NCBI GenBank assembly: GCA_015067005.1
Contig: SVNH01000005.1
Location: 1 to 64,000, forward strand
From: Ruminococcus flavefaciens
GTDB taxonomy: Bacteria; Bacillota; Clostridia; Oscillospirales; Ruminococcaceae
Direction of reading: 5' to 3'
DNA: 64,000 nucleotides
The notes below the pieces were generated by a model, which saw nothing but the letters and a program-made list of their open reading frames with translations, was not told the origin of the DNA and did no database searches. Shown in pieces: positions 1 through 64,000 of this stretch. Each line of letters begins with the position of its first letter. Within the stretch, counting starts at the first letter, position 1. A program made the translations under genes and the position numbers.

Positions 1-58
1 AGGTAAAAAGCCCAAGAATTAAACTTGGTATTCAAGGCTGACTTCTCTGAATAGTATA

Positions 59-78
59 CGCCCTCCCTCGGGAGGGCT
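59..78 (+). terminator. Rho-independent terminator of an upstream gene
   Basis: GC-rich hairpin with GCCCTCC pairing GGAGGGC around a 4-nt loop. The same hairpin follows both LRR-dockerin genes and recurs at 63190. No long T run follows, so its strength is uncertain. It probably ends a gene lying left of the window. Confidence 0.6.
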
Positions 79-237
79 GAACTTATATGTGGCTGCACAA
101 TGTACAAATGAAAAGTTTCCTATTTGTGGAAGCTTACGAAATATCCGATCAGGTGCAGATTGTTTACAGAATCGCAACAAATTTGATCTGATGACGTGTT
201 ATAGTGTAATTATAAGATTCTTTCCGGAGGTGTTTAT
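59..237 (+). repeat. Duplicated intergenic/promoter region, copy A
   Basis: This stretch matches 2891-3073 along most of its length: terminator hairpin, then an ACTTATAT block, an AATGTACAA block, TTTGTGGAAGCTTACGAAAT, an ACAGAAT-GCAACAAAT block, a -10-like TATAGT/TACAAT, and the ribosome site. Both copies lie directly before an LRR-dockerin gene, so the duplicated unit was promoter plus gene plus terminator. A GGAGG site at 226-230 fixes the start of the following gene at 238. I see no convincing -35 box, so the conserved upstream blocks may bind an activator. Confidence 0.7.
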
Positions 238-2883
238 ATGAAAAGACTTTTAGCAGTATTAACCTCATTTTGCATTGTGGGAAGTACCATGCCGGCGTTT
301 TATAGTAATGCATCAAAGTGCGGCATTGCTAACAAGCCGAATACTAACATATCAGTCTCCACGGCAACTGCTCCCAGTATCTCAGCACAAAAAGGAAGCT
401 GTATCGGAAACGGGACTTGGGAGTTTGATGGAAAGGATACTTTGACTATAAGCTGTACAGGAATATTTGAGGGATGCGATTCTGTAGACTCCATAAGCAG
501 CTTTGTCAAAAACATTGTATTTGAAGAAGGAGTTACAGGATTAAAGGATTATTCTCTCTATTTTCAGGCACTGGAAAGAATGTATCTTCCTAAAACAATA
601 AACAGTTTTAGTGCCGCCGCATTAGTTAACTGCAACACAACACCTATGGTTGAGATAAACGAAGATAACCCGTTCTATAAAGCTTACAATGGTATCGTAC
701 TAAGCAAGGACGGCACTAAATTGATAAGTGTTCCAACTTCTATCGATGATGCGAAGGAATTTGTCATTCCTGATACTGTTGAAGAAATCGAAAAATATGC
801 TTTTTATAATACCGGATTGAAGGATGTTATAATACCTGAATCAGTAAATAAAATCGGAACCTGTGGTCTGTTCTTCTCTTATAATTGCGCTGTTGATTCT
901 GTAACGATACTCTCAGATGATTGTGAGATCTATGATGAGAAAAATACGATAGCAGCAAGCGGTAATACTTTTGAATTTGCACTATTCGGCTGTATTAAGG
1001 GACATAAAAATTCAACCGCTGAAGCATATGCAAATAAATATGACCGGTTATTTATTGACCTTGATGATAAAAATGTCAAAACGATAAAGTCCGGAAAATG
1101 TAATAGCTATTTAGAGGATGACCTCAAATGGGAACTCGATACTAACGGATCGCTTACAATAAGCGGCAGCGGAAAACTTGAAAATTACTGGGCAGATGGT
1201 TACGCTGGTATTCTTGCACCTTGGTATAAATACCGCCGTTTTATAAAAAGCATTGAAATATGCGACGGAGTTGAAAGCATCTCTGAAACCGCGTTTGCAA
1301 ATGAACCATATCTGTCATCAGTAACAATTGCGCCGTCAGTTACAACTATTGGAAACAATGCTTTTTCTAACGGCTTTGACACAAATACACAAAAATACAT
1401 TACTGGATTTAAAATAAGAGCTTATACTAATTCAGCTGCTGAACAGTATGCAAATAGCAACAACATTCAGTTTGTTTCAATAGGAATTACTGAACCGCCT
1501 CCTAAAAAGCCTGAGATCATCGCAGAAGGATACTGCTGTCCTGATCAATTAGAAATTACAGATGTTTACTGGACACTTGATGACGAAGGGACTGTTACTT
1601 TCAGCGGAACAGGTCCTATAACAGGAGTGCTGCGCTCTGTAGAAACCGGTAACATACCTGCATGGAGTGACTATCTTGATATGATCAAAAAAGTCATTAT
1701 TAAACAAGGCGTAACCAGCATTGAAGAATATATGTTTTTTGGATGCAGAAATATCGAGTCAGTTATAATACCAGACAGCGTTAAAGAAATAAGCGGTTTG
1801 GCTTTTGATACTACCTGTAAATGGGTGCAGGATAATATTACTGATGAACAAATGCTTATAATCAACGATGAGCTTGTAAACGCATATAACTCGGGTAAAA
1901 TCGTTGTGCCTGAGGGCATTAAAAGAATAAGTGATCACGCTTTCATGTATTCGGATATCACATCTGTTGTCCTTCCGGATAGTTTAGAAGCTATAGCATA
2001 CAAAGCTTTCTATCTGAAATCAGAGCTTGAATCAGTAAATATTCCAAGAAGTGTAACAAGTATAGGCTGGGATGCATTCGCTGGCTGCACCAGTCTGAAG
2101 GAGATCACAATTCCTGACGGTGTGACAAATATCGAAGACTCAGTATTCGCTGGATGCACCGGTCTGACAGAAATAATAATTCCAGACGGTGTAACACGTA
2201 TCGGCTTCTGGGCGTTCTCTGGCTGTACCAATCTAAAAGAAATATCAATTCCCGAAAGCGTGACAATTTTTGAAAAATATGCATTCGATGATACAGCGTG
2301 GCTGGATGCAAAGCGCGCAGAAAACCCGCTTGTTGTTGTAAATGGGATCCTCATTGACGGGCAAACCTGTTCCGGAGACGTCACGATCCCTGACAGTGTG
2401 ACAAGTATCGCAATCGGGGCTTTCTCTCCCTGCAAAAGCCTTAAATCAATAACTATTCTAAATCCGAAGTGTGAAATTTCTGATTCGGCATCTACGATTT
2501 CAAACGAATTCAATAGTGCAAGCTGGGGATACAGGTATACCGGTACTATTTACGGGTATGCTAACTCCACCGCTCAGGCTTACGCTGAGAAATGGGGCTA
2601 TACTTTCAAACCGCTCAGTGAGCTGCCAACTAACGAGTATACCACCGGAAAAGAACTCAAAACAGGCGATGCCAACGGCGACAGCGATATAAATATGTCC
2701 GATGTTGTAATCGTAATGCAGGCATCACTTAATCCTAAAAAGTACGGCGTAAACGGAACAAGCGAAGACCGCATAACCGCAGAAGGCGAAAAAGCTGGCG
2801 ATGTCGACGGCAAGGCAGGTCTGACCGCTAACGATGCCCTCATAATACAGCGCTACTCGCTCAAACTCATCGACACATTATAA
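238..2883 (+). CDS. Secreted BspA-type leucine-rich-repeat protein with C-terminal dockerin
   Basis: An 881-residue secreted protein. The N-terminus (MKRLLAVLTSFCIVGSTMPA) is a signal peptide. The body holds BspA-type LRRs of about 23 residues, with the core SxTIPDSVTSIxxxAFxGC, roughly at residues 80-270, 330-400 and 480-780, broken by non-repeat stretches. Residues about 810-881 form a type I dockerin: two Ca-binding segments, GDANGDSDINMSD and GDVDGKAGLTANDA, each followed by a helix. Dockerins bind cohesins, so the protein is probably carried on a cellulosome-like scaffold outside the cell; the LRR part likely binds another protein or a surface. It has its own ribosome site (GGAGG, 8 nt before ATG) and is monocistronic, ending at a strong hairpin. 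Its closest relative here is the next gene, a tandem paralogue. The family assignment is firm; the ligand is unknown. Confidence 0.9.
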   Translation: MKRLLAVLTSFCIVGSTMPAFYSNASKCGIANKPNTNISVSTATAPSISAQKGSCIGNGTWEFDGKDTLTISCTGIFEGCDSVDSISSFVKNIVFEEGVTGLKDYSLYFQALERMYLPKTINSFSAAALVNCNTTPMVEINEDNPFYKAYNGIVLSKDGTKLISVPTSIDDAKEFVIPDTVEEIEKYAFYNTGLKDVIIPESVNKIGTCGLFFSYNCAVDSVTILSDDCEIYDEKNTIAASGNTFEFALFGCIKGHKNSTAEAYANKYDRLFIDLDDKNVKTIKSGKCNSYLEDDLKWELDTNGSLTISGSGKLENYWADGYAGILAPWYKYRRFIKSIEICDGVESISETAFANEPYLSSVTIAPSVTTIGNNAFSNGFDTNTQKYITGFKIRAYTNSAAEQYANSNNIQFVSIGITEPPPKKPEIIAEGYCCPDQLEITDVYWTLDDEGTVTFSGTGPITGVLRSVETGNIPAWSDYLDMIKKVIIKQGVTSIEEYMFFGCRNIESVIIPDSVKEISGLAFDTTCKWVQDNITDEQMLIINDELVNAYNSGKIVVPEGIKRISDHAFMYSDITSVVLPDSLEAIAYKAFYLKSELESVNIPRSVTSIGWDAFAGCTSLKEITIPDGVTNIEDSVFAGCTGLTEIIIPDGVTRIGFWAFSGCTNLKEISIPESVTIFEKYAFDDTAWLDAKRAENPLVVVNGILIDGQTCSGDVTIPDSVTSIAIGAFSPCKSLKSITILNPKCEISDSASTISNEFNSASWGYRYTGTIYGYANSTAQAYAEKWGYTFKPLSELPTNEYTTGKELKTGDANGDSDINMSDVVIVMQASLNPKKYGVNGTSEDRITAEGEKAGDVDGKAGLTANDALIIQRYSLKLIDTL

Positions 2884-2890
2884 ATATTTC

Positions 2891-2910
2891 CGCCCTCCCT
2901 CGGGAGGGCG
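2891..2910 (+). terminator. Terminator of the first LRR-dockerin gene
   Basis: Perfect CGCCCTCC/GGAGGGCG hairpin 7 nt after the stop codon. It is nearly identical to the hairpins at 59, 5059 and 63190. Confidence 0.75.
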
Positions 2911-3073
2911 AAACTTATATACGGATTGCATAATGTACAATTCAAATTTTTCCAATTTGTGGAAGCTTACGAAATATGCGCTCATTTGCTGGTTGTTCAC
3001 AGAATTGCAACAAATCTGACCTGCTGATGAGGTACAATGTATATATATAAATGAATTTTCAGGAGGTTTGGAA
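2891..3073 (+). repeat. Duplicated intergenic/promoter region, copy B
   Basis: Second copy of the region described at 59-237. It carries the same ordered blocks, a -10-like TACAAT near 3032 and an AGGAGG ribosome site at 3061-3066, upstream of the second LRR-dockerin gene. Confidence 0.7.
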
Positions 3074-5052
3074 ATGAAAAAATATTAGCTGCAATTATGT
3101 CCCTTTGTATCGTGGGAGGTTCTCTCCCGGTGGTTTACAGCGGTGCGCTTGAAAACGTCGCGGCTGGTTACGTGTATACGGACTCTGAAGGCAACGAATA
3201 TGAGGACGTAACTGAGGATGGCCTGACTTATCGCGTTTATGCAGATCATGCTGAACTCAGTGAATGCGACCGAAGCGTAGAGGGAGAGATCACCATACCG
3301 GGGAAATTTAAAGGAGTTCCTGTCACAAGAATTAATAGTATGGCTTTTTATTTCTGTGCAAGTCTTAAATCAGTAACAATACCCAATTCAGTTACAAGCA
3401 TAGATAAAGAAGCTTTTACATGGTGTTCAAGCCTTATATCAGTAACGATACCTGATTCGGTTACAAGCATAGGAGGTAATGCTTTTGGTGCTTGTAAAAG
3501 CCTTACATCAATATATATTCCTGATTTAGTTACAAGCATAGGTGATTATGCTTTTTCTGGATGTGAAAGCCTTGAATCAATAACAATACCTGATTCAGTT
3601 ACAAGCATTGGCGGTGGTGCTTTTAATGATACTAAATGGCTTGAATCTAAAAGAAAAGAAAATCCTTTAGTTATTGTTAATGGTATTCTTATTGACGGTT
3701 ATACTTGCTCAGGAGATGTTGTTATTCCTGATTCAGTTACAAGCATTGACGGTGGTGCTTTTTATTACAGTTCAAGCATTAAATCGATAACAATTCCTGA
3801 TTCAGTTACAAGCATAGGAAATGAAGCTTTTTGGCGGTGTACAAATCTCGCATCAATAACGATACCGGATTCGGTTACAAGCATAGAAAGGAATACTTTT
3901 ATTGGATGCACACATCTTACATCAATAACGATACCGGATTCAGTTACAAGCATAGGTAGTAGTGCTTTTGAAGAATGTTCAAGCCTTACATCAATAGTTA
4001 TACCTGATTCAGTTACAAGCATTGGTCAGGAAGTTTTTGAAAGTTGTACAAGCCTTGAATCAATAACAATACCGGATTCTGTTACAGAAATAGGTAGCGG
4101 TACTTTTAGTGGATGTACAAGCCTAACATCCATAACGATTCCTGATTCTGTTACAAGCATAAATGGTGTCTTTTCTGGTTGTACAAGCCTAACATCCATA
4201 ACGATTCCTGATTCTGTTACAAGCATAAATGGTGTCTTTTCTGGTTGTACAAGTCTTACATCCATAACGATCCCTGATTCTGTTACAAGCATAAATGGTG
4301 CCTTTTCTGGTTGTACAAGCCTTACATCAATAACGATTCCTGATTCTGTTACAAGCATAGGTGGTATGGCTTTTTATGACTGTACAAAACTTAAATCAAT
4401 AACTATACCTGATTCTGTTACAAGCATAGGTAGTAGGGCATTTTATAACTGTTCAAGCCTTGCATCTCTTACGATACCAGAAGGCGTTAAAAGTTTAGGC
4501 TATGAAATGTTTGAATATTGCAGGAGTCTGAAAAGTATTAGAATTCCTTCTTCAGTCGAAAGTGTTTTTGCAGGTACTTTTGCTTATTGTTCAAATCTTG
4601 AAAGTGTTTATATTATGAATCCGGATTGCGAAATTGTGACTTGGATTGAATCCGGAACAGATTATATCAGCGCAGATACAACTGGTTTTAATGGTACATT
4701 TTATGGCTATGAAGGCTCAACAATAGAGGATTACGCAAAGAAGAATAATTTTAAATTCGCGCTGATAGGCTCAGAGCCGGTAACTGACGATCCAACAGCT
4801 GCTCCGACAACCAAAACATATTATCTCATCAAAGGTAATGCCAACGGTGACGGCACCGTGGATATGGCAGACGTAGTAATGGTAATGCAGGCTTGTCTGA
4901 ACCCACAGAAATACGGCGCTAACGGCACAAGCGAAGATCGCATAACCGCTGACGGCGAAAAAGCCGGAGATGTCGACGGCAATGCAGGTCTGACCGCAAA
5001 CGATGCGCTCCTGATACAGCGCTACTCACTCAAACTCATAGACATATTATAA
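3074..5052 (+). CDS. Second LRR-dockerin protein, frameshifted in the signal peptide
   Basis: Paralogue of the first gene. The ribosome site AGGAGG (3061-3066) points to ATG at 3074, but that frame reads MKKY and then stops. One extra A in the run after the ATG (six A present, seven needed) would give MKKILAAIMSLCIVGGSLPV, matching the signal peptide of the neighbour. As sequenced, the long frame is open only from an internal ATG at 3097, which would lose the charged start of the signal peptide. The body is an almost unbroken run of BspA LRRs of 23 residues (core SITIPDSVTSIGxxAFxxCT). It ends in a dockerin of about 73 residues very like that of the first gene (ITADGEKAGDVDGNAGL). Three repeats near 4126-4330 are only 22 residues long. 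Either a sequencing slip or a real, possibly phase-variable, loss of secretion. Confidence 0.8.
4126..4330 (+). repeat. Near-identical 66-bp tandem repeats inside the LRR gene
   Basis: Three consecutive copies of a 66-bp unit encoding GVFSGCTSLTSITIPDSVTSIN differ at only a few bases, whereas other LRR units in the gene have diverged and are 69 bp. This points to recent tandem duplication of a unit one codon shorter than normal. Confidence 0.8.
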
Positions 5053-5058
5053 TGATTA

Positions 5059-5078
5059 CGCCCTCCGTTTGGAGGGCG
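5059..5078 (+). terminator. Terminator of the second LRR-dockerin gene
   Basis: CGCCCTCC-GTTT-GGAGGGCG hairpin followed by ATTTTG. The 190 bases after it hold no open frame that I can support. Confidence 0.75.
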
Positions 5079-5265
5079 ATTTTGCTGTAAGTTGACTTCC
5101 TATGTGGAAGGTGGTAAAATGTACATATTCAACTATTCAGAGAGCGAGCTGTCTGAGCCACGGATAACGAAACTTTGAAGAAAACAAGCTAAAGCTATAA
5201 TAAAACTCAGTTGTTATTATTGGCTTTTGTCAATACCTGTCTTTTGGAAAAAATCATATCATATT

Positions 5266-5309
5266 AGAAAAAAATAGTCGCAGGAACATTCATTGAATCC
5301 TACGACTAT
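5266..5309 (-). terminator. Terminator of the secreted hydrolase gene
   Basis: Read on the minus strand, a 12-bp hairpin (ATAGTCGTAGGA / TCCTGCGACTAT, one G-U pair) is followed by a run of seven T. It lies about 120 nt after the hydrolase stop codon. Confidence 0.8.
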
Positions 5310-5428
5310 TGTGCTTTTCCTTAGCTTAGTGACAGTAGCGTCAAAGTCATTTTAACAAAATATATATTCAAAATGAGATTAACTGCCAAAAGCTCAGATA
5401 ATATAAAAGATAATTGTTGTTATGCTTA

Positions 5429-6286
5429 TTATATACGCTTTGAAGCTACATTTGACCAGGCTGAATCTTTGAAAAGCTCTCCGCCTGAACGGAATGCTGA
5501 TTTACTACTATCCTTCAGATAAGCATCAAACCACTTTATGGCATACTTACTATATACAGAAGGATTGCTGCAAACTGTTGTGTGCATCGCATTTTTTACA
5601 TTAGCATAGACTGCTGGAGCTTTGCAGGCGTTATATGCGGGCTTGACATACAGCCAGGACGGAACTATCAGATCTCTGTCGCCTGTTGCAAAGAAAGTTG
5701 GAACATTCAGGTTGGATGCGCTGGATTTGCTGGAATTACCGGCAATAGAGAATACACAGTCAACACGGCTGTCAAGATTTGCACAATTAACGCTGCTCAT
5801 ACCGCCCTGAGAATGCCCCATTACGCCTATATGCTCTTCGTCGATCTTTCCGTAGAATACACTGTCAGGATCACAATCCTCTGCAAGAATGAAATCAATA
5901 GACGCCTTCTGTTCCTGACCATTGCCTGCAAACAGCTCTGTATTGGCTACAACGATATATCCGGATGCTGCGACTTGACTCAGGAAATCATAGTACAGTG
6001 CCGGAGCGCACATTGTTCCGTTAGCCCAGACGATAACGGGAAGCTGCTCGTTGCTTGTAAACATTGATTCCGGGAACCACATCATATTGCCCTTGTTGAG
6101 TGTAGCCATATTAGCTGTACAAACGACACCGTTATCGTCCGTTACATAATACGAACCATACGGCGATTGTTCTGCATTGGCTTTTACGAAGTTGGGGGAG
6201 TCTGCTTTTTCAGCTGCTGCTAACGGCATACATATAAATGCAGTAGCAAGCATTGAAATAATGCGTTTTTTCAATTCCTTTTTCAT
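5429..6286 (-). CDS. Secreted alpha/beta hydrolase (cutinase/PET-hydrolase-like fold)
   Basis: A 285-residue protein with a signal peptide (MKKELKKRIISMLATAF...AAA). It has the alpha/beta-hydrolase core: a strand-turn around PVIVWANGT (oxyanion region), the nucleophile elbow GVMGHSQGG (Ser), a likely catalytic Asp in FATGDRDLIVP, and a His in NAMHTTVC. This order and spacing resemble the dienelactone-hydrolase / chlorophyllase / polyester-hydrolase group, whose members cleave ester bonds. In a fibre-degrading gut bacterium a role in de-esterifying plant polymers is plausible but not shown; there is no dockerin. Monocistronic, with its own terminator. The start is the first Met of the signal peptide; a weak AAAGGCAGG lies upstream. 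Confidence 0.85.
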   Translation of the reverse strand: MKKELKKRIISMLATAFICMPLAAAEKADSPNFVKANAEQSPYGSYYVTDDNGVVCTANMATLNKGNMMWFPESMFTSNEQLPVIVWANGTMCAPALYYDFLSQVAASGYIVVANTELFAGNGQEQKASIDFILAEDCDPDSVFYGKIDEEHIGVMGHSQGGMSSVNCANLDSRVDCVFSIAGNSSKSSASNLNVPTFFATGDRDLIVPSWLYVKPAYNACKAPAVYANVKNAMHTTVCSNPSVYSKYAIKWFDAYLKDSSKSAFRSGGELFKDSAWSNVASKRI

Positions 6287-6558
6287 AATGATTGATTACC
6301 TGCCTTTCATATAAAACGTTTATATCAATTATCAAATGGGATAATAACAATCCCGTTTCATAATTAATAAACTAAATAATGTGCTGCTCATTATATAATC
6401 ATTGAAATCTTAACAAAGCAAGTTTTTATAATAATAACATATTCAGCAAAGAATGTCAATAGAAAATATTAATTATCACAAAGAGGTGCGTAATAACTGC
6501 TGACTGCTTAACTCTGCTCTTCTGTTATTTCAAAGCAGTAATGGTGCTGTAATTAATA

Positions 6559-6651
6559 CTATCTGCGGCTCAGTTTCTTCAAGAGCCACGGTGTAAACAA
6601 TGATTCAACGAATTTACCCAACGGAAGTATGTTGTACTGCGGGATGTACAT
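6559..6651 (-). CDS. Possible 30-residue peptide
   Basis: Short frame starting MYIPQYNILPLGKFVESL and ending in KKLSRR, preceded by a plausible ribosome site (AAAGGTGGTGA, about 5 nt from ATG). It has a hydrophobic middle and a basic tail. It lies in a 500-base gap between real genes, just after two minus-strand terminators. I recognise no family; it could be the remnant end of a larger gene. Confidence 0.3.
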   Translation of the reverse strand: MYIPQYNILPLGKFVESLFTPWLLKKLSRR

Positions 6652-6688
6652 TTTTTCACCACCTTTCACGCGCTAACGCGCAAATTTA

Positions 6689-6717
6689 ATAAAAAAGCGC
6701 ACGATAATCACGCGCGC
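6689..6717 (-). terminator. Second terminator after the immunity-like gene
   Basis: On the minus strand GCGCGCG...CGTGCGC forms a hairpin followed by TTTTTT. It acts in tandem with the hairpin at 6732-6754. Confidence 0.6.
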
Positions 6718-6731
6718 ATTTGGGTATAAGA

Positions 6732-6754
6732 AAACCGCCTTGTTATGGGCGGTT
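6732..6754 (-). terminator. Terminator after the toxin/immunity pair
   Basis: AAACCGCC / GGCGGTTT hairpin with a 7-nt loop, followed on the minus strand by TTCTTAT. It lies 60 nt after the stop codon of the gene ending at 6813. Confidence 0.65.
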
Positions 6755-6812
6755 TGTTTTGTATTGTGCCAGTTAATGGCTTAGGATTGTGTAGTGCAGG
6801 CGAGCTGCTATG

Positions 6813-7133
6813 TTAAAGGCGCTTTTTGTATTCTTCCCAAGCCTCTTGCCATACTTCCTTGGTAATAGGCTCGAATACTTTTCGAATTGAAGCAGTACAG
6901 TGTTCTTGAATATACTTTTTCACAAAATCATATCCATCGGCTTCAAAAGTACCGTATTTATCGAACGCTTCTTTGAACTCGGTGTACTCTGCTTGAACCG
7001 CGGAACCTTCGCCATAAAAAAGAAAAGGATTAAGATCACTGAGAAAAAGACGAAGCTCATTATTGTTGGGCGATTCTTGATATTCGCTCTGGAAAGCATA
7101 AAACATCATAACAAATACATCATATATCCTCAT
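6813..7133 (-). CDS. Putative immunity protein of a MuF-type toxin
   Basis: A 106-residue, acidic, probably helical cytoplasmic protein (MRIYDVFVMMFYAF...EEYKKRL) with no domain I can name. Its ATG overlaps the toxin stop by four bases (ATGA), so the two are translationally coupled. In polymorphic toxin systems the small gene directly after a toxin C-terminus usually encodes the specific antitoxin/immunity protein; that positional logic is the only basis for the call. It could also be a tail or head accessory protein left from a prophage. Confidence 0.5.
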   Translation of the reverse strand: MRIYDVFVMMFYAFQSEYQESPNNNELRLFLSDLNPFLFYGEGSAVQAEYTEFKEAFDKYGTFEADGYDFVKKYIQEHCTASIRKVFEPITKEVWQEAWEEYKKRL

Positions 7134-7963
7134 TTTTTTCGCTTCCTTCCTTTGCCAGTAATAAATGGGTTATCATTAAGTCCGGAATCCTTATCCCAAG
7201 TACGTGGCTTCTTATTTATTCCGCCCTCATTAATAACACCGTTTCGCGAACGAACCCACACTTGACTATTATCATCTCGAGACTTTATATGCCATGCGTT
7301 CCCGAATGCATCTGTCCCGCGATAATTCTCCCAGCTGTTTGCCAAGTCAACTAATAACTTCATATTTTCTGAAGTTCTCGAGATATGTCCTTCTCTATCT
7401 TCAAATATATGGGCAAGTTGCGCCTCTTGTTCCGGTAACTTAATTATAGCACCATTAGCCACAGAAGTCAACCCGTATTCGGTTCTCGGGTGCTTTAACA
7501 ACTCTGTACGTTCCTCGTTTGTGACTCTATCTATAACCCTTGCATTTACTTTAGGTGTTTTGATGGGCGAAGGTGTTCCGCTTCCGCCCTCGGTCTTGCC
7601 CTGCATGAGCTTTGTCCCGAGACCGTCAGCGTATACGCGCTCCCGTTCCTGCGGCAACCCCATAGCCTTGGAAAACTGAGCGTATTCGTGAGAGGTACCG
7701 TGGTATCTGGCACGGCAGTTAATCAGATCGTCTTCCTCAGCGCCGCCCTCTTTGAGCAGTGCCATTTCCTGACGTTGTGCTCTCATAGTAGTTTCGAGCT
7801 GTCGTTGACGTTGCAAGGCTTCATACTTTGTATACTGCTTGCCGTTATACTCGATAGGGGGTTTCTCTTCCTTTTCGAGCTTTTCAAGCTCTTCCTGCGA
7901 ATATGTTGGTTCAGATATGCCAGGTATTACCGGGCTATAATCGTGATAGCAGTTAGCACCACA
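7130..7963 (-). pseudogene. 5'-truncated phage minor capsid (MuF-type) protein with C-terminal toxin-like domain
   Basis: The frame reads from a break near 7963 (CGANCYHDYSPVIPGISEPT) to a stop at 7130. The first part, rich in charged helix (YTKYEALQRQRQLETTMRAQ), resembles the C-terminal part of phage minor capsid protein 2. After a Pro-rich linker (GTPSPIKTPKVNARV) comes a different domain of about 130 residues ending GGINKKPRTWDKDSGLND and a basic tail GKGRKRKK. Motifs such as FGNAWHIK, QVWVRSRNG and INEGGIN look like a nuclease-type polymorphic toxin domain, but I cannot name the family. The capsid N-terminus and all other phage genes are missing, so this is a prophage scar. An internal ATG at 7816 could still express the toxin part. 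Confidence 0.6.
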
Positions 7964-8193
7964 TATCAGCTAAAAAAACAGACAGCGCTGGCAGAAAGCT
8001 TAGAGGGGCTTCTGTCCGTAGACTTAACGAAAAACGTGTTAAGCTTCTGGTACGTCAGGAAAGTTTAAAAAAAGAATTGAATACTGTAATTGATTATACG
8101 CCCCAAATAGCTGCCTGTCAGAATGAGCTTGAAATCCTCAGAAGTAGTATTAAAGACTCTTTCATTACTTTATCTGCAAGGTTATGTCAATAA
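7964..8193 (+). pseudogene. C-terminal fragment of an unknown coiled-coil protein
   Basis: The frame is open on the plus strand from the junction with the capsid fragment to a stop at 8191. It reads ISAKKTDSAGRKLRG, then heptad-like LNEKRVKLLVRQESLKKEL. A stop codon (TAG) lies just upstream and there is no start codon. It is the tail of a gene cut by the same rearrangement that truncated the MuF gene. Confidence 0.35.
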
Positions 8194-8197
8194 CCAT

Positions 8198-8239
8198 AAA
8201 AAGCTCTCAGAAACGCTTGCAGGGCGTTTCCGAGAGCTT
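8198..8239 (-). terminator. Terminator of the condensation-like gene
   Basis: AAGCTCTC-GGAAACGC / GCGTTTC-TGAGAGCTT hairpin of about 16 bp followed on the minus strand by TTTTTAT, 140 nt after the stop codon at 8379. Confidence 0.75.
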
Positions 8240-8378
8240 GCGGTTAGTATTCTATTCCATTAGAGTATGTGCCGATTGTGGTATGCTCCATAATGCTAAA
8301 TTGGACTTGTGTGGGACGGTTTATAGGTGCGCCAATAGACTATGAGCTGCCAACACATCATGTTAATCAAAAAATTTT

Positions 8379-9644
8379 TCACTTTAACCAAGGAAGATTA
8401 ATATTCGGGAACTCAAGATCATTGACATCTTGAAGGTCATACATGATCTTATTCTCCTCTAACTCATTCAGGAAGGCATTCATATAGATAGGGCTGGAAA
8501 AAGGCTGCATAAAGTCTATGATGAATTTCCCGCTGACAGCAGAGATCTCAATTAGAATCCCATCGCCTTTGCCATTTGTCCATAGATGAAAATCACGAAT
8601 GTATTTTTCTTCTGCCTCGAAGTTCCCCTTCCCTACATAACTTACCGCCGCAGTTACAATTTCTTCGCCCATCTTGTCTGACATCTCGCAGACAGCTACT
8701 CTCTCCTGATCCGTTGTTTTGGATTGGATCAACTGATTAAGCAGTTTTTGTGATGCGACTTCATTCAACACGTTTTCGTCTCTGGACTGAACAAACACCA
8801 TACCACGGTACGCCGTTGCCTGTCGTGAAAGCGACCAATTCCAGATCTGCTTCTTATATTCCAAAAATGCCGAACTGACAAGGTTTTGATGGGCAAGAGG
8901 AGCGTGCAGTGCATTGCGCTCGTTAACGGTCATAACAACACGAATGATGTCTTCATTTATCGGGTAAAGCTTGTGGATAGAACGGCTCAATAATAAAGAA
9001 ACCATAGTCGCAGGACTTCCATCATTTTCTATGTTGAATCTCATGAATTCCTTTTCAGGTATTGCAATACCGAAAATCGTGGGTCTTCGGTCTTGTTCTA
9101 ATCCCGCAGCGTGCCTGACATTTAATGCACGGGAAAAATTAGGCAGAGCCGGAGCAGGAAGATCATTTCTATTAACAACCGGATCTTCCCATTCCTCAAT
9201 GCTAATCTCTTCCCCTATAAGCCGGGTGCCGTTTCCTTGCAGTTCAACACCGTATTTTTTTGAAATGTAATAATACAAAAATGTTCGGATCACAGCATAT
9301 GCACCACTCCCGTCAGTGATAGCATGAGCAATGTCCATATATATCCAGTTGTCGGAGAAAGAAAAAGAAATTAAATGATAATTTGACTCTGCCGTATTCA
9401 ATGTTGTACCTTTTAATGTGTTATTGATAACAACTGGACGACTATTTTCTGATAAATAATACTCATGGTGCTTTTTCAATTCCACACAAAAATAAGGATA
9501 TCTCTTCATAACGCAATCAACAGCATAGCGTATTACATCTGCATCAATGAGATCACGCATACGGACACGTATCCTTATGATCCATGGTTGTCCCCAATTT
9601 AATGCGTACAATGTTCTGTATTCGGAAAACAACTTCTGATCCAT
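8379..9644 (-). CDS. Condensation / alcohol acetyltransferase-superfamily protein
   Basis: A 421-residue soluble protein. It has the active-site motif HxxxD as AHAITDGSGAY near residue 130, where His is the catalytic base of the chloramphenicol-acetyltransferase-like fold shared by NRPS condensation domains and alcohol acetyltransferases. The N-terminal SEYRTLYALNWGQPWI and the mid-protein TMVSLLLSRSIHKLYP also fit. It stands alone, with no carrier protein or NRPS module nearby, so an acyl/acetyl transfer to a small hydroxyl compound is likelier than peptide synthesis; the substrate is unknown. The start was moved from 9692 to the ATG at 9644, which has GGAAGAAG 6 nt upstream; the longer version begins inside spacer sequence. 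Confidence 0.7.
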   Translation of the reverse strand: MDQKLFSEYRTLYALNWGQPWIIRIRVRMRDLIDADVIRYAVDCVMKRYPYFCVELKKHHEYYLSENSRPVVINNTLKGTTLNTAESNYHLISFSFSDNWIYMDIAHAITDGSGAYAVIRTFLYYYISKKYGVELQGNGTRLIGEEISIEEWEDPVVNRNDLPAPALPNFSRALNVRHAAGLEQDRRPTIFGIAIPEKEFMRFNIENDGSPATMVSLLLSRSIHKLYPINEDIIRVVMTVNERNALHAPLAHQNLVSSAFLEYKKQIWNWSLSRQATAYRGMVFVQSRDENVLNEVASQKLLNQLIQSKTTDQERVAVCEMSDKMGEEIVTAAVSYVGKGNFEAEEKYIRDFHLWTNGKGDGILIEISAVSGKFIIDFMQPFSSPIYMNAFLNELEENKIMYDLQDVNDLEFPNINLPWLK

Positions 9645-9729
9645 AATTACTTCTTCCTTTCTTTTGCTTGTTATGCACAATGATTTTATCAATAATACTT
9701 GACAACTTTTTTCGCAGTAAGCATAGTAC

Positions 9730-10374
9730 TTATCCTATATTGGCTCTTTTAGCGGCATCGGCTATTGTCAGAATGCCGTTCTTGACAAGGCTACCGAGCG
9801 TTTCAAGCGTTCCTTCTGTCTTAGCGTTAGCCATTTCATTTTCATAGTCACGGATAACCTTGTCACGCTGGCGAATCTTCTCATCGAACGGCTCGCCGTC
9901 ATCTTCCTGCTCCTCAATGCCGACATAGCGCCCCGGAGTAAGAATGTAGTCCTGCGCGGCGATAGCCTGAATATCAGCAACAGCAGAAAAGCCCTTGACT
10001 TCCTCTAATGTGCCGTCCTGAAATGCCTTGAATGTATCAGCGAGCTTCTGAATGTCCTCGTCCGGGAAGTCACGGTGCTTGCGGTCAACCATATAGCCCA
10101 TTTTTCGAGCATCAATGAACAGCGTTTTGCCTTTCTGCTTCTTGTTCTTGCTGATGAACCACAGCGTTACGGGGATAGTGACAGAGTAAAAGAGCTGAGT
10201 CGGCATAGCCACGATACCCTCAACCAAGTCGGCTTCAATAATATTCTTGCGAATTTCGCCCTCACCGCTTGACTGCGTTGAGAGCGCACCGTTCGCAAGC
10301 ACCAGACCGAGCTTACCGTTCGGGGCAAGGTGGTGTATCATGTGCTGAAAGAGTGTCAGAATATACTTGAGGAA
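9730..10374 (-). pseudogene. hsdM: C-terminal remnant of type I restriction methylase HsdM
   Basis: About 215 residues of an N6-adenine methylase, against roughly 480-530 for an intact HsdM. Present are LAPNGKLGLVLANGALS, RKNIIEADLVEGIVAMPTQLF, PVTLWFISKNK and the tail ILTPGRYVGIEEQEDDGE, all typical of the second half of HsdM. The SAM-binding motif I and the NPPF catalytic motif are missing: homology starts at LKYILTLFQHMIHH, just after an in-frame stop. No hsdS or hsdR is nearby. The gene is dead and marks a lost restriction island. Confidence 0.85.
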
Positions 10375-10599
10375 CTAAGAGATAGTTGCTGTATGATTTA
10401 TTCTATTGTACCAAAATAATAAACATAATTCAAGTACTTTTTAATAATTAGTCATATTTTTAAACAGCTTATTGCCGTCATATGAAGTCCAAGAAACAAA
10501 GCTGATGCTTCATGAAAGTATCCTCTATCCTTTGGAATGTAAACCACCTGTAGAATACTTTGCAGATTGTCATGATCACAAAAATTTACAGATTGTTCA

Positions 10600-10628
10600 T
10601 TGACTATTATGTAAATGAATGATATAAT
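10600..10628 (+). promoter_or_regulatory. SigA-type promoter of the FtsX-type ABC transporter
   Basis: TTGACT, 17-bp spacer, TATAAT. It leaves a leader of about 185 nt before the ATPase gene. The upstream stretch 10380-10599 is AT-rich and holds no gene I can support. Confidence 0.8.
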
Positions 10629-10652
10629 TTTATATAGTTAAATCAAACATAA

Positions 10653-10684
10653 ATTCACGCAAACAAACAATTGTTTATGTGAAT
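10653..10684. promoter_or_regulatory. Inverted-repeat operator downstream of the promoter
   Basis: Imperfect 32-bp inverted repeat ATTCAC-N2-AAACA ... TGTTT-N2-GTGAAT centred near 10668, about 20-50 nt after the predicted transcription start. A repressor here would block the ABC operon. No regulator gene is adjacent. Confidence 0.5.
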
Positions 10685-10820
10685 GCTGATAGTTGCGCTG
10701 AATATGCAAGAAATGAATAATTTGCCTGCTATATCTGTACAATAAGAAAACTCAGCGCAGAAAGAGTTTCTATCAGAGTTTACACTGATTATTCTTAATA
10801 GATGCCAGATGGAGGTAAGT

Positions 10821-11519
10821 ATGTTTATCGAAATAAAAAACGCCAAAAAACAGTACGGAACAGGTGAAGCAGCAGTTTTCGCTCTTGCAGGAGTTGACCT
10901 TACGCTCGACAAGGGCAAGATCTATGTTATCCTCGGACCTTCCGGCTCAGGTAAATCCACTCTGCTCAATATGATCGGCGGACTTGACAGTCTTGACTCA
11001 GGCGACCTCATAGTTGACGGTAAAAACATAGCCTCCGCAAGCAAGAAGGAACTGTTACAGTACCGTCTTGAGGACGTGGGGTTCATCTTCCAGTTCTACA
11101 ACCTCATCCCCGACCTCAACGTTGAGGAGAATATACAGGTCGTATCTGAGATCTCTCCAAAGCCACTTGACATCGACGAGGTACTGAAAGCCCTTGAGAT
11201 AGAACAGTACCGCAAGCGCTTCCCGAAAGAGCTTTCCGGCGGTCAGCAGCAGAGAGTCGCTATCGGGCGAGCTATGATAAAGAATCCCAAGCTTCTGCTT
11301 TGTGATGAGCTAACAGGTGCACTTGACACGAAATCTTCCTATGCGGTGCTGAAATTCGTAGAGAAGATGAACCAGATTTATGGTACTACTATAATCATCA
11401 TTACTCATAACGAAGCTATCGCTGATATGGCTGACTGCGTTATAAGATTCAAGGATGGCAATGTTGCCTCAAAGGTAGACAATGATAATAAGTGTCCCGC
11501 CGAGAAGCTGAACTTGTAG
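10821..11519 (+). CDS. ABC transporter ATPase, MacB/LolD-type
   Basis: A 232-residue ATP-binding subunit. It has Walker A GPSGSGKST, the Q-loop FIFQFYNLIPDLNV, signature LSGGQQQR and Walker B LLLCDELTGALD (Glu then Leu where most members have DEPTGALD). The H-loop is ITHNEAIA. It belongs to the family that powers FtsX-type permeases, which act as mechanotransmitters or export peptides and antimicrobials. The start is ATG 10821, with GGAGG at 10811-10815; the earlier in-frame codon overlaps that site. It is followed 14 nt later by its permease. Confidence 0.92.
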   Translation: MFIEIKNAKKQYGTGEAAVFALAGVDLTLDKGKIYVILGPSGSGKSTLLNMIGGLDSLDSGDLIVDGKNIASASKKELLQYRLEDVGFIFQFYNLIPDLNVEENIQVVSEISPKPLDIDEVLKALEIEQYRKRFPKELSGGQQQRVAIGRAMIKNPKLLLCDELTGALDTKSSYAVLKFVEKMNQIYGTTIIIITHNEAIADMADCVIRFKDGNVASKVDNDNKCPAEKLNL

Positions 11520-11533
11520 AACGGAGGTGCGCT

Positions 11534-13768
11534 ATGAAACTTAACAAACGATATCCGCGAAGCATACGATCATATCTGTCGTTTTACGTTTCTGCTTCTG
11601 TTCTGACAATGGTAACGCTGCTGATGTTCTTCCTGTTCTACACTTCGGGAACAAGCGTTAAAAAGTATGCAGATGACTTTGCCAGACGCAACAGCCGTCA
11701 GGATGCTCAGTTTGAGACTGAAAGGGTTATTCCCGATGAAGCCTTAAAGAGCCTTGCATCGAAATACGATGCGGTCTTTGAAAAGGAATACAGCGTGAAC
11801 TTTGAAGAACCTGACAGCAAGCATTCACGTATTTTCAAAGAGAATAAACAGATAGACCTTTGTGAACTGACAGCCGGCAGCCGTCCGACAAATGAGAACG
11901 AGGTCATGATCTCTCTCGGCTACGCTGAGGAACACAGCATCGAAGTCGGCGACAGGATATTTGCCGCTCAAAAGGAACGCACGGTAACAGGCTTGTTTCT
12001 GCGCCCTGACTACCTCTTTATGGTCGAGAACGACACCGACACCTACAAGAATGTCGAAGACTTTTTCCTTGCAGTTCTAGATGAAAAGACTTTTAACAGC
12101 AGTTTTGAAGAGCCTAATGTGATGTATAAGGTCATCTACAATGATTCGTCCAGGGAGAATGAGCTGCGTAAGGAAATAAACAGCAGTTATACTACACTCA
12201 GCTACCTTTCCTCTGACGTAAACGGCCGCATCAATTATGTCTATCAGGAAGCAGACACATATATCATTATGGCCTGGCTGCTGCTTATAACTCTGCCAAT
12301 AATCGCGGTAGTTCTTATCTGCATCATCATAAGCCGCAAAATAATAAAGGAACAGAAAATTATCGGAACACTCTCTGCCCTCGGCTACAAACCTCGCACA
12401 ATAATGCTTCATTACAGTATTATGGCGGTAATTCCAGGACTTATAGGCGGTGTTCTTATGAGCTTAGTCTCGCTGTTTATTGCAGACTGGTTCGGTGAAT
12501 TCGCAACAGCGAGTTTCGAGCCTATCAAGCCCGTCTTTAAAGTACCGGCCGCAATAATGATCGCCGGCATAATTATCCCGACTGTTATTTATTTTATTGC
12601 TGCTATGCTCGTTACACGTAAGATACTCAAAAACAATACTGTGTCGCTCCTGAGCGGCTCGGTAGGTACAAAATCTGCGTCAAAAAAGATCTTCGCCAAA
12701 TCCAAAATGAAGGTGAGAGCTCGTTTTGCGCTTCGTTCAGTCATAGGCAATCCCGGAAGAAGCTTCGTTATTTTTCTCGGAATATTCCTCGGCAGTGCTA
12801 TTATTTGCTTCGGAATGGTATATTCCGATTCGATGAAGTCTCTTGCCGATGATCCTCAGCCAAAGATAGGCAGCTACAAGTACAGGTACTACCTCAGCGA
12901 CTTTAGAGAGGGAGTATACAGCGATAATACCGATGTTCTTATCAATTCGAGTTTTGAGTCTGAAAGCGGAAGCATCGTGAACGTTATCGGTGCCGACAAG
13001 GATTGCAAACGGCTCAATCTCACTGAAAAATCCACCAACAAAACTGCTGACCTCAGCGAAGGCTGGTATATAAGCAATCTCGCAGCAGTTATGTTCGACG
13101 TGGACAAGGGTGATGAGATAAAACTGAAAAATAGTGCTACTCTCGAAGAAAAGACGATAAAGATAAGTGGAATTATAAAGAATGATTATGAGATCTACGT
13201 TATAAGTACAAGAGAGAATGCCTCGAAGGTGACAGGTATAGATGCTGATTATTATGACTGCATACTGTCTGACGATAGTATTAGTTTTGAAAAGGGTGAG
13301 GTTGCACTTATACTGACAGACAAGTCTTTTAAGAAGCAGATGGATATTGTTTATGACGAATCCACGACCAACAGGATAACAATAATTCTCCTCGGCGTTG
13401 TCATATGTATCGCTTCGATCTATGTCGCTATAAATATGATGATAAACGAACAGGCTGCAAATATCTCAATGCTGAAAGTTCTCGGTTATAAGCGTAAGTA
13501 TATCGACACCATGGTGCTGAGAGGAAATCACATACTCCTTATACCCGGCATAGTTCTTGGAATACTCGGCGGTGTTGGAATAATGAAGCTCTTTTCAGTT
13601 CTCCTTGTAGAAGTTCTTGAATTGATACTGCCAGTGGAGCTTACGCTGAAAACGGTTCTTTTCACAATTGCTGTCACCTGCATTTGCTACTTCGGCTCAC
13701 TGCTGATACTCAGACGCAGAGTTGATAATATAGATATGATCGAGAGTCTGAAGGACAACAGGGAATAA
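11534..13768 (+). CDS. FtsX/MacB-type ABC permease
   Basis: A 744-residue membrane protein with two FtsX units. One N-terminal helix (residues about 15-40) is followed by an extracytoplasmic domain of about 190 residues. Then come helices near 245-280, 295-330 and 345-370, a second single helix with its ectodomain, and three C-terminal helices near 615-735. The conserved FtsX pattern ISMLKVLGYKRKYI appears after the seventh helix. The permease partners the ATPase just upstream. The start ATG 11534 has GGAGG at 11523-11527. Such two-gene loci often resist cell-wall antibiotics or export signals; no histidine-kinase pair is present here to support that. Confidence 0.9.
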   Translation: MKLNKRYPRSIRSYLSFYVSASVLTMVTLLMFFLFYTSGTSVKKYADDFARRNSRQDAQFETERVIPDEALKSLASKYDAVFEKEYSVNFEEPDSKHSRIFKENKQIDLCELTAGSRPTNENEVMISLGYAEEHSIEVGDRIFAAQKERTVTGLFLRPDYLFMVENDTDTYKNVEDFFLAVLDEKTFNSSFEEPNVMYKVIYNDSSRENELRKEINSSYTTLSYLSSDVNGRINYVYQEADTYIIMAWLLLITLPIIAVVLICIIISRKIIKEQKIIGTLSALGYKPRTIMLHYSIMAVIPGLIGGVLMSLVSLFIADWFGEFATASFEPIKPVFKVPAAIMIAGIIIPTVIYFIAAMLVTRKILKNNTVSLLSGSVGTKSASKKIFAKSKMKVRARFALRSVIGNPGRSFVIFLGIFLGSAIICFGMVYSDSMKSLADDPQPKIGSYKYRYYLSDFREGVYSDNTDVLINSSFESESGSIVNVIGADKDCKRLNLTEKSTNKTADLSEGWYISNLAAVMFDVDKGDEIKLKNSATLEEKTIKISGIIKNDYEIYVISTRENASKVTGIDADYYDCILSDDSISFEKGEVALILTDKSFKKQMDIVYDESTTNRITIILLGVVICIASIYVAINMMINEQAANISMLKVLGYKRKYIDTMVLRGNHILLIPGIVLGILGGVGIMKLFSVLLVEVLELILPVELTLKTVLFTIAVTCICYFGSLLILRRRVDNIDMIESLKDNRE

Positions 13769-13942
13769 CTTTAAGCGGCTATTAGTATCGGAACATTGAA
13801 TAACAGCGGCATAGCATATACTCTGACGTGCAGCGCATCTGATATGACAAACGATACTATCACTGAACTGACATATCCTGTACTGATGACGGCAAGCTGT
13901 GGTAGGTCGCTGTCGGTATACTAAAAACTGAACTAAAAACTT

Positions 13943-13975
13943 AAACTGCCCCGGAATAGTTCCGAGGCAGTTTTT
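13943..13975 (+). terminator. Terminator of the ABC operon
   Basis: AAACTGCC-CGGAA / TTCCG-GGCAGTTT hairpin followed by TTTTTATTAT. It may also end the minus-strand fragment ending at 13977. Confidence 0.8.
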
Positions 13976-13976
13976 A

Positions 13977-14370
13977 TTATATTTCAAATCCATTGACTTT
14001 TTTAAGGAGCTCAGAAATATGATCCTGAGTGCGCTTTATCCGTCTTTCACCAAGGTCGCCGTTTTTCAAGTCAGTTACGGCGAGCAGATAAAGGAAACGT
14101 ATTGCAGACATCAGTCTGATCTTATCGTTTATAGCAGACAGCTCAGCCTTGTCAGCAGTATCAAAGTATTTTTCTAAGATACTGTTCCATATCGGCTCGC
14201 CCAGATCATCGGAAATGCCAAGAAAACTGCTGAGATTATCCGGACAATCCTCGCTGAAGGAAATATATGTGACATAGAGTGCCTGAAGGTCAAATATAGG
14301 CTGTCCCGTTGAAATAGTTTCCATATCTATCAGCATTGGTTCATCACCAACAAGCATTACATTTTTCAAT
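13977..14370 (-). pseudogene. C-terminal remnant of a choline/aminoglycoside-type phosphotransferase
   Basis: About 130 residues beginning near the catalytic loop (KNVMLVGDEPMLIDMETIS: Asn of the loop and the metal-binding Asp of the IDM motif), followed by the helical C-terminal half. The N-lobe and the HGD part of the active site are absent or frameshifted at the junction near 14370, so kinase activity is impossible. The intact family phosphorylates small hydroxyl compounds. Confidence 0.7.
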
Positions 14371-14916
14371 CATGGCAGAAAGCCTGATATCACTACGATG
14401 AACGAGTATGTCACTCAGCAGATGACGGAGTATCGCAAGCAGCTCAGCGATATGGTCAGTGAGTTCAACAGCACAAAAAGCGATACAATAATCTCGCCAC
14501 TTGATGCAAAGGAGATTAAGGCCATATACCGCCAGATAGCGCGTCAGCTCCATCCTGATATGAGCACCGTGACTCAGGAACATCCCGAGCTTGCGGAGTT
14601 ATGGGAACAGGCTTCAATTGCCTACAAGTGCAATGACCTGAAAACGCTGAGAGAGACTGATTTTCTTGTCCAGCAGGCACTTTCTCAGCTCGGAGTGAGC
14701 GACGCTCCCATAGTTGTTCCCGACATCGCTGAGAAAATAGCCACACTTGAACAGGAGATACATACTATAATTACTACCGAACCGTATTCATATAAACTTA
14801 TCCTTGACGATAAGGACGAGACAGCAGACAGAAAGACTGCATATGAAACAGAATTGCTGCAATATACCGATTACGAGAAGCAGTTGCAACAGCAGCTCGA
14901 TTTGCTAACGCTGTAA
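14371..14916 (+). pseudogene. J-domain-like protein, 5'-truncated
   Basis: The readable frame from ATG 14398 gives 172 residues. A J-domain helix with the HPD tripeptide is visible in IYRQIARQLHPDMS, followed by a long coiled-coil tail (IVVPDIAEKIATLEQEIHTI...QLQQQLDLLTL). J-domains stimulate DnaK-type chaperones. The sequence before 14398 continues the frame to the junction with the phosphotransferase remnant, so the original N-terminus is probably lost. It sits 11 nt ahead of the HIRAN gene with shared direction, and both may once have belonged to one operon. Confidence 0.55.
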
Positions 14917-14927
14917 GGAGGTCTAAA

Positions 14928-15320
14928 ATGAACGAACTGGCAGAGATAAAAAAGAACGAACTGGCAGTCGCAGCCGAAAACGGTCAGATAGGTGAACTGC
15001 TCAAGCCGCTTATACGTGAGATACACCTCTTCGATTCATATATCGCAGGCACTACGCATTTGAAGGACCAGGGCGTGCTTGATGCGGTCAAAGTCGGCGA
15101 CAAGCTGACACTCCAGCGCGAGGACAACAAATTCGACAGCAATGCTATACTGATCCTTGCACCTGACGGTCGGAAGGTTGGGTATGTTCCAGAGAAAGAT
15201 AATATCATTTTTGCTCGCCTTATGGATGCCGGTAAGATGCTATCCGCACAGATCAAAAACATCGACATCAAGGGAACTTTCCATAAGATAAGCATTGGAA
15301 TATTCCTTGTGGATTTCTGA
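14928..15320 (+). CDS. HIRAN-domain protein
   Basis: A 130-residue protein. Residues about 33-125 form a HIRAN domain: FDSYIAGTTHL, LTLQREDNKFDSNAILIL and GRKVGYVPEKDN are the usual strands. In eukaryotic SNF2 helicases this domain binds 3' ends of single-stranded DNA; free-standing bacterial versions are often next to nucleases or McrB-like ATPases, as here. The start has AAGGAGG 7 nt upstream. Confidence 0.8.
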   Translation: MNELAEIKKNELAVAAENGQIGELLKPLIREIHLFDSYIAGTTHLKDQGVLDAVKVGDKLTLQREDNKFDSNAILILAPDGRKVGYVPEKDNIIFARLMDAGKMLSAQIKNIDIKGTFHKISIGIFLVDF

Positions 15321-15332
15321 GAGGTAATAATT

Positions 15333-16160
15333 ATGATAAATATTGAGAAGTTAAAACAGGTCATAGAAGCATACAAAGCGGATTTCTCTGAGCATTTTGA
15401 GGAAGAACGATATAAATGGGAAGCCGTAAAGTGCTTTCAGGATAACTGGGACATAGATGCTTTAGATTTCGTAGCGATGTTAAAGAAATCTATGTCAAAA
15501 ACGTATAACCTTCTTGCTTCAGGATATGCATATCCAAGAAGAATGATTAAAGAATTTGCAGAAGCAGACACGCAGGCGGTAAAGTCCATGTTCATAAACT
15601 TATTTGATGAGAGTAAAGAACTTGCTGAACGTATTGAAACATTTATAAATTCTGCTGAAGCGGTAAGAAAAAAGTATGATAAAGGTACGTGGAAGAATCA
15701 CTATCAGAATACAAATGCTGTTAGTACATATCTTTGGTTGAAATATCCTGATAAATACTATATTTATAAATATGATATTTATAAAAAGGTTGCAAATGAA
15801 TTTGAAGATTCTTATTCTCCTAAAGCGAATGGATTAGTTGAAAATCTTATTGGTGGATACAAGATGTATGATGAGATATGTGCGGTACTAAATAATGATG
15901 AAGAAATAATTCATATGCTTTCAAATGAATTGAACAACGATTGTTATTCAGATAAAATGCTAAAAACTCTGACAATTGATTTCGGATTTTTCGTTTCAAA
16001 GTATTATAATTCAGATAATAATACCAATAAACGTTACTGGATTTTCTCCCCAGGTTCAAATGCATCCATGTGGGATGAGTTTTACGATGAAGGTGTAATG
16101 GGATTAGGTTGGGATGAACTCGTGGATTTTAGGAAGTTTAATAGTCGTGAGGAAATATGA
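15333..16160 (+). pseudogene. McrB-like protein, cut inside its EVE-type domain
   Basis: 275 residues of a helical N-terminal domain, then the beginning of an EVE-like domain: RYWIFSPGSNASMWDEFYDE and GVMGLGWDELVDF. The frame stops right after this, and the AAA+ GTPase/ATPase module expected in McrB-type restriction enzymes is missing. The intact proteins read modified cytosines and cut DNA with an McrC nuclease. Ribosome site GAGAGG is present, so a truncated product could be made. Confidence 0.65.
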
Positions 16161-16380
16161 ACGGAAAGCTGACACATAAGGCTTCCGACCACAACACCAA
16201 ACGTTGTGAGGTTGAAAAATAGGTATTCCTGCCTCACTCCGACTTCGAGCGGCTGAAAGCCAACCCATATCAGGAACATGAAGCGATAACTACCGCTAAA
16301 GACCTTATGTATGTTTTGAAAAAACAATGTCAACAATTATGCATATTCAACAAAAAATATATAAAAAACTATTTTTTCTA
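16161..16380. other. Gene debris and AT-rich spacer
   Basis: A plus-strand frame near 16219-16380 reads HSDFERLKANPYQEHEAITT and runs into a stop, without start codon or ribosome site. It is coding-like but unassigned. Nothing else is visible before the promoter at 16391. Confidence 0.3.
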
Positions 16381-16390
16381 ACGGTTTGAA

Positions 16391-16419
16391 TTGACAATGC
16401 CCAAAGCTCGTATTATAAT
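16391..16419 (+). promoter_or_regulatory. Perfect-consensus promoter of the surface-fibre operon
   Basis: TTGACA, exactly 17 bp, TATAAT. This is full SigA consensus, rare for a surface operon, and predicts strong transcription. A leader of about 155 nt precedes the first gene. Confidence 0.85.
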
Positions 16420-16580
16420 GATATTAGTTATAGCTATATCTTTTTTATAATATGGGTATAATTTATAAATAATACAAAATGCGCTTGTAATCGTATTATT
16501 TTTTACTTTCACACTGACTGCATTAATATACCGTATGATCATGCGGCAGACACGGTCAGCGAAAGGAGCGTTGTCCGAAG

Positions 16581-17360
16581 GTGAAGAATGACAGTAATGA
16601 GATTGTCAGTGAAAAAAGCAGCATTGGTTTTCGTGCGTTTTCAATAATGCGGAAGATCTTTATTTATCTGCTTTCTTTTTTCATTATCATAGCGGCGATA
16701 CTTTTTACTGCCGACAAAAGTCCGGATAAATCATTGTTCGGTTATCGGCATTATGTTGTACTTACTGACTCCATGGAGCCGGAATTTTCAAGCGGCGATA
16801 TGGTATTCGTTAAGGTCTCGGGTGCCAATTCAGTCAAAGAAGGCGATATAATCACTTTCAATGTCTCAAGCGAAAGTGATGCTTATCTTACCCACAGGGT
16901 AACACAGAGATTAGAAAACTATAAGGGGACAGGAGTTACCTGTTTCAGAACAAAGGGCGATGCCAACAATACGGAGGATTCTTTCCTCGTTGATGAATCA
17001 CGTGTCATAGGCAAGGTCAGATTTCATGTGCCTAAATTGGGATTTATCATAAGATTTGTGCAGATGAAATGGTATTTCATCTTACCGATAATAATGCTTT
17101 TAATAGTATTTTTCAAGCTGATGATCTATTATTTTTCACTGCGTGATGATAATAAAAAAGCTGAAAATCAGTTCGCTGAGGTGAAAACTGATGACGGGCA
17201 GAAAGTCTTTGAGAATGGCCGTGAGATTCCGGTAGATGTTGTCGGCTCACAGAAGGACGTTCCGGAAAAGGCAGAAGCCAGCCAGAAAGCACCTCAAATC
17301 GGACATGAAGGCTTAAATGACAGAATGGGTGGTAATTATGAAAACAGAGAAGAAAAGTAA
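16581..17360 (+). CDS. sipW: SipW-type signal peptidase I
   Basis: A 259-residue ER/archaeal-type signal peptidase. It has an N-terminal membrane helix (residues about 27-42), catalytic Ser64 in LTDSMEPEFSSGD, and catalytic His105 in AYLTHRV in place of the lysine of ordinary bacterial enzymes. TKGDANNTED and a C-terminal helix (about 165-185) complete the family pattern. SipW enzymes process a special group of secreted substrates such as TasA fibre subunits; here the next gene is such a substrate. A Pro/Lys/Gln-rich cytoplasmic tail of 60 residues is longer than usual. Starts with GTG, with AAAGGAG upstream at 16562-16568. First gene of a co-directional run to 29792. Confidence 0.9.
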   Translation: MKNDSNEIVSEKSSIGFRAFSIMRKIFIYLLSFFIIIAAILFTADKSPDKSLFGYRHYVVLTDSMEPEFSSGDMVFVKVSGANSVKEGDIITFNVSSESDAYLTHRVTQRLENYKGTGVTCFRTKGDANNTEDSFLVDESRVIGKVRFHVPKLGFIIRFVQMKWYFILPIIMLLIVFFKLMIYYFSLRDDNKKAENQFAEVKTDDGQKVFENGREIPVDVVGSQKDVPEKAEASQKAPQIGHEGLNDRMGGNYENREEK

Positions 17361-18489
17361 AAAGGAAACTAAGGTACTTATTGTGGCACTTGGAGTTGCT
17401 GCTGTAACGGTCGCTGGCTCTACCTTTGCATGGTTCACCAGCAAGGACGAGGTTACTAACCGCCTGAGCGCAAGCGCAAGCTACGGCGTGTCCATTACAG
17501 AAGATTTCACTCCGCCCTCTAACTGGGTACCCGGTCAGGAAGTCAAAAAGGAAGTCAGTGTTATAAACACCGGCAATCTTCCTGCATATGCAAAGCTTGA
17601 ATTGAAGGGCGCATTCAATATTGAGACGGAAACTGCCAACGGTGAGGAAATGCCGCAGACAGACGCTGCTCATGAGGATATAAAAAACGGTAAATTAAAC
17701 GGCCACAAGCTTGCTGAACTGAATGCAAAAGAGATAACCTCATTGCAGGCAGGCGGCTATCTTGCATACAAGCCTGCTACATATGATGTGACGACCGGTA
17801 CTATGGTGGACGGTCTGTATCTCTATCGCCGTGAGATCAAAGATGTCACCGAGGGCGGACAGACAACGGAAAAGTATGATTATACAGGCTATTATTATTG
17901 TGAACATAATCAGAAATACTACGCTCTGAAAACGCAAAAGATCAACGATGAATACAGTATGGACGTTCTTACCAATATGAGTCAGAACATTGATGAAGAA
18001 GTTGACAAAATAAGACTCAGGTCCTATGAAGAAAAGGTCATCACTGCCGATGATACACAGCTTACATGGGATTATACAAAGGCAGGCGCTCCTGATGAGA
18101 TCGTAACTGTTACTTATCATCCTACAGGTGCAACAGATACCAAAAAGGACGTTAAGATCAATATCAAGCTTGACAACATCGGTGACAACACTACAACTAC
18201 TAATACATGGTTTATTGTTGATACCACCAATAAATGCTTCTATTATAATGGACTGCTGGCATCCGGCGATACTACAGCCAATCTTGTGAAGTCTGTTGAG
18301 CTTGACGAAAGCGTAAAGCAGGAGGCTTTCTCTGCAATGGATTTTGACCTCACTGTTATGCTTGAAAGCATTCAGGCTGATAAGGACGAGAACGATAAGT
18401 ATACCAACAAGACTATTACATCATTGCAGACCGGTGCAACTGTTGATCCAGATAACGGAAAGCCAATCTGGAAATCTTCAACTACCTGA
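17338..18489 (+). CDS. SipW-dependent secreted fibre subunit (TasA/camelysin-like)
   Basis: A 383-residue protein. The signal region VLIVALGVAAVTVAGSTFAW followed by FTSKDEVTNRLSA is typical of SipW substrates, where cleavage follows the AFA/TFA-like site. The mature part begins like TasA/BsaA proteins (VNTGNLPAYAKLELKG-type strand). The C-terminal part, CFYYNGLL...KSVELDES...FDLTVMLESIQA, is shared with the protein at 29145. It probably polymerises or coats a surface fibre. Its ATG (ribosome site GGGTGG) lies inside the end of sipW, a 23-base overlap that couples translation. Confidence 0.85.
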   Translation: MKTEKKSKKETKVLIVALGVAAVTVAGSTFAWFTSKDEVTNRLSASASYGVSITEDFTPPSNWVPGQEVKKEVSVINTGNLPAYAKLELKGAFNIETETANGEEMPQTDAAHEDIKNGKLNGHKLAELNAKEITSLQAGGYLAYKPATYDVTTGTMVDGLYLYRREIKDVTEGGQTTEKYDYTGYYYCEHNQKYYALKTQKINDEYSMDVLTNMSQNIDEEVDKIRLRSYEEKVITADDTQLTWDYTKAGAPDEIVTVTYHPTGATDTKKDVKINIKLDNIGDNTTTTNTWFIVDTTNKCFYYNGLLASGDTTANLVKSVELDESVKQEAFSAMDFDLTVMLESIQADKDENDKYTNKTITSLQTGATVDPDNGKPIWKSSTT

Positions 18490-18521
18490 TCTGAAAAACT
18501 CAATGGAAGGGAGACAGCGAG

Positions 18522-19289
18522 ATGCGCGTGAAAAGAATACTGACCACGTTATCGAGTTGTCTTCTGCTCCTTTCCAGCAACTGCATCACGGCTTTTGCGG
18601 AGGTCGCTTTGCCCGAAGGTGCGGTAAAGGGTCTTCCGGAGAAGCTGACCGCTATGGACTCCGACGGTAACGCTGTGAGCTCCGATACAGGCGAATACTT
18701 TTTCCGCGTGGAGGAAATGCAGTACGGCGTGGCTTATACCAAAGACGTACAGCTCATGAATCTCCGCGATGACAAGGCATATCATATCTATTTCAGCGTT
18801 GAGCCGCTTTTCAAGGCAGGCGATATTGATCTCGAAAAAGGCTGCGAATGTACTTTCTGGCTCGATGGTCAGGAGTTTTACAACGGCTCGGTCACGGGTA
18901 TCGGCAATCTTGACCTTACTAAAGAGGTCTACGACTGTGGGCTGTATAAGCCGGGTGACAGCCATACGCTGAAATGCTCGGTCATATGGAACGATCTCGA
19001 TGTACTTTCCAATGTGGATAACGGTTACAGGCTTATTGACCGTGAGGGCGAGCATGTTTTGGTCGGACCGAATGCTTCAGGCTATGTTCACGGCGAGATA
19101 GAGTTCAAGTGGCTTTTCTATGCCGCTGTTGATGAGAATTTTGATCCGCCGAAAACAGGTCTGTTCGCAGCGGGCAATACATTTTGGATATATGCTGCGG
19201 CAGTTCTTGCAGCCATGTCCGGAGGTATGCTTCTGCTCATACTGCTCAAAAAGCGTGAGAAAAAGAAGGAAGATACGAATGAAGCGTAA
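18522..19289 (+). CDS. Secreted protein with sortase-type PPKTG anchor
   Basis: A 255-residue protein with a signal peptide (MRVKRILTTLSSCLLLLSS...AFA). The C-terminal sorting signal has three parts: PPKTG at residues about 209-213, a hydrophobic helix, and a basic tail KKREKKK. PPKTG is an LPXTG-like variant. The mature domain has immunoglobulin-like strands and several Cys. The next gene is a class B sortase that overlaps it by 11 bases, so this is the natural substrate. It may be the cell-wall base that holds the fibre. Confidence 0.8.
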   Translation: MRVKRILTTLSSCLLLLSSNCITAFAEVALPEGAVKGLPEKLTAMDSDGNAVSSDTGEYFFRVEEMQYGVAYTKDVQLMNLRDDKAYHIYFSVEPLFKAGDIDLEKGCECTFWLDGQEFYNGSVTGIGNLDLTKEVYDCGLYKPGDSHTLKCSVIWNDLDVLSNVDNGYRLIDREGEHVLVGPNASGYVHGEIEFKWLFYAAVDENFDPPKTGLFAAGNTFWIYAAAVLAAMSGGMLLLILLKKREKKKEDTNEA

Positions 19290-20022
19290 GACTGCTTTTG
19301 CTTTTCTGCTGCTTACGATCTTTGCGGGCGCTTACTGCAGCTTCAGGTATTACCACGATTCAGTTCTCCCGGATAAGACAATTGACGAGGTCTACACTGA
19401 TCAGCTCGTACTTTTTGAAAGCGTGAAGCCGAAAAAAAACGTTACCTTTACTGCATCCGATCCACTGGAACCTGCCGAGGAGGTCAATGATGCCGTGGTC
19501 GGCTGGATCACAATAGATGGTACTCATATTGATTTTCCCATTTGTCAGGCGGAGGACAATGATTTCTACCTCCATAACGGTTTCGATGGAAAGTACAATA
19601 ACGAGTTGGGATGTCCGTTCCTTGATTATCGCTGTGAGGGCGATTTCAGCGGCTTCAATTCGATCGTTTACGGGCACAACGTGAATGGACAGCGAATGTT
19701 TGCTGATATCGCGCTTTTCAGAGAGCAGGACTACTTGCAGCTTCACCCAACAGGTGCTCTTACCCTGAAGGACGGAGAGCATACTGTCCGTTTCTTTGCT
19801 TATATGAATGTTCCTGACAATGTGCCCGCTTATCATGCGGTGTTTGTCAGCGCTGCCGATAGGGAAGATTATATTGACTATATCTTTTCGGAAGCAGTAT
19901 ATACTTCTGGACATACAGCCGATGAATTAAAGAAGAAAGATGATCTTCATCTGCTGCTGCTTTCCACTTGTACTTATGAGTTTACCGATGCGAGAGGAAT
20001 TCTGATCGGTGCAATAGAATAA
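19279..20022 (+). CDS. srtB: Class B sortase
   Basis: A 247-residue membrane-anchored transpeptidase. It has an N-terminal helix, then catalytic His133 in SIVYGHNVNG, Cys231 in LLSTCTYEF and Arg239 in TDARGILIG. These positions fit class B, which lacks the large C-terminal extension of class A enzymes. It should cleave the PPKTG motif of the protein encoded just upstream and attach it to peptidoglycan or to another subunit. ATG 19279 lies inside the preceding gene; the earlier in-frame Met would extend it through unrelated sequence. Confidence 0.92.
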   Translation: MKRKTAFAFLLLTIFAGAYCSFRYYHDSVLPDKTIDEVYTDQLVLFESVKPKKNVTFTASDPLEPAEEVNDAVVGWITIDGTHIDFPICQAEDNDFYLHNGFDGKYNNELGCPFLDYRCEGDFSGFNSIVYGHNVNGQRMFADIALFREQDYLQLHPTGALTLKDGEHTVRFFAYMNVPDNVPAYHAVFVSAADREDYIDYIFSEAVYTSGHTADELKKKDDLHLLLLSTCTYEFTDARGILIGAIE

Positions 20023-20109
20023 CAGAGTTTATCCCCTATGAGCTCTGTATCTGGAATTATGACAGTTTTGATCGGCATAAATATATATCAGAAAATTTAA
20101 GGACAGGTA

Positions 20110-20670
20110 ATGTTGTACTGTCCGCCAGCCGCACTTGATTCTTATGGGGGAATTGGGTGCTTTTTTATTGTTTATGGTATCATGGCAAGATTGAGGAAAA
20201 TTCTTGATATTTCATACAGAATCATTTCAGCGTCAGTGATAACGATAGGCTTGATTCTGCTCATCATCTACCTTTGTGGTATAAGGTTCTATCGTGTGAG
20301 GTCCGGCTCAATGGGAGAACTCCTACCAGTCGGGTGCGTGTGCTTTGTAAGTACATACAGCAAATATGACAGCGTAGAGACCGGCGATGTAATATCGTTC
20401 AAGGTCGATGATGATATGTTTGTCACACACAGGGCGGTACGTATCACACCGGAGGGCATCATAACAAAGGGTGACGAGAACATGACGGACGATCCCGATG
20501 TTGTGACAAAGGATAACTACATCGGCAAAACGGTTTTCGCTTTGCCCTGTGTGGGAAGGTTGTTCGGCTTTTTCTACGCTCTGTCAGGTAAGATAACGCT
20601 TGCAGTTTCAATTCTTGCACTGCTTGTTATGGGCAGGTTTTACAGAGGAAAGGTCAAAACTCAGAACTGA
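20110..20670 (+). CDS. Second SipW-type signal peptidase
   Basis: A 186-residue enzyme of the same Ser/His type as the one at 16581, but shorter. Catalytic Ser67 lies in VRSGSMGELLPVG and His107 in MFVTHRAVRI, followed by TKGDENMTDDPD and a C-terminal membrane helix. The first ATG has AAGGA 6 nt upstream; a later Met (MARLRK, 20182) would remove 24 odd residues but lacks a ribosome site. Two SipW enzymes in one operon suggest that different substrates are processed separately. It directly precedes the second fibre subunit. Confidence 0.88.
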   Translation: MLYCPPAALDSYGGIGCFFIVYGIMARLRKILDISYRIISASVITIGLILLIIYLCGIRFYRVRSGSMGELLPVGCVCFVSTYSKYDSVETGDVISFKVDDDMFVTHRAVRITPEGIITKGDENMTDDPDVVTKDNYIGKTVFALPCVGRLFGFFYALSGKITLAVSILALLVMGRFYRGKVKTQN

Positions 20671-20706
20671 CCGCATATAACGATACCGGCGAAAGGAGGG
20701 AGCCAT

Positions 20707-21453
20707 TTGGAGGCTATCCGCAGGAAAATGCACACCTTTGCTAATAAGTTACTGCACGACAGAAAGCGGCAGCTCATTACGGCTGCGGCTGCATTTTTCA
20801 TTGTGTATGTTTTGCTTATGTCCGGCATCTTCTCCTATTTCCACAGCAAGGATTCTGTTACTAACCGCATGAATGCGAAAGGCGGCTCTGTAACTATATA
20901 TGAGCCTTCATGGGACAGCTCGGGGCAATTCAAGGCGAAGGCTTCTGAGCCTGGAATGAAGATCGAAAAGGACCCTTACGGTTATAATAACGGTCAGTCA
21001 GACGTTTTTATAAGGCTGAAAATGACTATCGACACAAGCAACTATACAGCAAAGAATGAGACATATGCGGTTAATTTCCCCGATGATAAATCAAAACGTA
21101 CCGCAGCTATTCTTAGTGCTATAAAGCTGGAGAACGGCGATCCGCTTATTAATGGTACAGTTACGAATAATCCGGATTTTATAATGTCTGCCGTAGTTGA
21201 AAACGAAAAAACGGTCTATTATTTCTACTACACAGGCGAAAATTCTGATACCATGAAGCTTGTCAAGCCACAGGAAAGTACCAAAGAGCTTTTCAATCAT
21301 ATAGATATACCCGTTTACAAAAAGGATTACTTCGGCGTGTTTGATCAGCCGTATAATATCACTTTGGAAGCAGAGGGAGTACCTGCTTCAAATTATCCGA
21401 ATGGTCTGACGGCTGCGGAGGCAATGACCAGTGGCAGTCCGTTCAACGGATAG
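20707..21453 (+). CDS. Second SipW-dependent fibre subunit
   Basis: A 248-residue secreted protein starting with TTG, fixed by AAAGGAGGG at 20693-20701. One hydrophobic segment (residues about 24-42) is followed by FSYFHSKDSVTNRMNAKGG, which repeats the SKD-VTNR signature of the subunit at 17338. The mature domain is beta-rich with no known catalytic motif. Likely a partner or minor subunit of the same appendage, processed by the signal peptidase just upstream. Confidence 0.8.
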   Translation: MEAIRRKMHTFANKLLHDRKRQLITAAAAFFIVYVLLMSGIFSYFHSKDSVTNRMNAKGGSVTIYEPSWDSSGQFKAKASEPGMKIEKDPYGYNNGQSDVFIRLKMTIDTSNYTAKNETYAVNFPDDKSKRTAAILSAIKLENGDPLINGTVTNNPDFIMSAVVENEKTVYYFYYTGENSDTMKLVKPQESTKELFNHIDIPVYKKDYFGVFDQPYNITLEAEGVPASNYPNGLTAAEAMTSGSPFNG

Positions 21454-21489
21454 CTATTTACCTTATACATATGAAAGGAAGTTGACGTA

Positions 21490-24400
21490 ATGTTTGATAG
21501 GATTACAAAAAGAATTGTCAGTATCTTAGCTGCGACAGTATTGACAATGTCAAATGTAACGTCAGTTTATGCAGTGGGCTATGTCCCGGAACAGGAGAGC
21601 TCTGATCTCACGCATCAGAAGATAGAGCTTTATCCCGATGAGGAAAGCGATGAAAAAACGGTTACGCTTGAGGGTCTCATGCCGGAGGAGGCTGAGGCTT
21701 CGGCTGTTGATGTCTCTGATGAGCATGAAGGTATCGCGGCTTATGATATTACTATCACTGACGGCGGAAATGAATATCAGCCGGGTGAGGATAATCCGAT
21801 AAGGGTAGAGATAGTTGACCATGTGATAACCGAGAACATTGCGCTCTGGCATATCCATGACGACGGTACAAGAGAACAGATAGTCGATCTTCTTGCGGAG
21901 GATGGCAAGGTCAGCTTCTATGCGACCGGTTTTTCTGTTTATGAGATTGTGGAGCCGATTCAGGAAGTGAATGTTGCTTATGACGTTGTTCCGGTCAGCG
22001 GTGAATCCACTTACGGCGTTTATAATATTGATCCTGTTCCGGCAGGCAGCAGCTTCGTCTATAACGTGAACAAGAAATTATACCCCGGAGTCGCAAACAA
22101 GATCACAAGCCTTGCCGAATTAAAGGCTCATGCCAGCGATGGTATATATATAAAAAGCAATAAAGATAATATGTATGCCAAAGCGAGCTCTAAAAAGGTA
22201 GATGCTAACCGTCAGGGAATAGCTGTTACCTCTGCTAAAAACAATAGTGATGAGACAATGAATACTATTTCAGCTTATTCCGATGGTGCTGCCAAGTATT
22301 ATTTTGCTGAAGTAGATCCGGATGATCCTGATAACACGCTCTATTATATTTACACATATACTGATGCTAATGATCCTTCTTCAATCAAATATGTAGTTCA
22401 GAACAGCACAAACAGTCTTATTCTTGTCAATAATCTTGATGCTGTTACTGGCGACCAGACTGCTGAGTGGGAATTCAATTATTTCGGCGAGACAGTAAGC
22501 ATTAAAGCAGTAAGAGCTGAAGAATCTTACTTTTGGACTTCAAAAGGATCATCTGGACTTGCAGCATATAAAAATCCCTCTGCAACAAATGGAGAATTGT
22601 TCACATTATGGATATACGAACCACTTCCGGAAGAGATCACAAGCGACCCCTATCACCTTGAAGAAGCCCCGTATGGCTTAATAAACTATAATAGTGCCAC
22701 TGTTGGTAATGCTATGATAGCTGCTGTTCCAACAGGTTCATCTAATACGCTCGGAAACCTGCAATACATGACTCCAGGCGAAAGAAATTACAGCTCCGCT
22801 TATGGCATTACAGGTTGGCAATTTGAGTGGGTAAGTGGAACAGATTACAGAATAAGTGCGGTCGCTGTTGACGGGAACGTCAGGAAGTATCTGAAGCTTG
22901 ACTCCGATGGGGTGTATCTTGTTGATAAAACAAATGCTTCTGTATTGACTGTCGTACCCAATAATACAGGAAAAATTAAAATTTCACTACCTTCGGCTAA
23001 TACTGCTGTTTTCCGGGACGGCAATAATTCTTTCAAGAAGGGTACTAACACCAATGATGCGAATAGATATTTCGATCTCGTTGACCTTTCATCAGCTTCA
23101 GCTGATGAATTAGGGCTGAATAATCAAAGCTATGGTATCGTATATTATGCCTCTGGTGCAACAGGCTATGCTATGACATCAGCTGCAACAGATGATAAGC
23201 AGACAAAACTGACAAAGCAAAATGTTTCGGCTGCGGTAAACAGCAGCGGTGATCGAGAGTATATCTATTTCGGTGATATCACAAGCTGGACTTTTGAAAA
23301 CGTTGATACAAACCGGTATGTGATCTTCACCTCTACAAATGACGGAATAAAATACCTGAAAGTAATAAACGGCAGTGTTTCTCTTTCCGATACACCGTAT
23401 ATTTTAACTGCAGTTACTGGCACTGACAATTATAAGGGCAAGATAGCTATCATCAATGCAGCGGACAAAAAATCACTGCGATATAGCAGTAATTTTGAGA
23501 ATAATTCGATTGATTTTTCAAAAGCTGACCGATTCTTCGACCTCGTTATCCCCACTTCTCCAGCGCCGACGAATGACTCTCTCGGACTGGACGGCAAGAC
23601 CTACGGTCTTGTTGCGTATATAAACGATGATGACGGTTGTGCAGTTAATCCTGCTGTTTCTTCCAATAAGCTGACAGGAACGTCCGTGATATATGAAAGC
23701 GGACAATATGTGACTCACACTTCTTTGCTCTCAGGCTGGACCTTCCATTGGAACGGGGCAAATAAGTATACGCTCTCTAATCCTTCCGGTCGTTTTATAA
23801 AGCTCAGCGGCAACAACATTCAGCTAACAGACAGCGACTCGGAAGCAACTCCTTTTTCAGTTGTAACAGACGGCGGAAAGCTGGTATTCTATGATGCCTC
23901 AGCATCAAAAGTGATCGCTTTGAACGGAACGTTATTCCAAGGTGCTGACTCTAACACTTCATATCCGGTTCAGTTTGACCTTGTTAAGATTCCTGAAACG
24001 TTCATTGACATTTACGGCCTTGACGGTCAGACTTTCGGTCTGATGTATTACGCTGGCGGTAACAGCACGACAGGCTACGGAATGATGGTGGAACAAAACA
24101 ATTCCACTTCTCTTAAAGCACATCAGCTTATGGTCAGAAACAATACCGTTGATCTAAATGGCAAGCTTTATGTAGACCTGAACAGTGACATAACCATGTG
24201 GACATTTATCGGTGTCAGTGAGGATATGTATAAGCTAAAGGCTGACAACGGAAAGTATCTGAAGCTCACAGCCGACGGATTGACAACCGCAGACAGCGAA
24301 TCAGATGCGTCCATTTTCAAGGTCGGTCGTGGAACAGGTAATGATTCTAAGAAGATCAAACTGGAATGCAACGGGAATTATGTCCGTCTCAACAGTAGTG

Positions 24401-27400
24401 TGTTTCAAAAAGGCACCAGCGGAACGCTGCTGAATTTCGTTGAAAAATCAGACCTTACCGAGAATGACTTCGTTGTTTACTCTGCTACAAAAGTCGGAGT
24501 TTCTGATAAGGAGACTGTCACTGTTACAGATGAAAAAACAGGTGAAACGACAGAGAAAGAGGAGTACGTTGTCCGGAACGATTCACAGATAATCGTCTAT
24601 ACTCGTGCATGGAACGAAAACGAGAAAAAATATGAGTTCTACGCGATAGACCACCTCGGCAGACTGCTCCCTTGTTACGAGAGCGGCGACAGTATTATGT
24701 GGATAGGTAACCAGATCAACTCTCTCCTGTGGGATTTTACCGAGTATCATAATGCAGACGGCACGCTCAACGGTTACTATGAGCTTTATAACCCTTATTC
24801 GCGAAAGTATTTAGCACCTCTTACTAACAACAGGATAACCTCGAATGGTACGGTCGGTATCAATCTCAGAGGTCGGCGAAATGATGAGTATTACACAAGG
24901 ATCGTCGCATGGGACGAGGGCGATTACGCTTACTATGCGTTAGATGCAGATGTTGACCTTGGAAGGCTCATATCCTGCAAGGAGACCAGTCTTGAGCAGA
25001 ATGATGAGAGTACAGACTTCTACTTTGCAATAATGGAGCCGCTGAAGCCGGATGATATCAGCAATGATTCTCTTACGCCTGTTGAAACGATAGACAATAC
25101 CCAGTACGGTATCACTATGAGTGCTATCAACTTTGAAAACAAAATAAATGAAAACGATCATACTACCAAACAAGATATTTATCTCGGAGATAATACAGTC
25201 TGGGGAGATCATAAATACAAACCAAAACAGAACATTTTATCAACGGATCTGAAAACTAACGGCTACCCGACAGCAACAAACGGCGGACACTCTTTATCAG
25301 AACTGTTTGAAGGCGCAAGAAATGTTAATCATCTCTTTATAAAGAGTACATATGAGGCATCAGGCTATTTTGAATTTGACAGCTGTCAGAACTATGCAAC
25401 ATTGCTTGATCCCGCGACTAACAGCGTTACAGATAACTTTACAGTTTATAAAGAGCTTGGAACAATGAACGGTTCCGCAAAGCCGACATTGCGGCATGGT
25501 CAGTTCATGCCGTATAATACGATAAAAGCCGGAGGTTTTATAGAAAATTTAAATGATGCTAAAAACCCATATAATCTATATGACGCATTAGGCAACGAAT
25601 TAAAAGAAGATGATCCGAGAAAAAACGAAAAACTCTATTATGTAAAAGATCCTGATTATTATCATGGAATGGAGCTTTCAGCTGGATTTGTCCAGACACC
25701 GAACGGGCATGATGCTTGGGGACATGATATTATCTTCGAGTTTACCGGAGATGATGATTTCTGGCTCTATGTTGACGGTGAGCTTGTTATTGACCTCGGC
25801 GGAATACATAGTGCTCTTGAAGGAAAGGTTAATTTTGCTACCGGTGAAGTAAAGGTCAATTCCGGCACTGGAGATAACGTTGTCAAAACGACTTCTTTAT
25901 ATGAATTGTTCAGGGAAAACTATATAGGGCGCAAGCATACCGAAGCACAGGCATTAGCATATATGCAATCACAACAAAATGACACCACTTTGACATTGGA
26001 AACAATACAAGAAAATGAAGATTTGTATGCTGTATATAATGCTTATTTGTCTGCAAATAACACAGAAGCAGAAGCAACTTCTTATCTGAACGACATTTTT
26101 GAACCCAAAACAATTGGCGACGAAACCCACTATGTTTTTAAAGACTACACATCTCACACCATGCGTATCTTCTATATGGAGCGTGGTGCAGGTGCATCTA
26201 ATCTGCATATGCGCTTTAATCTCAGCTACGTTACCCCTGGCAGCGTCCTGATGAGCAAGGAGGTCGGTGGTGTAGATGATCTGGACTACAGTCTGATGAA
26301 ATACCCATATCAGATCTATTATCAGGAGGTCGAGGACGGACCTTTTGAAAGACTGAGACCAAATACCGAAAATTTCGGCGTTTACTACCTTAACCCAAAG
26401 AGAAATGCCACTTACTACGCACAGTACAAGTCTCTCTCAAACAATCAGGTATATCAAGATGTCTATTTCCTCACTCCAGGAAAGGACGTTTCGATAAGCT
26501 TCCCGGCAAATACGATAAAATACTACATCGTTGAATGCGGTCTGAACGGTGAGGTATACGATGCCGTTCAATGCAACGGCGGTGATTCAACCGTTGAAAC
26601 TAATAATGGCGGAAAGGATTTTACGATCGTAGCTGCAAACGTAAAAGAAAGACCGAATGTTCAGCTGGTGAATAAGGTCGATCCGGATTCAGTCAAAACG
26701 CTTACGCTCCGAAAGAAGCTTGTCGGACAGAATGGTGCTGAAATAAATGATGACAATACAACCTTCAGTTTCCGTCTCTATCTTGAAAAGACCGTTACAG
26801 AGGAACAAGAGGGTGTACCAACAGAGAATAAGGAGCTGGAGCTTGCCTATCTCCGAAAATATTACGTCGTGTCTCCTGACGGAAAGTTCTGCATATGGGA
26901 TTCGGAACAGGGGAAATTTGTTGCATCATCTGTTGACTATAATGTCGATCTTGAGGATAAGACGCCATATACCTTTGAGACATCGCCAAACGGTCAGATA
27001 TCCAAAATACCGGTAGGCTATGAGGTCAAAGTTCCTGGGCTTCTGAACGGCATGAAATTCAAAGTCGAGGAACGTGAAAGCGATAACCCGATAGGATATG
27101 ACGTTTACAGTCTGGAGGGCTATACCTGCTTGAAGGAAGGCGAGATTGATTCCTACTTTGTTGAAAGCGGCGAAAGTATTAATACCGGTACTGTCAGAAA
27201 AGGTGCATCGCCGTCAATGCTTATCACAAATAAGCGCGGTTACGGTATCGAGGTCAAGAAGGTCTGGAGCGATGCGGATTATACCGTTTCTCATGAGCCG
27301 GTCTATATAGCAGTCTATGTTGATGGTGTGCTGAAAGAAGGCACTGTCAGAGAGCTCAACAATAATATACTTTCACAGCGTTATTTCTTCGACGATGATG

Positions 27401-29127
27401 AGCTTTATAATGGAACTAAGACACTGAACGACTATCACGTTCGTGAGGTCACATATGACTCGGAAACTGGAATGTACAAGCCTATTGATCAAGGTAAGAC
27501 AACTACGATCAATGCTGTACCGACAGGCGGCAGTGCGACAGATTACAATTATAGCGTGAACTATTCCGAGGGCGAGATTACAGGTGTTGTCAATAATGCC
27601 CGCAAGGATACGATCACAAACATACGCGAGGGCGGCGTTACCATAAGGCTTTTTGACTGGGGTGGCAAAACAGATCCTCTTGCGAATGGAACGTTCCTTC
27701 TTACTCTTACCGAGGACGGCGAAGAACCCATAGAGGTCGGAAAGGGGACGTATACAACTGACAGCAACGGCATTGTAGCAATTCTGTACAGTGTTAGTGC
27801 TACGGGTACTTATACGTTGAAGGAGATAAGCTCACCGCGAGGTTATATCGGCTTGCCCAGGTCGTTCAGCTTTACCGTTACAGATGCTGTGACTATCACA
27901 GATGATAATGAAGCAGGCTGGGTAGATCACTCCACAACGGACGAGAGCGGAACGTATAAGGGTATAATTGATATCCACAATAAGCAGCTTAGCCTAAACG
28001 CCAGAAAGATCGACAGCGCTGCAAATACCGGACTTCCCGGTGCAGTATTTTCGCTGTATCGCGGAGTTATCAGCGGTAAAGGCAAGATAATCCAGGACTA
28101 CTATCCGCTCACTTACTACAGATGCAGCAATCCTGAATGCAGGCAGCTCTCTGAAAATCCGTTTGAGCAGCCGAGACGTTGTTCGCATTGTAACGGTACT
28201 GAATTTACCGAAGAAACAACATTTGTCTCCGGTGAAAATGGTGTGATCCCGATGATAACGCAGAATTTGCCGCCTGATGTATACTTCCTTGTGGAAAAAA
28301 GACCTCCCGCGAATCATACCGGTCTGCCGGTCAGCGTGATATTCCAGATAGATGAGCTTGGCAATATCGCTATCGGAAATGATGTCAAAGTCAAAAAAGA
28401 TGGTGAGGAGTATACTTTCAGTCCGAAGGAGGATTTTGCGGTTGACTATGCAGCACAGTCGGACTACCTGATACGGGCAGGGAGCAATTTCACTATCAAT
28501 ATTCCGAATGAAAACGGAGCTCACGACTATTATTTCAACATCGAGAAATACGCATTTCTCGACAAGAATGTGCATTACAATGACGCTGATACGGAACAGA
28601 AGTTTGTGTTCAAGGTGGAGCGGTTCGCTGATGATGATCCCGGCTGTAATTCTGTATTGGAAACGACATATGTTACATTAAAGTGCGGCACAGAAAATAG
28701 CGCTCACCCTGAACTCGATACGCTTTCTGATTTCACAGGGCACAGCTATGATCCTGCTGCAAACATGATAACAGTTACTTATGCAGATGGTGAAAACTAC
28801 ATATTCCCGGCATCAGTTGTAAGCGGAAAGCAGTCTGTAAGGCTCTCCTCAACCGGTATTTATCGTGTAACAGAGATCGCAGGATGGTCGGTATCGGATT
28901 ATGATTTCTGGGTCGGTTCAAATGTTTACAGGGGAAGCGGAACTGTTATTTCACAAGGCAAAAATGCCGTTAAAAGAAAAGAACCGTATGTGGTGTTCAG
29001 AGTAACGGATGCGGACATTGATCGCGAAAACTGTGCTTCAGTAAGCTTCACCAACACGGAAACGGAATTTGCGTATCTGAGCTCACAGGCATATGCAGAG
29101 AACACTATCAGCCGAAGCAGTACATGA
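21490..29127 (+). CDS. Giant secreted adhesin with fibro-slime and Cna B-type domains
   Basis: 2545 residues. Signal peptide 1-29, a beta domain to about 165, four tandem repeats of about 145 residues (about 392-986), and a fibro-slime domain (about 1207-1580; GHDIIFEFTGDDDFWLYVDG and DLGGIHS are its hallmark). Then come four Cna B-type/SpaA-like beta domains starting near 1733, 1917, 2048 and 2166, and a C-terminal beta domain. Cna B domains often form Lys-Asn isopeptide bonds, giving a stiff stalk; fibro-slime domains are known from fibrolytic bacteria. The fourth Cna B domain carries an inserted Cys4 motif (C2212, C2217, C2231, C2234). There is no C-terminal sorting signal, so it may attach through the SipW-dependent subunits. 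It follows the second subunit after 36 nt with a good GAAAGGAAG site. Confidence 0.88.
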   Translation: MFDRITKRIVSILAATVLTMSNVTSVYAVGYVPEQESSDLTHQKIELYPDEESDEKTVTLEGLMPEEAEASAVDVSDEHEGIAAYDITITDGGNEYQPGEDNPIRVEIVDHVITENIALWHIHDDGTREQIVDLLAEDGKVSFYATGFSVYEIVEPIQEVNVAYDVVPVSGESTYGVYNIDPVPAGSSFVYNVNKKLYPGVANKITSLAELKAHASDGIYIKSNKDNMYAKASSKKVDANRQGIAVTSAKNNSDETMNTISAYSDGAAKYYFAEVDPDDPDNTLYYIYTYTDANDPSSIKYVVQNSTNSLILVNNLDAVTGDQTAEWEFNYFGETVSIKAVRAEESYFWTSKGSSGLAAYKNPSATNGELFTLWIYEPLPEEITSDPYHLEEAPYGLINYNSATVGNAMIAAVPTGSSNTLGNLQYMTPGERNYSSAYGITGWQFEWVSGTDYRISAVAVDGNVRKYLKLDSDGVYLVDKTNASVLTVVPNNTGKIKISLPSANTAVFRDGNNSFKKGTNTNDANRYFDLVDLSSASADELGLNNQSYGIVYYASGATGYAMTSAATDDKQTKLTKQNVSAAVNSSGDREYIYFGDITSWTFENVDTNRYVIFTSTNDGIKYLKVINGSVSLSDTPYILTAVTGTDNYKGKIAIINAADKKSLRYSSNFENNSIDFSKADRFFDLVIPTSPAPTNDSLGLDGKTYGLVAYINDDDGCAVNPAVSSNKLTGTSVIYESGQYVTHTSLLSGWTFHWNGANKYTLSNPSGRFIKLSGNNIQLTDSDSEATPFSVVTDGGKLVFYDASASKVIALNGTLFQGADSNTSYPVQFDLVKIPETFIDIYGLDGQTFGLMYYAGGNSTTGYGMMVEQNNSTSLKAHQLMVRNNTVDLNGKLYVDLNSDITMWTFIGVSEDMYKLKADNGKYLKLTADGLTTADSESDASIFKVGRGTGNDSKKIKLECNGNYVRLNSSVFQKGTSGTLLNFVEKSDLTENDFVVYSATKVGVSDKETVTVTDEKTGETTEKEEYVVRNDSQIIVYTRAWNENEKKYEFYAIDHLGRLLPCYESGDSIMWIGNQINSLLWDFTEYHNADGTLNGYYELYNPYSRKYLAPLTNNRITSNGTVGINLRGRRNDEYYTRIVAWDEGDYAYYALDADVDLGRLISCKETSLEQNDESTDFYFAIMEPLKPDDISNDSLTPVETIDNTQYGITMSAINFENKINENDHTTKQDIYLGDNTVWGDHKYKPKQNILSTDLKTNGYPTATNGGHSLSELFEGARNVNHLFIKSTYEASGYFEFDSCQNYATLLDPATNSVTDNFTVYKELGTMNGSAKPTLRHGQFMPYNTIKAGGFIENLNDAKNPYNLYDALGNELKEDDPRKNEKLYYVKDPDYYHGMELSAGFVQTPNGHDAWGHDIIFEFTGDDDFWLYVDGELVIDLGGIHSALEGKVNFATGEVKVNSGTGDNVVKTTSLYELFRENYIGRKHTEAQALAYMQSQQNDTTLTLETIQENEDLYAVYNAYLSANNTEAEATSYLNDIFEPKTIGDETHYVFKDYTSHTMRIFYMERGAGASNLHMRFNLSYVTPGSVLMSKEVGGVDDLDYSLMKYPYQIYYQEVEDGPFERLRPNTENFGVYYLNPKRNATYYAQYKSLSNNQVYQDVYFLTPGKDVSISFPANTIKYYIVECGLNGEVYDAVQCNGGDSTVETNNGGKDFTIVAANVKERPNVQLVNKVDPDSVKTLTLRKKLVGQNGAEINDDNTTFSFRLYLEKTVTEEQEGVPTENKELELAYLRKYYVVSPDGKFCIWDSEQGKFVASSVDYNVDLEDKTPYTFETSPNGQISKIPVGYEVKVPGLLNGMKFKVEERESDNPIGYDVYSLEGYTCLKEGEIDSYFVESGESINTGTVRKGASPSMLITNKRGYGIEVKKVWSDADYTVSHEPVYIAVYVDGVLKEGTVRELNNNILSQRYFFDDDELYNGTKTLNDYHVREVTYDSETGMYKPIDQGKTTTINAVPTGGSATDYNYSVNYSEGEITGVVNNARKDTITNIREGGVTIRLFDWGGKTDPLANGTFLLTLTEDGEEPIEVGKGTYTTDSNGIVAILYSVSATGTYTLKEISSPRGYIGLPRSFSFTVTDAVTITDDNEAGWVDHSTTDESGTYKGIIDIHNKQLSLNARKIDSAANTGLPGAVFSLYRGVISGKGKIIQDYYPLTYYRCSNPECRQLSENPFEQPRRCSHCNGTEFTEETTFVSGENGVIPMITQNLPPDVYFLVEKRPPANHTGLPVSVIFQIDELGNIAIGNDVKVKKDGEEYTFSPKEDFAVDYAAQSDYLIRAGSNFTINIPNENGAHDYYFNIEKYAFLDKNVHYNDADTEQKFVFKVERFADDDPGCNSVLETTYVTLKCGTENSAHPELDTLSDFTGHSYDPAANMITVTYADGENYIFPASVVSGKQSVRLSSTGIYRVTEIAGWSVSDYDFWVGSNVYRGSGTVISQGKNAVKRKEPYVVFRVTDADIDRENCASVSFTNTETEFAYLSSQAYAENTISRSST
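22660..24455 (+). repeat. Four tandem ~145-residue repeats in the giant adhesin
   Basis: Units begin near 22667, 23104, 23578 and 24010 (YGLINY, YGIVYY, YGLVAY, FGLMYY). Each contains G-YAM/GYGM, then W-F/T-F-E (ITSWTFEN, LSGWTFHW, ITMWTFIG), K-YLKL, and ends near FDLV. The pattern of short strands with Trp and Gly resembles a beta-trefoil/carbohydrate-binding layout, but that is inference. Confidence 0.7.
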
Positions 29128-29144
29128 GAAAGGAGGAGCTTTGA

Positions 29145-29792
29145 ATGAGAAAACTGAATAAGAAACACTTGGCAGGCTTCAGCTGTATCATCGCTGTATT
29201 GTTCATGGCTCCTCTCATCGTGTTAGCAGTGGTTTATCACAGCAATCAACGCCGGAACGATTTTGTTCCTGGCAGCGTTGATATTAAAGTGAATGAGGGA
29301 AATGACAGCTCTGACGAAGGTGAGGAGCTCACCAAGGATTATAAATGGGAATTATCCGGTGAAACCTACATCGCTGATAAGAATGTCCGGATAAATGACA
29401 GCCGCAGGTTTTCCGGTGAAATGATTCGGTTGTGCTTCATTCCGATGTGGTATGACAGTAGTGGGAATGTCTGCGCTGTATTCAATTTCGGAACGCCGAC
29501 ACGTTCTGAGAACAAGCTCACCTACACTGACAGCACGGACAAGACGCTGACGCTTAATCTGGTTGCCGATTGGGAAGAAAATGGCTGGAGCTATAATTCC
29601 TCTGACGGATGCTTCTACTACAGCGGAACAAGTGATAGCAGCGGTCTGACAGCACAGCTTCTTGACAGTGTTGAACTCAGCAAGGCAGCATACGATGTTC
29701 TGGCGGCAGATTATGTGTTCAGGCTCGATGTTCTGGCTGATGCGATACAGAAAACGGAAGGTTCTCAGCGCTGGAGCAATTCTGCTACATAA
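29145..29792 (+). CDS. Third small secreted fibre subunit
   Basis: A 215-residue protein with one N-terminal membrane segment (HLAGFSCIIAVLFMAPLIVL). Its C-terminal half, CFYYSGTSDS...LDSVELSKAAYDVL...RLDVLADAIQKTEG, aligns with the end of the subunit at 17338 (CFYYNGLL...VKSVELDES...LESIQADKD), so the two are homologous. It lacks the SKD-VTNR motif. It is the last gene of the operon, 17 nt after the adhesin, with AAAGGAGGAG as ribosome site. A tip or assembly subunit is possible. Confidence 0.75.
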   Translation: MRKLNKKHLAGFSCIIAVLFMAPLIVLAVVYHSNQRRNDFVPGSVDIKVNEGNDSSDEGEELTKDYKWELSGETYIADKNVRINDSRRFSGEMIRLCFIPMWYDSSGNVCAVFNFGTPTRSENKLTYTDSTDKTLTLNLVADWEENGWSYNSSDGCFYYSGTSDSSGLTAQLLDSVELSKAAYDVLAADYVFRLDVLADAIQKTEGSQRWSNSAT

Positions 29793-29797
29793 AAAAT

Positions 29798-29840
29798 AAT
29801 CGGTAAGGGAAACAGAAAAGCGTTCCCTTGCCGATTTTGT
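29798..29840 (+). terminator. Terminator of the surface-fibre operon
   Basis: AATCGGTAAGGGAAC / GTTCCCTTGCCGATT hairpin (one G-U pair) followed by TTGTTAG, 6 nt after the last stop codon. The next 200 bases hold only a short gene-like scrap I cannot assign. Confidence 0.85.
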
Positions 29841-30043
29841 TAGATTACCGCAAGAATGAGTATTCAGCCTGTTCTGTACACCTATGTTCAATCAGATACA
29901 AAATGCGAATAATTTCGTTGTCGAGCTTAATAAAAGTCAGCTTTGAAATATCAGTTTTTATCTGAAATCATATAATCCGAAGTCTTAGAAAAACTCACAA
30001 GAAAAGTGTCGTTCTCTTGTATATATTACCAATTATCAAGATA

Positions 30044-30230
30044 ATGGCTAAAAATCGAAGAATACCGTTCGGCTATCAGATGAAAAACGGCGAAATAGTA
30101 ACCGAGCCGAAAGAAATGTACGCCGTATCAAAGATATTTGCTGATTACCTAAAAGGCAAAAGCCTGCTTGAAATATCCAGATCTATTCAGGAGGAAAAGA
30201 TCCCATATCATCCAGGCGAGGATCTCAGCT
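30044..30230 (+). pseudogene. Fragment of a serine site-specific recombinase
   Basis: Reads AKNRRIPFGYQMKNGEIVTE and ends at YHPGEDLSWN, the recombinase-domain segment common in large serine recombinases of Firmicutes. The catalytic serine domain before it and the rest after it are missing. It breaks at about 30230, exactly where the tyrosine recombinase fragment begins on the other strand. Confidence 0.7.
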
Positions 30231-31102
30231 GGAACAGCTTCTGTTAAAGGTAGTTCCAAAGGCTTTCCGGTCTTTTTCTGCACTATTCTTATTTTTTTAT
30301 TAATCCAGTCAACACATTTGAATTCAAGCCCAAATACATCACTAATACGAAGACCAAACGTTGTAACAAGCATAAGAACGGCATAGTCTCTTTTCCCAAT
30401 TGGATTATTTCTATCAACAGTCTTCAAAATCTTTTCAACCTCATCAGGCTCAAGAACTGTTGGAAGTCTGTATTTAGGAATATTACGTACTTTAATGATG
30501 CTTCCTGAAAAATCTTCACTATGGTATCCGTTTGCAACAGCATATTTGAATAACTTACGAAGAATGTTTATCGTTGCAGATACAGTACCATTAGAAAATC
30601 CAGTTAAGGATTTTACATAGTTATTGATATGCTCAAGTTCAACCTGATTAAACTCATCTAATCCTGACTCCAGCAAAAAGTGTTCTAATCTAAACAAACG
30701 ACTTTTCCAGGTTTTTATTGAACCCTCAGCTACATTATCAGCTTTTAGATATTCAAGGAATCCAGTGAACAGATTATTGTATTTTTCGGAAAACTGTTTT
30801 ATGTGATTTCTTGAACATCCATATACAACGCCATAAGTTTGAAAATCATCAATGAGCATAATTGCTCTGTTGACATTATGCGATGTATCGGCATCTCCGA
30901 GCTGCATACCATATTTGCTCCACACATAGAATCTGCCAGCTTCAAGAGTAAACTTACCACCATAATTCTCGTTGCAAAACGCGATTAAGCCCCTCCATAC
31001 AGCATCGTACCTTTCGATAGTTGCCTGCTTATATCCCAAGGAAATCATTTGGGATTTTAAGCTTTCAATTATCTGCGAAATACTTTTACTATTAGTTGCC
31101 AT
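30230..31102 (-). pseudogene. Tyrosine recombinase/integrase truncated before its active site
   Basis: About 290 residues of real homology. An N-terminal SAM-like core-binding domain (residues about 1-205) is followed by the start of the catalytic domain with the first Arg (GLRISDVFGLEF) and the beta-hairpin lysine region (IRIVQKKTGKPLELPL). The His-x-x-Arg, His and nucleophile Tyr are absent because the gene is cut near 30230 and the frame runs into unrelated sequence. Ribosome site GGAGG and a plausible promoter remain. A catalytically dead remnant of a mobile element. Confidence 0.85.
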
Positions 31103-31149
31103 TTACATAACCTCCAATATATTTGTAACAGGTTTGCCTGTCCATTTAT

Positions 31150-31178
31150 ATTGTAGAGAATTATGTTAAGCTTTACAA
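31150..31178 (-). promoter_or_regulatory. Promoter of the truncated integrase
   Basis: On the minus strand TTGTAA, 17 bp, TACAAT, about 48 nt before the start codon at 31102. A short ACAGG-CAAA-CCTGT inverted repeat lies between them. Confidence 0.5.
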
Positions 31179-31245
31179 GTGATATTTCCTGATTTTATGG
31201 AGGTGAATTGACATGATTTAACATTATTATTTTTTTGCATAAAGC

Positions 31246-31986
31246 GCGGATTTCGGCGTCGCCCAAGCCAGAAAAAGAGTGTTCATTATCGGATTTCTTA
31301 GAACCGAGTGCGCCGGAAGAATACTGTCTTTCACAGACGCAAATCCAAAAACTCTTATCCAGCGCATACCAGGAAAAGAAGGATGCCGCGTCTACTCCCC
31401 TGAAGGGCTGAGCATAACACTTACCGGAACAGCCGGAGGCTTTGGCGGTAAGTCGGGACTGTATGAGATACTCGGCCTCCCAATAAAATCACTTACAAAA
31501 ACGGGATATCAAATAGCTGTCCCCGGTGACAGTATCGACCTTGCATATGCTGATATGAACAGCCGCAGAGGACGTGTCGGACATGACATAGCCCATACGG
31601 TAACGCCATCGGCAACACAGGGATTCTATTCAGTGAAATGTATAGATATGAATCCAGATCCTGCTATAACAGACCTTGCAAGGTGTATAACAGCAAGGCA
31701 GGATAACGGTATCGGACATCATAAAGGCGAAAAATCCGCTGCTCTATTTATGGATAAGCCAATACCAGTGCTTACTCATGCCAAAGAGAAGATTCGACAG
31801 CAAGGGCGAAGATTCAAGGATACTGACGAGCCGATGTTTACAATAACCGTTACTGATAGGAACGGCGTTATGTACAACGGACTGATACGAAAGCTTATGC
31901 CACTTGAGTGCTGGCGATTGCAGGGATTTACCGACGAGCAGTTTTACAAAGTCAAAGCGACAGGAATGTCAAACGCACAGCTATAC
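31246..31986 (+). pseudogene. C-terminal part of a DNA cytosine-5 methyltransferase
   Basis: Begins at ADFGVAQARKRVFIIGF, the QxRxR motif VIII, and runs through a target-recognition region to LECWRLQGFTDEQFYKV (motif IX) and ends at SNAQLYR, just before motif X would be completed. Motifs I-VI, including the PCQ catalytic cysteine, are absent. The 3' end is fused to a recombinase fragment. It is a both-sided deletion remnant. Confidence 0.85.
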
Positions 31987-32813
31987 CGTTGACTGTATAA
32001 CCCATAGATCTGTCAAGAATAACGGCGAGCGTGCAAAGTACCTCGTAACTGACGCACACGATGCGATAATTGATAGAGATACTTATAACCTTGTGCAGCA
32101 AGAACTTGCACGGAGAGCATCTATGCGGAAAAAGCGAGAAAACTATATCACAGCAAGGCAGATATTCTGGGAAATACGCTCTGACAGATATAATGGTATG
32201 CGGTGAATGCGGTTCAGCATATAGGAGACAGGTATGGAATATACACGGTAGGAAATGTCCGGTATGGCGGTGCGTAAGTAGATTTGATAATGGTACTCGC
32301 TACTGTAAACACTCTCCCTCACTCCATGAAGATAAGTTGCATAAATCGATACTGTCTGCCATTAATGAATATTATGGTTGTGGCGATAACATAAAGGAAC
32401 TGCTGAAAGGCAATATTGAGCAAGCTATCGCAGGAGTGAGCATCAAGGAAACAAAGGAAATTCAGAAAAGGCTTCGTGAGATAGATGATGCCCGAAATGA
32501 TTATATAACCCTAATAGCGTCTGGTACTATGGACGAAGAAGCTATGGATGAACAGTTCCAAATGCTGTATGCCGAAGAACAGGAACTCAACTCCAGATTG
32601 AAAGCTCTGGAAGAAAACAATAATATTGACAATAATAAAAGGTCTCAGATAAGTAAGGCTTTCCAAGAAATAGACAACAGCTCCTGTGAACTGACGGAGT
32701 ACAACGATATGCTCGTAAGAAAACTGATAGAATGTGTTAGAGTTGTCTGCAAGACTGAGATACAGATCATATTCAAGGGTGGGAAAGAAACTACAGTTAC
32801 TGTAGAAAAATGA
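31987..32813 (+). pseudogene. C-terminal part of a large serine recombinase with a frameshift
   Basis: Homology runs from YTVDCITHRSVKNNGERAKY through DAHDAIIDRDTYNLVQQELA to RRASMRKK. It then changes frame at an A-run near 32126-32130 and continues as SEKTISQQGRYSGKYALTD, a zinc ribbon (CGECGSAYRRQ...CVSRFDNGTRYC) and a coiled coil to the stop at 32813. The catalytic N-terminal domain is absent. One extra or two missing A explains the frame change. It belongs to the TnpX-like recombinases of conjugative transposons. Confidence 0.85.
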
Positions 32814-32816
32814 AAA

Positions 32817-32854
32817 AAGCTCGCATATGAATCATACTGTTCATATGCGAGCTT
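32817..32854. terminator. Bidirectional terminator between convergent genes
   Basis: Perfect 15-bp hairpin AAGCTCGCATATGAA / TTCATATGCGAGCTT, with A/T runs on both sides. It serves the recombinase remnant and the Ro-like gene ending at 32862. Confidence 0.85.
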
Positions 32855-32861
32855 AAATTTA

Positions 32862-34331
32862 TTATGCCGCTGTAATAGCCGAATATCTTTCAGAAGAAAG
32901 AATTCTGTCCATTACAGACTCGGGAGAGCAATCACCGCCCATGACCATATCAAATACGGCGGGGGAGTACCCAGATACCAGAGCTGCTCCTGTTTCCGAA
33001 CGGTTTACGGGTACAGCATCGCAGCGTGCGTTAACGTTCCAGAACACGATATCAGGCAGTTTGTAGCCGTTCTGAGCATAGAGCTTTCTCATCTCGCGGA
33101 ACATGGGCTCATCGTTGCCGCCGACTATACAGTAGTCAAACTGCATATCGGATATGATATAGAGCTTGGAGGGCATATCGCTCTCGGGGACGCGGTTCTT
33201 CACAGCTGTACGGAGTATCAGCGTGAACACAGCCTCCAGGTTCGTATTCGCGACCTCGTTGAAGGTGCGGCAGTAGTTCACCCTCTCAACGATATTGATG
33301 CCCTTTATTTCTACAAGACGAGGAGTTTCGGAGAATGTGATGAAGTGATTTGCGAATGTGCCCGTGTTGTGCTCTGCGAAGTATATGCCCAGTGACAGAG
33401 CTGCATCTATGGGACGTATGCCTCCGCATTCACAGGTCATGGAGCCTGAACCGTCGATTACAGCAAGGGCGTTTTCACGCTTTGACGCTGTCAGGGCGGG
33501 CAGGGACTTCCATGCTGCGTCGAGTGACATTTTTTCTGCGGCAGAGACATCTCCCATAGCCGCACGGACGATGTCATAGGGGAACAGTCTGTCAGCGTTG
33601 AGCTTTGCCTCGCCACTGTGTACCTTGTTCAGGTAATCGGAGTAGCGTTCACCGTCGTTGCGTATGAACGCGCCTCTGTACTTGAACATAGCGCACGAGG
33701 GCAGAGCTTCGTATCTGAACGTGTAGTCACGCTCGCGGAGACGGTTCTCCAGTATGTCGGTGTAGCGGCGGAGCGCGGACAGAGTCTTTCTGTATGTACG
33801 CTCGGTCATACCGAGGGAAGCAGCAAGGTGTCTGCCTATATTGCGTGTCTCCTTAGAGGAAGCATTCACGGAGGGCATCCACTTTGCAAGCAGAGAAGCG
33901 GGTTTCTTTGCGTTCATAGCAGCGATGTCCTTGTCGAGCTGAGCCTTTATGACTTCGACTGCGGCATTCTCCAAGGGAGTATCGAGCAGAACGCACAGGT
34001 CGTCGAATCTGCCATACTCTGCGAACAGGGAGATATTCTTCTTTACTGCATCGGGCGCTGTTCTGACGAGCGCAGATATAGCTATACGAAAGAAACGTCT
34101 CTCGCCGAGACCGCCTCTTGCATCGCGGGCAAAGAAGACTATCTTCATAGTCTTGTCAGGATCCTCAGCGTAAGCGCGTATTACAACATCAGCTATCTCT
34201 GCCGCGGTTGAATTTCTCATGGCGCCTGCCTTGAAGAACATATCAAGGCAGAAGGACTCGGATGAACGGTAAGCAGTACCGCCGTTCTCGGTGTATGTCA
34301 TATTGGATTCGTTCTTTAAGTAGTTAAGCAT
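32862..34331 (-). CDS. DUF2828/TROVE-like protein with vWA domain (Ro60-like)
   Basis: A 489-residue protein. The N-terminal two-thirds is helical and HEAT-like (AMRNSTAAEIADVVIRAYAE, ARDARGGLGERRFFRIAISA, LFAEYGRFDDLCVLL), as in DUF2828 and the TROVE ring of Ro60. A von Willebrand A domain follows from about residue 285, with an intact MIDAS motif DGSGSM and later Thr/Asp positions (TNLEAVF, ISDMQFD). Ro-family proteins bind small Y RNAs and the 3' ends of misfolded RNA. Here the gene lies directly after seven structured RNA elements and rtcB on the same strand, which strongly supports an RNA quality-control role. AAAGGAGC lies 6 nt before ATG. The exact relation to classical Ro60 needs a profile comparison. 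Confidence 0.8.
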   Translation of the reverse strand: MLNYLKNESNMTYTENGGTAYRSSESFCLDMFFKAGAMRNSTAAEIADVVIRAYAEDPDKTMKIVFFARDARGGLGERRFFRIAISALVRTAPDAVKKNISLFAEYGRFDDLCVLLDTPLENAAVEVIKAQLDKDIAAMNAKKPASLLAKWMPSVNASSKETRNIGRHLAASLGMTERTYRKTLSALRRYTDILENRLRERDYTFRYEALPSCAMFKYRGAFIRNDGERYSDYLNKVHSGEAKLNADRLFPYDIVRAAMGDVSAAEKMSLDAAWKSLPALTASKRENALAVIDGSGSMTCECGGIRPIDAALSLGIYFAEHNTGTFANHFITFSETPRLVEIKGINIVERVNYCRTFNEVANTNLEAVFTLILRTAVKNRVPESDMPSKLYIISDMQFDYCIVGGNDEPMFREMRKLYAQNGYKLPDIVFWNVNARCDAVPVNRSETGAALVSGYSPAVFDMVMGGDCSPESVMDRILSSERYSAITAA

Positions 34332-34346
34332 ATTTTTGCTCCTTTC

Positions 34347-34425
34347 AAGTCAGGCTTTTCCATGCGTTGCCACAGGGCAGGATTCGGACCTGCATAAAAC
34401 CGATTCTTCATGCTGTTGCTGACTT
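34347..34425 (-). ncRNA. Structured RNA element 7 (Y-RNA/tRNA-like)
   Basis: 79 nt. Closing stem AAGTCAG/CTGACTT (7 bp), 2-nt spacer CA, box ACAGCA. Inside is a T-arm-like hairpin, GCAGG-TCCGAAT-CCTGC, with a 7-nt loop close to the tRNA T-loop consensus. It ends 15 nt before the start codon of the Ro-like gene, so it may also shape translation of that gene. Confidence 0.6.
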
Positions 34426-34428
34426 AGC

Positions 34429-34503
34429 TCGGCTCATTATTATGCAGTGCTTTGACCCGTAGGAAAGCTCCCTGCGTCCCTGAATTAATGCTGTCAGAGC
34501 CGA
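34429..34503 (-). ncRNA. Structured RNA element 6 (Y-RNA/tRNA-like)
   Basis: 75 nt. Closing stem TCGGCTC/GAGCCGA (7 bp), spacer TG, box ACAGCA. Same length as element 5, and the first 30 nt after the stem align closely with it (ACAGCATTAATTCAGGGACG against ACAGCATCTATTATGGGGAC). Confidence 0.65.
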
Positions 34504-34523
34504 ATTGTAAACTTATGTTATTC

Positions 34524-34598
34524 TCGACTCATCTTTCACCCAGCCCTTTTCATCGCTGATGGTACGTGGGTCCCCATAATAGATGCTGTGAGAGTCGA
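34524..34598 (-). ncRNA. Structured RNA element 5 (Y-RNA/tRNA-like)
   Basis: 75 nt. Closing stem TCGACTC/GAGTCGA (7 bp), spacer TC, box ACAGCA. It differs from element 6 in the stem by a compensatory A-T to G-C change. An internal ACCCA/TGGGT pairing is possible. Confidence 0.65.
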
Positions 34599-34614
34599 AA
34601 TTACTGCTGTTTTC

Positions 34615-34687
34615 AAGACGCCTGCTTTGTGTTTTCACATCCTTTTATAGCATTTCATAAATCCTGTATGATTGCTGATAGCGTCTT
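34615..34687 (-). ncRNA. Structured RNA element 4 (Y-RNA/tRNA-like)
   Basis: 73 nt, tRNA length. Closing stem AAGACGC/GCGTCTT (7 bp), spacer TA, box TCAGCA. A TGTG-AAAA-CACA hairpin lies in the 3' half. Confidence 0.6.
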
Positions 34688-34696
34688 ATTTGTGGC

Positions 34697-34722
34697 CGCA
34701 GCTGCCGTGTATTGCAGCTGCG
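34697..34722 (-). other. Strong GC hairpin between RNA elements 3 and 4
   Basis: Perfect 9-bp stem CGCAGCTGC/GCAGCTGCG with an 8-nt loop. No T run follows on either strand, so it is not a standard terminator. It may be a processing signal or protect the ends of neighbouring RNAs. Confidence 0.55.
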
Positions 34723-34732
34723 AAAAGTTTGC

Positions 34733-34791
34733 AAGGCGCTGTTATGATCCTATGTTAACAGTATAGTCATTGTGTTTGCTGTGAACGCCTT
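34733..34791 (-). ncRNA. Structured RNA element 3 (Y-RNA/tRNA-like)
   Basis: 59 nt. Closing stem AAGGCGT/GCGCCTT (7 bp with one G-U), spacer TC, box ACAGCA. Internal hairpin CTAT-N9-ATAG extended by ATGA/TCAT across a 2-nt bulge. Confidence 0.6.
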
Positions 34792-34808
34792 ATTACTTTT
34801 GGATATGC

Positions 34809-34862
34809 AAGGCACAATATTCAGTTTTCTGTTGAATGAAACCCTTTTGCTGTATGTGCCTT
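34809..34862 (-). ncRNA. Structured RNA element 2 (Y-RNA/tRNA-like)
   Basis: 54 nt. Closing stem AAGGCAC/GTGCCTT (7 bp, extendable to 8), spacer AT, box ACAGCA. Internal hairpin ATTCA-N9-TGAAT. Confidence 0.6.
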
Positions 34863-34867
34863 AAAAA

Positions 34868-34927
34868 TCGTCGCTTTGGGAGTTGAACCCATTCTTTTGA
34901 ACTGCCTGATCTTGCTGTATGCGACGA
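34868..34927 (-). ncRNA. Structured RNA element 1 (Y-RNA/tRNA-like)
   Basis: 60 nt, beginning 4 nt after the rtcB stop codon. Closing stem TCGTCGC/GCGACGA (7 bp), spacer AT, box ACAGCA. Near the 3' end a T-arm-like hairpin TGGG-TTCAACT-CCCA carries a loop matching the tRNA T-loop consensus TTCRANY. A TTTTT run follows the closing stem. Confidence 0.65.
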
Positions 34928-34931
34928 AAGA

Positions 34932-36176
34932 TCAACCTTTGATAACTCCAACGGTAAACAGCCGCTTAACGGGCTCCGTCAGGTCTATCTGATTAGCCAT
35001 GACATCGTTGATGTCCTTGTATGCGAAACGTGCCTCTTCAGCAACGTCTCCTTTCTTATTCTTAGCAAGAACTACGTTCTGCTCCTTCAGATCCACCATT
35101 ACCGATTCTACAGAAAACGTCTCCTTTGCAGCTGTACGCGAGTAAGCTCTGCCTGCACCGTGAGATGAGGACATAAAGCTGTCAGGGTTGCCCTTTCCAC
35201 GTACTATATAGCTGTAAGAGCCCATAGCTCCTGGAATTATTCCCATTTCACCCTCGCCGGCGCGTATAGCGCCCTTTCTGTGCACCCATACGTCCTTGGC
35301 GAAGTGATTCTCAAGAGCAGCATAGTTGTGATGACAGTTTATCTCATCAGAGAATGTCGGCACTATTCCTGTGTGCTTCTCTATATGCTTTGTGAATATC
35401 TCTTTGACATTCTGCATCATAAGAGCACGATTCTCGAAGGCGTAATCCATGCAGAGCTTCATCCATGTAAGGTATCTCTGTCCTTCATCTGTGTCAACAG
35501 GCAGGAAGGGGAGATTCCACTCGCTTGGCACCTGAGAGAACCACTTGTCATTGAGCTCGTGAGCTATATGATTGAAATACTGTCCTACGATATTTCCAAA
35601 ATGGCGGCTTCCTGAGTGGAGCATTATGCCGCACATTCCATTATCGTCCTGCTGTATTTCGATGAAGTGGTTGCCGCCACCGAGAGTACCAGCCTGATAG
35701 TAGCCAGCCTGTATATTAGGAATAAGCTCGGGGTCAGCCTCATACAGGTCAAGCTCAGCATTTGCCCTGTCAAGGACTTCAGAAGGCTGCGGCTTTGAAT
35801 GACCTTTTGTTCCTGTAGGAACATTGCGGAGGATGTCACCGCATATGGTCTGTACGAGATTTCCGCTGCCTGTTATTGTGCCGCGGAGTAGCTCGACAGG
35901 GATATCGATCTGAACGTAAGCCATTCCGCAGCCGATATCAACACCTACTGCATTTGGGATGACCGCGTCCTCACAGGCTATAACTCCGCCAATGGGCATT
36001 CCCTTTCCTGCGTGAGTATCGGGCATCAGAGCTATCCATTTGTGAGCGAACGGGAGCTTAGCGAGGTGCTCCGCCTGTTCGATACATTTTTCGCCGACAG
36101 CTTCCATATCTGTCTGCCATATCTTTATGGGGAGCATATTCTCGTTTTCTTTGTAATGTACGAACATTTCATTCAC
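34932..36176 (-). CDS. rtcB: RNA ligase RtcB
   Basis: A 414-residue RtcB, full length. It has the metal-binding motifs DTHAGKGMPIGGV, GVDIGCGMAYVQ (Cys), GGGNHFIEIQ and LHSGSRHFG, and the guanylation histidine in SSHGAGRAYSR. RtcB joins 2',3'-cyclic or 3'-phosphate ends to 5'-OH ends with GTP and Mn; in bacteria it repairs RNAs cut by nucleases or toxins. Both genomic sides support that: Ro-like gene and RNA elements downstream, nucleotidyltransferases divergently upstream. No archease gene is present here. Transcribed from a 138-bp divergent region with a palindrome at 36211. Confidence 0.95.
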   Translation of the reverse strand: MNEMFVHYKENENMLPIKIWQTDMEAVGEKCIEQAEHLAKLPFAHKWIALMPDTHAGKGMPIGGVIACEDAVIPNAVGVDIGCGMAYVQIDIPVELLRGTITGSGNLVQTICGDILRNVPTGTKGHSKPQPSEVLDRANAELDLYEADPELIPNIQAGYYQAGTLGGGNHFIEIQQDDNGMCGIMLHSGSRHFGNIVGQYFNHIAHELNDKWFSQVPSEWNLPFLPVDTDEGQRYLTWMKLCMDYAFENRALMMQNVKEIFTKHIEKHTGIVPTFSDEINCHHNYAALENHFAKDVWVHRKGAIRAGEGEMGIIPGAMGSYSYIVRGKGNPDSFMSSSHGAGRAYSRTAAKETFSVESVMVDLKEQNVVLAKNKKGDVAEEARFAYKDINDVMANQIDLTEPVKRLFTVGVIKG

Positions 36177-36210
36177 TTCTCTTTCCTTTAGCTTGATTCC
36201 AGTATATCAC

Positions 36211-36229
36211 ATGATTAGGAAATAATCAT
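36211..36229. promoter_or_regulatory. Palindromic operator between rtcB and the WYL genes
   Basis: Perfect inverted repeat ATGATTA-GGAAA-TAATCAT in the 138-bp divergent promoter region, adjoining a -10-like TATACT of the rtcB promoter. A candidate binding site for the neighbouring WYL regulators. Confidence 0.6.
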
Positions 36230-36314
36230 ATAAATTTTTCTGCACACACTCGGAATCGTATTGCAAAAGCAGAGAATATCTGTTAATATATAAATGTAGG
36301 AAGGAGTGACAATT

Positions 36315-37589
36315 ATGGCTGGATTCTCTGAGCTTATCAAGAATTTCGACAAAACACGAGACTATGTGCGTGATTTTTTCATATATGGCTGCAAGGTCAG
36401 AAGCGATTTTGACCGCAAGAGCATCCGCACCTACGGTGATGAAAAGCGCCGTGTTGAGAGCTGGATGGGTGACTATATGCGCTATGATGATTCGGTACAT
36501 GGCAGGAGCGTCTCGATTTCGGTAGATAGTGGTCATATTCCAGAGAACCCACTGTATAACGCCTATTATTCAAAGAGCTTCACTGATAATGATATACGTC
36601 TGCACTTCCTTCTGACCGATATTATACAGGACGGGCAAAGCAGAACGCTCAAGGAACTGGTGGATAGTCTGAATACGGAATATGAACAGCTGTTTGATGA
36701 GCAGACCGTCCGAAATAAGCTGAAAGAGTACGTGGACGAGGGTATAATAATCGCAGAAAAGCATGGAAAGACGTTGTATTATTCTCTTTCCCGCGACAAG
36801 GCCGATGACTTTGTCCGCGAGTACACAGGGCTTGATGATGCCTTGAAGTTCTTCTCAGAAACTCAGCATTTCGGCATTATCGGAAACAGTATCCTCAAAA
36901 TGCTCGGGCTTCAGAACGACATCTTTTTTATAAAGCACAACTATATCATACATACGCTTGAAGATATCCTTATCCCTGAGATACTGACAGCAATTAACGA
37001 AAAACGCTGCGCTTCATTTATGGCATTATCTGATAAAAGGAAAAAAGAGGGCGATGACCTTGGTACAGAGAATAAGGTGATTCCTATGAAGATACTTGTA
37101 TCCGTGCAGACAGGCCGCCGCTATCTCGCGGCGTATATACCAAGCTATAAGCGATTTTCCGCATTTCGCCTCGATAATATGAAAACGGTAAAAATTGGCG
37201 AATGCTATGAAAACTATGACGCTCTTAAGGCTAAATTTGAACGTAATATGTGTCATTGTTTCGGAGTATCCTTCGGTATGAGGAGGGAAACGGGTACTGT
37301 AACTCCTATGAAGATAACGTTTTACGTTGATGAGGAGAAAGAACCATTTATTATCGACCGTCTCGAATGTGAGAAGCGCTGCTGTATTATCGAGCATACG
37401 GGAGAGCACCTTTATACCCTGACAGCAGATGTGTTTGACCCGAACGAGATAATGCACTGGGCTAAGACTTTTATTGGCAGGATAGTACGGATCGAAGGTG
37501 GTGCTGATACGGTCAGGATACGGTTTTACGAGGATATGAGGCGAATGAACAGGATGTACGGTGGTGATGAAGATGAATCTGTTCAGTGA
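36315..37589 (+). CDS. WYL-domain transcriptional regulator 1
   Basis: A 424-residue protein. It has an N-terminal winged-helix region (LVDSLNTEYEQLFDEQTVRN...YVDEGIIIAEKHGKTLYYSL at about 110-160), then a WYL domain (about 245-330; GRRYLAAYIPSYKRFSAFRL) and a C-terminal extension (AKTFIGRIVRIEGG). WYL domains sense nucleic-acid ligands and often regulate defence and DNA/RNA damage responses. The pairing with RNA repair genes suggests sensing of damaged RNA. Start is ATG 36315 with AAGGAG at 36301-36306; the earlier GTG lies inside that site. Confidence 0.85.
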   Translation: MAGFSELIKNFDKTRDYVRDFFIYGCKVRSDFDRKSIRTYGDEKRRVESWMGDYMRYDDSVHGRSVSISVDSGHIPENPLYNAYYSKSFTDNDIRLHFLLTDIIQDGQSRTLKELVDSLNTEYEQLFDEQTVRNKLKEYVDEGIIIAEKHGKTLYYSLSRDKADDFVREYTGLDDALKFFSETQHFGIIGNSILKMLGLQNDIFFIKHNYIIHTLEDILIPEILTAINEKRCASFMALSDKRKKEGDDLGTENKVIPMKILVSVQTGRRYLAAYIPSYKRFSAFRLDNMKTVKIGECYENYDALKAKFERNMCHCFGVSFGMRRETGTVTPMKITFYVDEEKEPFIIDRLECEKRCCIIEHTGEHLYTLTADVFDPNEIMHWAKTFIGRIVRIEGGADTVRIRFYEDMRRMNRMYGGDEDESVQ

Positions 37590-38571
37590 GATATATGGAG
37601 CATATTTCCGCGTAGCGGCTAAGTTGCTTGAAAATGAGGTCACAGATGAAAAAACAGTACGTGAGACTGTAATTCATGACGGATTTCGTGATTCCGTGCT
37701 TTTTCTTCCACAGAAGCTTATCCCGAGTGGAGAGGACTGGGGACTATTTAGGCGTAATGCTGACGGAAATCTCAGACGGATAACGAAGAATACTCCTGTT
37801 AAGGTGTTGACGCGGCTGCAAAAGATGTGGCTGAAGGCAAAGCTCAGCGACCCGAGGATAAAGTTGTTCATGGACAGTGAGGCACTCGCTTCTATGGAGC
37901 AGAGGCTTGCAGATGTGCCTCCGCTTTACAGCAGAGAGCAGTTTGGCTTCACTGACAGATTCCTCGACAGCGATGATTACAATGACGAAAAATACATACA
38001 GAACTTCCGAATTGCACTTGATGCGGTAAAACGTAGAAGAATAGTGTATATTGAGTTCGTTTCAGGTCACGGTAAGCGTATGAACGGTAGATTTGTGTTG
38101 CTAAAAATGGAGTATTCTCCTAAAAACGATAAATTCCGCGCATATTGCTATTTGCTGCGTAATGATAAAGTCAGGAGCAGCGGTATCATCAACATCGGAC
38201 GCATAACAAGGATAGAGGACACGGGAAGGGCATACAGAACTCCTGTTTCCATGGACGAATACTTCTCAAGCCGTAAATGCAGCACACCTGCGATAATTAG
38301 AGTCAGCACAGAGCGCAACGGCGTTGAACGTTTTATGCTTGAATTTGCTTCTTATGAGAAGCATACAGTGCGTAATCTTGAAACAGGACAGTATAACGTG
38401 GAATTGTGGTATGACCAGCAGGATGAAACTGAACTGCTTATCCGTCTTCTGAGTTTCGGACCTGTAATAGAGATACTTGGTCCCGAACACCTGAGGGAAC
38501 AGGCAAAACAACGTATAAAGCGGCAGATAGAACTGCTGGAAAAATACAGAAGGGAGGAGGAATATGAATGA
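37573..38571 (+). CDS. WYL-domain transcriptional regulator 2
   Basis: A 332-residue WYL protein overlapping the first by 17 bases. The WYL core is at about 150-230 (RRRIVYIEFVSGHGKRMNG, KNDKFRAYCYLLRNDKVRSS) with a C-terminal WCX-like part (FGPVIEILGPEHLREQAKQR). It is divergent from gene 1 and lacks an obvious winged helix, so the two may work as a heteromer with gene 1 binding DNA. ATG 37573 fits GGTGGT at 37560; GTG 37561 is the alternative. Confidence 0.8.
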   Translation: MNLFSEIYGAYFRVAAKLLENEVTDEKTVRETVIHDGFRDSVLFLPQKLIPSGEDWGLFRRNADGNLRRITKNTPVKVLTRLQKMWLKAKLSDPRIKLFMDSEALASMEQRLADVPPLYSREQFGFTDRFLDSDDYNDEKYIQNFRIALDAVKRRRIVYIEFVSGHGKRMNGRFVLLKMEYSPKNDKFRAYCYLLRNDKVRSSGIINIGRITRIEDTGRAYRTPVSMDEYFSSRKCSTPAIIRVSTERNGVERFMLEFASYEKHTVRNLETGQYNVELWYDQQDETELLIRLLSFGPVIEILGPEHLREQAKQRIKRQIELLEKYRREEEYE

Positions 38572-39916
38572 TATTGAGGCAGCAAGACTCATTGCCGAAA
38601 AGACAGAACAGCTTGGCGGCAGGGTATTCTTTGTAGGCGGATATGTACGTGATGAGATGCTTGGAATTGAAAACAAAGATATCGATATAGAAATACACGG
38701 ATTAACCAAACAGCAAGTAGAAGCCGTGCTTGATTCGGTCGGTGAAAGGCTCGAATACGGTAAGAGTTTTGGAATATATGGACTTAGCGGTCTTGATCTC
38801 GATATTGCTCTTCCGAGAACTGAACGCACAATCGGGAGCGGCCATAGAGATTTTGAGGTCAGCTCGAATCCATTTATGGGTACTCTTGAGGCTGCCCGTC
38901 GCAGAGACTTTACTGTAAATGCACTAATGAAAGATGTGCTTACAGGTGAAATAATTGATCATTTTGGCGGACTGAGCGATATCAAGTCGAAATTGATACG
39001 TCATATAGATGATAAAACATTTGTAGAAGATCCGCTAAGGGTGCTTCGCGCAGCTCAGTTTGCTGCAAGATTCGGCTTTGAGATTTCTGATGATACAATC
39101 GCTCTTTGCCGTAATATTGATATTTCTTCATTATCTGCAGAGCGAATAATGCTTGAAACTGAAAAAGCTCTGCTCAAAGCAGAGAATCCCTCAATGCTTT
39201 TTGAACAACTGCGCAGGATGGAGCAGCTTGATTATTGGTTCCCCGAACTGAATGCTCTGATAAATGTTCCGCAGAACAGGGAGTATCATCGCGAAGGAGA
39301 TGCATGGACGCATACGATGATGGTTCTTGATGAAGCAGCAAAACGAAGAAGTGATGTAAAATACCCGCTTGGCTTTATGATGTCAGCACTTTGCCATGAT
39401 TTTGGTAAGGCTATATGCACTACCGTTTCGGAAGACGGCACTGTTCATTCCTATGAGCATGAGAAAAATGGACTACCTATTGTACAGAAGTTTCTGGAAC
39501 GTATCACAACTGAGACAAAGCTGATAAAATACGTCCTGAATATGACGGAGCTTCATATGGAACCGAATATAATGGCTAATACCAGATCAAAGCTGAAAAA
39601 AACTAATAAACTGTTTGATTTATCAATAGAGCCTTATGATCTTATTCAGTTGGCTGTATGCGACGGACTTGGGAAGATACCGAAGAGCAGAGATTCTGAA
39701 GGATTCCTTTTGCAGAGATATGAAAAGTATCAAAGAATAATGGAACGTCCTTATTTAATGGGACGTGACCTCATTGAGGCGGGCTTGGAGCCATCTGAGC
39801 ATTTTACCGAGATACTTGGATATGCCCATAAATTGCGTCTCGCCGGCCTTGATAAAGATGATCAGCTTCGGCAGAGTCTTGCTTATGCAAGAACTGTATT
39901 GAAAACAGGGAGGTGA
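38564..39916 (+). CDS. HD-type CCA-adding / poly(A)-polymerase-family nucleotidyltransferase
   Basis: A 450-residue class II nucleotidyltransferase. It has catalytic GGYVRDEMLGIENKDIDIE (the two Asp of the DxD), RRRDFTVNALMKD, the RNA/base-recognition helix DPLRVLRAAQFAARFGF, and a C-terminal HD phosphohydrolase domain (HTMMVLDEA, CHDFGKAI). In known enzymes the HD part removes 2',3'-cyclic phosphates, and the head adds CCA to tRNA 3' ends. Next to rtcB and rlaP a dedicated end-repair role is likelier than housekeeping CCA addition. Strong GGAGGAGG ribosome site; overlaps the WYL gene by 8 bases. Confidence 0.9.
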   Translation: MNDIEAARLIAEKTEQLGGRVFFVGGYVRDEMLGIENKDIDIEIHGLTKQQVEAVLDSVGERLEYGKSFGIYGLSGLDLDIALPRTERTIGSGHRDFEVSSNPFMGTLEAARRRDFTVNALMKDVLTGEIIDHFGGLSDIKSKLIRHIDDKTFVEDPLRVLRAAQFAARFGFEISDDTIALCRNIDISSLSAERIMLETEKALLKAENPSMLFEQLRRMEQLDYWFPELNALINVPQNREYHREGDAWTHTMMVLDEAAKRRSDVKYPLGFMMSALCHDFGKAICTTVSEDGTVHSYEHEKNGLPIVQKFLERITTETKLIKYVLNMTELHMEPNIMANTRSKLKKTNKLFDLSIEPYDLIQLAVCDGLGKIPKSRDSEGFLLQRYEKYQRIMERPYLMGRDLIEAGLEPSEHFTEILGYAHKLRLAGLDKDDQLRQSLAYARTVLKTGR

Positions 39917-39921
39917 GCACA

Positions 39922-40947
39922 TTGAAGCTTGAAGATATAAAACAGAAAGTTGCCGGAAACGAATATGATTTTCTGCGTACCAATGAACATCTGGGAAAAA
40001 GCATTATTCTTCTCGGACTTGGAGGTTCTCACGCTTATGGGACAGAAACCGATACATCAGACCTTGATATACGCGGATGTGCCCTTAACAGCAAAAGTGA
40101 GATTCTCTGTGGAGAGGATTATGAACAGGTAACAGATATTCCTACAGACACGACCATATACTCTTTCAGGAAACTGATTTTGCTTTTGACTGATTGCAAT
40201 CCAAATACTATTGAGATACTTGGTCTGAAACCTGAGCATTACCTGTATCTTTCTGAGATAGGGCGAGAATTGCTTGGAAACCGAAAGATATTCCTGTCGA
40301 GGAAAGCTATAAAAACTTTCAGCGGATATGCAACTGCTCAGTTCCGAAGTCTCGACAATAAGACATCAAGACTTGCAGACCAGTCTATTAAGGAGAAACA
40401 TATACTAAATAGCATTAATCTGGCATCTGAGAGTTTCAATGAGATGTTTTTTCAGTATCCTGAGGAGGCAATCAAATTGTATATAGATACAGCTGTTTCT
40501 CCTGATATGGATTCAGAGATATTTATGGATATAACTCTTAGGCACTATCCGCTTCGTGATTACAAGGATATGTGGAATAGAATGTCCGATATTTTACGTG
40601 ATTACGAAAAGTTAGGCAAACGCAATCAAAATGCGATAAGCCACAATAAACTTGGAAAGCATATGATGCATCTTATCAGATTGTATATGATGTGTATCGA
40701 TATTCTTGAAAGAGAAGAGATCATTACTTTCAGAGAAAAAGAACATGATCTGCTTATGAGCATAAGAAATGGTGCTTATCTAGATGCAAACAAGCAGCCG
40801 ACAGATGATTTCTTTGAACTTGTTAACAAATACAAGAAACGGCTTGATTATGCAGCTGATAATTCATCGCTTCCTGATACTCCTGACTATAAGACAATTA
40901 GAGAGTTTACGATGTACGTTAATGAGAGAGTTGTGAAAGAGGAATAA
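39922..40947 (+). CDS. RlaP-like RNA-repair nucleotidyltransferase
   Basis: A 341-residue protein of the DNA-polymerase-beta fold. It has the signature LGGSHAYGTETDTSDLDIRG (Gly-Ser helix start and the metal-binding DxD), a long helical C-terminal part, and a later DIRLRHYPLRDY-like segment (ITLRHYPLRDY). This matches the family called RlaP (Nuc-transf_2), linked to RNA repair operons by comparative genomics; its reaction is not settled. The TTG at 39922, 8 nt after GGGAGG, is the likely start; the track-type GTG at 39913 falls inside the ribosome site. It is the last gene of the WYL-WYL-CCA-RlaP operon. Confidence 0.85.
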   Translation: MKLEDIKQKVAGNEYDFLRTNEHLGKSIILLGLGGSHAYGTETDTSDLDIRGCALNSKSEILCGEDYEQVTDIPTDTTIYSFRKLILLLTDCNPNTIEILGLKPEHYLYLSEIGRELLGNRKIFLSRKAIKTFSGYATAQFRSLDNKTSRLADQSIKEKHILNSINLASESFNEMFFQYPEEAIKLYIDTAVSPDMDSEIFMDITLRHYPLRDYKDMWNRMSDILRDYEKLGKRNQNAISHNKLGKHMMHLIRLYMMCIDILEREEIITFREKEHDLLMSIRNGAYLDANKQPTDDFFELVNKYKKRLDYAADNSSLPDTPDYKTIREFTMYVNERVVKEE

Positions 40948-41177
40948 TCTTATATCTAATATATTACATTGATGTAAATACATTAACAAAAGGTGACCTC
41001 TGTGCTATTATATTTACGTAAGAGCTTTTAGGTAAGACTGATAAACGACGTTTAAGATGCGAATACAAGTCTAAGATTATCACCAATGATTAATAATACA
41101 TATCTCCACTATGTAAATTAGTGCAAAGAATAGAGCTTTATCCTATGTCATCTATTAAGTCATGGTCACACAAATAT

Positions 41178-41212
41178 AGCCACTTGTGAGGTTCCTTGCA
41201 AGTGGCTTTTTG
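41178..41212 (+). terminator. Terminator after the RNA-repair operon
   Basis: AGCCACTTG / CAAGTGGCT hairpin followed by TTTTT. It lies 230 nt after the rlaP stop; the gap 40948-41177 is AT-rich with no open frame, so either a long 3' UTR or an undetected small RNA. Confidence 0.8.
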
Positions 41213-41283
41213 CTGCCTTAAATGCTACTACGACACTTACCACGACACTTGCACCAGAAATAATATACTATAATATAAATATC

Positions 41284-41309
41284 CCCCTCCGATCCGCAGA
41301 CCAGAGGGG
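41284..41309. terminator. Hairpin ending the lysin remnant
   Basis: CCCCTC / GAGGGG hairpin with a 14-nt loop, followed by AGTTTTCG on plus and by ATATTTA on minus. It is 28 nt after the minus-strand stop at 41338. Confidence 0.5.
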
Positions 41310-41337
41310 AGTTTTCGTGCTATATTAACTTGATTTT

Positions 41338-41862
41338 TTAAGCAAGCAGCACGTCCCAGTCAGAACCGTATAAATTTCCAACTCCCAGCCCATTTGCTTT
41401 CTGCCACGAATATATTGCATCCATTGTCGGTTTTTCCGCAAAACCGTCTGCATAGCCGGCATCAAACCCAAGCTGAGTAAGACGCTCCTGTACCCACTTA
41501 ATAAGATTTCCTCTGTCGTTTAATTCAATAGAATATTTTTTAACAGCTGCGAGAGTTTTTTCGCCTACGATGCCATCTACCTCAAGACCAGCACCGGCAT
41601 TATTAAGAATGATTTGTAATCCTTTTATATCAGCTTTTGCATCAGGAGAGGCTGTTGTTCCCGATCTATAACCGTCATCGTAAATTCCCAATTCGTTAGG
41701 TATACCAGAAATTGATGATATATTAAGAGCGTTTCCTACCGTAAAATTAGGTCTACAACAATAATGGCAATGTGAACCAAAAGAATAACCAGTATTACCT
41801 TCAATTCCTATAACATCTGTAATTTTTACTGTCTGACCATATGAGACTTTGACTACGCTCAT
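41338..41862 (-). pseudogene. Truncated M23-type peptidase with peptidoglycan-binding domain
   Basis: 174 residues. The N-terminal piece is the end of an M23 metallopeptidase (GQTVKITDVIGIEGNTGYSF followed by SHCHY where active enzymes have the metal-binding HLH). The C-terminal part is a peptidoglycan-binding_1 domain (KGLQIILNNAGAGLEVDGIV ... VQERLTQLGFDAGYADG). The first zinc ligand HxxxD and most of the catalytic domain are missing, so it is probably inactive as a peptidase. A phage or wall-hydrolase remnant. Confidence 0.7.
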
Positions 41863-41907
41863 AGCAAAACGCTTTTCAGTTATCAGGTATTCCGTAGCAA
41901 CTAATAC

Positions 41908-41936
41908 TTGAAATAATATTGATTATCGGGTATAAT
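41908..41936 (+). promoter_or_regulatory. Promoter of the DUF4869 gene pair
   Basis: TTGAAA, 17 bp, TATAAT, 34 nt before the start codon. Confidence 0.8.
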
Positions 41937-41970
41937 AGTACCATAGTAAACTCTCGGAAGAGGTGACGTT

Positions 41971-42420
41971 ATGCTTAAAATAGTATTCGGGGATACGACT
42001 AACTCTATATATCACCCTCCAACGTATTTTGATAATACCTATGAGGACGAGTGGATCACCGATCCTCGCAGTGTAGAAATGATAAAAGACATAGATAAAT
42101 CCGATGTTGTTGGCTCAAGAGTAATAGACAGCCCTGTGCTTGGCTCTATTTCAGTCAAGGAGCTGTCAGGAGGAGTGAAAACCCTGCTCCTTATGCTTTT
42201 CGATGATACCGGCAAGATATTCAACGCCTCTGCCTGCGGTGATAACTGTGCTAAATGGATATATGAGATAAGCAAGCATAAAGATCTAACCATTGCTCTT
42301 CACCACATTATGGACTTTAGCTCCTGTGAAGAGTTCAGTGCGTATATTATCAATACCGATAAGCAGGTAGACAGCTACAAGGAATACCTTGACGAAGCAC
42401 TCAGGATAGAGGAAAGATAA
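41971..42420 (+). CDS. DUF4869-family protein
   Basis: A 149-residue soluble protein, beginning MLKIVFGDTTNSIYHPP and containing GVKTLLLMLFDDTGKIFNAS and CGDNCAKWI. I recognise it as the DUF4869 family, common in gut Clostridia, function unknown. It is always, as here, upstream of a small P-loop protein in the cases I recall; stop and next start are 2 nt apart. AGAGGTG ribosome site. A decayed second copy lies at 53693. Confidence 0.7.
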   Translation: MLKIVFGDTTNSIYHPPTYFDNTYEDEWITDPRSVEMIKDIDKSDVVGSRVIDSPVLGSISVKELSGGVKTLLLMLFDDTGKIFNASACGDNCAKWIYEISKHKDLTIALHHIMDFSSCEEFSAYIINTDKQVDSYKEYLDEALRIEER

Positions 42421-42422
42421 CT

Positions 42423-43390
42423 ATGAAGGGAAAATATCATATTATCGTTCAGAACAGCAGAGTCAAGTTCGAGTTCGATTTGAAGAGGAACATAACTATT
42501 GTCAGGGGCGACAGCGCTACTGGCAAGACAACCCTTGTATCTCTTATTGATACATATGACAGACTTGGTGCAGATTCAGGTATTGAGATATCCTGTGATA
42601 AAAGATGCCTTACAATTAATAACTCTAACTGGAATCCGTTCTGAATAGTGTCAGCGACTGTATCATTTTCATCGATGAGGAGAATACAATCGTCAAATCC
42701 GACGACTTTGCAAGGAAGATACAAGATACAAACAATTACTATGTTATCATAACAAGGGAGAACCTTCCTAATCTTCCTTATTCTGTGGAGGAGGTTTATG
42801 GTATACATACCTCAGGCAGATACGCTGATTTACGCAGAACCTACAATTCATTCTATCAGCTTTATACTGCTGAAGAGAACAAAACAGCTGAACCTGCCGA
42901 GATGATTATCGTTGAGGATTCAAACTCAGGATACGACTTCTTCGAAGCAGTTGCGGCTGACAGTATCGATTGTATTAGTTCAGGTGGAAAGACTAATGTA
43001 AAGCGCACTGTTACTGATAACGACGGAAAAAAGATGCTTGTTATTGCAGACGGAGCGGCTTTTGGTTCTGAAATGGGAGAACTCTATCTGTATATGAAGA
43101 AGCATCCAGAAGTAAGTATTTATCTTCCCGAGTCTTTTGAGTGGTTGATATTGAAGTCCGGACTGATAGACGGAAACAGGATCGCTGATATCTTAGAGCA
43201 TACTGAGGACTTTCTTGAGAGCTCCGAGTATTTCTGTTGGGAGCGTTTCTATACTAAGCTTCTGATTTCCGAGACTGAAGGATCGTATTTGCAGTATTCC
43301 AAGCAGAAACTGAACGATGTCTATCTAAACCCGAATGAAAAAGAAGCAATACTCAAGGTAGCTGAAGTGATAAAAAAATACGTAGGATAA
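42423..43390 (+). pseudogene. P-loop ATPase with TOPRIM-like domain, frameshifted
   Basis: The first 73 residues hold Walker A (VRGDSATGKTTLVSLIDTY). The frame stops at 42642, but one base out of frame the homologous protein goes on without a break: LNSVSDCIIFIDEENTIVKS (Walker B) to the stop at 43388, total about 322 residues. The later part, MIIVEDSNSGYDFFEAVAAD and MLVIADGAAFGSEMGELYLY, looks like a TOPRIM core (Glu, then Asp), as in OLD-family nucleases, but the similarity is weak. A single missing base near 42636-42640 explains the break. It forms a cassette with the DUF4869 gene. Either a pseudogene, a sequencing slip or programmed frameshifting. Confidence 0.65.
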
Positions 43391-43413
43391 TCACTGTATC
43401 TTTGTATAAGATA

Positions 43414-43445
43414 ATGGAGCTGGTAGTGACCAGCTCCATATTTCT
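43414..43445 (+). terminator. Terminator of the DUF4869 cassette
   Basis: Perfect 11-bp hairpin ATGGAGCTGGT / ACCAGCTCCAT with a 4-nt loop, followed by ATTTCTTTC. The bases 43446-43681 contain no supported gene. Confidence 0.8.
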
Positions 43446-43681
43446 TTCAATAGGGTATCGCTTTCATTTGAAATATTGCAAAAGTGGAAATACGACTTGT
43501 ATGAAACACTTTTTCTGTATGTCAATAGACCATAGTCTATTGACACTATATTCCTCGCTCATATTCCCTGAGCCTGCGGTAGAAAGTATTGGTTGAGCCT
43601 CTGAAAAATCAATTGTTCAGTTAAGAGCTGCGAACTCTCCTGAGTACTCATTGATTATTACATTGCATATTAATTCTGCAT

Positions 43682-44356
43682 TTAGTCATGGGTGAAGAAA
43701 GCAAGCTCTTCTGATTTAAAGCACAGTTCAGATGTAGAATATCTAAAATTCTGGGCACCTGCCTGTGAGACTATAACACTGTTATTATCATATTTCCAAT
43801 CGTCTGTTTCAGGTCTTACAACAGCGATATGCGATCCTATTGTGTTGAGCACGATAGTTGGATAGCCTTGATTTGCACGTTTCTGTGCTTCAGCTGCATC
43901 TATCTTCTTCCAACCGTATTCTTTAATGCCGTACTCATTGAGCCATATCTGATGCAGCCAGACGGTACACTCATAGGCTCCTTTAGTATTCTGAGCTGTT
44001 TCATAAGAAATCGGCTTGCCGTCCGAAGAGACCCAATGTGTGAACGGAACTCCGGAGGCACTCATAACGTCTGCTGCAAAAATATTGCACCAAGAATGCT
44101 TTCTGCCGTCAGCAAGCTCTTCTATTTTATATCTTTCGTTGTTCTCGACATCGAACTGATCTATCAGCACATTGTAGCAGGCCGCTGAACGAACAGTATC
44201 ATACTGATACAGCGGTACAGCGTCCTTGTATCTTATACTGTCAATATTGCAGTTCTCTGTTTTTTTAAGCATATGATGAATCATGCTGTGCTCCTGACAC
44301 AGCATATTTTCGTTTTCTATTCTTTTTCCGCAAATGAGACATTTATTTAACATCAT
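43682..44356 (-). CDS. Zinc-ribbon plus papain-like (CHAP/amidase-type) protein
   Basis: A 224-residue protein without a signal peptide. The N-terminal zinc ribbon is CLICGKRIENENMLCQEH (three Cys and a His). The C-terminal domain has a Cys in HSWCNIFAADVMSASG and a His in NTIGSHIAVVRPE, the order of the NlpC/P60-CHAP peptidase superfamily, which cut peptidoglycan or act on amides. A zinc ribbon on such an enzyme in the cytoplasm is unusual and suggests a non-wall substrate. ATG 44356 (AGTGAG upstream) is preferred to the first Met. Confidence 0.6.
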   Translation of the reverse strand: MMLNKCLICGKRIENENMLCQEHSMIHHMLKKTENCNIDSIRYKDAVPLYQYDTVRSAACYNVLIDQFDVENNERYKIEELADGRKHSWCNIFAADVMSASGVPFTHWVSSDGKPISYETAQNTKGAYECTVWLHQIWLNEYGIKEYGWKKIDAAEAQKRANQGYPTIVLNTIGSHIAVVRPETDDWKYDNNSVIVSQAGAQNFRYSTSELCFKSEELAFFTHD

Positions 44357-44566
44357 AACACATCTCACTAATAATATAATTTCAGGATCACAGGGAGCAG
44401 ATCTTTGATTTGCGTCTCTGCAAGAAAATTTAGTATATTGTAATGTTAATTATATCATAGTCTCGCTGCAATTTCAAGTATGATATCATTAAATAACAAA
44501 CCAAATCACACCTATCTGTAAAATGATCCTACTAATTAATAAATGCAACATTATTAGCGTATTTTG

Positions 44567-44595
44567 TTGACTTAAACGGTGATAAATGGTATAAT
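44567..44595 (+). promoter_or_regulatory. Promoter of the transglycosylase/ABC operon
   Basis: TTGACT, 17 bp, TATAAT, about 37 nt before the start codon at 44633. Confidence 0.85.
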
Positions 44596-44632
44596 GTATA
44601 GTATAACAGTACACATTTTTGAGGTGAAAAAG

Positions 44633-45451
44633 ATGCATTTGTTAATTATAACTATTATATTGTTCATGGGAACGATAATAGGGATTCTTCTCCTTTGTTT
44701 CCTTCTCATTATTCTTTATGCCAGAGTTCTTATGTGGAAGAGACCTATTATGAAACTGTATGAACAGCGCAGAGCTCAAGCCGACTTCTGCCCATATTCT
44801 GAAATACCGGAAAGACTGATCCGCTATATTACGTTGACCGAAGACAAGTTTTTTTTCAAGCATAATGGCTACCGCGGAAAAGCTATAAAGGGTGCGTTTA
44901 AGATAAACCGCCGGGCAAAAACAATAGTTACCGGCGGCAGTACGATCACTCAGCAGCTTGCCAAGAACCTGTACTTTCATTTCCGCAAGAGCTATTTCCG
45001 AAAGGCAGTGGAGCTGATAATCACAATTAATATCGAGCGTAAGCTGGATAAGGAGAAAATACTGGAGTTTTATCTGAATATCATCTATTTCGGCAACGGC
45101 AGATATGGGATAACTGATGCCGCACAATTCTACTTCAGCAAACCGGTCAGTGAACTAAGCATTAATCAAATGTTTCTGCTTTCCTGTATTCCGTCTGCCC
45201 CTACTGCCGGAAATCCCATACAGCACCCGGATGTCTTCATAAAGATACGCAACAGATGGCTTGATAATATCGACCCGGAGATAATAGATATCAGCAATGA
45301 AGAGATCGAGACAATAGCCTCTCATCCTGTTGAGCAGCTTGACCCACAGCTAAGAGAAAATGACGATTATACAAGGAATTACTCTCAGACGATAGTAATG
45401 ACAAATGAACGATTCGGACCATTCAGAAGGAAGGAATGTATATGGAACTGA
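44633..45451 (+). CDS. Monofunctional peptidoglycan glycosyltransferase (GT51)
   Basis: A 272-residue enzyme. One membrane anchor (residues about 1-32) is followed by a GT51 domain with all main motifs: TEDKFFFKHNG (catalytic Glu), GGSTITQQLAKNLY, RKLDKEKILEFYLN and IYFGNGRYGI. It polymerises lipid II into glycan strands outside the membrane and lacks a transpeptidase domain. GAGGTG before ATG 44633 decides the start. Its end overlaps the next gene, an ABC exporter, by 10 bases; that coupling is unusual for a wall enzyme. Confidence 0.9.
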   Translation: MHLLIITIILFMGTIIGILLLCFLLIILYARVLMWKRPIMKLYEQRRAQADFCPYSEIPERLIRYITLTEDKFFFKHNGYRGKAIKGAFKINRRAKTIVTGGSTITQQLAKNLYFHFRKSYFRKAVELIITINIERKLDKEKILEFYLNIIYFGNGRYGITDAAQFYFSKPVSELSINQMFLLSCIPSAPTAGNPIQHPDVFIKIRNRWLDNIDPEIIDISNEEIETIASHPVEQLDPQLRENDDYTRNYSQTIVMTNERFGPFRRKECIWN

Positions 45452-47526
45452 CACGTGAAAACATAGATCATTCAATACAAGAAGCAGATAAGTTTCTGGA
45501 AAGCAGCGGTATTGATTCAAGAGAAAGGCACAGGTACAGGCTTTTACTTGAGGAGTTGCTGCTGAATTATATGGGCAAGGACAGCAGTGCACAGTACCGA
45601 CTGGTTTTTAAGGGCGTACTCAAAAGTATAAAAATCAGTCTCTATATCAGCGGTGAAAGCTATGATATGCTCAACAAAAGTGATAGCCTGATAGTTAAGA
45701 ATATCATGTCGGGATTTGAAAACAAGCCTGTCTGGAAATACCGCAAGGGGCAGAATATAATAACCTATTCGCCAAAGGCTGTTTTGCCGGATATGACATA
45801 TACTAAGGAAATACTGCGGTATATGATGAAGAAGAAAAAGCCATTCGTTATCGGAAGTATCATACGTTTTTTACAGATGCTCTTCAACATCATCGAGCCG
45901 CTTCTTTCAGCACAGATAATCGTAGCTTACTCTGGAAACGAGATCAGAAAGATCAACATTGTGGCATTCTGGCTGTTTGTACAGGCTGTGAGTCTCAGTG
46001 CCCTTAACTACATTGCGAGCCGTCTTCTGAGGTCAACCTACGCTGAAATGATAAAGCAGATGAAATATGACCTCAGCAAGGATGTCCTTCGCATCAAGAC
46101 CAAGTGTATGGATGAGAACGGCAGCGGTATCTTTACTCAGCGTATCATATCTGAAACTACAAACGTGGTTGATTGCATAGATGCACTTCTTGAATCAGGC
46201 ACTGCGCTCTTCCGTCTTATCAGTCTTGTGATAGCGTTTGCGGTAGTTTCAGTGAAGATGCTTATGTTTGAGATCATACTTTTTATGGTGTATATGCTTA
46301 TACAAAGAGCGCATATGCGTGCCCTTACAAAGGATTCGAGACTGTGCAGGAGCGCTATGGAGAGACATTCCAGCTTTGCCAGCGAGATGGTTCGTGCTCA
46401 CAGGGATATCAAGCTTATGCACTGTGAAGACAGCTTTATGTCCAAGCTGAGCACCAGTATTGACGAGAGTGTCGATCTTACGACTCAGATGCGTGTTCGT
46501 TCAATGAAGTATATATTACTTCGTACCCAGTTCGTGGGCTGGACAAATATGATATATATGTCACTGTTGGCTTTGCAGATGTATATGGGAACTCTTAGTC
46601 CTTCAGCAGCACTGGTATTGTTCAACTATAACGGCAGAGTATATTCCTGTGCAAGTTCGGTATCAAATATGATGAATAATATGCAGAATCTTGGACTTGC
46701 TTCTGAACGTATCTATCAGATATTCAACAGCAGCGACTATGAGAAGGAGAAATTCGGTGAAACACATCTGAATGATGTCAAGGGTGATATTGAGTTCAAG
46801 GATGTTTACTTTTCATATAAGCGTACTAACGGCAGCGAGGTTCCTGTACTGAATAATATCAACCTTAGAATAAAGGCAGGAGAGTTTGTTGCCTTCGTTG
46901 GAAAGAGCGGCTGCGGAAAGAGTACCATACTCTCGCTTATATCCAGACTCTACGATCCTGACAGCGGCTCTATTACACTCGACGGCGTTGATCTAAGAGA
47001 GCTTGATCAGGATACTCTGCGCGGAAATATCGAAATGGTAAATCAGATGCCATACATCTTCAATATGAGTATTCGTGATAATCTTGCAGTAGTGAAGGAT
47101 GATCTCAGTGATGAGGAAATGATAGAAGCTTGCAGGATAGCTTGTATCCACGATGATATTATGAAGCTGCCTCGGGGCTACCAAACAGTGGTAGGTGAAG
47201 GCGGTGTAAGCCTCTCCGGTGGACAGCGCCAAAGACTTGCCATAGCACGAAGCATTGTCCGCACTTATCCAATAATGATGCTGGACGAGGCAACGTCAGC
47301 ACTGGATAATATAACTCAGTCAAGAATACGCTCAACTATCAACGGTTTGCATGGCAGCCGTACTATCATAATGGTAGCACACAGGCTTTCAACAGTTATA
47401 AACTGTGAGCACTTGTTTTTCATCTCTGACGGCAAGGTTATTGCTCAAGGTACTCATAAGCAGCTTCTTGAAAGCTGTCAGGAATACAGAGACCTTTATT
47501 ATGAGGAAAGCAGCGAGAATGAATAG
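45442..47526 (+). CDS. ABC exporter with an unusual N-terminal domain
   Basis: A 694-residue half-transporter. Residues about 1-115 are an extra soluble domain, with HRYRLLLEELLLNYMGKDSS resembling the N-box of GHKL/anti-sigma-type ATPases, though the later glycine boxes are not evident. Six membrane helices follow (about 130-410), then a nucleotide-binding domain with Walker A FVGKSGCGKST, signature SLSGGQRQR, Walker B MMLDEATSALD and the H-loop MVAHRLST. It belongs to the lipid/peptide exporter type and works as a dimer. AGGAAGGA supports ATG 45442 rather than 45436. Coupled with the GT51 gene, so a lipid-linked or wall-related substrate is a reasonable guess. Confidence 0.85.
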   Translation: MELTRENIDHSIQEADKFLESSGIDSRERHRYRLLLEELLLNYMGKDSSAQYRLVFKGVLKSIKISLYISGESYDMLNKSDSLIVKNIMSGFENKPVWKYRKGQNIITYSPKAVLPDMTYTKEILRYMMKKKKPFVIGSIIRFLQMLFNIIEPLLSAQIIVAYSGNEIRKINIVAFWLFVQAVSLSALNYIASRLLRSTYAEMIKQMKYDLSKDVLRIKTKCMDENGSGIFTQRIISETTNVVDCIDALLESGTALFRLISLVIAFAVVSVKMLMFEIILFMVYMLIQRAHMRALTKDSRLCRSAMERHSSFASEMVRAHRDIKLMHCEDSFMSKLSTSIDESVDLTTQMRVRSMKYILLRTQFVGWTNMIYMSLLALQMYMGTLSPSAALVLFNYNGRVYSCASSVSNMMNNMQNLGLASERIYQIFNSSDYEKEKFGETHLNDVKGDIEFKDVYFSYKRTNGSEVPVLNNINLRIKAGEFVAFVGKSGCGKSTILSLISRLYDPDSGSITLDGVDLRELDQDTLRGNIEMVNQMPYIFNMSIRDNLAVVKDDLSDEEMIEACRIACIHDDIMKLPRGYQTVVGEGGVSLSGGQRQRLAIARSIVRTYPIMMLDEATSALDNITQSRIRSTINGLHGSRTIIMVAHRLSTVINCEHLFFISDGKVIAQGTHKQLLESCQEYRDLYYEESSENE

Positions 47527-47563
47527 CGACAGTTGATCCTGATTTGTAAAAAAGGAGGATAAA

Positions 47564-48478
47564 ATGCCCGATATATGTTTACTCGGTACAGGCGGAATGC
47601 TTCCGCTTAAAAGCCGTTTTCTTACAAGCTTATACGTTGAACACAACGGACACGCTCTGCTTATCGACTGCGGAGAGGGTACTCAGGTAGCTGCCGGAGT
47701 TCATGACCTTAAAATGAGCAGGATAGACACACTTCTTATAACTCACGAACACGCTGATCATGTTACAGGTCTGCCTGGACTTCTCCTTTCTATTGGAAAC
47801 TGTTCACGTAATCAGCCTCTTGACATCTATCTTCCGGAAAAGTGCATAAAGAACGTCAGCTCACTTATGGCGGTCTGCGGATACCTTCCCTATGAGGTAG
47901 TATTTCATGGACTTTCTGCCGAAGAACCAACTTCATTCATTGCTGAAAAAATAGACTCTATGCTCACTGTGGATACTATCCCGCTGAAGCACGGAACTCC
48001 GTGTTTAGGATACAGACTAACTTTCAGCAAGAAGCCTGTATTCCTTCCGGAAAAAGCAAAACAGCTCGGAATACCTGTAAATATGTGGAAACTGCTTCAC
48101 AGCGGCGAAAGCGTTACTCTGCCAGACGGAAAAACTTTTACTTCCGCAGATGTCACAGGAGATGCAAAACCTCCGATAAAAATAACCTATGTTACGGATT
48201 CGCTCCCGCTTCCGGAAATAGCTGATTTTGCAAAGGATTCTGACCTTTTCATCTGTGAGGGTATGTACGGCGATATTGAGAAAAAATCTTCCATGAACGA
48301 TAAAGGTCATATGCTTATGCAGGATGCTTGCGAGATAGCTAAAAATGCTGATGCAAAGCGTCTCTGGCTGACACATTATAGTCCTGCAATGGAAGCTCCG
48401 CAGGATTACGAACAGGAATTAAAAGAAATATTCTCCGGTGTTGTTGTCTCAAAGGACGGAGAAAGAATATCACTTTAA
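47564..48478 (+). CDS. Metallo-beta-lactamase-fold RNase Z-like enzyme
   Basis: A 304-residue protein with the zinc motif LITHEHADHVTGLPGLL (HxHxDH), a later acidic ligand in SDLFICEGMYGD and the C-terminal histidine in LWLTHYSPAM, an arrangement typical of RNase Z. That enzyme removes the 3' trailer of tRNA precursors. The RNase Z exosite arm appears short or absent, so an arylsulfatase-like MBL is the alternative. AAAGGAGG precedes ATG. It follows the ABC exporter after 37 nt. Confidence 0.8.
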   Translation: MPDICLLGTGGMLPLKSRFLTSLYVEHNGHALLIDCGEGTQVAAGVHDLKMSRIDTLLITHEHADHVTGLPGLLLSIGNCSRNQPLDIYLPEKCIKNVSSLMAVCGYLPYEVVFHGLSAEEPTSFIAEKIDSMLTVDTIPLKHGTPCLGYRLTFSKKPVFLPEKAKQLGIPVNMWKLLHSGESVTLPDGKTFTSADVTGDAKPPIKITYVTDSLPLPEIADFAKDSDLFICEGMYGDIEKKSSMNDKGHMLMQDACEIAKNADAKRLWLTHYSPAMEAPQDYEQELKEIFSGVVVSKDGERISL

Positions 48479-48487
48479 ACATTTTAG

Positions 48488-48536
48488 TTGGCTTCGGAAG
48501 CCAATAAAGAATCAGCTCCCTTGCGGAAGCTGATTT
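48488..48536 (+). terminator. Tandem hairpins after the RNase Z-like gene
   Basis: TTGGCTT-CGG-AAGCCAA directly after the stop, then AATCAGCT / AGCTGATT followed by TT. The second looks like the terminator. Confidence 0.65.
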
Positions 48537-48637
48537 CAGCTTGTCGAAAAAGTCGAATTATACATAAAAAGCAGCATGGGCGGCGGATGTGCGCTGCTCT
48601 CAGCGGAACATTCAACAAAACCAAACTGAATAGGAAC

Positions 48638-48672
48638 ACAAGCGGACGTTACAAAGCGTTCGCTTGTTTTTT
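48638..48672 (+). terminator. Orphan terminator in gene debris
   Basis: ACAAGCG / CGCTTGT hairpin followed by TTTTTT. No intact plus-strand gene precedes it; the region 48537-48715 appears to be leftover sequence. Confidence 0.6.
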
Positions 48673-48715
48673 GTGCATAAGCGATAAAACTAATTCGCGT
48701 CAATTGACAAACGCG

Positions 48716-49357
48716 CCGATATATTATAAGATCAACAGAGTAGCCCACAGGACCTTCATCATTTAAGAAGGAAAACGGCGGTATATCTGGCAGCATTGCT
48801 ACCTTTATTGTTCCGTTTTCACCGGTCAGATCATATTTTTCAGATGTTATCTCCGAATTGCTGCTTCCTGTTCATTTGAGCTTCAATTGTTCCAGTTCAC
48901 CGTTTTCTTTCATCTCTGCAAGCATTATATTGAACTCAGAGACATATTTCTCGGATGATGGATCAGCCTTTGTAAAAACAAAGCTGTAATCGTCTTTGAT
49001 AATAGGCTTATTCAGGTATGATATGCTATTGTTCTCTACATTGAGCATCCTTGCGACAGGCTCGTCTTCGAGGGATCCGTCGATCTTGTTGCTTATGAGT
49101 GCGGCGGCAAGGTCACTGGTACTGTCATAGTAATAATACTCACTGTCGGGAAAGAATCTGAACGCAGGTTCTTCAAAGGCTGAGGAAGTCTTGATACCGA
49201 TCTTCTTTTCGTTAAAATCAGTATATTCAGTAGCTTTATCTGAATCAGCTGAGACATCGCTATGTTTGCTGCTGAATAGAATATTCACAGCGAAAAAACT
49301 GAAAAAACGAGGATAACAGCAATTATCACAATGTCTGTCCTTTTGATTTTTTTTCAT
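48716..49357 (-). pseudogene. Broken solute-binding protein of an amino-acid ABC transporter
   Basis: A family-3 type binding protein with several lesions. The start MKK (AAGGGG upstream) is followed by a signal peptide that reads correctly only in another frame (KRTDIVIIAVILVFSVFS), returning to the main frame after a T run; a length change in an 8-A run explains the first shift. The middle (NEKKIGIKTSSAFEEP ... YVSEFNIMLAEMKENGELEQ) is a normal C-lobe end. A stop codon (TGA, expected TGG) at 48872 interrupts a second binding-protein domain that continues in the same frame as TGSSNSEITSEKYDLTGENG and PPFSFLNDEGPVGYSVDL before the sequence breaks near 48716. No permease or ATPase genes remain. 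Confidence 0.7.
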
Positions 49358-49387
49358 AAGCAACCCCTTCACACTATTGTTTGACAT

Positions 49388-49697
49388 TTTTGATCAATGT
49401 CTGTTCAACGACTCAAAAAACTTTTGAACTTTTTAGGTATACGCGCTTAACGAAATCCGTCCTTGTCAATAAATAACATAATTTGGCTATTTAGTATATA
49501 CTAATTATACATCGTAACATAAAATAAAACAACCAAATAAGAATTAAATTAATAATTCAGTCATAGTTTTTTTATGAATCTGATATTCTGAGATCAAGAT
49601 ATTGTTCATCTTTACTATAATGCGGCTGGCTTAATATTGTAAATGGTCGCCTTCGTAAGTAGCAAATAATCAAAGCAGAAAAAATAATAAAAAGTAC
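49388..49697. other. AT-rich intergenic region
   Basis: About 310 bases without a supported gene. I see no strong hairpin; it contains the promoter region of the broken binding-protein gene on the minus strand. Confidence 0.5.
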
Positions 49698-49726
49698 TTG
49701 ACAAACAGAACTATATTTGATACAAT
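49698..49726 (+). promoter_or_regulatory. Promoter of the ohrR operon
   Basis: TTGACA, 17 bp, TACAAT; the -10 hexamer is the left half of the OhrR-type palindrome. Confidence 0.85.
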
Positions 49727-49735
49727 ATAATTGTA
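49721..49735. promoter_or_regulatory. OhrR-type operator
   Basis: TACAAT-ATA-ATTGTA, a perfect inverted repeat very close to the known OhrR box (TACAATT-AATTGTA). It overlaps the -10 element, so bound OhrR would block its own promoter. Confidence 0.75.
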
Positions 49736-49761
49736 AACAATATATAATCAAGGGTGATACA

Positions 49762-50217
49762 ATGGGATATGACTACAAGGAAGCAATGAAGCTTGATAAT
49801 CAGCTTTGTTTCCCGATATATGCCGCGTCAAGAATTATCACGTCGCTCTATACGCCGTATCTGAAACCGCTTGGGCTGACATACACCCAGTACATCCTAT
49901 TTCTCGTGCTTTGGGAAAAGGACGGTCTTACGGTCGGAGAGATATGCAGACGGCTTATGCTCGACAGCGGAACGCTTTCACCCATACTCAAAAAGCTGCG
50001 TCAGCAGGGATACATCGAAAAGCAGCAGAGCACTTCCGACGAGCGTTCGTTTATCATCACGCTGACCGACAAGGGCAGGGAGCTTCAGATACAAGCGAGG
50101 GACATTCCTTTGCAGGTCGGAAGCTGCGTAAATCTCGCGCCGGAAAAAGCTTTTCAGCTTCGTGATATGCTTAATGAACTGCTTGAAAAACAAACCGCCG
50201 ATACGAAAGGAGAATAA
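49762..50217 (+). CDS. ohrR: OhrR-like MarR-family organic peroxide sensor
   Basis: A 151-residue MarR protein. The redox cysteine near the N-terminus is present in LDNQLCFPIYAASR, as in OhrR. The winged helix-turn-helix is LTVGEICRRLMLDSGTLSPI followed by the wing QQSTSDERSFIITLT. Oxidation of the Cys by organic hydroperoxide releases DNA. Target genes include the glutathione peroxidase directly downstream. The start is ATG 49762 (AAGGGTGA upstream), since the longer frame begins within the operator. Confidence 0.9.
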   Translation: MGYDYKEAMKLDNQLCFPIYAASRIITSLYTPYLKPLGLTYTQYILFLVLWEKDGLTVGEICRRLMLDSGTLSPILKKLRQQGYIEKQQSTSDERSFIITLTDKGRELQIQARDIPLQVGSCVNLAPEKAFQLRDMLNELLEKQTADTKGE

Positions 50218-50221
50218 TATC

Positions 50222-50767
50222 ATGAGTGTTTATGATTTCACAGTAAAAGACCGCATGGGAAACGACGTAAAACTCAGCGATTACAGCGGAAAGGTTCTGC
50301 TGATAGTCAACACCGCGACAGGCTGCGGCTTTACTCCGCATTATGAGCCGCTTGAAGCGATGTACCGCGATCTGCGCGATAAAGGCTTTGAGATACTTGA
50401 TTTTCCTTGCAATCAGTTTGCAAATCAGGCACCGGGAGATGCCGACGAGATACAGTCCTTCTGCAAGCTGAAATTCGGAACGGAGTTCCCGCAGTTTGCA
50501 AAAATAGACGTGAACGGCGAAAACGCGGAACCGCTGTTTGCGTATCTTGCTACTGAGAAGCCATTTGAGGGCTTCGGCAAGGGACTGAAAAATGCCGCAC
50601 TGAACAAGTTTGCAAATATGAATAATAAAAAATTCGGAGACAAGGCGTATATCAAATGGAACTTCACAAAATTCCTTATAGACAGTACAGGCAGCGTTAT
50701 TGCGAGATTCGAGCCGACTGCCGATATGAATGAGGTAAGAAAAGCGGTTGAAGAATTGCTGAGGTGA
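50222..50767 (+). CDS. Glutathione peroxidase-family thiol peroxidase
   Basis: A 181-residue enzyme with catalytic Cys in VNTATGCGFTPHYEPLEAMY, the Gln loop FPCNQFANQAPG and the WNFTKFLID motif. The first active-site residue is Cys, not selenocysteine. It reduces hydroperoxides, likely with thioredoxin in this type of organism. Four nt after ohrR and under the same operator, so it is induced by organic peroxides. AAAGGAG lies 8 nt before the ATG. Confidence 0.93.
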   Translation: MSVYDFTVKDRMGNDVKLSDYSGKVLLIVNTATGCGFTPHYEPLEAMYRDLRDKGFEILDFPCNQFANQAPGDADEIQSFCKLKFGTEFPQFAKIDVNGENAEPLFAYLATEKPFEGFGKGLKNAALNKFANMNNKKFGDKAYIKWNFTKFLIDSTGSVIARFEPTADMNEVRKAVEELLR

Positions 50768-50771
50768 TATT

Positions 50772-51872
50772 ATGGGCGAAAGATTTGATCTTCAGGAATA
50801 TCTAACCGAGGGCGTAGAGCGTATCGTTTCCGAAGCAGTTAAAGCAACGCTAAGGAATCCGAAAGAGAGTACATTTATGCTGAGATTTGCCGCCGCGAGC
50901 CGTACAGCTTCAAAAAAGCGCCGCAAAGCCGAGGACAACGGCGAGCATATACCTCCGTTTCTTATCGCAAGCATTACAAGCAGCTGCAATCTGCACTGTG
51001 CAGGCTGTTACTCACGCTGTAATCACGCGACAGTCGATTCTGAACCGGTAAAACAGCTTACCGACGAAGAATGGCAGGCTGTATTCGATGAAGCCGAAGA
51101 GCTTGGTATCAGTTTTATCTTGCTTGCAGGCGGAGAACCGATGCTCCGCCGCGGTGTTATCGAAGCTGCAGGCAAGAAGCAGAATATCCTGTTTCCGATA
51201 TTCACAAACGGTACATATCTTGATGAAAAATATCTGGAGCTGTTCGACAAGCGCCGCAATCTGATCCCCGTAATGAGCATCGAGGGCAGCCGCGAACTGA
51301 CGGACGAAAGGCGCGGTGCAGGCGTTTACGACAGACTTATCGCCAATATGGACGAGATAAAAAAGCGCGGACTTATATTCGGCGCGTCCGTGACGGTCAC
51401 GAAAAGGAATTACAGGAAAGTGACCTCTCAGGCGTTTTTGGACAGCCTCTCGGAAAAAGGCTGTAAAGTGGTCATATTCGTGGAATATGTTCCTGTGACC
51501 GAGGAGAGCAGGGAGCTTGCTCCCACAGATACCGAGCGTGAATTCATGCAGAGTGAGATAATAAGGCTGAGAGAAGCTCACCCCGAAATGGTCTACATAT
51601 CATTTCCAGGCGATGAGAAAAGCTCCGGAGGCTGCGTTGCCGCAGGCAGAGGCTTTTTCCATATCAATTCCCACGGCGGCGCAGAGCCTTGTCCGTTCTC
51701 GCCCTACTCGGATATCAACGTGAGAGACGGATCTTTGAAAGATGCTATGAATTCGCCGCTGTTCAGAAAGCTGAGAGATGAGGGCTATCTGCTGGAAGAC
51801 CACAGCGGAGGCTGTATCCTCTATGAGAAGCGCGAGCTGGTCCGGCAGATCATCAATGGGAATGTCATATAA
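50772..51872 (+). CDS. Radical SAM protein
   Basis: A 366-residue enzyme. The [4Fe-4S] motif CNLHCAGCYSRC (CxxxCxxC) lies near residue 76 after ITSS, followed by the GGEP motif (LLAGGEPMLRRG), which binds SAM. Later Cys (SSGGCVAAGRGF, GGAEPCPFSPY, SGGCILYEKR) resemble an auxiliary-cluster SPASM-type region. No peptide substrate gene is adjacent. Co-transcription with the peroxide-response genes suggests a stress-linked role, but the substrate is unknown. Confidence 0.85.
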   Translation: MGERFDLQEYLTEGVERIVSEAVKATLRNPKESTFMLRFAAASRTASKKRRKAEDNGEHIPPFLIASITSSCNLHCAGCYSRCNHATVDSEPVKQLTDEEWQAVFDEAEELGISFILLAGGEPMLRRGVIEAAGKKQNILFPIFTNGTYLDEKYLELFDKRRNLIPVMSIEGSRELTDERRGAGVYDRLIANMDEIKKRGLIFGASVTVTKRNYRKVTSQAFLDSLSEKGCKVVIFVEYVPVTEESRELAPTDTEREFMQSEIIRLREAHPEMVYISFPGDEKSSGGCVAAGRGFFHINSHGGAEPCPFSPYSDINVRDGSLKDAMNSPLFRKLRDEGYLLEDHSGGCILYEKRELVRQIINGNVI

Positions 51873-51881
51873 AATTAACGC

Positions 51882-51910
51882 TTGACAAGTGAAATTAATT
51901 GTGCTACAAT
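51882..51910 (+). promoter_or_regulatory. Promoter of the ABC-F gene
   Basis: TTGACA, 17 bp, TACAAT, with a long leader of about 235 nt before the coding start. Confidence 0.85.
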
Positions 51911-51925
51911 GTAAAAAAGTAAATT

Positions 51926-52093
51926 AGGAGAGGTGTCAGGATGAAAAGATAATTCGCTTTTGAATACATGAGAATAGTTTTTCAGGCAGTCGGTGTACTG
52001 TCTTATCATGTTGCCAAAAGTGGATCATCTTGTCATGACCTCTCTTTGTGTGCGAAAAATAATGGAGAGGTGCGGTATTTCTGCACCTTTTTT
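51926..52093 (+). promoter_or_regulatory. Attenuator leader of the ABC-F gene
   Basis: The leader holds a mini-frame M-K-R-stop at 51941 with AGGAG, then a 47-codon frame. A terminator hairpin AGGTGC (52068-52073) / GCACCT (52083-52088) ends in TTTTTT. An alternative hairpin ACCTCTC (52038-52044) / GAGAGGT (52065-52071) uses the same AGGT bases, so the two exclude each other. This is the usual layout by which ribosome-stalling antibiotics switch on ABC-F resistance genes. Confidence 0.75.
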
Positions 52094-52111
52094 AGACCTC
52101 CGATGTCATGA
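51968..52111 (+). CDS. Possible 47-residue leader peptide
   Basis: Frame MRIVFQAVGVLSYHVAKSGS ... stop, spanning both alternative hairpins of the attenuator. It has no clear ribosome site of its own, but starts 16 nt after the M-K-R mini-frame stop, so re-initiation is possible. Stalling inside it would decide which hairpin forms. Confidence 0.4.
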   Translation: MRIVFQAVGVLSYHVAKSGSSCHDLSLCAKNNGEVRYFCTFFRPPMS

Positions 52112-52154
52112 TACAGAGATATACTGTCTGGCAGCATTTACAGGAGGGATAATT

Positions 52155-53687
52155 ATGTCGCAAATTAGTGTAAATGGTCTTACTTTTTACTATGAGGGAA
52201 GTTTCGACAATATTTTCGAGGATGTATCGTTTTCGATAGATACTGACTGGAAACTCGGCTTTATCGGCAGAAACGGCAAAGGCAAGACAACTTTCCTCAA
52301 TATCCTTATGGGAAAGTATGCTTACAGAGGTTCTGTGAGTGCATCAGTCAGGTTTGAGTACTTTCCGTATCCTCTCACCGATGAGCAGATCAGTATGTCA
52401 GCATCTGAGTTCATCGCTGATATCAAGCCTGACTGTGAGGAATGGCGTGTTATATGTGAGCTTTCACAGCTCGGTGAAGATGCAGAGATACTTTACCGCC
52501 CATTCAGGACACTCAGTCACGGCGAACGTACAAAGGTGATGCTTGCGGTTCTGTTTTCGGGTGAGAACGACTTCCTGCTGATAGATGAGCCTACAAATCA
52601 CCTTGACAGCAGCGCGCGTGAAACAGTAAAGGAATACCTTGCTTCAAAGAGCGGTTTTATTCTTGTATCTCATGACCGTGACCTGCTTGACCACTGTATC
52701 GACCATGTTCTTGTGCTCAACAGGAAAAGCATAGATGTTCAGAACGGCAGCTTCTCAGACTGGTGGGAGAATAAGCAGCGCCGCGACAAATATGCTATTG
52801 CCGAGAACGAGAAACACAAAAAAGAGATAAAAAAGCTGAGACAGTCAGCAAAGCGTACCGCTGAATGGGCGGATAAGAATGAGCGTACAAAGATAGGATT
52901 TGATCCGATAAAAGAAAACGATCGCTGTATCAGTACACGCTCATTTATTGGTGCGAAAACAAAGAAAATGCAGAGCCGTGTCAAGCAGATGCAAAACCGT
53001 ATAGCCCATGAAATAGAGGAAAAGGAGGGGCTCCTCAGCGATATTGAGCGAACTGCTGAGCTAAAGCTTACGCCGCTCGTGCATCACAAGAATACTCTTG
53101 TGAACGTCCGCGGTTACAGTTTTAGATACAAGGATGCAGAGAAGCCGATTCTGAATGATATAACCTTCGATGTAAAAAAAGGGGAGAGGATCGCGCTTGT
53201 CGGGCAGAACGGCTGCGGAAAATCAACTCTTATAAAGAGAATACTGCAAAGCACTGGTATGAACAGCGGGCTCAGAGATTTCACAGAAAGCGGTATATGC
53301 GAGACTGCTTCCGGACTTATCATCTCATCTGTCAGTCAGGATACCTCTTTCCTTCACGGCAGCATCTGGGACTTCTGCGAGGAAAAAGGTCTGGACAGAA
53401 CGATGTTCGGCGCACTTCTAAGGCAGCTTGATCTTGAACGTGTGCAGTTCACTAAAAAAATGGAGGATTTTTCGGAAGGTCAGAAGAAAAAGGTGCTGAT
53501 AGCATCAAGCCTGCTTACGCCTGCTCATCTTTACATCTGGGATGAACCGCTGAATTACATTGATATTTTTTCACGAATACAAATTGAAAAACTGCTCAAT
53601 GATTATCAGCCCACTTTGCTGTTTGTGGAACACGATGTACGTTTTCGTGAGCTGGTTGCAAATAAAATACTTGAATTATCAATATAA
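52155..53687 (+). CDS. ABC-F ATPase, antibiotic-resistance (ribosome protection) type
   Basis: A 510-residue protein with two nucleotide-binding domains and no membrane helices. NBD1: GRNGKGKTT, signature LSHGERTKV, LLIDEPTNHLD. NBD2: GQNGCGKST, signature FSEGQKKKV, YIWDEPLNYIDI. The linker between them (about 195-300) is a long charged helix pair, as in Lsa/Vga-type proteins that pull lincosamides, streptogramins and pleuromutilins from the ribosome. The attenuator leader supports a resistance role. GGAGG at 52143-52147 fixes ATG 52155; the longer frame runs through the leader. Confidence 0.88.
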   Translation: MSQISVNGLTFYYEGSFDNIFEDVSFSIDTDWKLGFIGRNGKGKTTFLNILMGKYAYRGSVSASVRFEYFPYPLTDEQISMSASEFIADIKPDCEEWRVICELSQLGEDAEILYRPFRTLSHGERTKVMLAVLFSGENDFLLIDEPTNHLDSSARETVKEYLASKSGFILVSHDRDLLDHCIDHVLVLNRKSIDVQNGSFSDWWENKQRRDKYAIAENEKHKKEIKKLRQSAKRTAEWADKNERTKIGFDPIKENDRCISTRSFIGAKTKKMQSRVKQMQNRIAHEIEEKEGLLSDIERTAELKLTPLVHHKNTLVNVRGYSFRYKDAEKPILNDITFDVKKGERIALVGQNGCGKSTLIKRILQSTGMNSGLRDFTESGICETASGLIISSVSQDTSFLHGSIWDFCEEKGLDRTMFGALLRQLDLERVQFTKKMEDFSEGQKKKVLIASSLLTPAHLYIWDEPLNYIDIFSRIQIEKLLNDYQPTLLFVEHDVRFRELVANKILELSI

Positions 53688-53689
53688 AA

Positions 53690-53765
53690 ACACTGCTGTT
53701 AATGCTTGGGGATGAATCAGGCAAAGTATTCAATGCTCTGCCTGTGGTGATAACTGAGCTATGCC
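53690..53765 (+). pseudogene. Scrap of a second DUF4869 gene
   Basis: About 75 bases reading LLMLGDESGKVFNA and then, after a frame slip, ACGDN, matching LLMLFDDTGKIFNASACGDN of the gene at 41971. No start, no rest of the gene. It shows that a second DUF4869 cassette once stood here. Confidence 0.65.
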
Positions 53766-53818
53766 GTAATGGTGAAAAACAGCTATGTGCTGCAATATAA
53801 GGACCAAAGGTGAGAATT

Positions 53819-55777
53819 ATGAAAATCAAAAAAACTGCCGCTGCAATTATTGCAGCTATGACAGCGATCGCTCCGCTTTCATTGAACACATATGTACTTA
53901 CTCCCACAGCCGTTTTTGCTGAGGAGACAGGCGATTATACTGAACTGCCGGACTGGATACCGACCGATTTTGAAACTGCACTTGAATTCCGTAACACCTA
54001 CGGTGCAACGCACATACAGGACGGACTTGTGTGCCTTGTATTCAGCGAAGAACGCGAATGTGAACGCAATGGCGGTAAAAAAGATGAGCCGCATTACAGC
54101 ATCTATAAGACGGACGGCGTAATGGGGCAGTTAAAGGATGACATATACGGAACTGAAAACAGCAGCTCCGATTATGAAGTTGTTGTTTTTAAGCCGCTTG
54201 AATCGGGAGTTTTTGAAATATCTCTCATTGACAATTGGGTGAAGTCCTCGTCCCTTGAATCCGAATTCGGATATGTCCGCTATCTGACATACCACACTTT
54301 TTCTGTTGACGAAGATAAGTTCGTCACTGAGACTGACCGATTCAGCTGGATGCCGGACTGCGTGACGGAGTATCAGGACTATGTGAAGAAAAACGGCGAA
54401 GTTTCCGTAAAAGATGATCTTATCGTATTCTGTCTTGATTCCGCTGCCGGTACGCCGTACACTTGGCAGCAGATGTCTACCGGATTCGGCAATCACGCTG
54501 AGCTGTATGAGTATTATGATTGCAGCAGGGAAACCGAAATTCCTTTGGACGGCGGTACAACTCATCTTATGAAGGTATTTAAGGCGACCAATGACGGTTA
54601 TGTGACTATCGGTCTTGAATACAGAGATGACCTTATTGGCGAATCAGATAAGCCTGCTGAAAGATCACTGATTGCCGACTGTGTGGTGCTTGATGATGCA
54701 AAGACGGTATTGCTGTCTGGTTCTGTAAAGGTGACCCTCGCAGATCATGATACCGGCGAGCCAATTGCGTATCAGCACACTTCTGATTCAGAGTCAGGAT
54801 GTCTGCTGTTCCGTGAATGTGAACTTGATGATGACTGTTTTGAGAATCCGGCGATAGTTGATTTGGAAACCAATCCCTGCGTTGTTAATTTTAAGGACCT
54901 TTCCCAAGAACATGATTACAGTTTCCACCTTGAAAATGCTGATAAATCGCTCGGAAACTACACGCTGATGCCGGATCAAACAAGCGTTGTCAGATATGAT
55001 AATAATTCCTATGAGCTTGTGTTCAGGCTGAGAGAGTCAGTGAGCGGTGATGTCAACGGCGACGGAGCGTTCAATATAGCTGACCTTGTTGCATTCAAAA
55101 GGTGGCTGCTCGGAACTCACGATGCTGAACTTGTAAACTGGAAAGCTGCTGATTTGTGCAGTGACGGCAAACTTAATGTATTCGATTTCTGCCTTATGAG
55201 AAGGCTGCTTGTGAAGAATTATCCCGAGCTGAAAAACGCTCCGGCTATACGCGACGATTACGGTAAAGTTACAGATAAGCAGAGAATAGCTTTGACGGAT
55301 ACACTGTCCAAAATGTATCCCGGTGTCGATATGAGCGATTTCACCTTTGAGTATTCCCCCGATCATCCGCTGAGCTATCGCTTTTCAGATCCGTGTTTTT
55401 ACGTATACTATAAAGGCGTACTCGTGCACGGTTACGGGGATCTTGACGAAACCGACAATGTTTTCGCGGCGTTTGATTATAAAGGCAACCCGATAATTGA
55501 ACTGCTTATCGACCCGAGAAAGTATGAAGAGGTCGACGTTGATCCCGAGAATATGCTCTCAGAGGAAGAGGCGATCTCAGAGTGGATGTTTTCAACTCAC
55601 GATGTCTGCAAAGTAATCTATTTTGATCATATTCATTCAAGCAAGGAGCCGGATCGCTATGATGCTAAAATAGCATATTTGCTCAAAAGCAAGAATCGAG
55701 ATAGCGAGATGATCATTGATGCCGTTACCGGGGAAGAGATCGAATTTATTCCTTACTATGTGCCTGATGTTGACTAA
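53819..55777 (+). CDS. Secreted dockerin protein of unknown function
   Basis: A 652-residue protein with signal peptide (KIKKTAAAIIAAMTAIAPLS, AFAEE). Two similar beta domains of unknown type occupy about 30-290, then a Cna-like domain (290-400). A dockerin lies inside the protein at about 407-464 (GDVNGDGAFNIADLVAFKRW and LCSDGKLNVFDFCLMRRLLV), and an alpha/beta domain of about 180 residues follows. Dockerins are usually terminal, so the internal position is notable. It should dock to a scaffoldin outside the cell; no catalytic motif seen. AAAGGTGAG supports ATG 53819. Confidence 0.8.
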   Translation: MKIKKTAAAIIAAMTAIAPLSLNTYVLTPTAVFAEETGDYTELPDWIPTDFETALEFRNTYGATHIQDGLVCLVFSEERECERNGGKKDEPHYSIYKTDGVMGQLKDDIYGTENSSSDYEVVVFKPLESGVFEISLIDNWVKSSSLESEFGYVRYLTYHTFSVDEDKFVTETDRFSWMPDCVTEYQDYVKKNGEVSVKDDLIVFCLDSAAGTPYTWQQMSTGFGNHAELYEYYDCSRETEIPLDGGTTHLMKVFKATNDGYVTIGLEYRDDLIGESDKPAERSLIADCVVLDDAKTVLLSGSVKVTLADHDTGEPIAYQHTSDSESGCLLFRECELDDDCFENPAIVDLETNPCVVNFKDLSQEHDYSFHLENADKSLGNYTLMPDQTSVVRYDNNSYELVFRLRESVSGDVNGDGAFNIADLVAFKRWLLGTHDAELVNWKAADLCSDGKLNVFDFCLMRRLLVKNYPELKNAPAIRDDYGKVTDKQRIALTDTLSKMYPGVDMSDFTFEYSPDHPLSYRFSDPCFYVYYKGVLVHGYGDLDETDNVFAAFDYKGNPIIELLIDPRKYEEVDVDPENMLSEEEAISEWMFSTHDVCKVIYFDHIHSSKEPDRYDAKIAYLLKSKNRDSEMIIDAVTGEEIEFIPYYVPDVD

Positions 55778-55918
55778 GACGCAGATACAGTAAATAAAGC
55801 CTTTGAGCTTGCGGGACGGAAAAAGCAAAAATGTCTATAAGCAGGCAAAGATGGTGCGTTACAAGTATTTGGATTTCTCTCTTTCTGTCATGATGACATA
55901 GCATAATTGATGAAACGC

Positions 55919-55947
55919 AAAAAAGCCCGAAGTATCGGGCTTTTTTA
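55919..55947. terminator. Bidirectional terminator
   Basis: AAAAAAGCCCGA-AGTA-TCGGGCTTTTTT: hairpin with A and T runs on both sides, between the dockerin gene and the convergent TetR gene. The rest of 55778-56101 holds no supported gene. Confidence 0.85.
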
Positions 55948-56101
55948 GACTGTTCTCGGTTTTGCCGGAAATAATAGTTTACAAGGCTTCGGACTGGTTT
56001 TAGTGCTTTCCACGAATTGTGAAAGTGCTGGGATCAGGTCCGTTTTTGTTTTCAAAAGTCTTTCGCTTATAACTTATCCCGGAGAGTGCAGAGTGGTCTT
56101 C

Positions 56102-56695
56102 TTATTTGGCAGATCCCTGATAAGGCGAAACCATCCTTTGGGCATATTCTCCCATCATTATGATATATTTGCTCATTTCTTCGATGATCTGTTTCGGATC
56201 GTCCTTCATACCGCCATGCGTCCAGCGGCATATAACGTTCCATATCCCGCCGATATTCATCGTGATAAGATAGCTTGGATCTAAACCGCAGAAAAAATCC
56301 TCAGGCACGAACCCAAGAGCTATAAGTTCTTCATGTTTTATGGGTAGGGCTTCGTTGAGCTTTTGCAGAATGCGGTACATCATATTGTTCTTGTCGAACA
56401 ATAGCAGCATCTCCTTATGATCCGCGCAGAAATCGAAGATTATCTCTATCGGCATGATCTCATTTAACGTTATCAGACGGTCCTTGTATTCGTCAATGAG
56501 CTTGTCAAGTATTGCGTCGAGGACATCCTCTTTTGAATCGAAGTTGCGGTAAAATGTTTTCCTTACAAGCTTGGATTCGAGTGCTATCTGCTTGACTGTT
56601 ATCTCCTCGTACGGATGGTCTTCCATTAGTTTCAGGAGCGCTTTGCATATCTCTGCCTTTGATCTGAGCGCAGAAGGGTTCGTTGAATCGTTCAC
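56102..56695 (-). CDS. TetR-family repressor
   Basis: A 197-residue regulator. Its N-terminal helix-turn-helix is ITVKQIALESKLVRKTFYRN; the C-terminal ligand domain (TetR_C-like) has no known ligand. It starts with GTG at 56695 behind GGGAGG, not at the upstream TTG/ATG. It is divergent from the ABC transporter genes, with a palindromic operator between, so it almost surely represses them. Confidence 0.9.
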   Translation of the reverse strand: MNDSTNPSALRSKAEICKALLKLMEDHPYEEITVKQIALESKLVRKTFYRNFDSKEDVLDAILDKLIDEYKDRLITLNEIMPIEIIFDFCADHKEMLLLFDKNNMMYRILQKLNEALPIKHEELIALGFVPEDFFCGLDPSYLITMNIGGIWNVICRWTHGGMKDDPKQIIEEMSKYIIMMGEYAQRMVSPYQGSAK

Positions 56696-56756
56696 AATAG
56701 TTACCTCCCAAAAGTGACACACAAAATACAAGTTCGTGTATCTTTTTTGTTTTGTG

Positions 56757-56785
56757 TTGACATTTCGATAAACCTATTATATCAT
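56757..56785 (+). promoter_or_regulatory. Promoter of the TetR-controlled ABC operon
   Basis: TTGACA, 17 bp, TATCAT; transcription should start near 56792, just before the operator. Confidence 0.8.
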
Positions 56786-56793
56786 GTTTTTAG

Positions 56794-56833
56794 AAGTTAC
56801 ACAAGTGTGTAAAGTTATACTTTTGTGTAACTT
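56794..56833. promoter_or_regulatory. TetR operator
   Basis: Perfect 11-bp inverted repeat AAGTTACACAA / TTGTGTAACTT with an 18-bp centre; inside the left half begins a second palindrome TTACACA-AG-TGTGTAA (56797-56812). Two overlapping dimer sites would allow cooperative binding. Confidence 0.75.
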
Positions 56834-56858
56834 TAAAGTAGCCCAAAAGGAGAAAGCT

Positions 56859-57461
56859 ATGATAAGTATAAGAAATATAGTGAAGAAGTACAGGTCGGGA
56901 AGTGAGGAAATAGCAGCGCTCGGCGGCATGGATCGTCCGACAAGCGGAGAGATACTTATTGGCGGCGAGGATATATCGAAGTTTTCCGAGAAAAAGCTCA
57001 CGGACTACCGCAGGAAGAACGTCGGCTTCGTGTTCCAGTTCTATAATCTTGTTGAAAACCTGACCGCCTATGAGAATGTCGGTATTGCGGCTGATCTCAA
57101 CGGCAATTCCGATAAGGCAGCCGAAGCACTTATAGACGTTGGACTTGAAAAGCGGATGAAGAGTTTTCCGAATCAGCTATCCGGAGGCGAAATGCAGAGG
57201 GTTGCGATAGCAAGAGCTGTTGCAAAATCCCCGAAGCTGCTGCTATGTGACGAGCCTACGGGAGCGCTTGATGTGGCAACGGGAGATATGATCTTCGGGC
57301 TTTTGAAGAAATACTCGCGGAACAATGAAACAGCCGTGGTCGTGGTAACTCACAACCCCGAGGTCGCTAAGATAGCCGATCACGTCATTCGCCTGTGCGA
57401 TGGAAAGATAGTAGCGGATGAAAACCGCTGTAAGCAGGATAGTGAAGCCAAAGCAGTATGA
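56859..57461 (+). CDS. ABC ATPase lacking Walker A
   Basis: A 200-residue subunit of the MacB/LolD family. After the first strand ([20 protein letters not shown]) the sequence jumps to [12 protein letters not shown], which in relatives comes after the P-loop helix. About 30 residues with Walker A (GxSGSGKST) are missing in frame. Q-loop [14 protein letters not shown], signature LSGGEMQR, Walker [13 protein letters not shown] and H-loop VVTHNPE are intact. Without Walker A it should not bind ATP. The deletion is clean, so the gene still makes a protein. AAAGGAG before ATG 56859; permease follows after 16 nt. Confidence 0.85.
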
Positions 57462-57477
57462 TAGGGAGGAGACAGCG

Positions 57478-59769
57478 ATGAAGTTTTTGTTTCGGAAAAT
57501 GATCCGCAGCGTCAGACAGTTCAAGCTGCAATTTGTGTCTGTGTTTCTGCTTGCTATGCTTTCTGTCGTGATTTATAGTGGACTTGAAGGTATCTGGAGA
57601 GGTATTGATTACGAATTCGATTCATTTGCCAATGAGACTGCTCTTGCCGATGAATGGGTATCTGCGGCTTATTTTACAAGTGATGATGTAACTGCCATAG
57701 AAAATATGAAAGGTGTGTCGGGAGTATCACAGAGACTTCGCATAACTGTATCGTCTCCCTCCGATGACGGCAGTGACACCTACCTGAGTCTTGATACTGT
57801 CGGGGATGAGAGCATATCCTCGATGAAGCTCATAAGCGGAAAAAAGTATGATAAGACTATTACGGACAGCGTCTGGCTCGACCGAGACTATGCCAAAGAA
57901 AACGGTATTTTCGCCGGAAAGACGATAGATATATCATACAATGGAAATACTGTGCGCGCAACGGTAGCGGGCGTTGTTATGTCTGCCGAAAAAACTCATT
58001 ATATCGGTACTGCCGATAATTATATCCCCGAGCACAATAAATATGGCTATGGCTTTATGAGCAACGATATGCGCGAAAAGCTCGGATCACAGATAACCTG
58101 CAACCTGCTTGAGATAAAGAGCAGCGGCAGCGATGTCAAGGTAAATATCAACGAGCTTCTTGGCGAAAGATTTATCTCCTATTATGACAGAGACACTCTT
58201 TTTGACGTATCATTCGTAAGCGGTCAGGCGGAAAATCTCAAAAGAGTATCAATTATTTTCTCGTCGCTGTTTATACTGCTTTCCGTGCTTTCGATGCGTA
58301 CCACGATAAAGCGTTTGCTGGATGCACAGTCCTCGGATATAACCACGCTAAAATCGCTGGGATTTTCAAACAGAAAACTGACATTATACTACTCACTCTA
58401 CGGACTGCTCGTAAGCGTTCTGGGGACGGTGTCAGGCTATTTTATGTCTTTCCCGTTTTCAAAACTGATACAGAGATCGCAGAAGAAGCTGATCTCTCTG
58501 CCGGAGTGGGAGATCAGGCACACCATAGGCTCACTGATAGTTGTACTGCTCATTATTGCCCTGTCCCTGCTGACCTCTGTGCTTGCCGCAAGGAAGGCAC
58601 TTATCGGTTTGCCAGCCGAGTCCTCGAATAACAAGTCTGTCCATGCAAAGCCGCTGCTTATCGAGAGGGGAGGGAAGATCTGGAACAGGCTGAGCTTCGG
58701 CATGAAGTGGACACTCAGAGATGCGTCCGTGCACAAATCTCGTATCATGCTCGGGATCATAAGCGTATGCGGCAGCTTTATGCTGCTCATGATCGGCTCG
58801 GGAACGCCTGATTCCATAAAAGCCTTTACTGCGAAAAGTTATTCAGAGGAATTTGTCTACGACTACAAGTTGACGCTCAATACATCAAATACGCCGGAGC
58901 AGACAGCATCGCTCAAAAACGAACTGAACGGTCAGCTTATACAGAATGTTCAGAGCAGAATTACTCTTGAAGGCGAAAGAAAAACGTGTTTTAAGCCTGT
59001 TACTATTTTTTCGGACGGGAATTATATCGGTCTCAGAACGCGCGACGGAAGCGAACTTAACGAAAACGGTGTATATGTCACCGAGGGTATTGCCGATTCG
59101 CTCGGAATAAAGACAGGCGATAAGATAGCGCTTTTTACCTCATTTTCAGCCAGAAGCTTTGATTTCACCGTGGACGGTATCATTCCGTCAGGTATGCCGC
59201 AGACACTTTATATAGGGTCGCAGCGCTGGACGGACGCGGGAGCAGCATTCAGACCTTCACATTTGCTCTGCGGTCCGGTGGACGATCCCGACAGTCTCGG
59301 AAACGATGTGCGGATCTCACAGCTTATCACCAGCAAGCAGCAGGAGGATAACCTCAAAGATTTCAGCTCCGAGACGGCGACTGTGTTTATGCTGATGAAG
59401 ATAATTGCGTTTGCGCTCGTTGTGATAGTGCTTTATAACCTCAGTATCCTCAGCTTTATTGAAAGAATTAAAGAGTATAACACATTCAGGGTTCTTGGAT
59501 TCCATTTCAGAGAGATATGCCGGCTCGCATCATTAGAGAACGTCATTATCCTCGTCATCGGAACGCTTGCGGGAATACCGTCCGGACTACGATTTCTTGA
59601 GCTTTACTGTGCGAACTTTTCAAACGATACGCTGAAGATATATCCCGTTATCAAGACGACAAGCCTTGTTATCGTATTCTGCATAGTGGCAGTTTGCACA
59701 GTTGCGACAATCGTACTGCTTTCGCGCAGGATAAGAAAAATCGACATGGTGCAGGCTTTGAAAGAATAG
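57478..59769 (+). CDS. FtsX/MacB-type ABC permease
   Basis: A 763-residue permease with two FtsX units: an N-terminal helix and large ectodomain (residues about 40-260), three helices (about 270-380), a second helix and ectodomain, and three C-terminal helices (about 640-760). A conserved EYNTFRVLGFHFREICRLAS marks the second FtsX unit. It partners the ATPase upstream. GGGAGGAG fixes ATG 57478. Its pairing with an ATPase lacking Walker A means the transporter as sequenced may be inactive. Confidence 0.88.
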   Translation: MKFLFRKMIRSVRQFKLQFVSVFLLAMLSVVIYSGLEGIWRGIDYEFDSFANETALADEWVSAAYFTSDDVTAIENMKGVSGVSQRLRITVSSPSDDGSDTYLSLDTVGDESISSMKLISGKKYDKTITDSVWLDRDYAKENGIFAGKTIDISYNGNTVRATVAGVVMSAEKTHYIGTADNYIPEHNKYGYGFMSNDMREKLGSQITCNLLEIKSSGSDVKVNINELLGERFISYYDRDTLFDVSFVSGQAENLKRVSIIFSSLFILLSVLSMRTTIKRLLDAQSSDITTLKSLGFSNRKLTLYYSLYGLLVSVLGTVSGYFMSFPFSKLIQRSQKKLISLPEWEIRHTIGSLIVVLLIIALSLLTSVLAARKALIGLPAESSNNKSVHAKPLLIERGGKIWNRLSFGMKWTLRDASVHKSRIMLGIISVCGSFMLLMIGSGTPDSIKAFTAKSYSEEFVYDYKLTLNTSNTPEQTASLKNELNGQLIQNVQSRITLEGERKTCFKPVTIFSDGNYIGLRTRDGSELNENGVYVTEGIADSLGIKTGDKIALFTSFSARSFDFTVDGIIPSGMPQTLYIGSQRWTDAGAAFRPSHLLCGPVDDPDSLGNDVRISQLITSKQQEDNLKDFSSETATVFMLMKIIAFALVVIVLYNLSILSFIERIKEYNTFRVLGFHFREICRLASLENVIILVIGTLAGIPSGLRFLELYCANFSNDTLKIYPVIKTTSLVIVFCIVAVCTVATIVLLSRRIRKIDMVQALKE

Positions 59770-59837
59770 ATTTACGTAGTCTCCCTGTGAGTGAACCGGT
59801 ATTTTATATCTGATTCAGTTTTGAACTGATATAGAGA

Positions 59838-59866
59838 TTGAAAAACAGTTCTGATTATGGTATAAT
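59838..59866 (+). promoter_or_regulatory. Promoter of the lipoprotein gene
   Basis: TTGAAA, 17 bp, TATAAT, 68 nt before the start codon. Confidence 0.75.
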
Positions 59867-59934
59867 TATTAATGTAAACTATCTGCATTGTTACTCCAAC
59901 AAAGTGAATTAGTCGAGGATACAGAAAGGATCAT

Positions 59935-60423
59935 ATGAAAATGAACGATAGCAAAGCAATAGCAAAAACGATAGTACAAGCTGCCATAATAATGACGATT
60001 TTCTCCTGCCTATTTTGCGGATGCAATAACAAAGATAATTCAGATAATAAACACTCAGATACGAGTGGTCAGACAGAATATATCGCACAGGATAAAGAAG
60101 CTGTCGGATACTATAAACGTATCGGGATCTCTAAAAACGGCGAGACATTTGAAGAAATGAAAGAATCACTCGATATAATGAAAAAGGGCTATCTTGTTTT
60201 GAATGACGATGGTACTGCTTTCTTTGATCTTGACGGAGAGATAACAGAGTATACTTTTGATAAGCAGAATTTTTATTCGATCAATGATTCAGAAAAGATC
60301 AATGGATTCTCATATACTTATATAGGCGGAAGGCTTGTTGTTAATGACGGAACAACTGTAACTCAGTATTTAAGGCTCACAGATGAAGAACTTGAAGCTT
60401 ACCTTTCATTGAAGAAAGAATAG
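59935..60423 (+). CDS. Small putative lipoprotein
   Basis: A 162-residue protein with a lipoprotein-like signal peptide (IVQAAIIMTIFSCLFCGCNN). The lipobox cysteine is unclear: LFCGC has an atypical -3 residue. The mature part is acidic, begins with a Ser/Asp/Lys linker and has a beta-rich domain (YLVLNDDGTAFFDLDGEITE, INGFSYTYIGGRLVVNDG) like small DUF5640-type lipoproteins. Function unknown. AAAGGA precedes ATG; monocistronic. Confidence 0.65.
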   Translation: MKMNDSKAIAKTIVQAAIIMTIFSCLFCGCNNKDNSDNKHSDTSGQTEYIAQDKEAVGYYKRIGISKNGETFEEMKESLDIMKKGYLVLNDDGTAFFDLDGEITEYTFDKQNFYSINDSEKINGFSYTYIGGRLVVNDGTTVTQYLRLTDEELEAYLSLKKE

Positions 60424-60560
60424 AATAACATACAAATCTGAATGAGAATTAAATCTTGAATGGGCTGTTTGATGATAGACCTGACAAAGAGTGCAGAAAA
60501 AGTCGGGACAAATATCCTTTCAAGTGATATAATGTGTTTGAACGGAATGAGGTGACCGCT

Positions 60561-61400
60561 ATGAAAGGCTGGATCGAAGGATTTCAGGCTTCCATTGACT
60601 ATATTGAGCACAACCTGCTTAATGAACTGGATATTGAGGGGATCGCTAAGAAAGCTGCATTATCTTCCTTCTACTATCAGCGGATATTCGGCGCTCTGTG
60701 CGGTATGACCGTCGGCGAATACATCCGCGCGCGCCGGATGACGGCAGCAGCACAGGAACTGGCTTGCTCTGATCGTAAGGTGATCGACATTGCCGTGAAG
60801 TACGGTTATGATTCACCCGATAGCTTTGCAAAAGCCTTTCAGCGATTTCATGGAATAACTCCGGCGCAGGCAAGAGAAACCGGCTCGAATTTACGGTCAT
60901 TCGCTCCGCTGCATATCAAAATATCACTGGAGGGCGGAAATATGTTGGATTATCGTATCGTTGAAAAAGCACCGTTTACGGTCGTTGGTATCAAAAAGAG
61001 GTTCAATGCCGAAACGAGCTACCGTGAAGTTCCGGAATTCTGGAACGAATGGAGCTCGGACATGAAAGGCTTGAAAGGAACGTTCGGCGTTTGCTCGGAT
61101 ATGGACGGAAAAAACTTTGACTACTGGATAGCAGACCTGTATCTGCCGTGGGAGGATATTCCCGAAGGCTGCGGAACATACCAGATCCCCGGCGGTCTTT
61201 GGGCGCTGTTCCCATGCAAAGGAGCTCTGCCTGAAAGCTTGCAGAAGGTCAATTCACAGATATGGTCGGAGTGGCTGCCTTCTTTGCATGGCTACGTACT
61301 GGCAGGCAATTATTCGCTGGAATTCTATCTGCCGCCTGCTGATGATCCTGCTGAAACGGTCGCCTATATCTGTATCCCTTTGAAAAAATCTAAGAGGTGA
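60561..61400 (+). CDS. AraC-family regulator with GyrI-like ligand domain
   Basis: A 279-residue protein. Two AraC helix-turn-helix motifs (LDIEGIAKKAALSSFYYQRI; VIDIAVKYGYDSPDSFAKAF) fill residues about 10-105. A GyrI-like/BacT effector domain follows from about 130 (DYRIVEKAPFTVVGIKKRF ... SLEFYLPPADDP), which binds small hydrophobic or cationic compounds in relatives. GAGGTG fixes ATG 60561. It lies 4 nt before the MutS-like gene, so they form an operon. Confidence 0.9.
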   Translation: MKGWIEGFQASIDYIEHNLLNELDIEGIAKKAALSSFYYQRIFGALCGMTVGEYIRARRMTAAAQELACSDRKVIDIAVKYGYDSPDSFAKAFQRFHGITPAQARETGSNLRSFAPLHIKISLEGGNMLDYRIVEKAPFTVVGIKKRFNAETSYREVPEFWNEWSSDMKGLKGTFGVCSDMDGKNFDYWIADLYLPWEDIPEGCGTYQIPGGLWALFPCKGALPESLQKVNSQIWSEWLPSLHGYVLAGNYSLEFYLPPADDPAETVAYICIPLKKSKR

Positions 61401-61404
61401 TAAT

Positions 61405-63132
61405 ATGAAGCAAGGCTCGGGATTCAGTCTTTTGCAGCCTGTCGGAGCGAACGCGGAATATCGCAGACTGCCGGATAATGTAATACACGATATTGGTCTT
61501 GATGAATTCTGTCAGGCGATCTCGCAGGATCCCAAGGAACGCAGAATGATAGCCAATGTGCTTTCGGACATTTCGCCGGATCCTTCTACTGCGCTCTACC
61601 GCCGGCAAATCTTCAGTGATATACTCCGGCTGCCTGAACTAAGAAAAAACATGCTGGAGTTGTTCAGCAAGATACAGTTCATGCGCGATTTTTCCTCTAT
61701 GCACAAGACCTTCGATGAAGAACTCGGATTGTGGCATCTCTTTCACCGTCTTGACGAGCTGGACAGCTACATTAAAATTGTTGAGACTATGCGTGACTGT
61801 ATTTCCGATGAGAGGATAAGTTCCGAGGGACTTATCGCGCTGAGAGACTACATCAGTGCGCTCTATGAGGATGCATTTTTTGCTGATATGAAGAAAGACA
61901 TCGCTGCATTGAAGATAAAGGCATCTGATGTTAAGAGCGTTACTCTCGGTATCAATGTCAACGAGCGCTTTGAAGCAGTCAGCATGGGACTTGTCTCGGT
62001 CAACAGCAAGCCTTTCAAAAAGTCGGGAATAGTAAGCAATTTTGCGGACGCTATCGCCTCTAAGGATAAGCTGAACGATACCTCGGAATGGAACGGCGAT
62101 ATGCACTATCACCTCATCGACAAAGAAAACAGTAACAATGTTGGTGCTTTTATCGAAAAGCTCGGCGGCTTCACTGCTGTTCGCAGCAATCCGTTCGTTG
62201 ACGCGAATACTCGTTCAACAGTCGTGAAAACTCCCGATGGTGACGGAACGGGCAATTCTACTTTCTATCTCGAAAATATCATAAATAAAATGCTCAGCTC
62301 CCTTGTCAGGAAACTGAGCGATACGCTTGGCAAGTATGCAAATGTAGCTATATTGGACATTACCGGATTGGTCCCGGAATTTGTATATTACATCAGATGT
62401 GCGGAGTTTATCAGCGGTCTAATGGAAAAGGGCTGTGCATTCTGCGAGCCGCAGCCGGTCGCTGATGGTGAGAATCTCATGGAGGCAAAGGGCTTCTATA
62501 ATCTTAAACTCGCAATGAACATGGAGAATGTCAGCGGGATCGTGACAAATGATCTTACCTTCGATCAGAAGCATACTGTCTATATACTTACAGGTGCAAA
62601 CCGAGGCGGAAAGACTACAATAACACAAGCTGTCGGTCAGCTGTTCGTTATGGCGCAGGGAGGTCTTTTAGTTCCTGCGGACAGCTTCCGGTATGTTCCA
62701 TGTGACTGCATCTACACTCATTTCCCGGCTGACGAGGATAAGACAATGGATCTTGGGAGACTTGGAGAGGAATGCGTTCGTTTCAAGGATATGTTCTCTC
62801 AGTCTACAAGCAGAAGTCTCCTGCTGCTGAACGAGACCTTTTCCACGACCTCTTTTGAGGAGGGCTACTATATCGCAAAAGATTCCGTGAAAGCGATCCT
62901 TACCAAAGCGGTGCGGACTATCTACAATACTCATATGCACAAGCTTGGTGAGGACACCGATGAGCTTAACCGTGAAAGCTCCGGCGCAGGAGCCTCATCG
63001 CTCATCATGCGTACTGAGAATGGAGAGCGTTCCTTCAAGGTGGCTCTTGCACAGCCTGAGGGCTCATCATATGCAAAGGATATTGCCGAAAAGTACGGCG
63101 TGACCTATGATATGCTCGTCAACGGATCATGA
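61405..63132 (+). CDS. MutS-like ATPase without mismatch-recognition domains
   Basis: A 575-residue protein. A helical lever-like region (residues about 60-250) is followed by a MutS ATPase core: YILTGANRGGKTTITQAVGQ (Walker A, near 396), RSLLLLNETFSTTSFEEG (Walker B, with Asn where MutS has Asp) and YNTHMHKLGED (switch histidine). The N-terminal mismatch-binding and connector domains of MutS and the Smr nuclease of MutS2 are absent. It is one of the compact MutS-like families of Firmicutes, role unknown. Co-transcription with an AraC/GyrI sensor suggests an inducible stress function. Confidence 0.85.
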   Translation: MKQGSGFSLLQPVGANAEYRRLPDNVIHDIGLDEFCQAISQDPKERRMIANVLSDISPDPSTALYRRQIFSDILRLPELRKNMLELFSKIQFMRDFSSMHKTFDEELGLWHLFHRLDELDSYIKIVETMRDCISDERISSEGLIALRDYISALYEDAFFADMKKDIAALKIKASDVKSVTLGINVNERFEAVSMGLVSVNSKPFKKSGIVSNFADAIASKDKLNDTSEWNGDMHYHLIDKENSNNVGAFIEKLGGFTAVRSNPFVDANTRSTVVKTPDGDGTGNSTFYLENIINKMLSSLVRKLSDTLGKYANVAILDITGLVPEFVYYIRCAEFISGLMEKGCAFCEPQPVADGENLMEAKGFYNLKLAMNMENVSGIVTNDLTFDQKHTVYILTGANRGGKTTITQAVGQLFVMAQGGLLVPADSFRYVPCDCIYTHFPADEDKTMDLGRLGEECVRFKDMFSQSTSRSLLLLNETFSTTSFEEGYYIAKDSVKAILTKAVRTIYNTHMHKLGEDTDELNRESSGAGASSLIMRTENGERSFKVALAQPEGSSYAKDIAEKYGVTYDMLVNGS

Positions 63133-63158
63133 AAATGAAGTTTTCCCATAGTCCAATG

Positions 63159-63182
63159 ACCAAACTCAATGACACATTATGA
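63159..63182 (+). pseudogene. Scar of a dockerin gene's 3' end
   Basis: The bases ACCAAACTCAATGACACATTATGA read TKLNDTL-stop and match the end of the first LRR-dockerin gene (LKLIDTL-stop), followed at the same distance by the same hairpin. The rest of that gene is gone. Confidence 0.6.
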
Positions 63183-63189
63183 ATAGTTT

Positions 63190-63209
63190 CGCCCTCCTTC
63201 GGGAGGGCG
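63190..63209 (+). terminator. Terminator shared with the LRR-dockerin family
   Basis: CGCCCTCC-TTCG-GGAGGGCG hairpin followed by ATTTGC. Now probably ends the AraC/MutS-like operon. Confidence 0.75.
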
Positions 63210-63256
63210 ATTTGCTTAGACTGTAAGTTGAATTTCTATGTTAAAGTCGGGATATT

Positions 63257-63646
63257 TCATATAACAGTGTCAGGGATCGCAGCTTTATATACAGCTATCA
63301 CATACAGTTCAAGGCTATCGTTTCGCCTGTCATATATCACATTATCTACAACCGGTATCAAGTGAAAAAAGCCTTTGTGATTAGTACAGTAAACACAGTA
63401 AGAACCGTCATTCAGTTCAAGCTCTCCTACGGTCGTATCCACATGATCCTTCGTTTTATAGATGCCGTGTTCTGCCATATACCGTCCGAAAACAGCTTCG
63501 TCATTATATGTTTCAAATCCGAGCTCCTGTGCAAGAGCAGTGAGCTCTGCCTTGACAATGCTATACTTTTTACCTGTAAGCTTCGTCATTGTTCTCACAA
63601 CGCAGCTCCTGCTTTCATCGCTTGGATTATAGTATTCAAAATTCAT
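63257..63646 (-). CDS. Small papain-like cysteine-protease-fold protein
   Basis: A 129-residue protein with a Cys at SRSCVVRTMTKLTGK, a His at HKGFFHLIPVVDNVIYD and a nearby Asp/Asn, the order and spacing of papain-like (C39/transglutaminase-type) minimal domains. Such proteins are frequent on phages and plasmids of gut Clostridia. No signal peptide. GAGGTG supports ATG 63646. A short peptide gene lies just upstream. Confidence 0.6.
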   Translation of the reverse strand: MNFEYYNPSDESRSCVVRTMTKLTGKKYSIVKAELTALAQELGFETYNDEAVFGRYMAEHGIYKTKDHVDTTVGELELNDGSYCVYCTNHKGFFHLIPVVDNVIYDRRNDSLELYVIAVYKAAIPDTVI

Positions 63647-63680
63647 TATTAACACCTCTAATCATGCTTATACTTTTGCG

Positions 63681-63746
63681 CTACGCTTCTAAGAACCATT
63701 GAAGTTTTCTGCTGCCAGCACCGGGGCGGTCTGGATTCATGTCCAT
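63681..63746 (-). CDS. Possible 21-residue peptide
   Basis: Frame MDMNPDRPGAGSRKLQWFLE-A with GAGG about 8 nt before ATG, 34 nt upstream of the papain-like gene and on the same strand. It could be a leader or a substrate of that protein. No known family. Confidence 0.35.
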   Translation of the reverse strand: MDMNPDRPGAGSRKLQWFLEA

Positions 63747-64000
63747 ATCATTATCCTCTATTTCTATATAGTTTTATTCAAGCCTGCTCGCTGCTTTAAT
63801 GCATTCTCTAACAGCAACAGATCAGAAAATATGTGAATCGTCTGCGGGCGTAGGGGATTGTTATACTGATTCATTCCGCATTATGTGTCACGTACTTCCC
63901 TAACTTATATATTAACAGAAAATTATGTCATTTTCAAGTTACAAATGAATGAGCGCAGATTTTTTATGGTTATTTCCGATTCATGTGTTATACTAATGCA
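63747..64000. other. AT-rich spacer at the window end
   Basis: No supported gene. It probably contains the promoter of the minus-strand pair at 63257-63746; no clear consensus boxes were found. Confidence 0.4.

Follow-up and report, generated by a model that had tools for sequence, protein, structure and literature searches.

A tandem array of Y-RNA-like units with tRNA-like heads accompanies a DUF2828 gene in Ruminococcus flavefaciens and has DUF2828-linked counterparts in phages and other bacteria

Bacterial Y RNAs (YrlA, Rfam RF02553) were reportedly described by Chen et al. 2014. The array reported here was not found in the literature searched; parts of it, in particular Y RNAs close to Ro proteins of phages, may already be described in Chen et al. 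2014, Burroughs and Aravind 2016, or Sim et al. 2020. According to the excerpted text of one source, a Deinococcus Y RNA tethers Rsr to PNPase, damaged tRNA controls a Salmonella repair operon, and the tRNA-like part of YrlA was suggested by Hughes et al. to be a competitive inhibitor (PMC7790460). For a small subset of jumbo phages, a ROT/TROVE protein accompanied by RtcB and RlaP is described as an RNA-repair platform with a tRNA-like partner, in an account whose excerpt names neither DUF2828, nor arrays, nor anticodon arms (PMC7824862). The locus analyzed here resembles the Salmonella rsr-yrlBA-rtcBA operon in uniting RtcB, a Ro-like protein, and Y-like RNAs, but differs from it, as far as that operon is described in the excerpt, in having WYL proteins nearby and seven RNAs and in that neither RtcR nor RtcA matches any of the seven locus proteins scanned (PMC7790460).

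Like a bacterial Y RNA, the array adjoins a protein with a predicted Ro60 fold, its units form a stem from both ends around an inner module that varies, and a tRNA-like module is present in the locus (the T-arm of unit 7, with stronger cases in relatives). Unlike YrlA, the array has NNACAGCA where YrlA has aAUGCuugg after the closing stem, some of its units carry anticodon arms that the YrlA consensus lacks, and up to nine strict units stand in tandem. Full-length YrlA matches (114 positions) were obtained at L064 (56.8 bits), L052 (50.3 bits), and the mycobacteriophage region L273 (39.8 bits), all below the cut-off of 69. The window had no YrlA covariance match at E ≤ 10, such sub-cut-off matches being confined to sister loci, and YrlA was absent among the 89 Rfam matches, all of them tRNA, at the nine loci searched at cut-off.

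Within the window (the whole 64,000-nt stretch of DNA that was analyzed), seven units span 34347-34927 on the minus strand, between rtcB and the DUF2828 gene. Direct reading and folding yielded a single rule for the units, a 7-bp closing stem, 2 nt, and a box NCAGCA, and agreed with the sequence-only reading in the number of units, their coordinates, their lengths of 54 to 79 nt, and their stems, each of which differs from the others and pairs with its own 3′ partner at 7/7 positions in seven of seven units. The closing stem of unit 3 contains one G-U pair, and the other six are fully Watson-Crick. The T-loop-like loops claimed for units 1 and 7 were likewise found, TTCAACT on a 4-bp stem and TCCGAAT on a 5-bp stem.

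Unit 1 (34868-34927, minus strand, 60 nt; stem TCGTCGC/GCGACGA, box ACAGCA) has a head composed of a small hairpin and the T-arm-like hairpin, and the base after its 3′ stem strand is T, departing from the usual G. Unit 2 (34809-34862, minus, 54 nt; stem AAGGCAC/GTGCCTT) has no recognizable anticodon-like arm, although units with its stem bear one in many relatives, with Asp or Glu loops. Unit 3 (34733-34791, minus, 59 nt; stem AAGGCGT/GCGCCTT) contains CTGTTAA, the Asn GUU loop, on the scaffold CTATA..CATAG; it is the only window unit with a canonical anticodon loop, the arm carries an A-C mismatch beside the loop, and it is not formed in the unit's minimum-energy fold. Unit 4 (34615-34687, minus, 73 nt; stem AAGACGC/GCGTCTT, box TCAGCA) has the scaffold TCATA..TATGA with the loop CAGGATT, which is no anticodon loop. 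A strong GCAGCTGC hairpin lies between units 3 and 4 at about 34690-34730, outside the unit rule. Units 5 (34524-34598, minus, 75 nt; stem TCGACTC/GAGTCGA) and 6 (34429-34503, minus, 75 nt; stem TCGGCTC/GAGCCGA) share the family E head, in which some pairs covary (alignment A3: these two units and 22 of 26 family members). Unit 7 (34347-34425, minus, 79 nt; stem AAGTCAG/CTGACTT) has a T-arm, GCAGG-TCCGAAT-CCTGC, and after it a short hairpin, an arrangement resembling the upper half of a permuted tRNA. The unit 7 and unit 1 families were aligned as the window unit with 21 of 32 (A4) and 14 of 15 (A5) family members, respectively; in the family alignments, the closing stem was near-invariant or, where 3′ ends were misaligned, not recovered. 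A tRNA target is recognizable in none of units 2, 4, 5, and 6, and the window's array, its own anticodon mimics included, is a weak example of tRNA mimicry.

DUF2828 relatives were collected from 19 of 197 same-family genomes (G054 and G107 being weak or partial) and from 48 public loci; the analysis used 64 loci, the window's own included, a few of them doubled as a genome and a public record. Regions upstream of DUF2828 were cut to a close rtcB if one was found and otherwise at 1500 bases, possibly including other genes. In these regions, 315 non-overlapping units were called, 278 of them with 7/7 stems. After dinucleotide shuffling, these regions held on average 6.25 (sd 2.9) 7/7 units, so the array is not due to chance, and when boxes were kept and partners taken from other loci, a 7/7 partner was found for 47.75 of 422 boxes. 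Because some loci were entered twice, duplicate units were removed for all subsequent counts. In a set of 257 unique units selected for G at stem position 3 and sufficient flank, the base directly 3′ of the stem, which was not a selection criterion, was G in 98%, and the consensus was W-ANGRYNC-NN-ACAGCAR ... A-rich ... GNRYCNT-G. As to the proposed covariation of the stems, six of the seven closing-stem pairs change on both sides (score 0.520, against 0.188 in shuffles and at most 0.117 in slides), a count that is partly circular because its 50 rows were chosen for pairing. Homologous loci in relatives keep stems and box, with at least two strict units at all 47 analyzed loci of L021-L068 (L058, a match without a gene start, was dropped).

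Profile searches detected DUF2828 in 7 of 398 sampled genomes of the phylum and in 16 of 295 genomes of the order (a weak match in G814 was set aside), and 33 regions of 6.7 to 15 kb were scanned. Of these, 17 are new loci (L112-L128), and the other 16 are longer stretches around loci used before (L129-L144). A strict scan of both strands found 104 units, 104/104 on the DUF2828 strand and at most 2.6 kb upstream of the gene, 52 of them in the 17 new loci, and none in the remaining 368.8 kb. At least one strict unit was present at 32 of the 33 loci. The exception, L116, has an array at 6570-6730 in which the box variants ACAGCC and CCAGCC replace ACAGCA; two such units were recognized by eye, and one was recovered by R1, a stem-and-box covariance model that draws on 50 of 76 diverse units, a number of which came from the genomes searched. 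Across the 197 family genomes, the exact pattern matched in six, at seven places, all DUF2828 loci, and the reversed pattern in none. The sequence-only reading had suggested a covariance-model search; run with R1 and with 28 candidates scored per genome, it returned 27 of 197 genomes at E ≤ 0.1, DUF2828 being present in 17, and at E ≤ 0.001 it returned 17 genomes, all DUF2828 holders but G130. Stem and box accompany DUF2828, not rtcB.

In the window's own genome, R1 recovered units 2 (E = 1.1e-6), 3 (E = 1.7e-4), and 4 (E = 4.1e-4), the next match having E = 0.46. The model is insensitive: with 150 of 1204 candidates scored, it misses four of the seven window units at E ≤ 10, so that this genome may hold further units elsewhere. 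G111 and G190 each have an extra R1-matched unit apart from the DUF2828 locus. Single units with the stem TCGGCAC or TCGGCAT were also observed at L287 5236-5289, L288 6439-6494, and L289 6168-6226, with no DUF2828 match in the surrounding 11 to 13 kb; the L287 unit adjoins a gene that by eye resembles glutamate dehydrogenase. A handle common to all Ro systems was considered and was not seen at the loci tested. A TROVE search matched 6 of 299 phylum genomes, and at the five regions used (a weak sixth match, interrupted by a stop, was set aside), there were no strict units and no R1 match to E = 1, two matches arising once the 3′ G rule was removed. What is new includes a handle that departs from the YrlA consensus and is absent at the five TROVE-type loci tested.

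The DUF2828/DUF7788 protein (32862-34331, minus strand) carries the vWA motif DxSGS and is predicted to have a Ro60 fold over most of its length. The model predicted from 18 sequences (pLDDT 84, pTM 0.73) aligns to Ro60 across 398 residues, most of its length; Foldseek TM-scores to Ro60 are only 0.37 to 0.53. The predicted fold and the vWA metal-site residues that are present liken it to Ro60/Rsr of the TROVE type; unlike TROVE proteins, all 27 aligned members are assigned DUF2828 and DUF7788 by Pfam, TROVE (PF05731) matching 0/27 at E ≤ 0.001. A sequence search of the PDB was not significant (TROVE E = 0.51). Mycobacteriophage records already label DUF2828 genes as Ro-like RNA binding protein. 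Since DUF2828 is predicted to fold like Ro60, the protein supports the Y-RNA reading. The proposal of a tandem Y-RNA-like array beside rtcB and a Ro-like gene accordingly held, through this predicted fold, the sub-cut-off YrlA matches, and the presence of such arrays together with DUF2828 in phages and further genera, and the identity of array and DUF2828 protein as a ribonucleoprotein is well supported.

The rtcB RNA ligase gene (34932-36176, minus strand) lies directly beyond unit 1. RtcB as a constant partner was not supported: 14 of the 33 stretches had no rtcB match (L113-L116, L122, L124, L126, L128, L130-L132, L134, L136, and L139), 13 of them with strict units, and as the stretches span 6.7 to 15 kb, a distant rtcB is possible. 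On the plus strand, genes follow for the divergent WYL-type protein WYLa (36306-37589), conserved at many array loci, the WYL/WCX-type protein WYLb (37561-38571), a CCA-adding/poly(A) polymerase family protein (38564-39916; homologue at 12 of the 68 loci L001-L068), and the RNA-repair nucleotidyltransferase RlaP (39913-40947; homologue at 3 of the 68, most stretches ending earlier). Downstream of the DUF2828 gene, 30149-32813 holds an integrase gene and pieces that by eye are DNA methyltransferase-like and recombinase-like, likely a mobile-element junction. The two WYL proteins were the sole matches to a defence library. The units might act as damage sensors, such that cleavage of a unit alters the ribonucleoprotein and a signal passing through the divergent WYL proteins turns repair genes on. 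Homologues of both WYL proteins occur at 23 of the 33 regions L112-L144, and, among the 68 loci L001-L068, many of them short, WYLa is found at 45 and WYLb at 39; regulation by damaged tRNA in Salmonella, as excerpted, offers a precedent (PMC7790460). This reading is nonetheless improbable, given that 75 viral stretches contain no homologue of either WYL protein (nor of the polymerase or RlaP) and that promoter-like sites in the window region number 4, against a shuffle mean of 4.2.

In the relatives, unit heads often copy parts of tRNA, real anticodon loops included, as computation shows. The reference tRNAs were those of the window's genome (46 unique genes with 40 anticodon loops, Phe and Ile missing). 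An exact 7-nt anticodon loop on a hairpin with a stem of at least 4 was found in 33 of 314 unique bacterial units, against a mean of 0.8 in 20 shuffles and 2 in the reverse complement. Anticodon-like arms (stem of at least 5, YTNNNRN) occurred in 67 of the 314 (7.65 in shuffles) and T-arms in 61 (1.55 in shuffles); 124 units had one or the other, and 190 had neither. Some units are circularly permuted tRNAs, running from T-arm through acceptor strand, short loop, and acceptor strand to D-arm, and L125 holds a nearly complete tRNA within a unit (46.6 bits, cut-off 29). L125 also has a match to the Rfam RT-6 RNA above its cut-off at 1794-1866. Ordinary tRNA genes were rejected as an explanation, ARAGORN at default finding none in the window and 0 in 257 linear units; Rfam at cut-off matched nothing in the window, and a permissive Rfam search there gave only tRNA-Sec (E = 2.7). 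When units were doubled in imitation of a circle, ARAGORN gave 7 matches at default, a number without a shuffle control, 57 at the 80% threshold (12, 18, 7, 3, and 10 in five shuffles), and 130 at the 70% threshold (62 to 79 shuffled), some matches in doubled units falling on the opposite strand.

Anticodon loops switch on fixed stems, again by computation. The stem TTATC/GATAA carries CTTTCAC (Glu) six times, CTGTCAA four, CTGTCAC (Asp) three, ATGAAAA two, and CTTCCAA (Gly) and CTACCAA once each. CTATR/YRTAG carries CTGTTAA (Asn) five times and CTTTTAA (Lys) and three others once each; TCATA/TATGA carries CTTTTAA three times, as well as CTGCTAA (Ser), CTGTTAA, and, in the window, CAGGATT. On phage contigs, WTAGA/TCTA carries CTTTTAA six times, CTGTTAA twice, and TTGTTAA once. 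As the stems were searched as fixed patterns, these tallies show loop variation on an unchanged stem rather than relative rates. Real anticodons that switch on fixed stems, near repair enzymes, fit decoys for anticodon nucleases. Our preferred reading, to which we give about even odds, is that Y-like RNAs bound by DUF2828 serve here as decoys of tRNA, perhaps against such nucleases. The units might instead be Y-RNA tethers, the handle binding the Ro-like protein and the heads recruiting different tRNA-binding enzymes (an exonuclease, a modification or a repair enzyme) in a multi-adaptor RNA quality control. Such tethers would accord with the YrlA-like units, the predicted Ro60 fold of DUF2828, and the Deinococcus Y RNA, which works in this way in the excerpted account (PMC7790460), but by themselves they leave the switching of anticodons between tRNA kinds on one stem unexplained, and we regard them as unlikely.

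The exact pattern also matched 75 stretches of IMG/VR contigs, partly non-independent, and the reversed pattern none. A DUF2828 homologue was found in 42 of the 75, and with both strands scanned, 137/137 units there lie on its strand, 111 of them within 1.5 kb of it. Together with the 104/104 of the bacterial regions, this strand bias bears on whether the repeats act as DNA rather than RNA, for example as recombination cassettes with terminal inverted repeats. The number and order of units do differ between relatives, and mobile-element-like remnants lie downstream, but against the confinement of all units to the DUF2828 strand, the tRNA arms of the heads, and the few head pairs maintained through changes on both sides, a role as DNA is scarcely credible. 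Among 171 unique phage units, anticodon-like arms occurred in 44 (shuffle 6.3) and T-arms in 21 (shuffle 1.3), with neither in 116, and Lys UUU was the commonest anticodon (11 hairpins). The decoy reading fits the phages in this leaning toward Lys UUU, since PARIS is a nuclease that cuts tRNA-Lys in the excerpted report (PMC11455837). The anti-PARIS tRNAs of T5 are likewise a phage-encoded answer to tRNA-Lys cleavage but, as described there, are functional and cut-resistant (PMC11455837), whereas most array units lack a free acceptor end and presumably could not be charged.

DUF2828 homologues were present in 674 of 50,697 phage records, and strict units in 11 of 17 phage-record regions, three of the 11 being closely related Listeria phages; six regions had none (L271, L275, L281, L282, L285, and L286), of which R1 recovered two units in L282 and, weakly, one in L281. 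When the DUF2828 protein of the window was searched against viral contigs, four pattern matches arose, none confirmed, and it was the DNA pattern that found relatives there. In Listeria phage CKA15, the gap upstream of CKA15_055 contains three units, two of them strict, at 25290-25552. The excerpted report on CKA15 describes, from RNA-seq, three very highly transcribed regions at most 2 kb upstream of CKA15_055, perhaps Y RNAs (PMC12282133). The one with printed coordinates, 26,236-26,727, contains no unit. Transcription of the units in CKA15 is possible. The stretch OR088597.1 26236-26727 (L301 2737-3228, minus strand) looks like a separate, unexplained noncoding RNA. In Listeria phage A511, an annotated tRNA splicing ligase and an RNA ligase are located downstream of the DUF2828 gene.

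Taken as tRNA decoys, the units would be small RNAs that follow the plan of bacterial Y RNAs and attach to the neighboring DUF2828 protein through a handle made of the 7-bp end stem, the NNACAGCA box, and the G after the stem. The heads would vary by unit, many imitating T-arms, permuted tRNA tops, or anticodon arms, so that the set could lure tRNA-cutting enzymes off real tRNA, and a cut decoy may be held together by its closing stem. RtcB, where present, could reseal cut decoys, a guess from gene order; resealing cannot be general because RtcB has no match in 14 of 33 bacterial and 74 of 75 viral stretches. Expression of the array, its cutting into units, protein binding, decoy action, and resealing are what we infer. 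A bolder and somewhat doubtful proposal is that of a widespread bacterial and phage ribonucleoprotein in which the tandem array would be a library of swappable anticodon baits on one handle, anticodon swaps would track tRNA-cutting weapons, and cellular RtcB would regenerate cut baits. Beyond the sequence-only reading, the anticodon arms of relatives, the linkage to DUF2828 over rtcB, the two WYL proteins, and the phages are new. If the reading is correct, DUF2828 would gain a class of partner RNAs and a probable role, and the role of the tRNA-like part of bacterial Y RNAs would become testable, since anticodon-bearing heads predict which tRNA each RNA represents. If the units are decoys, they would form an RNA shield against anticodon nucleases on both the phage and the host side.
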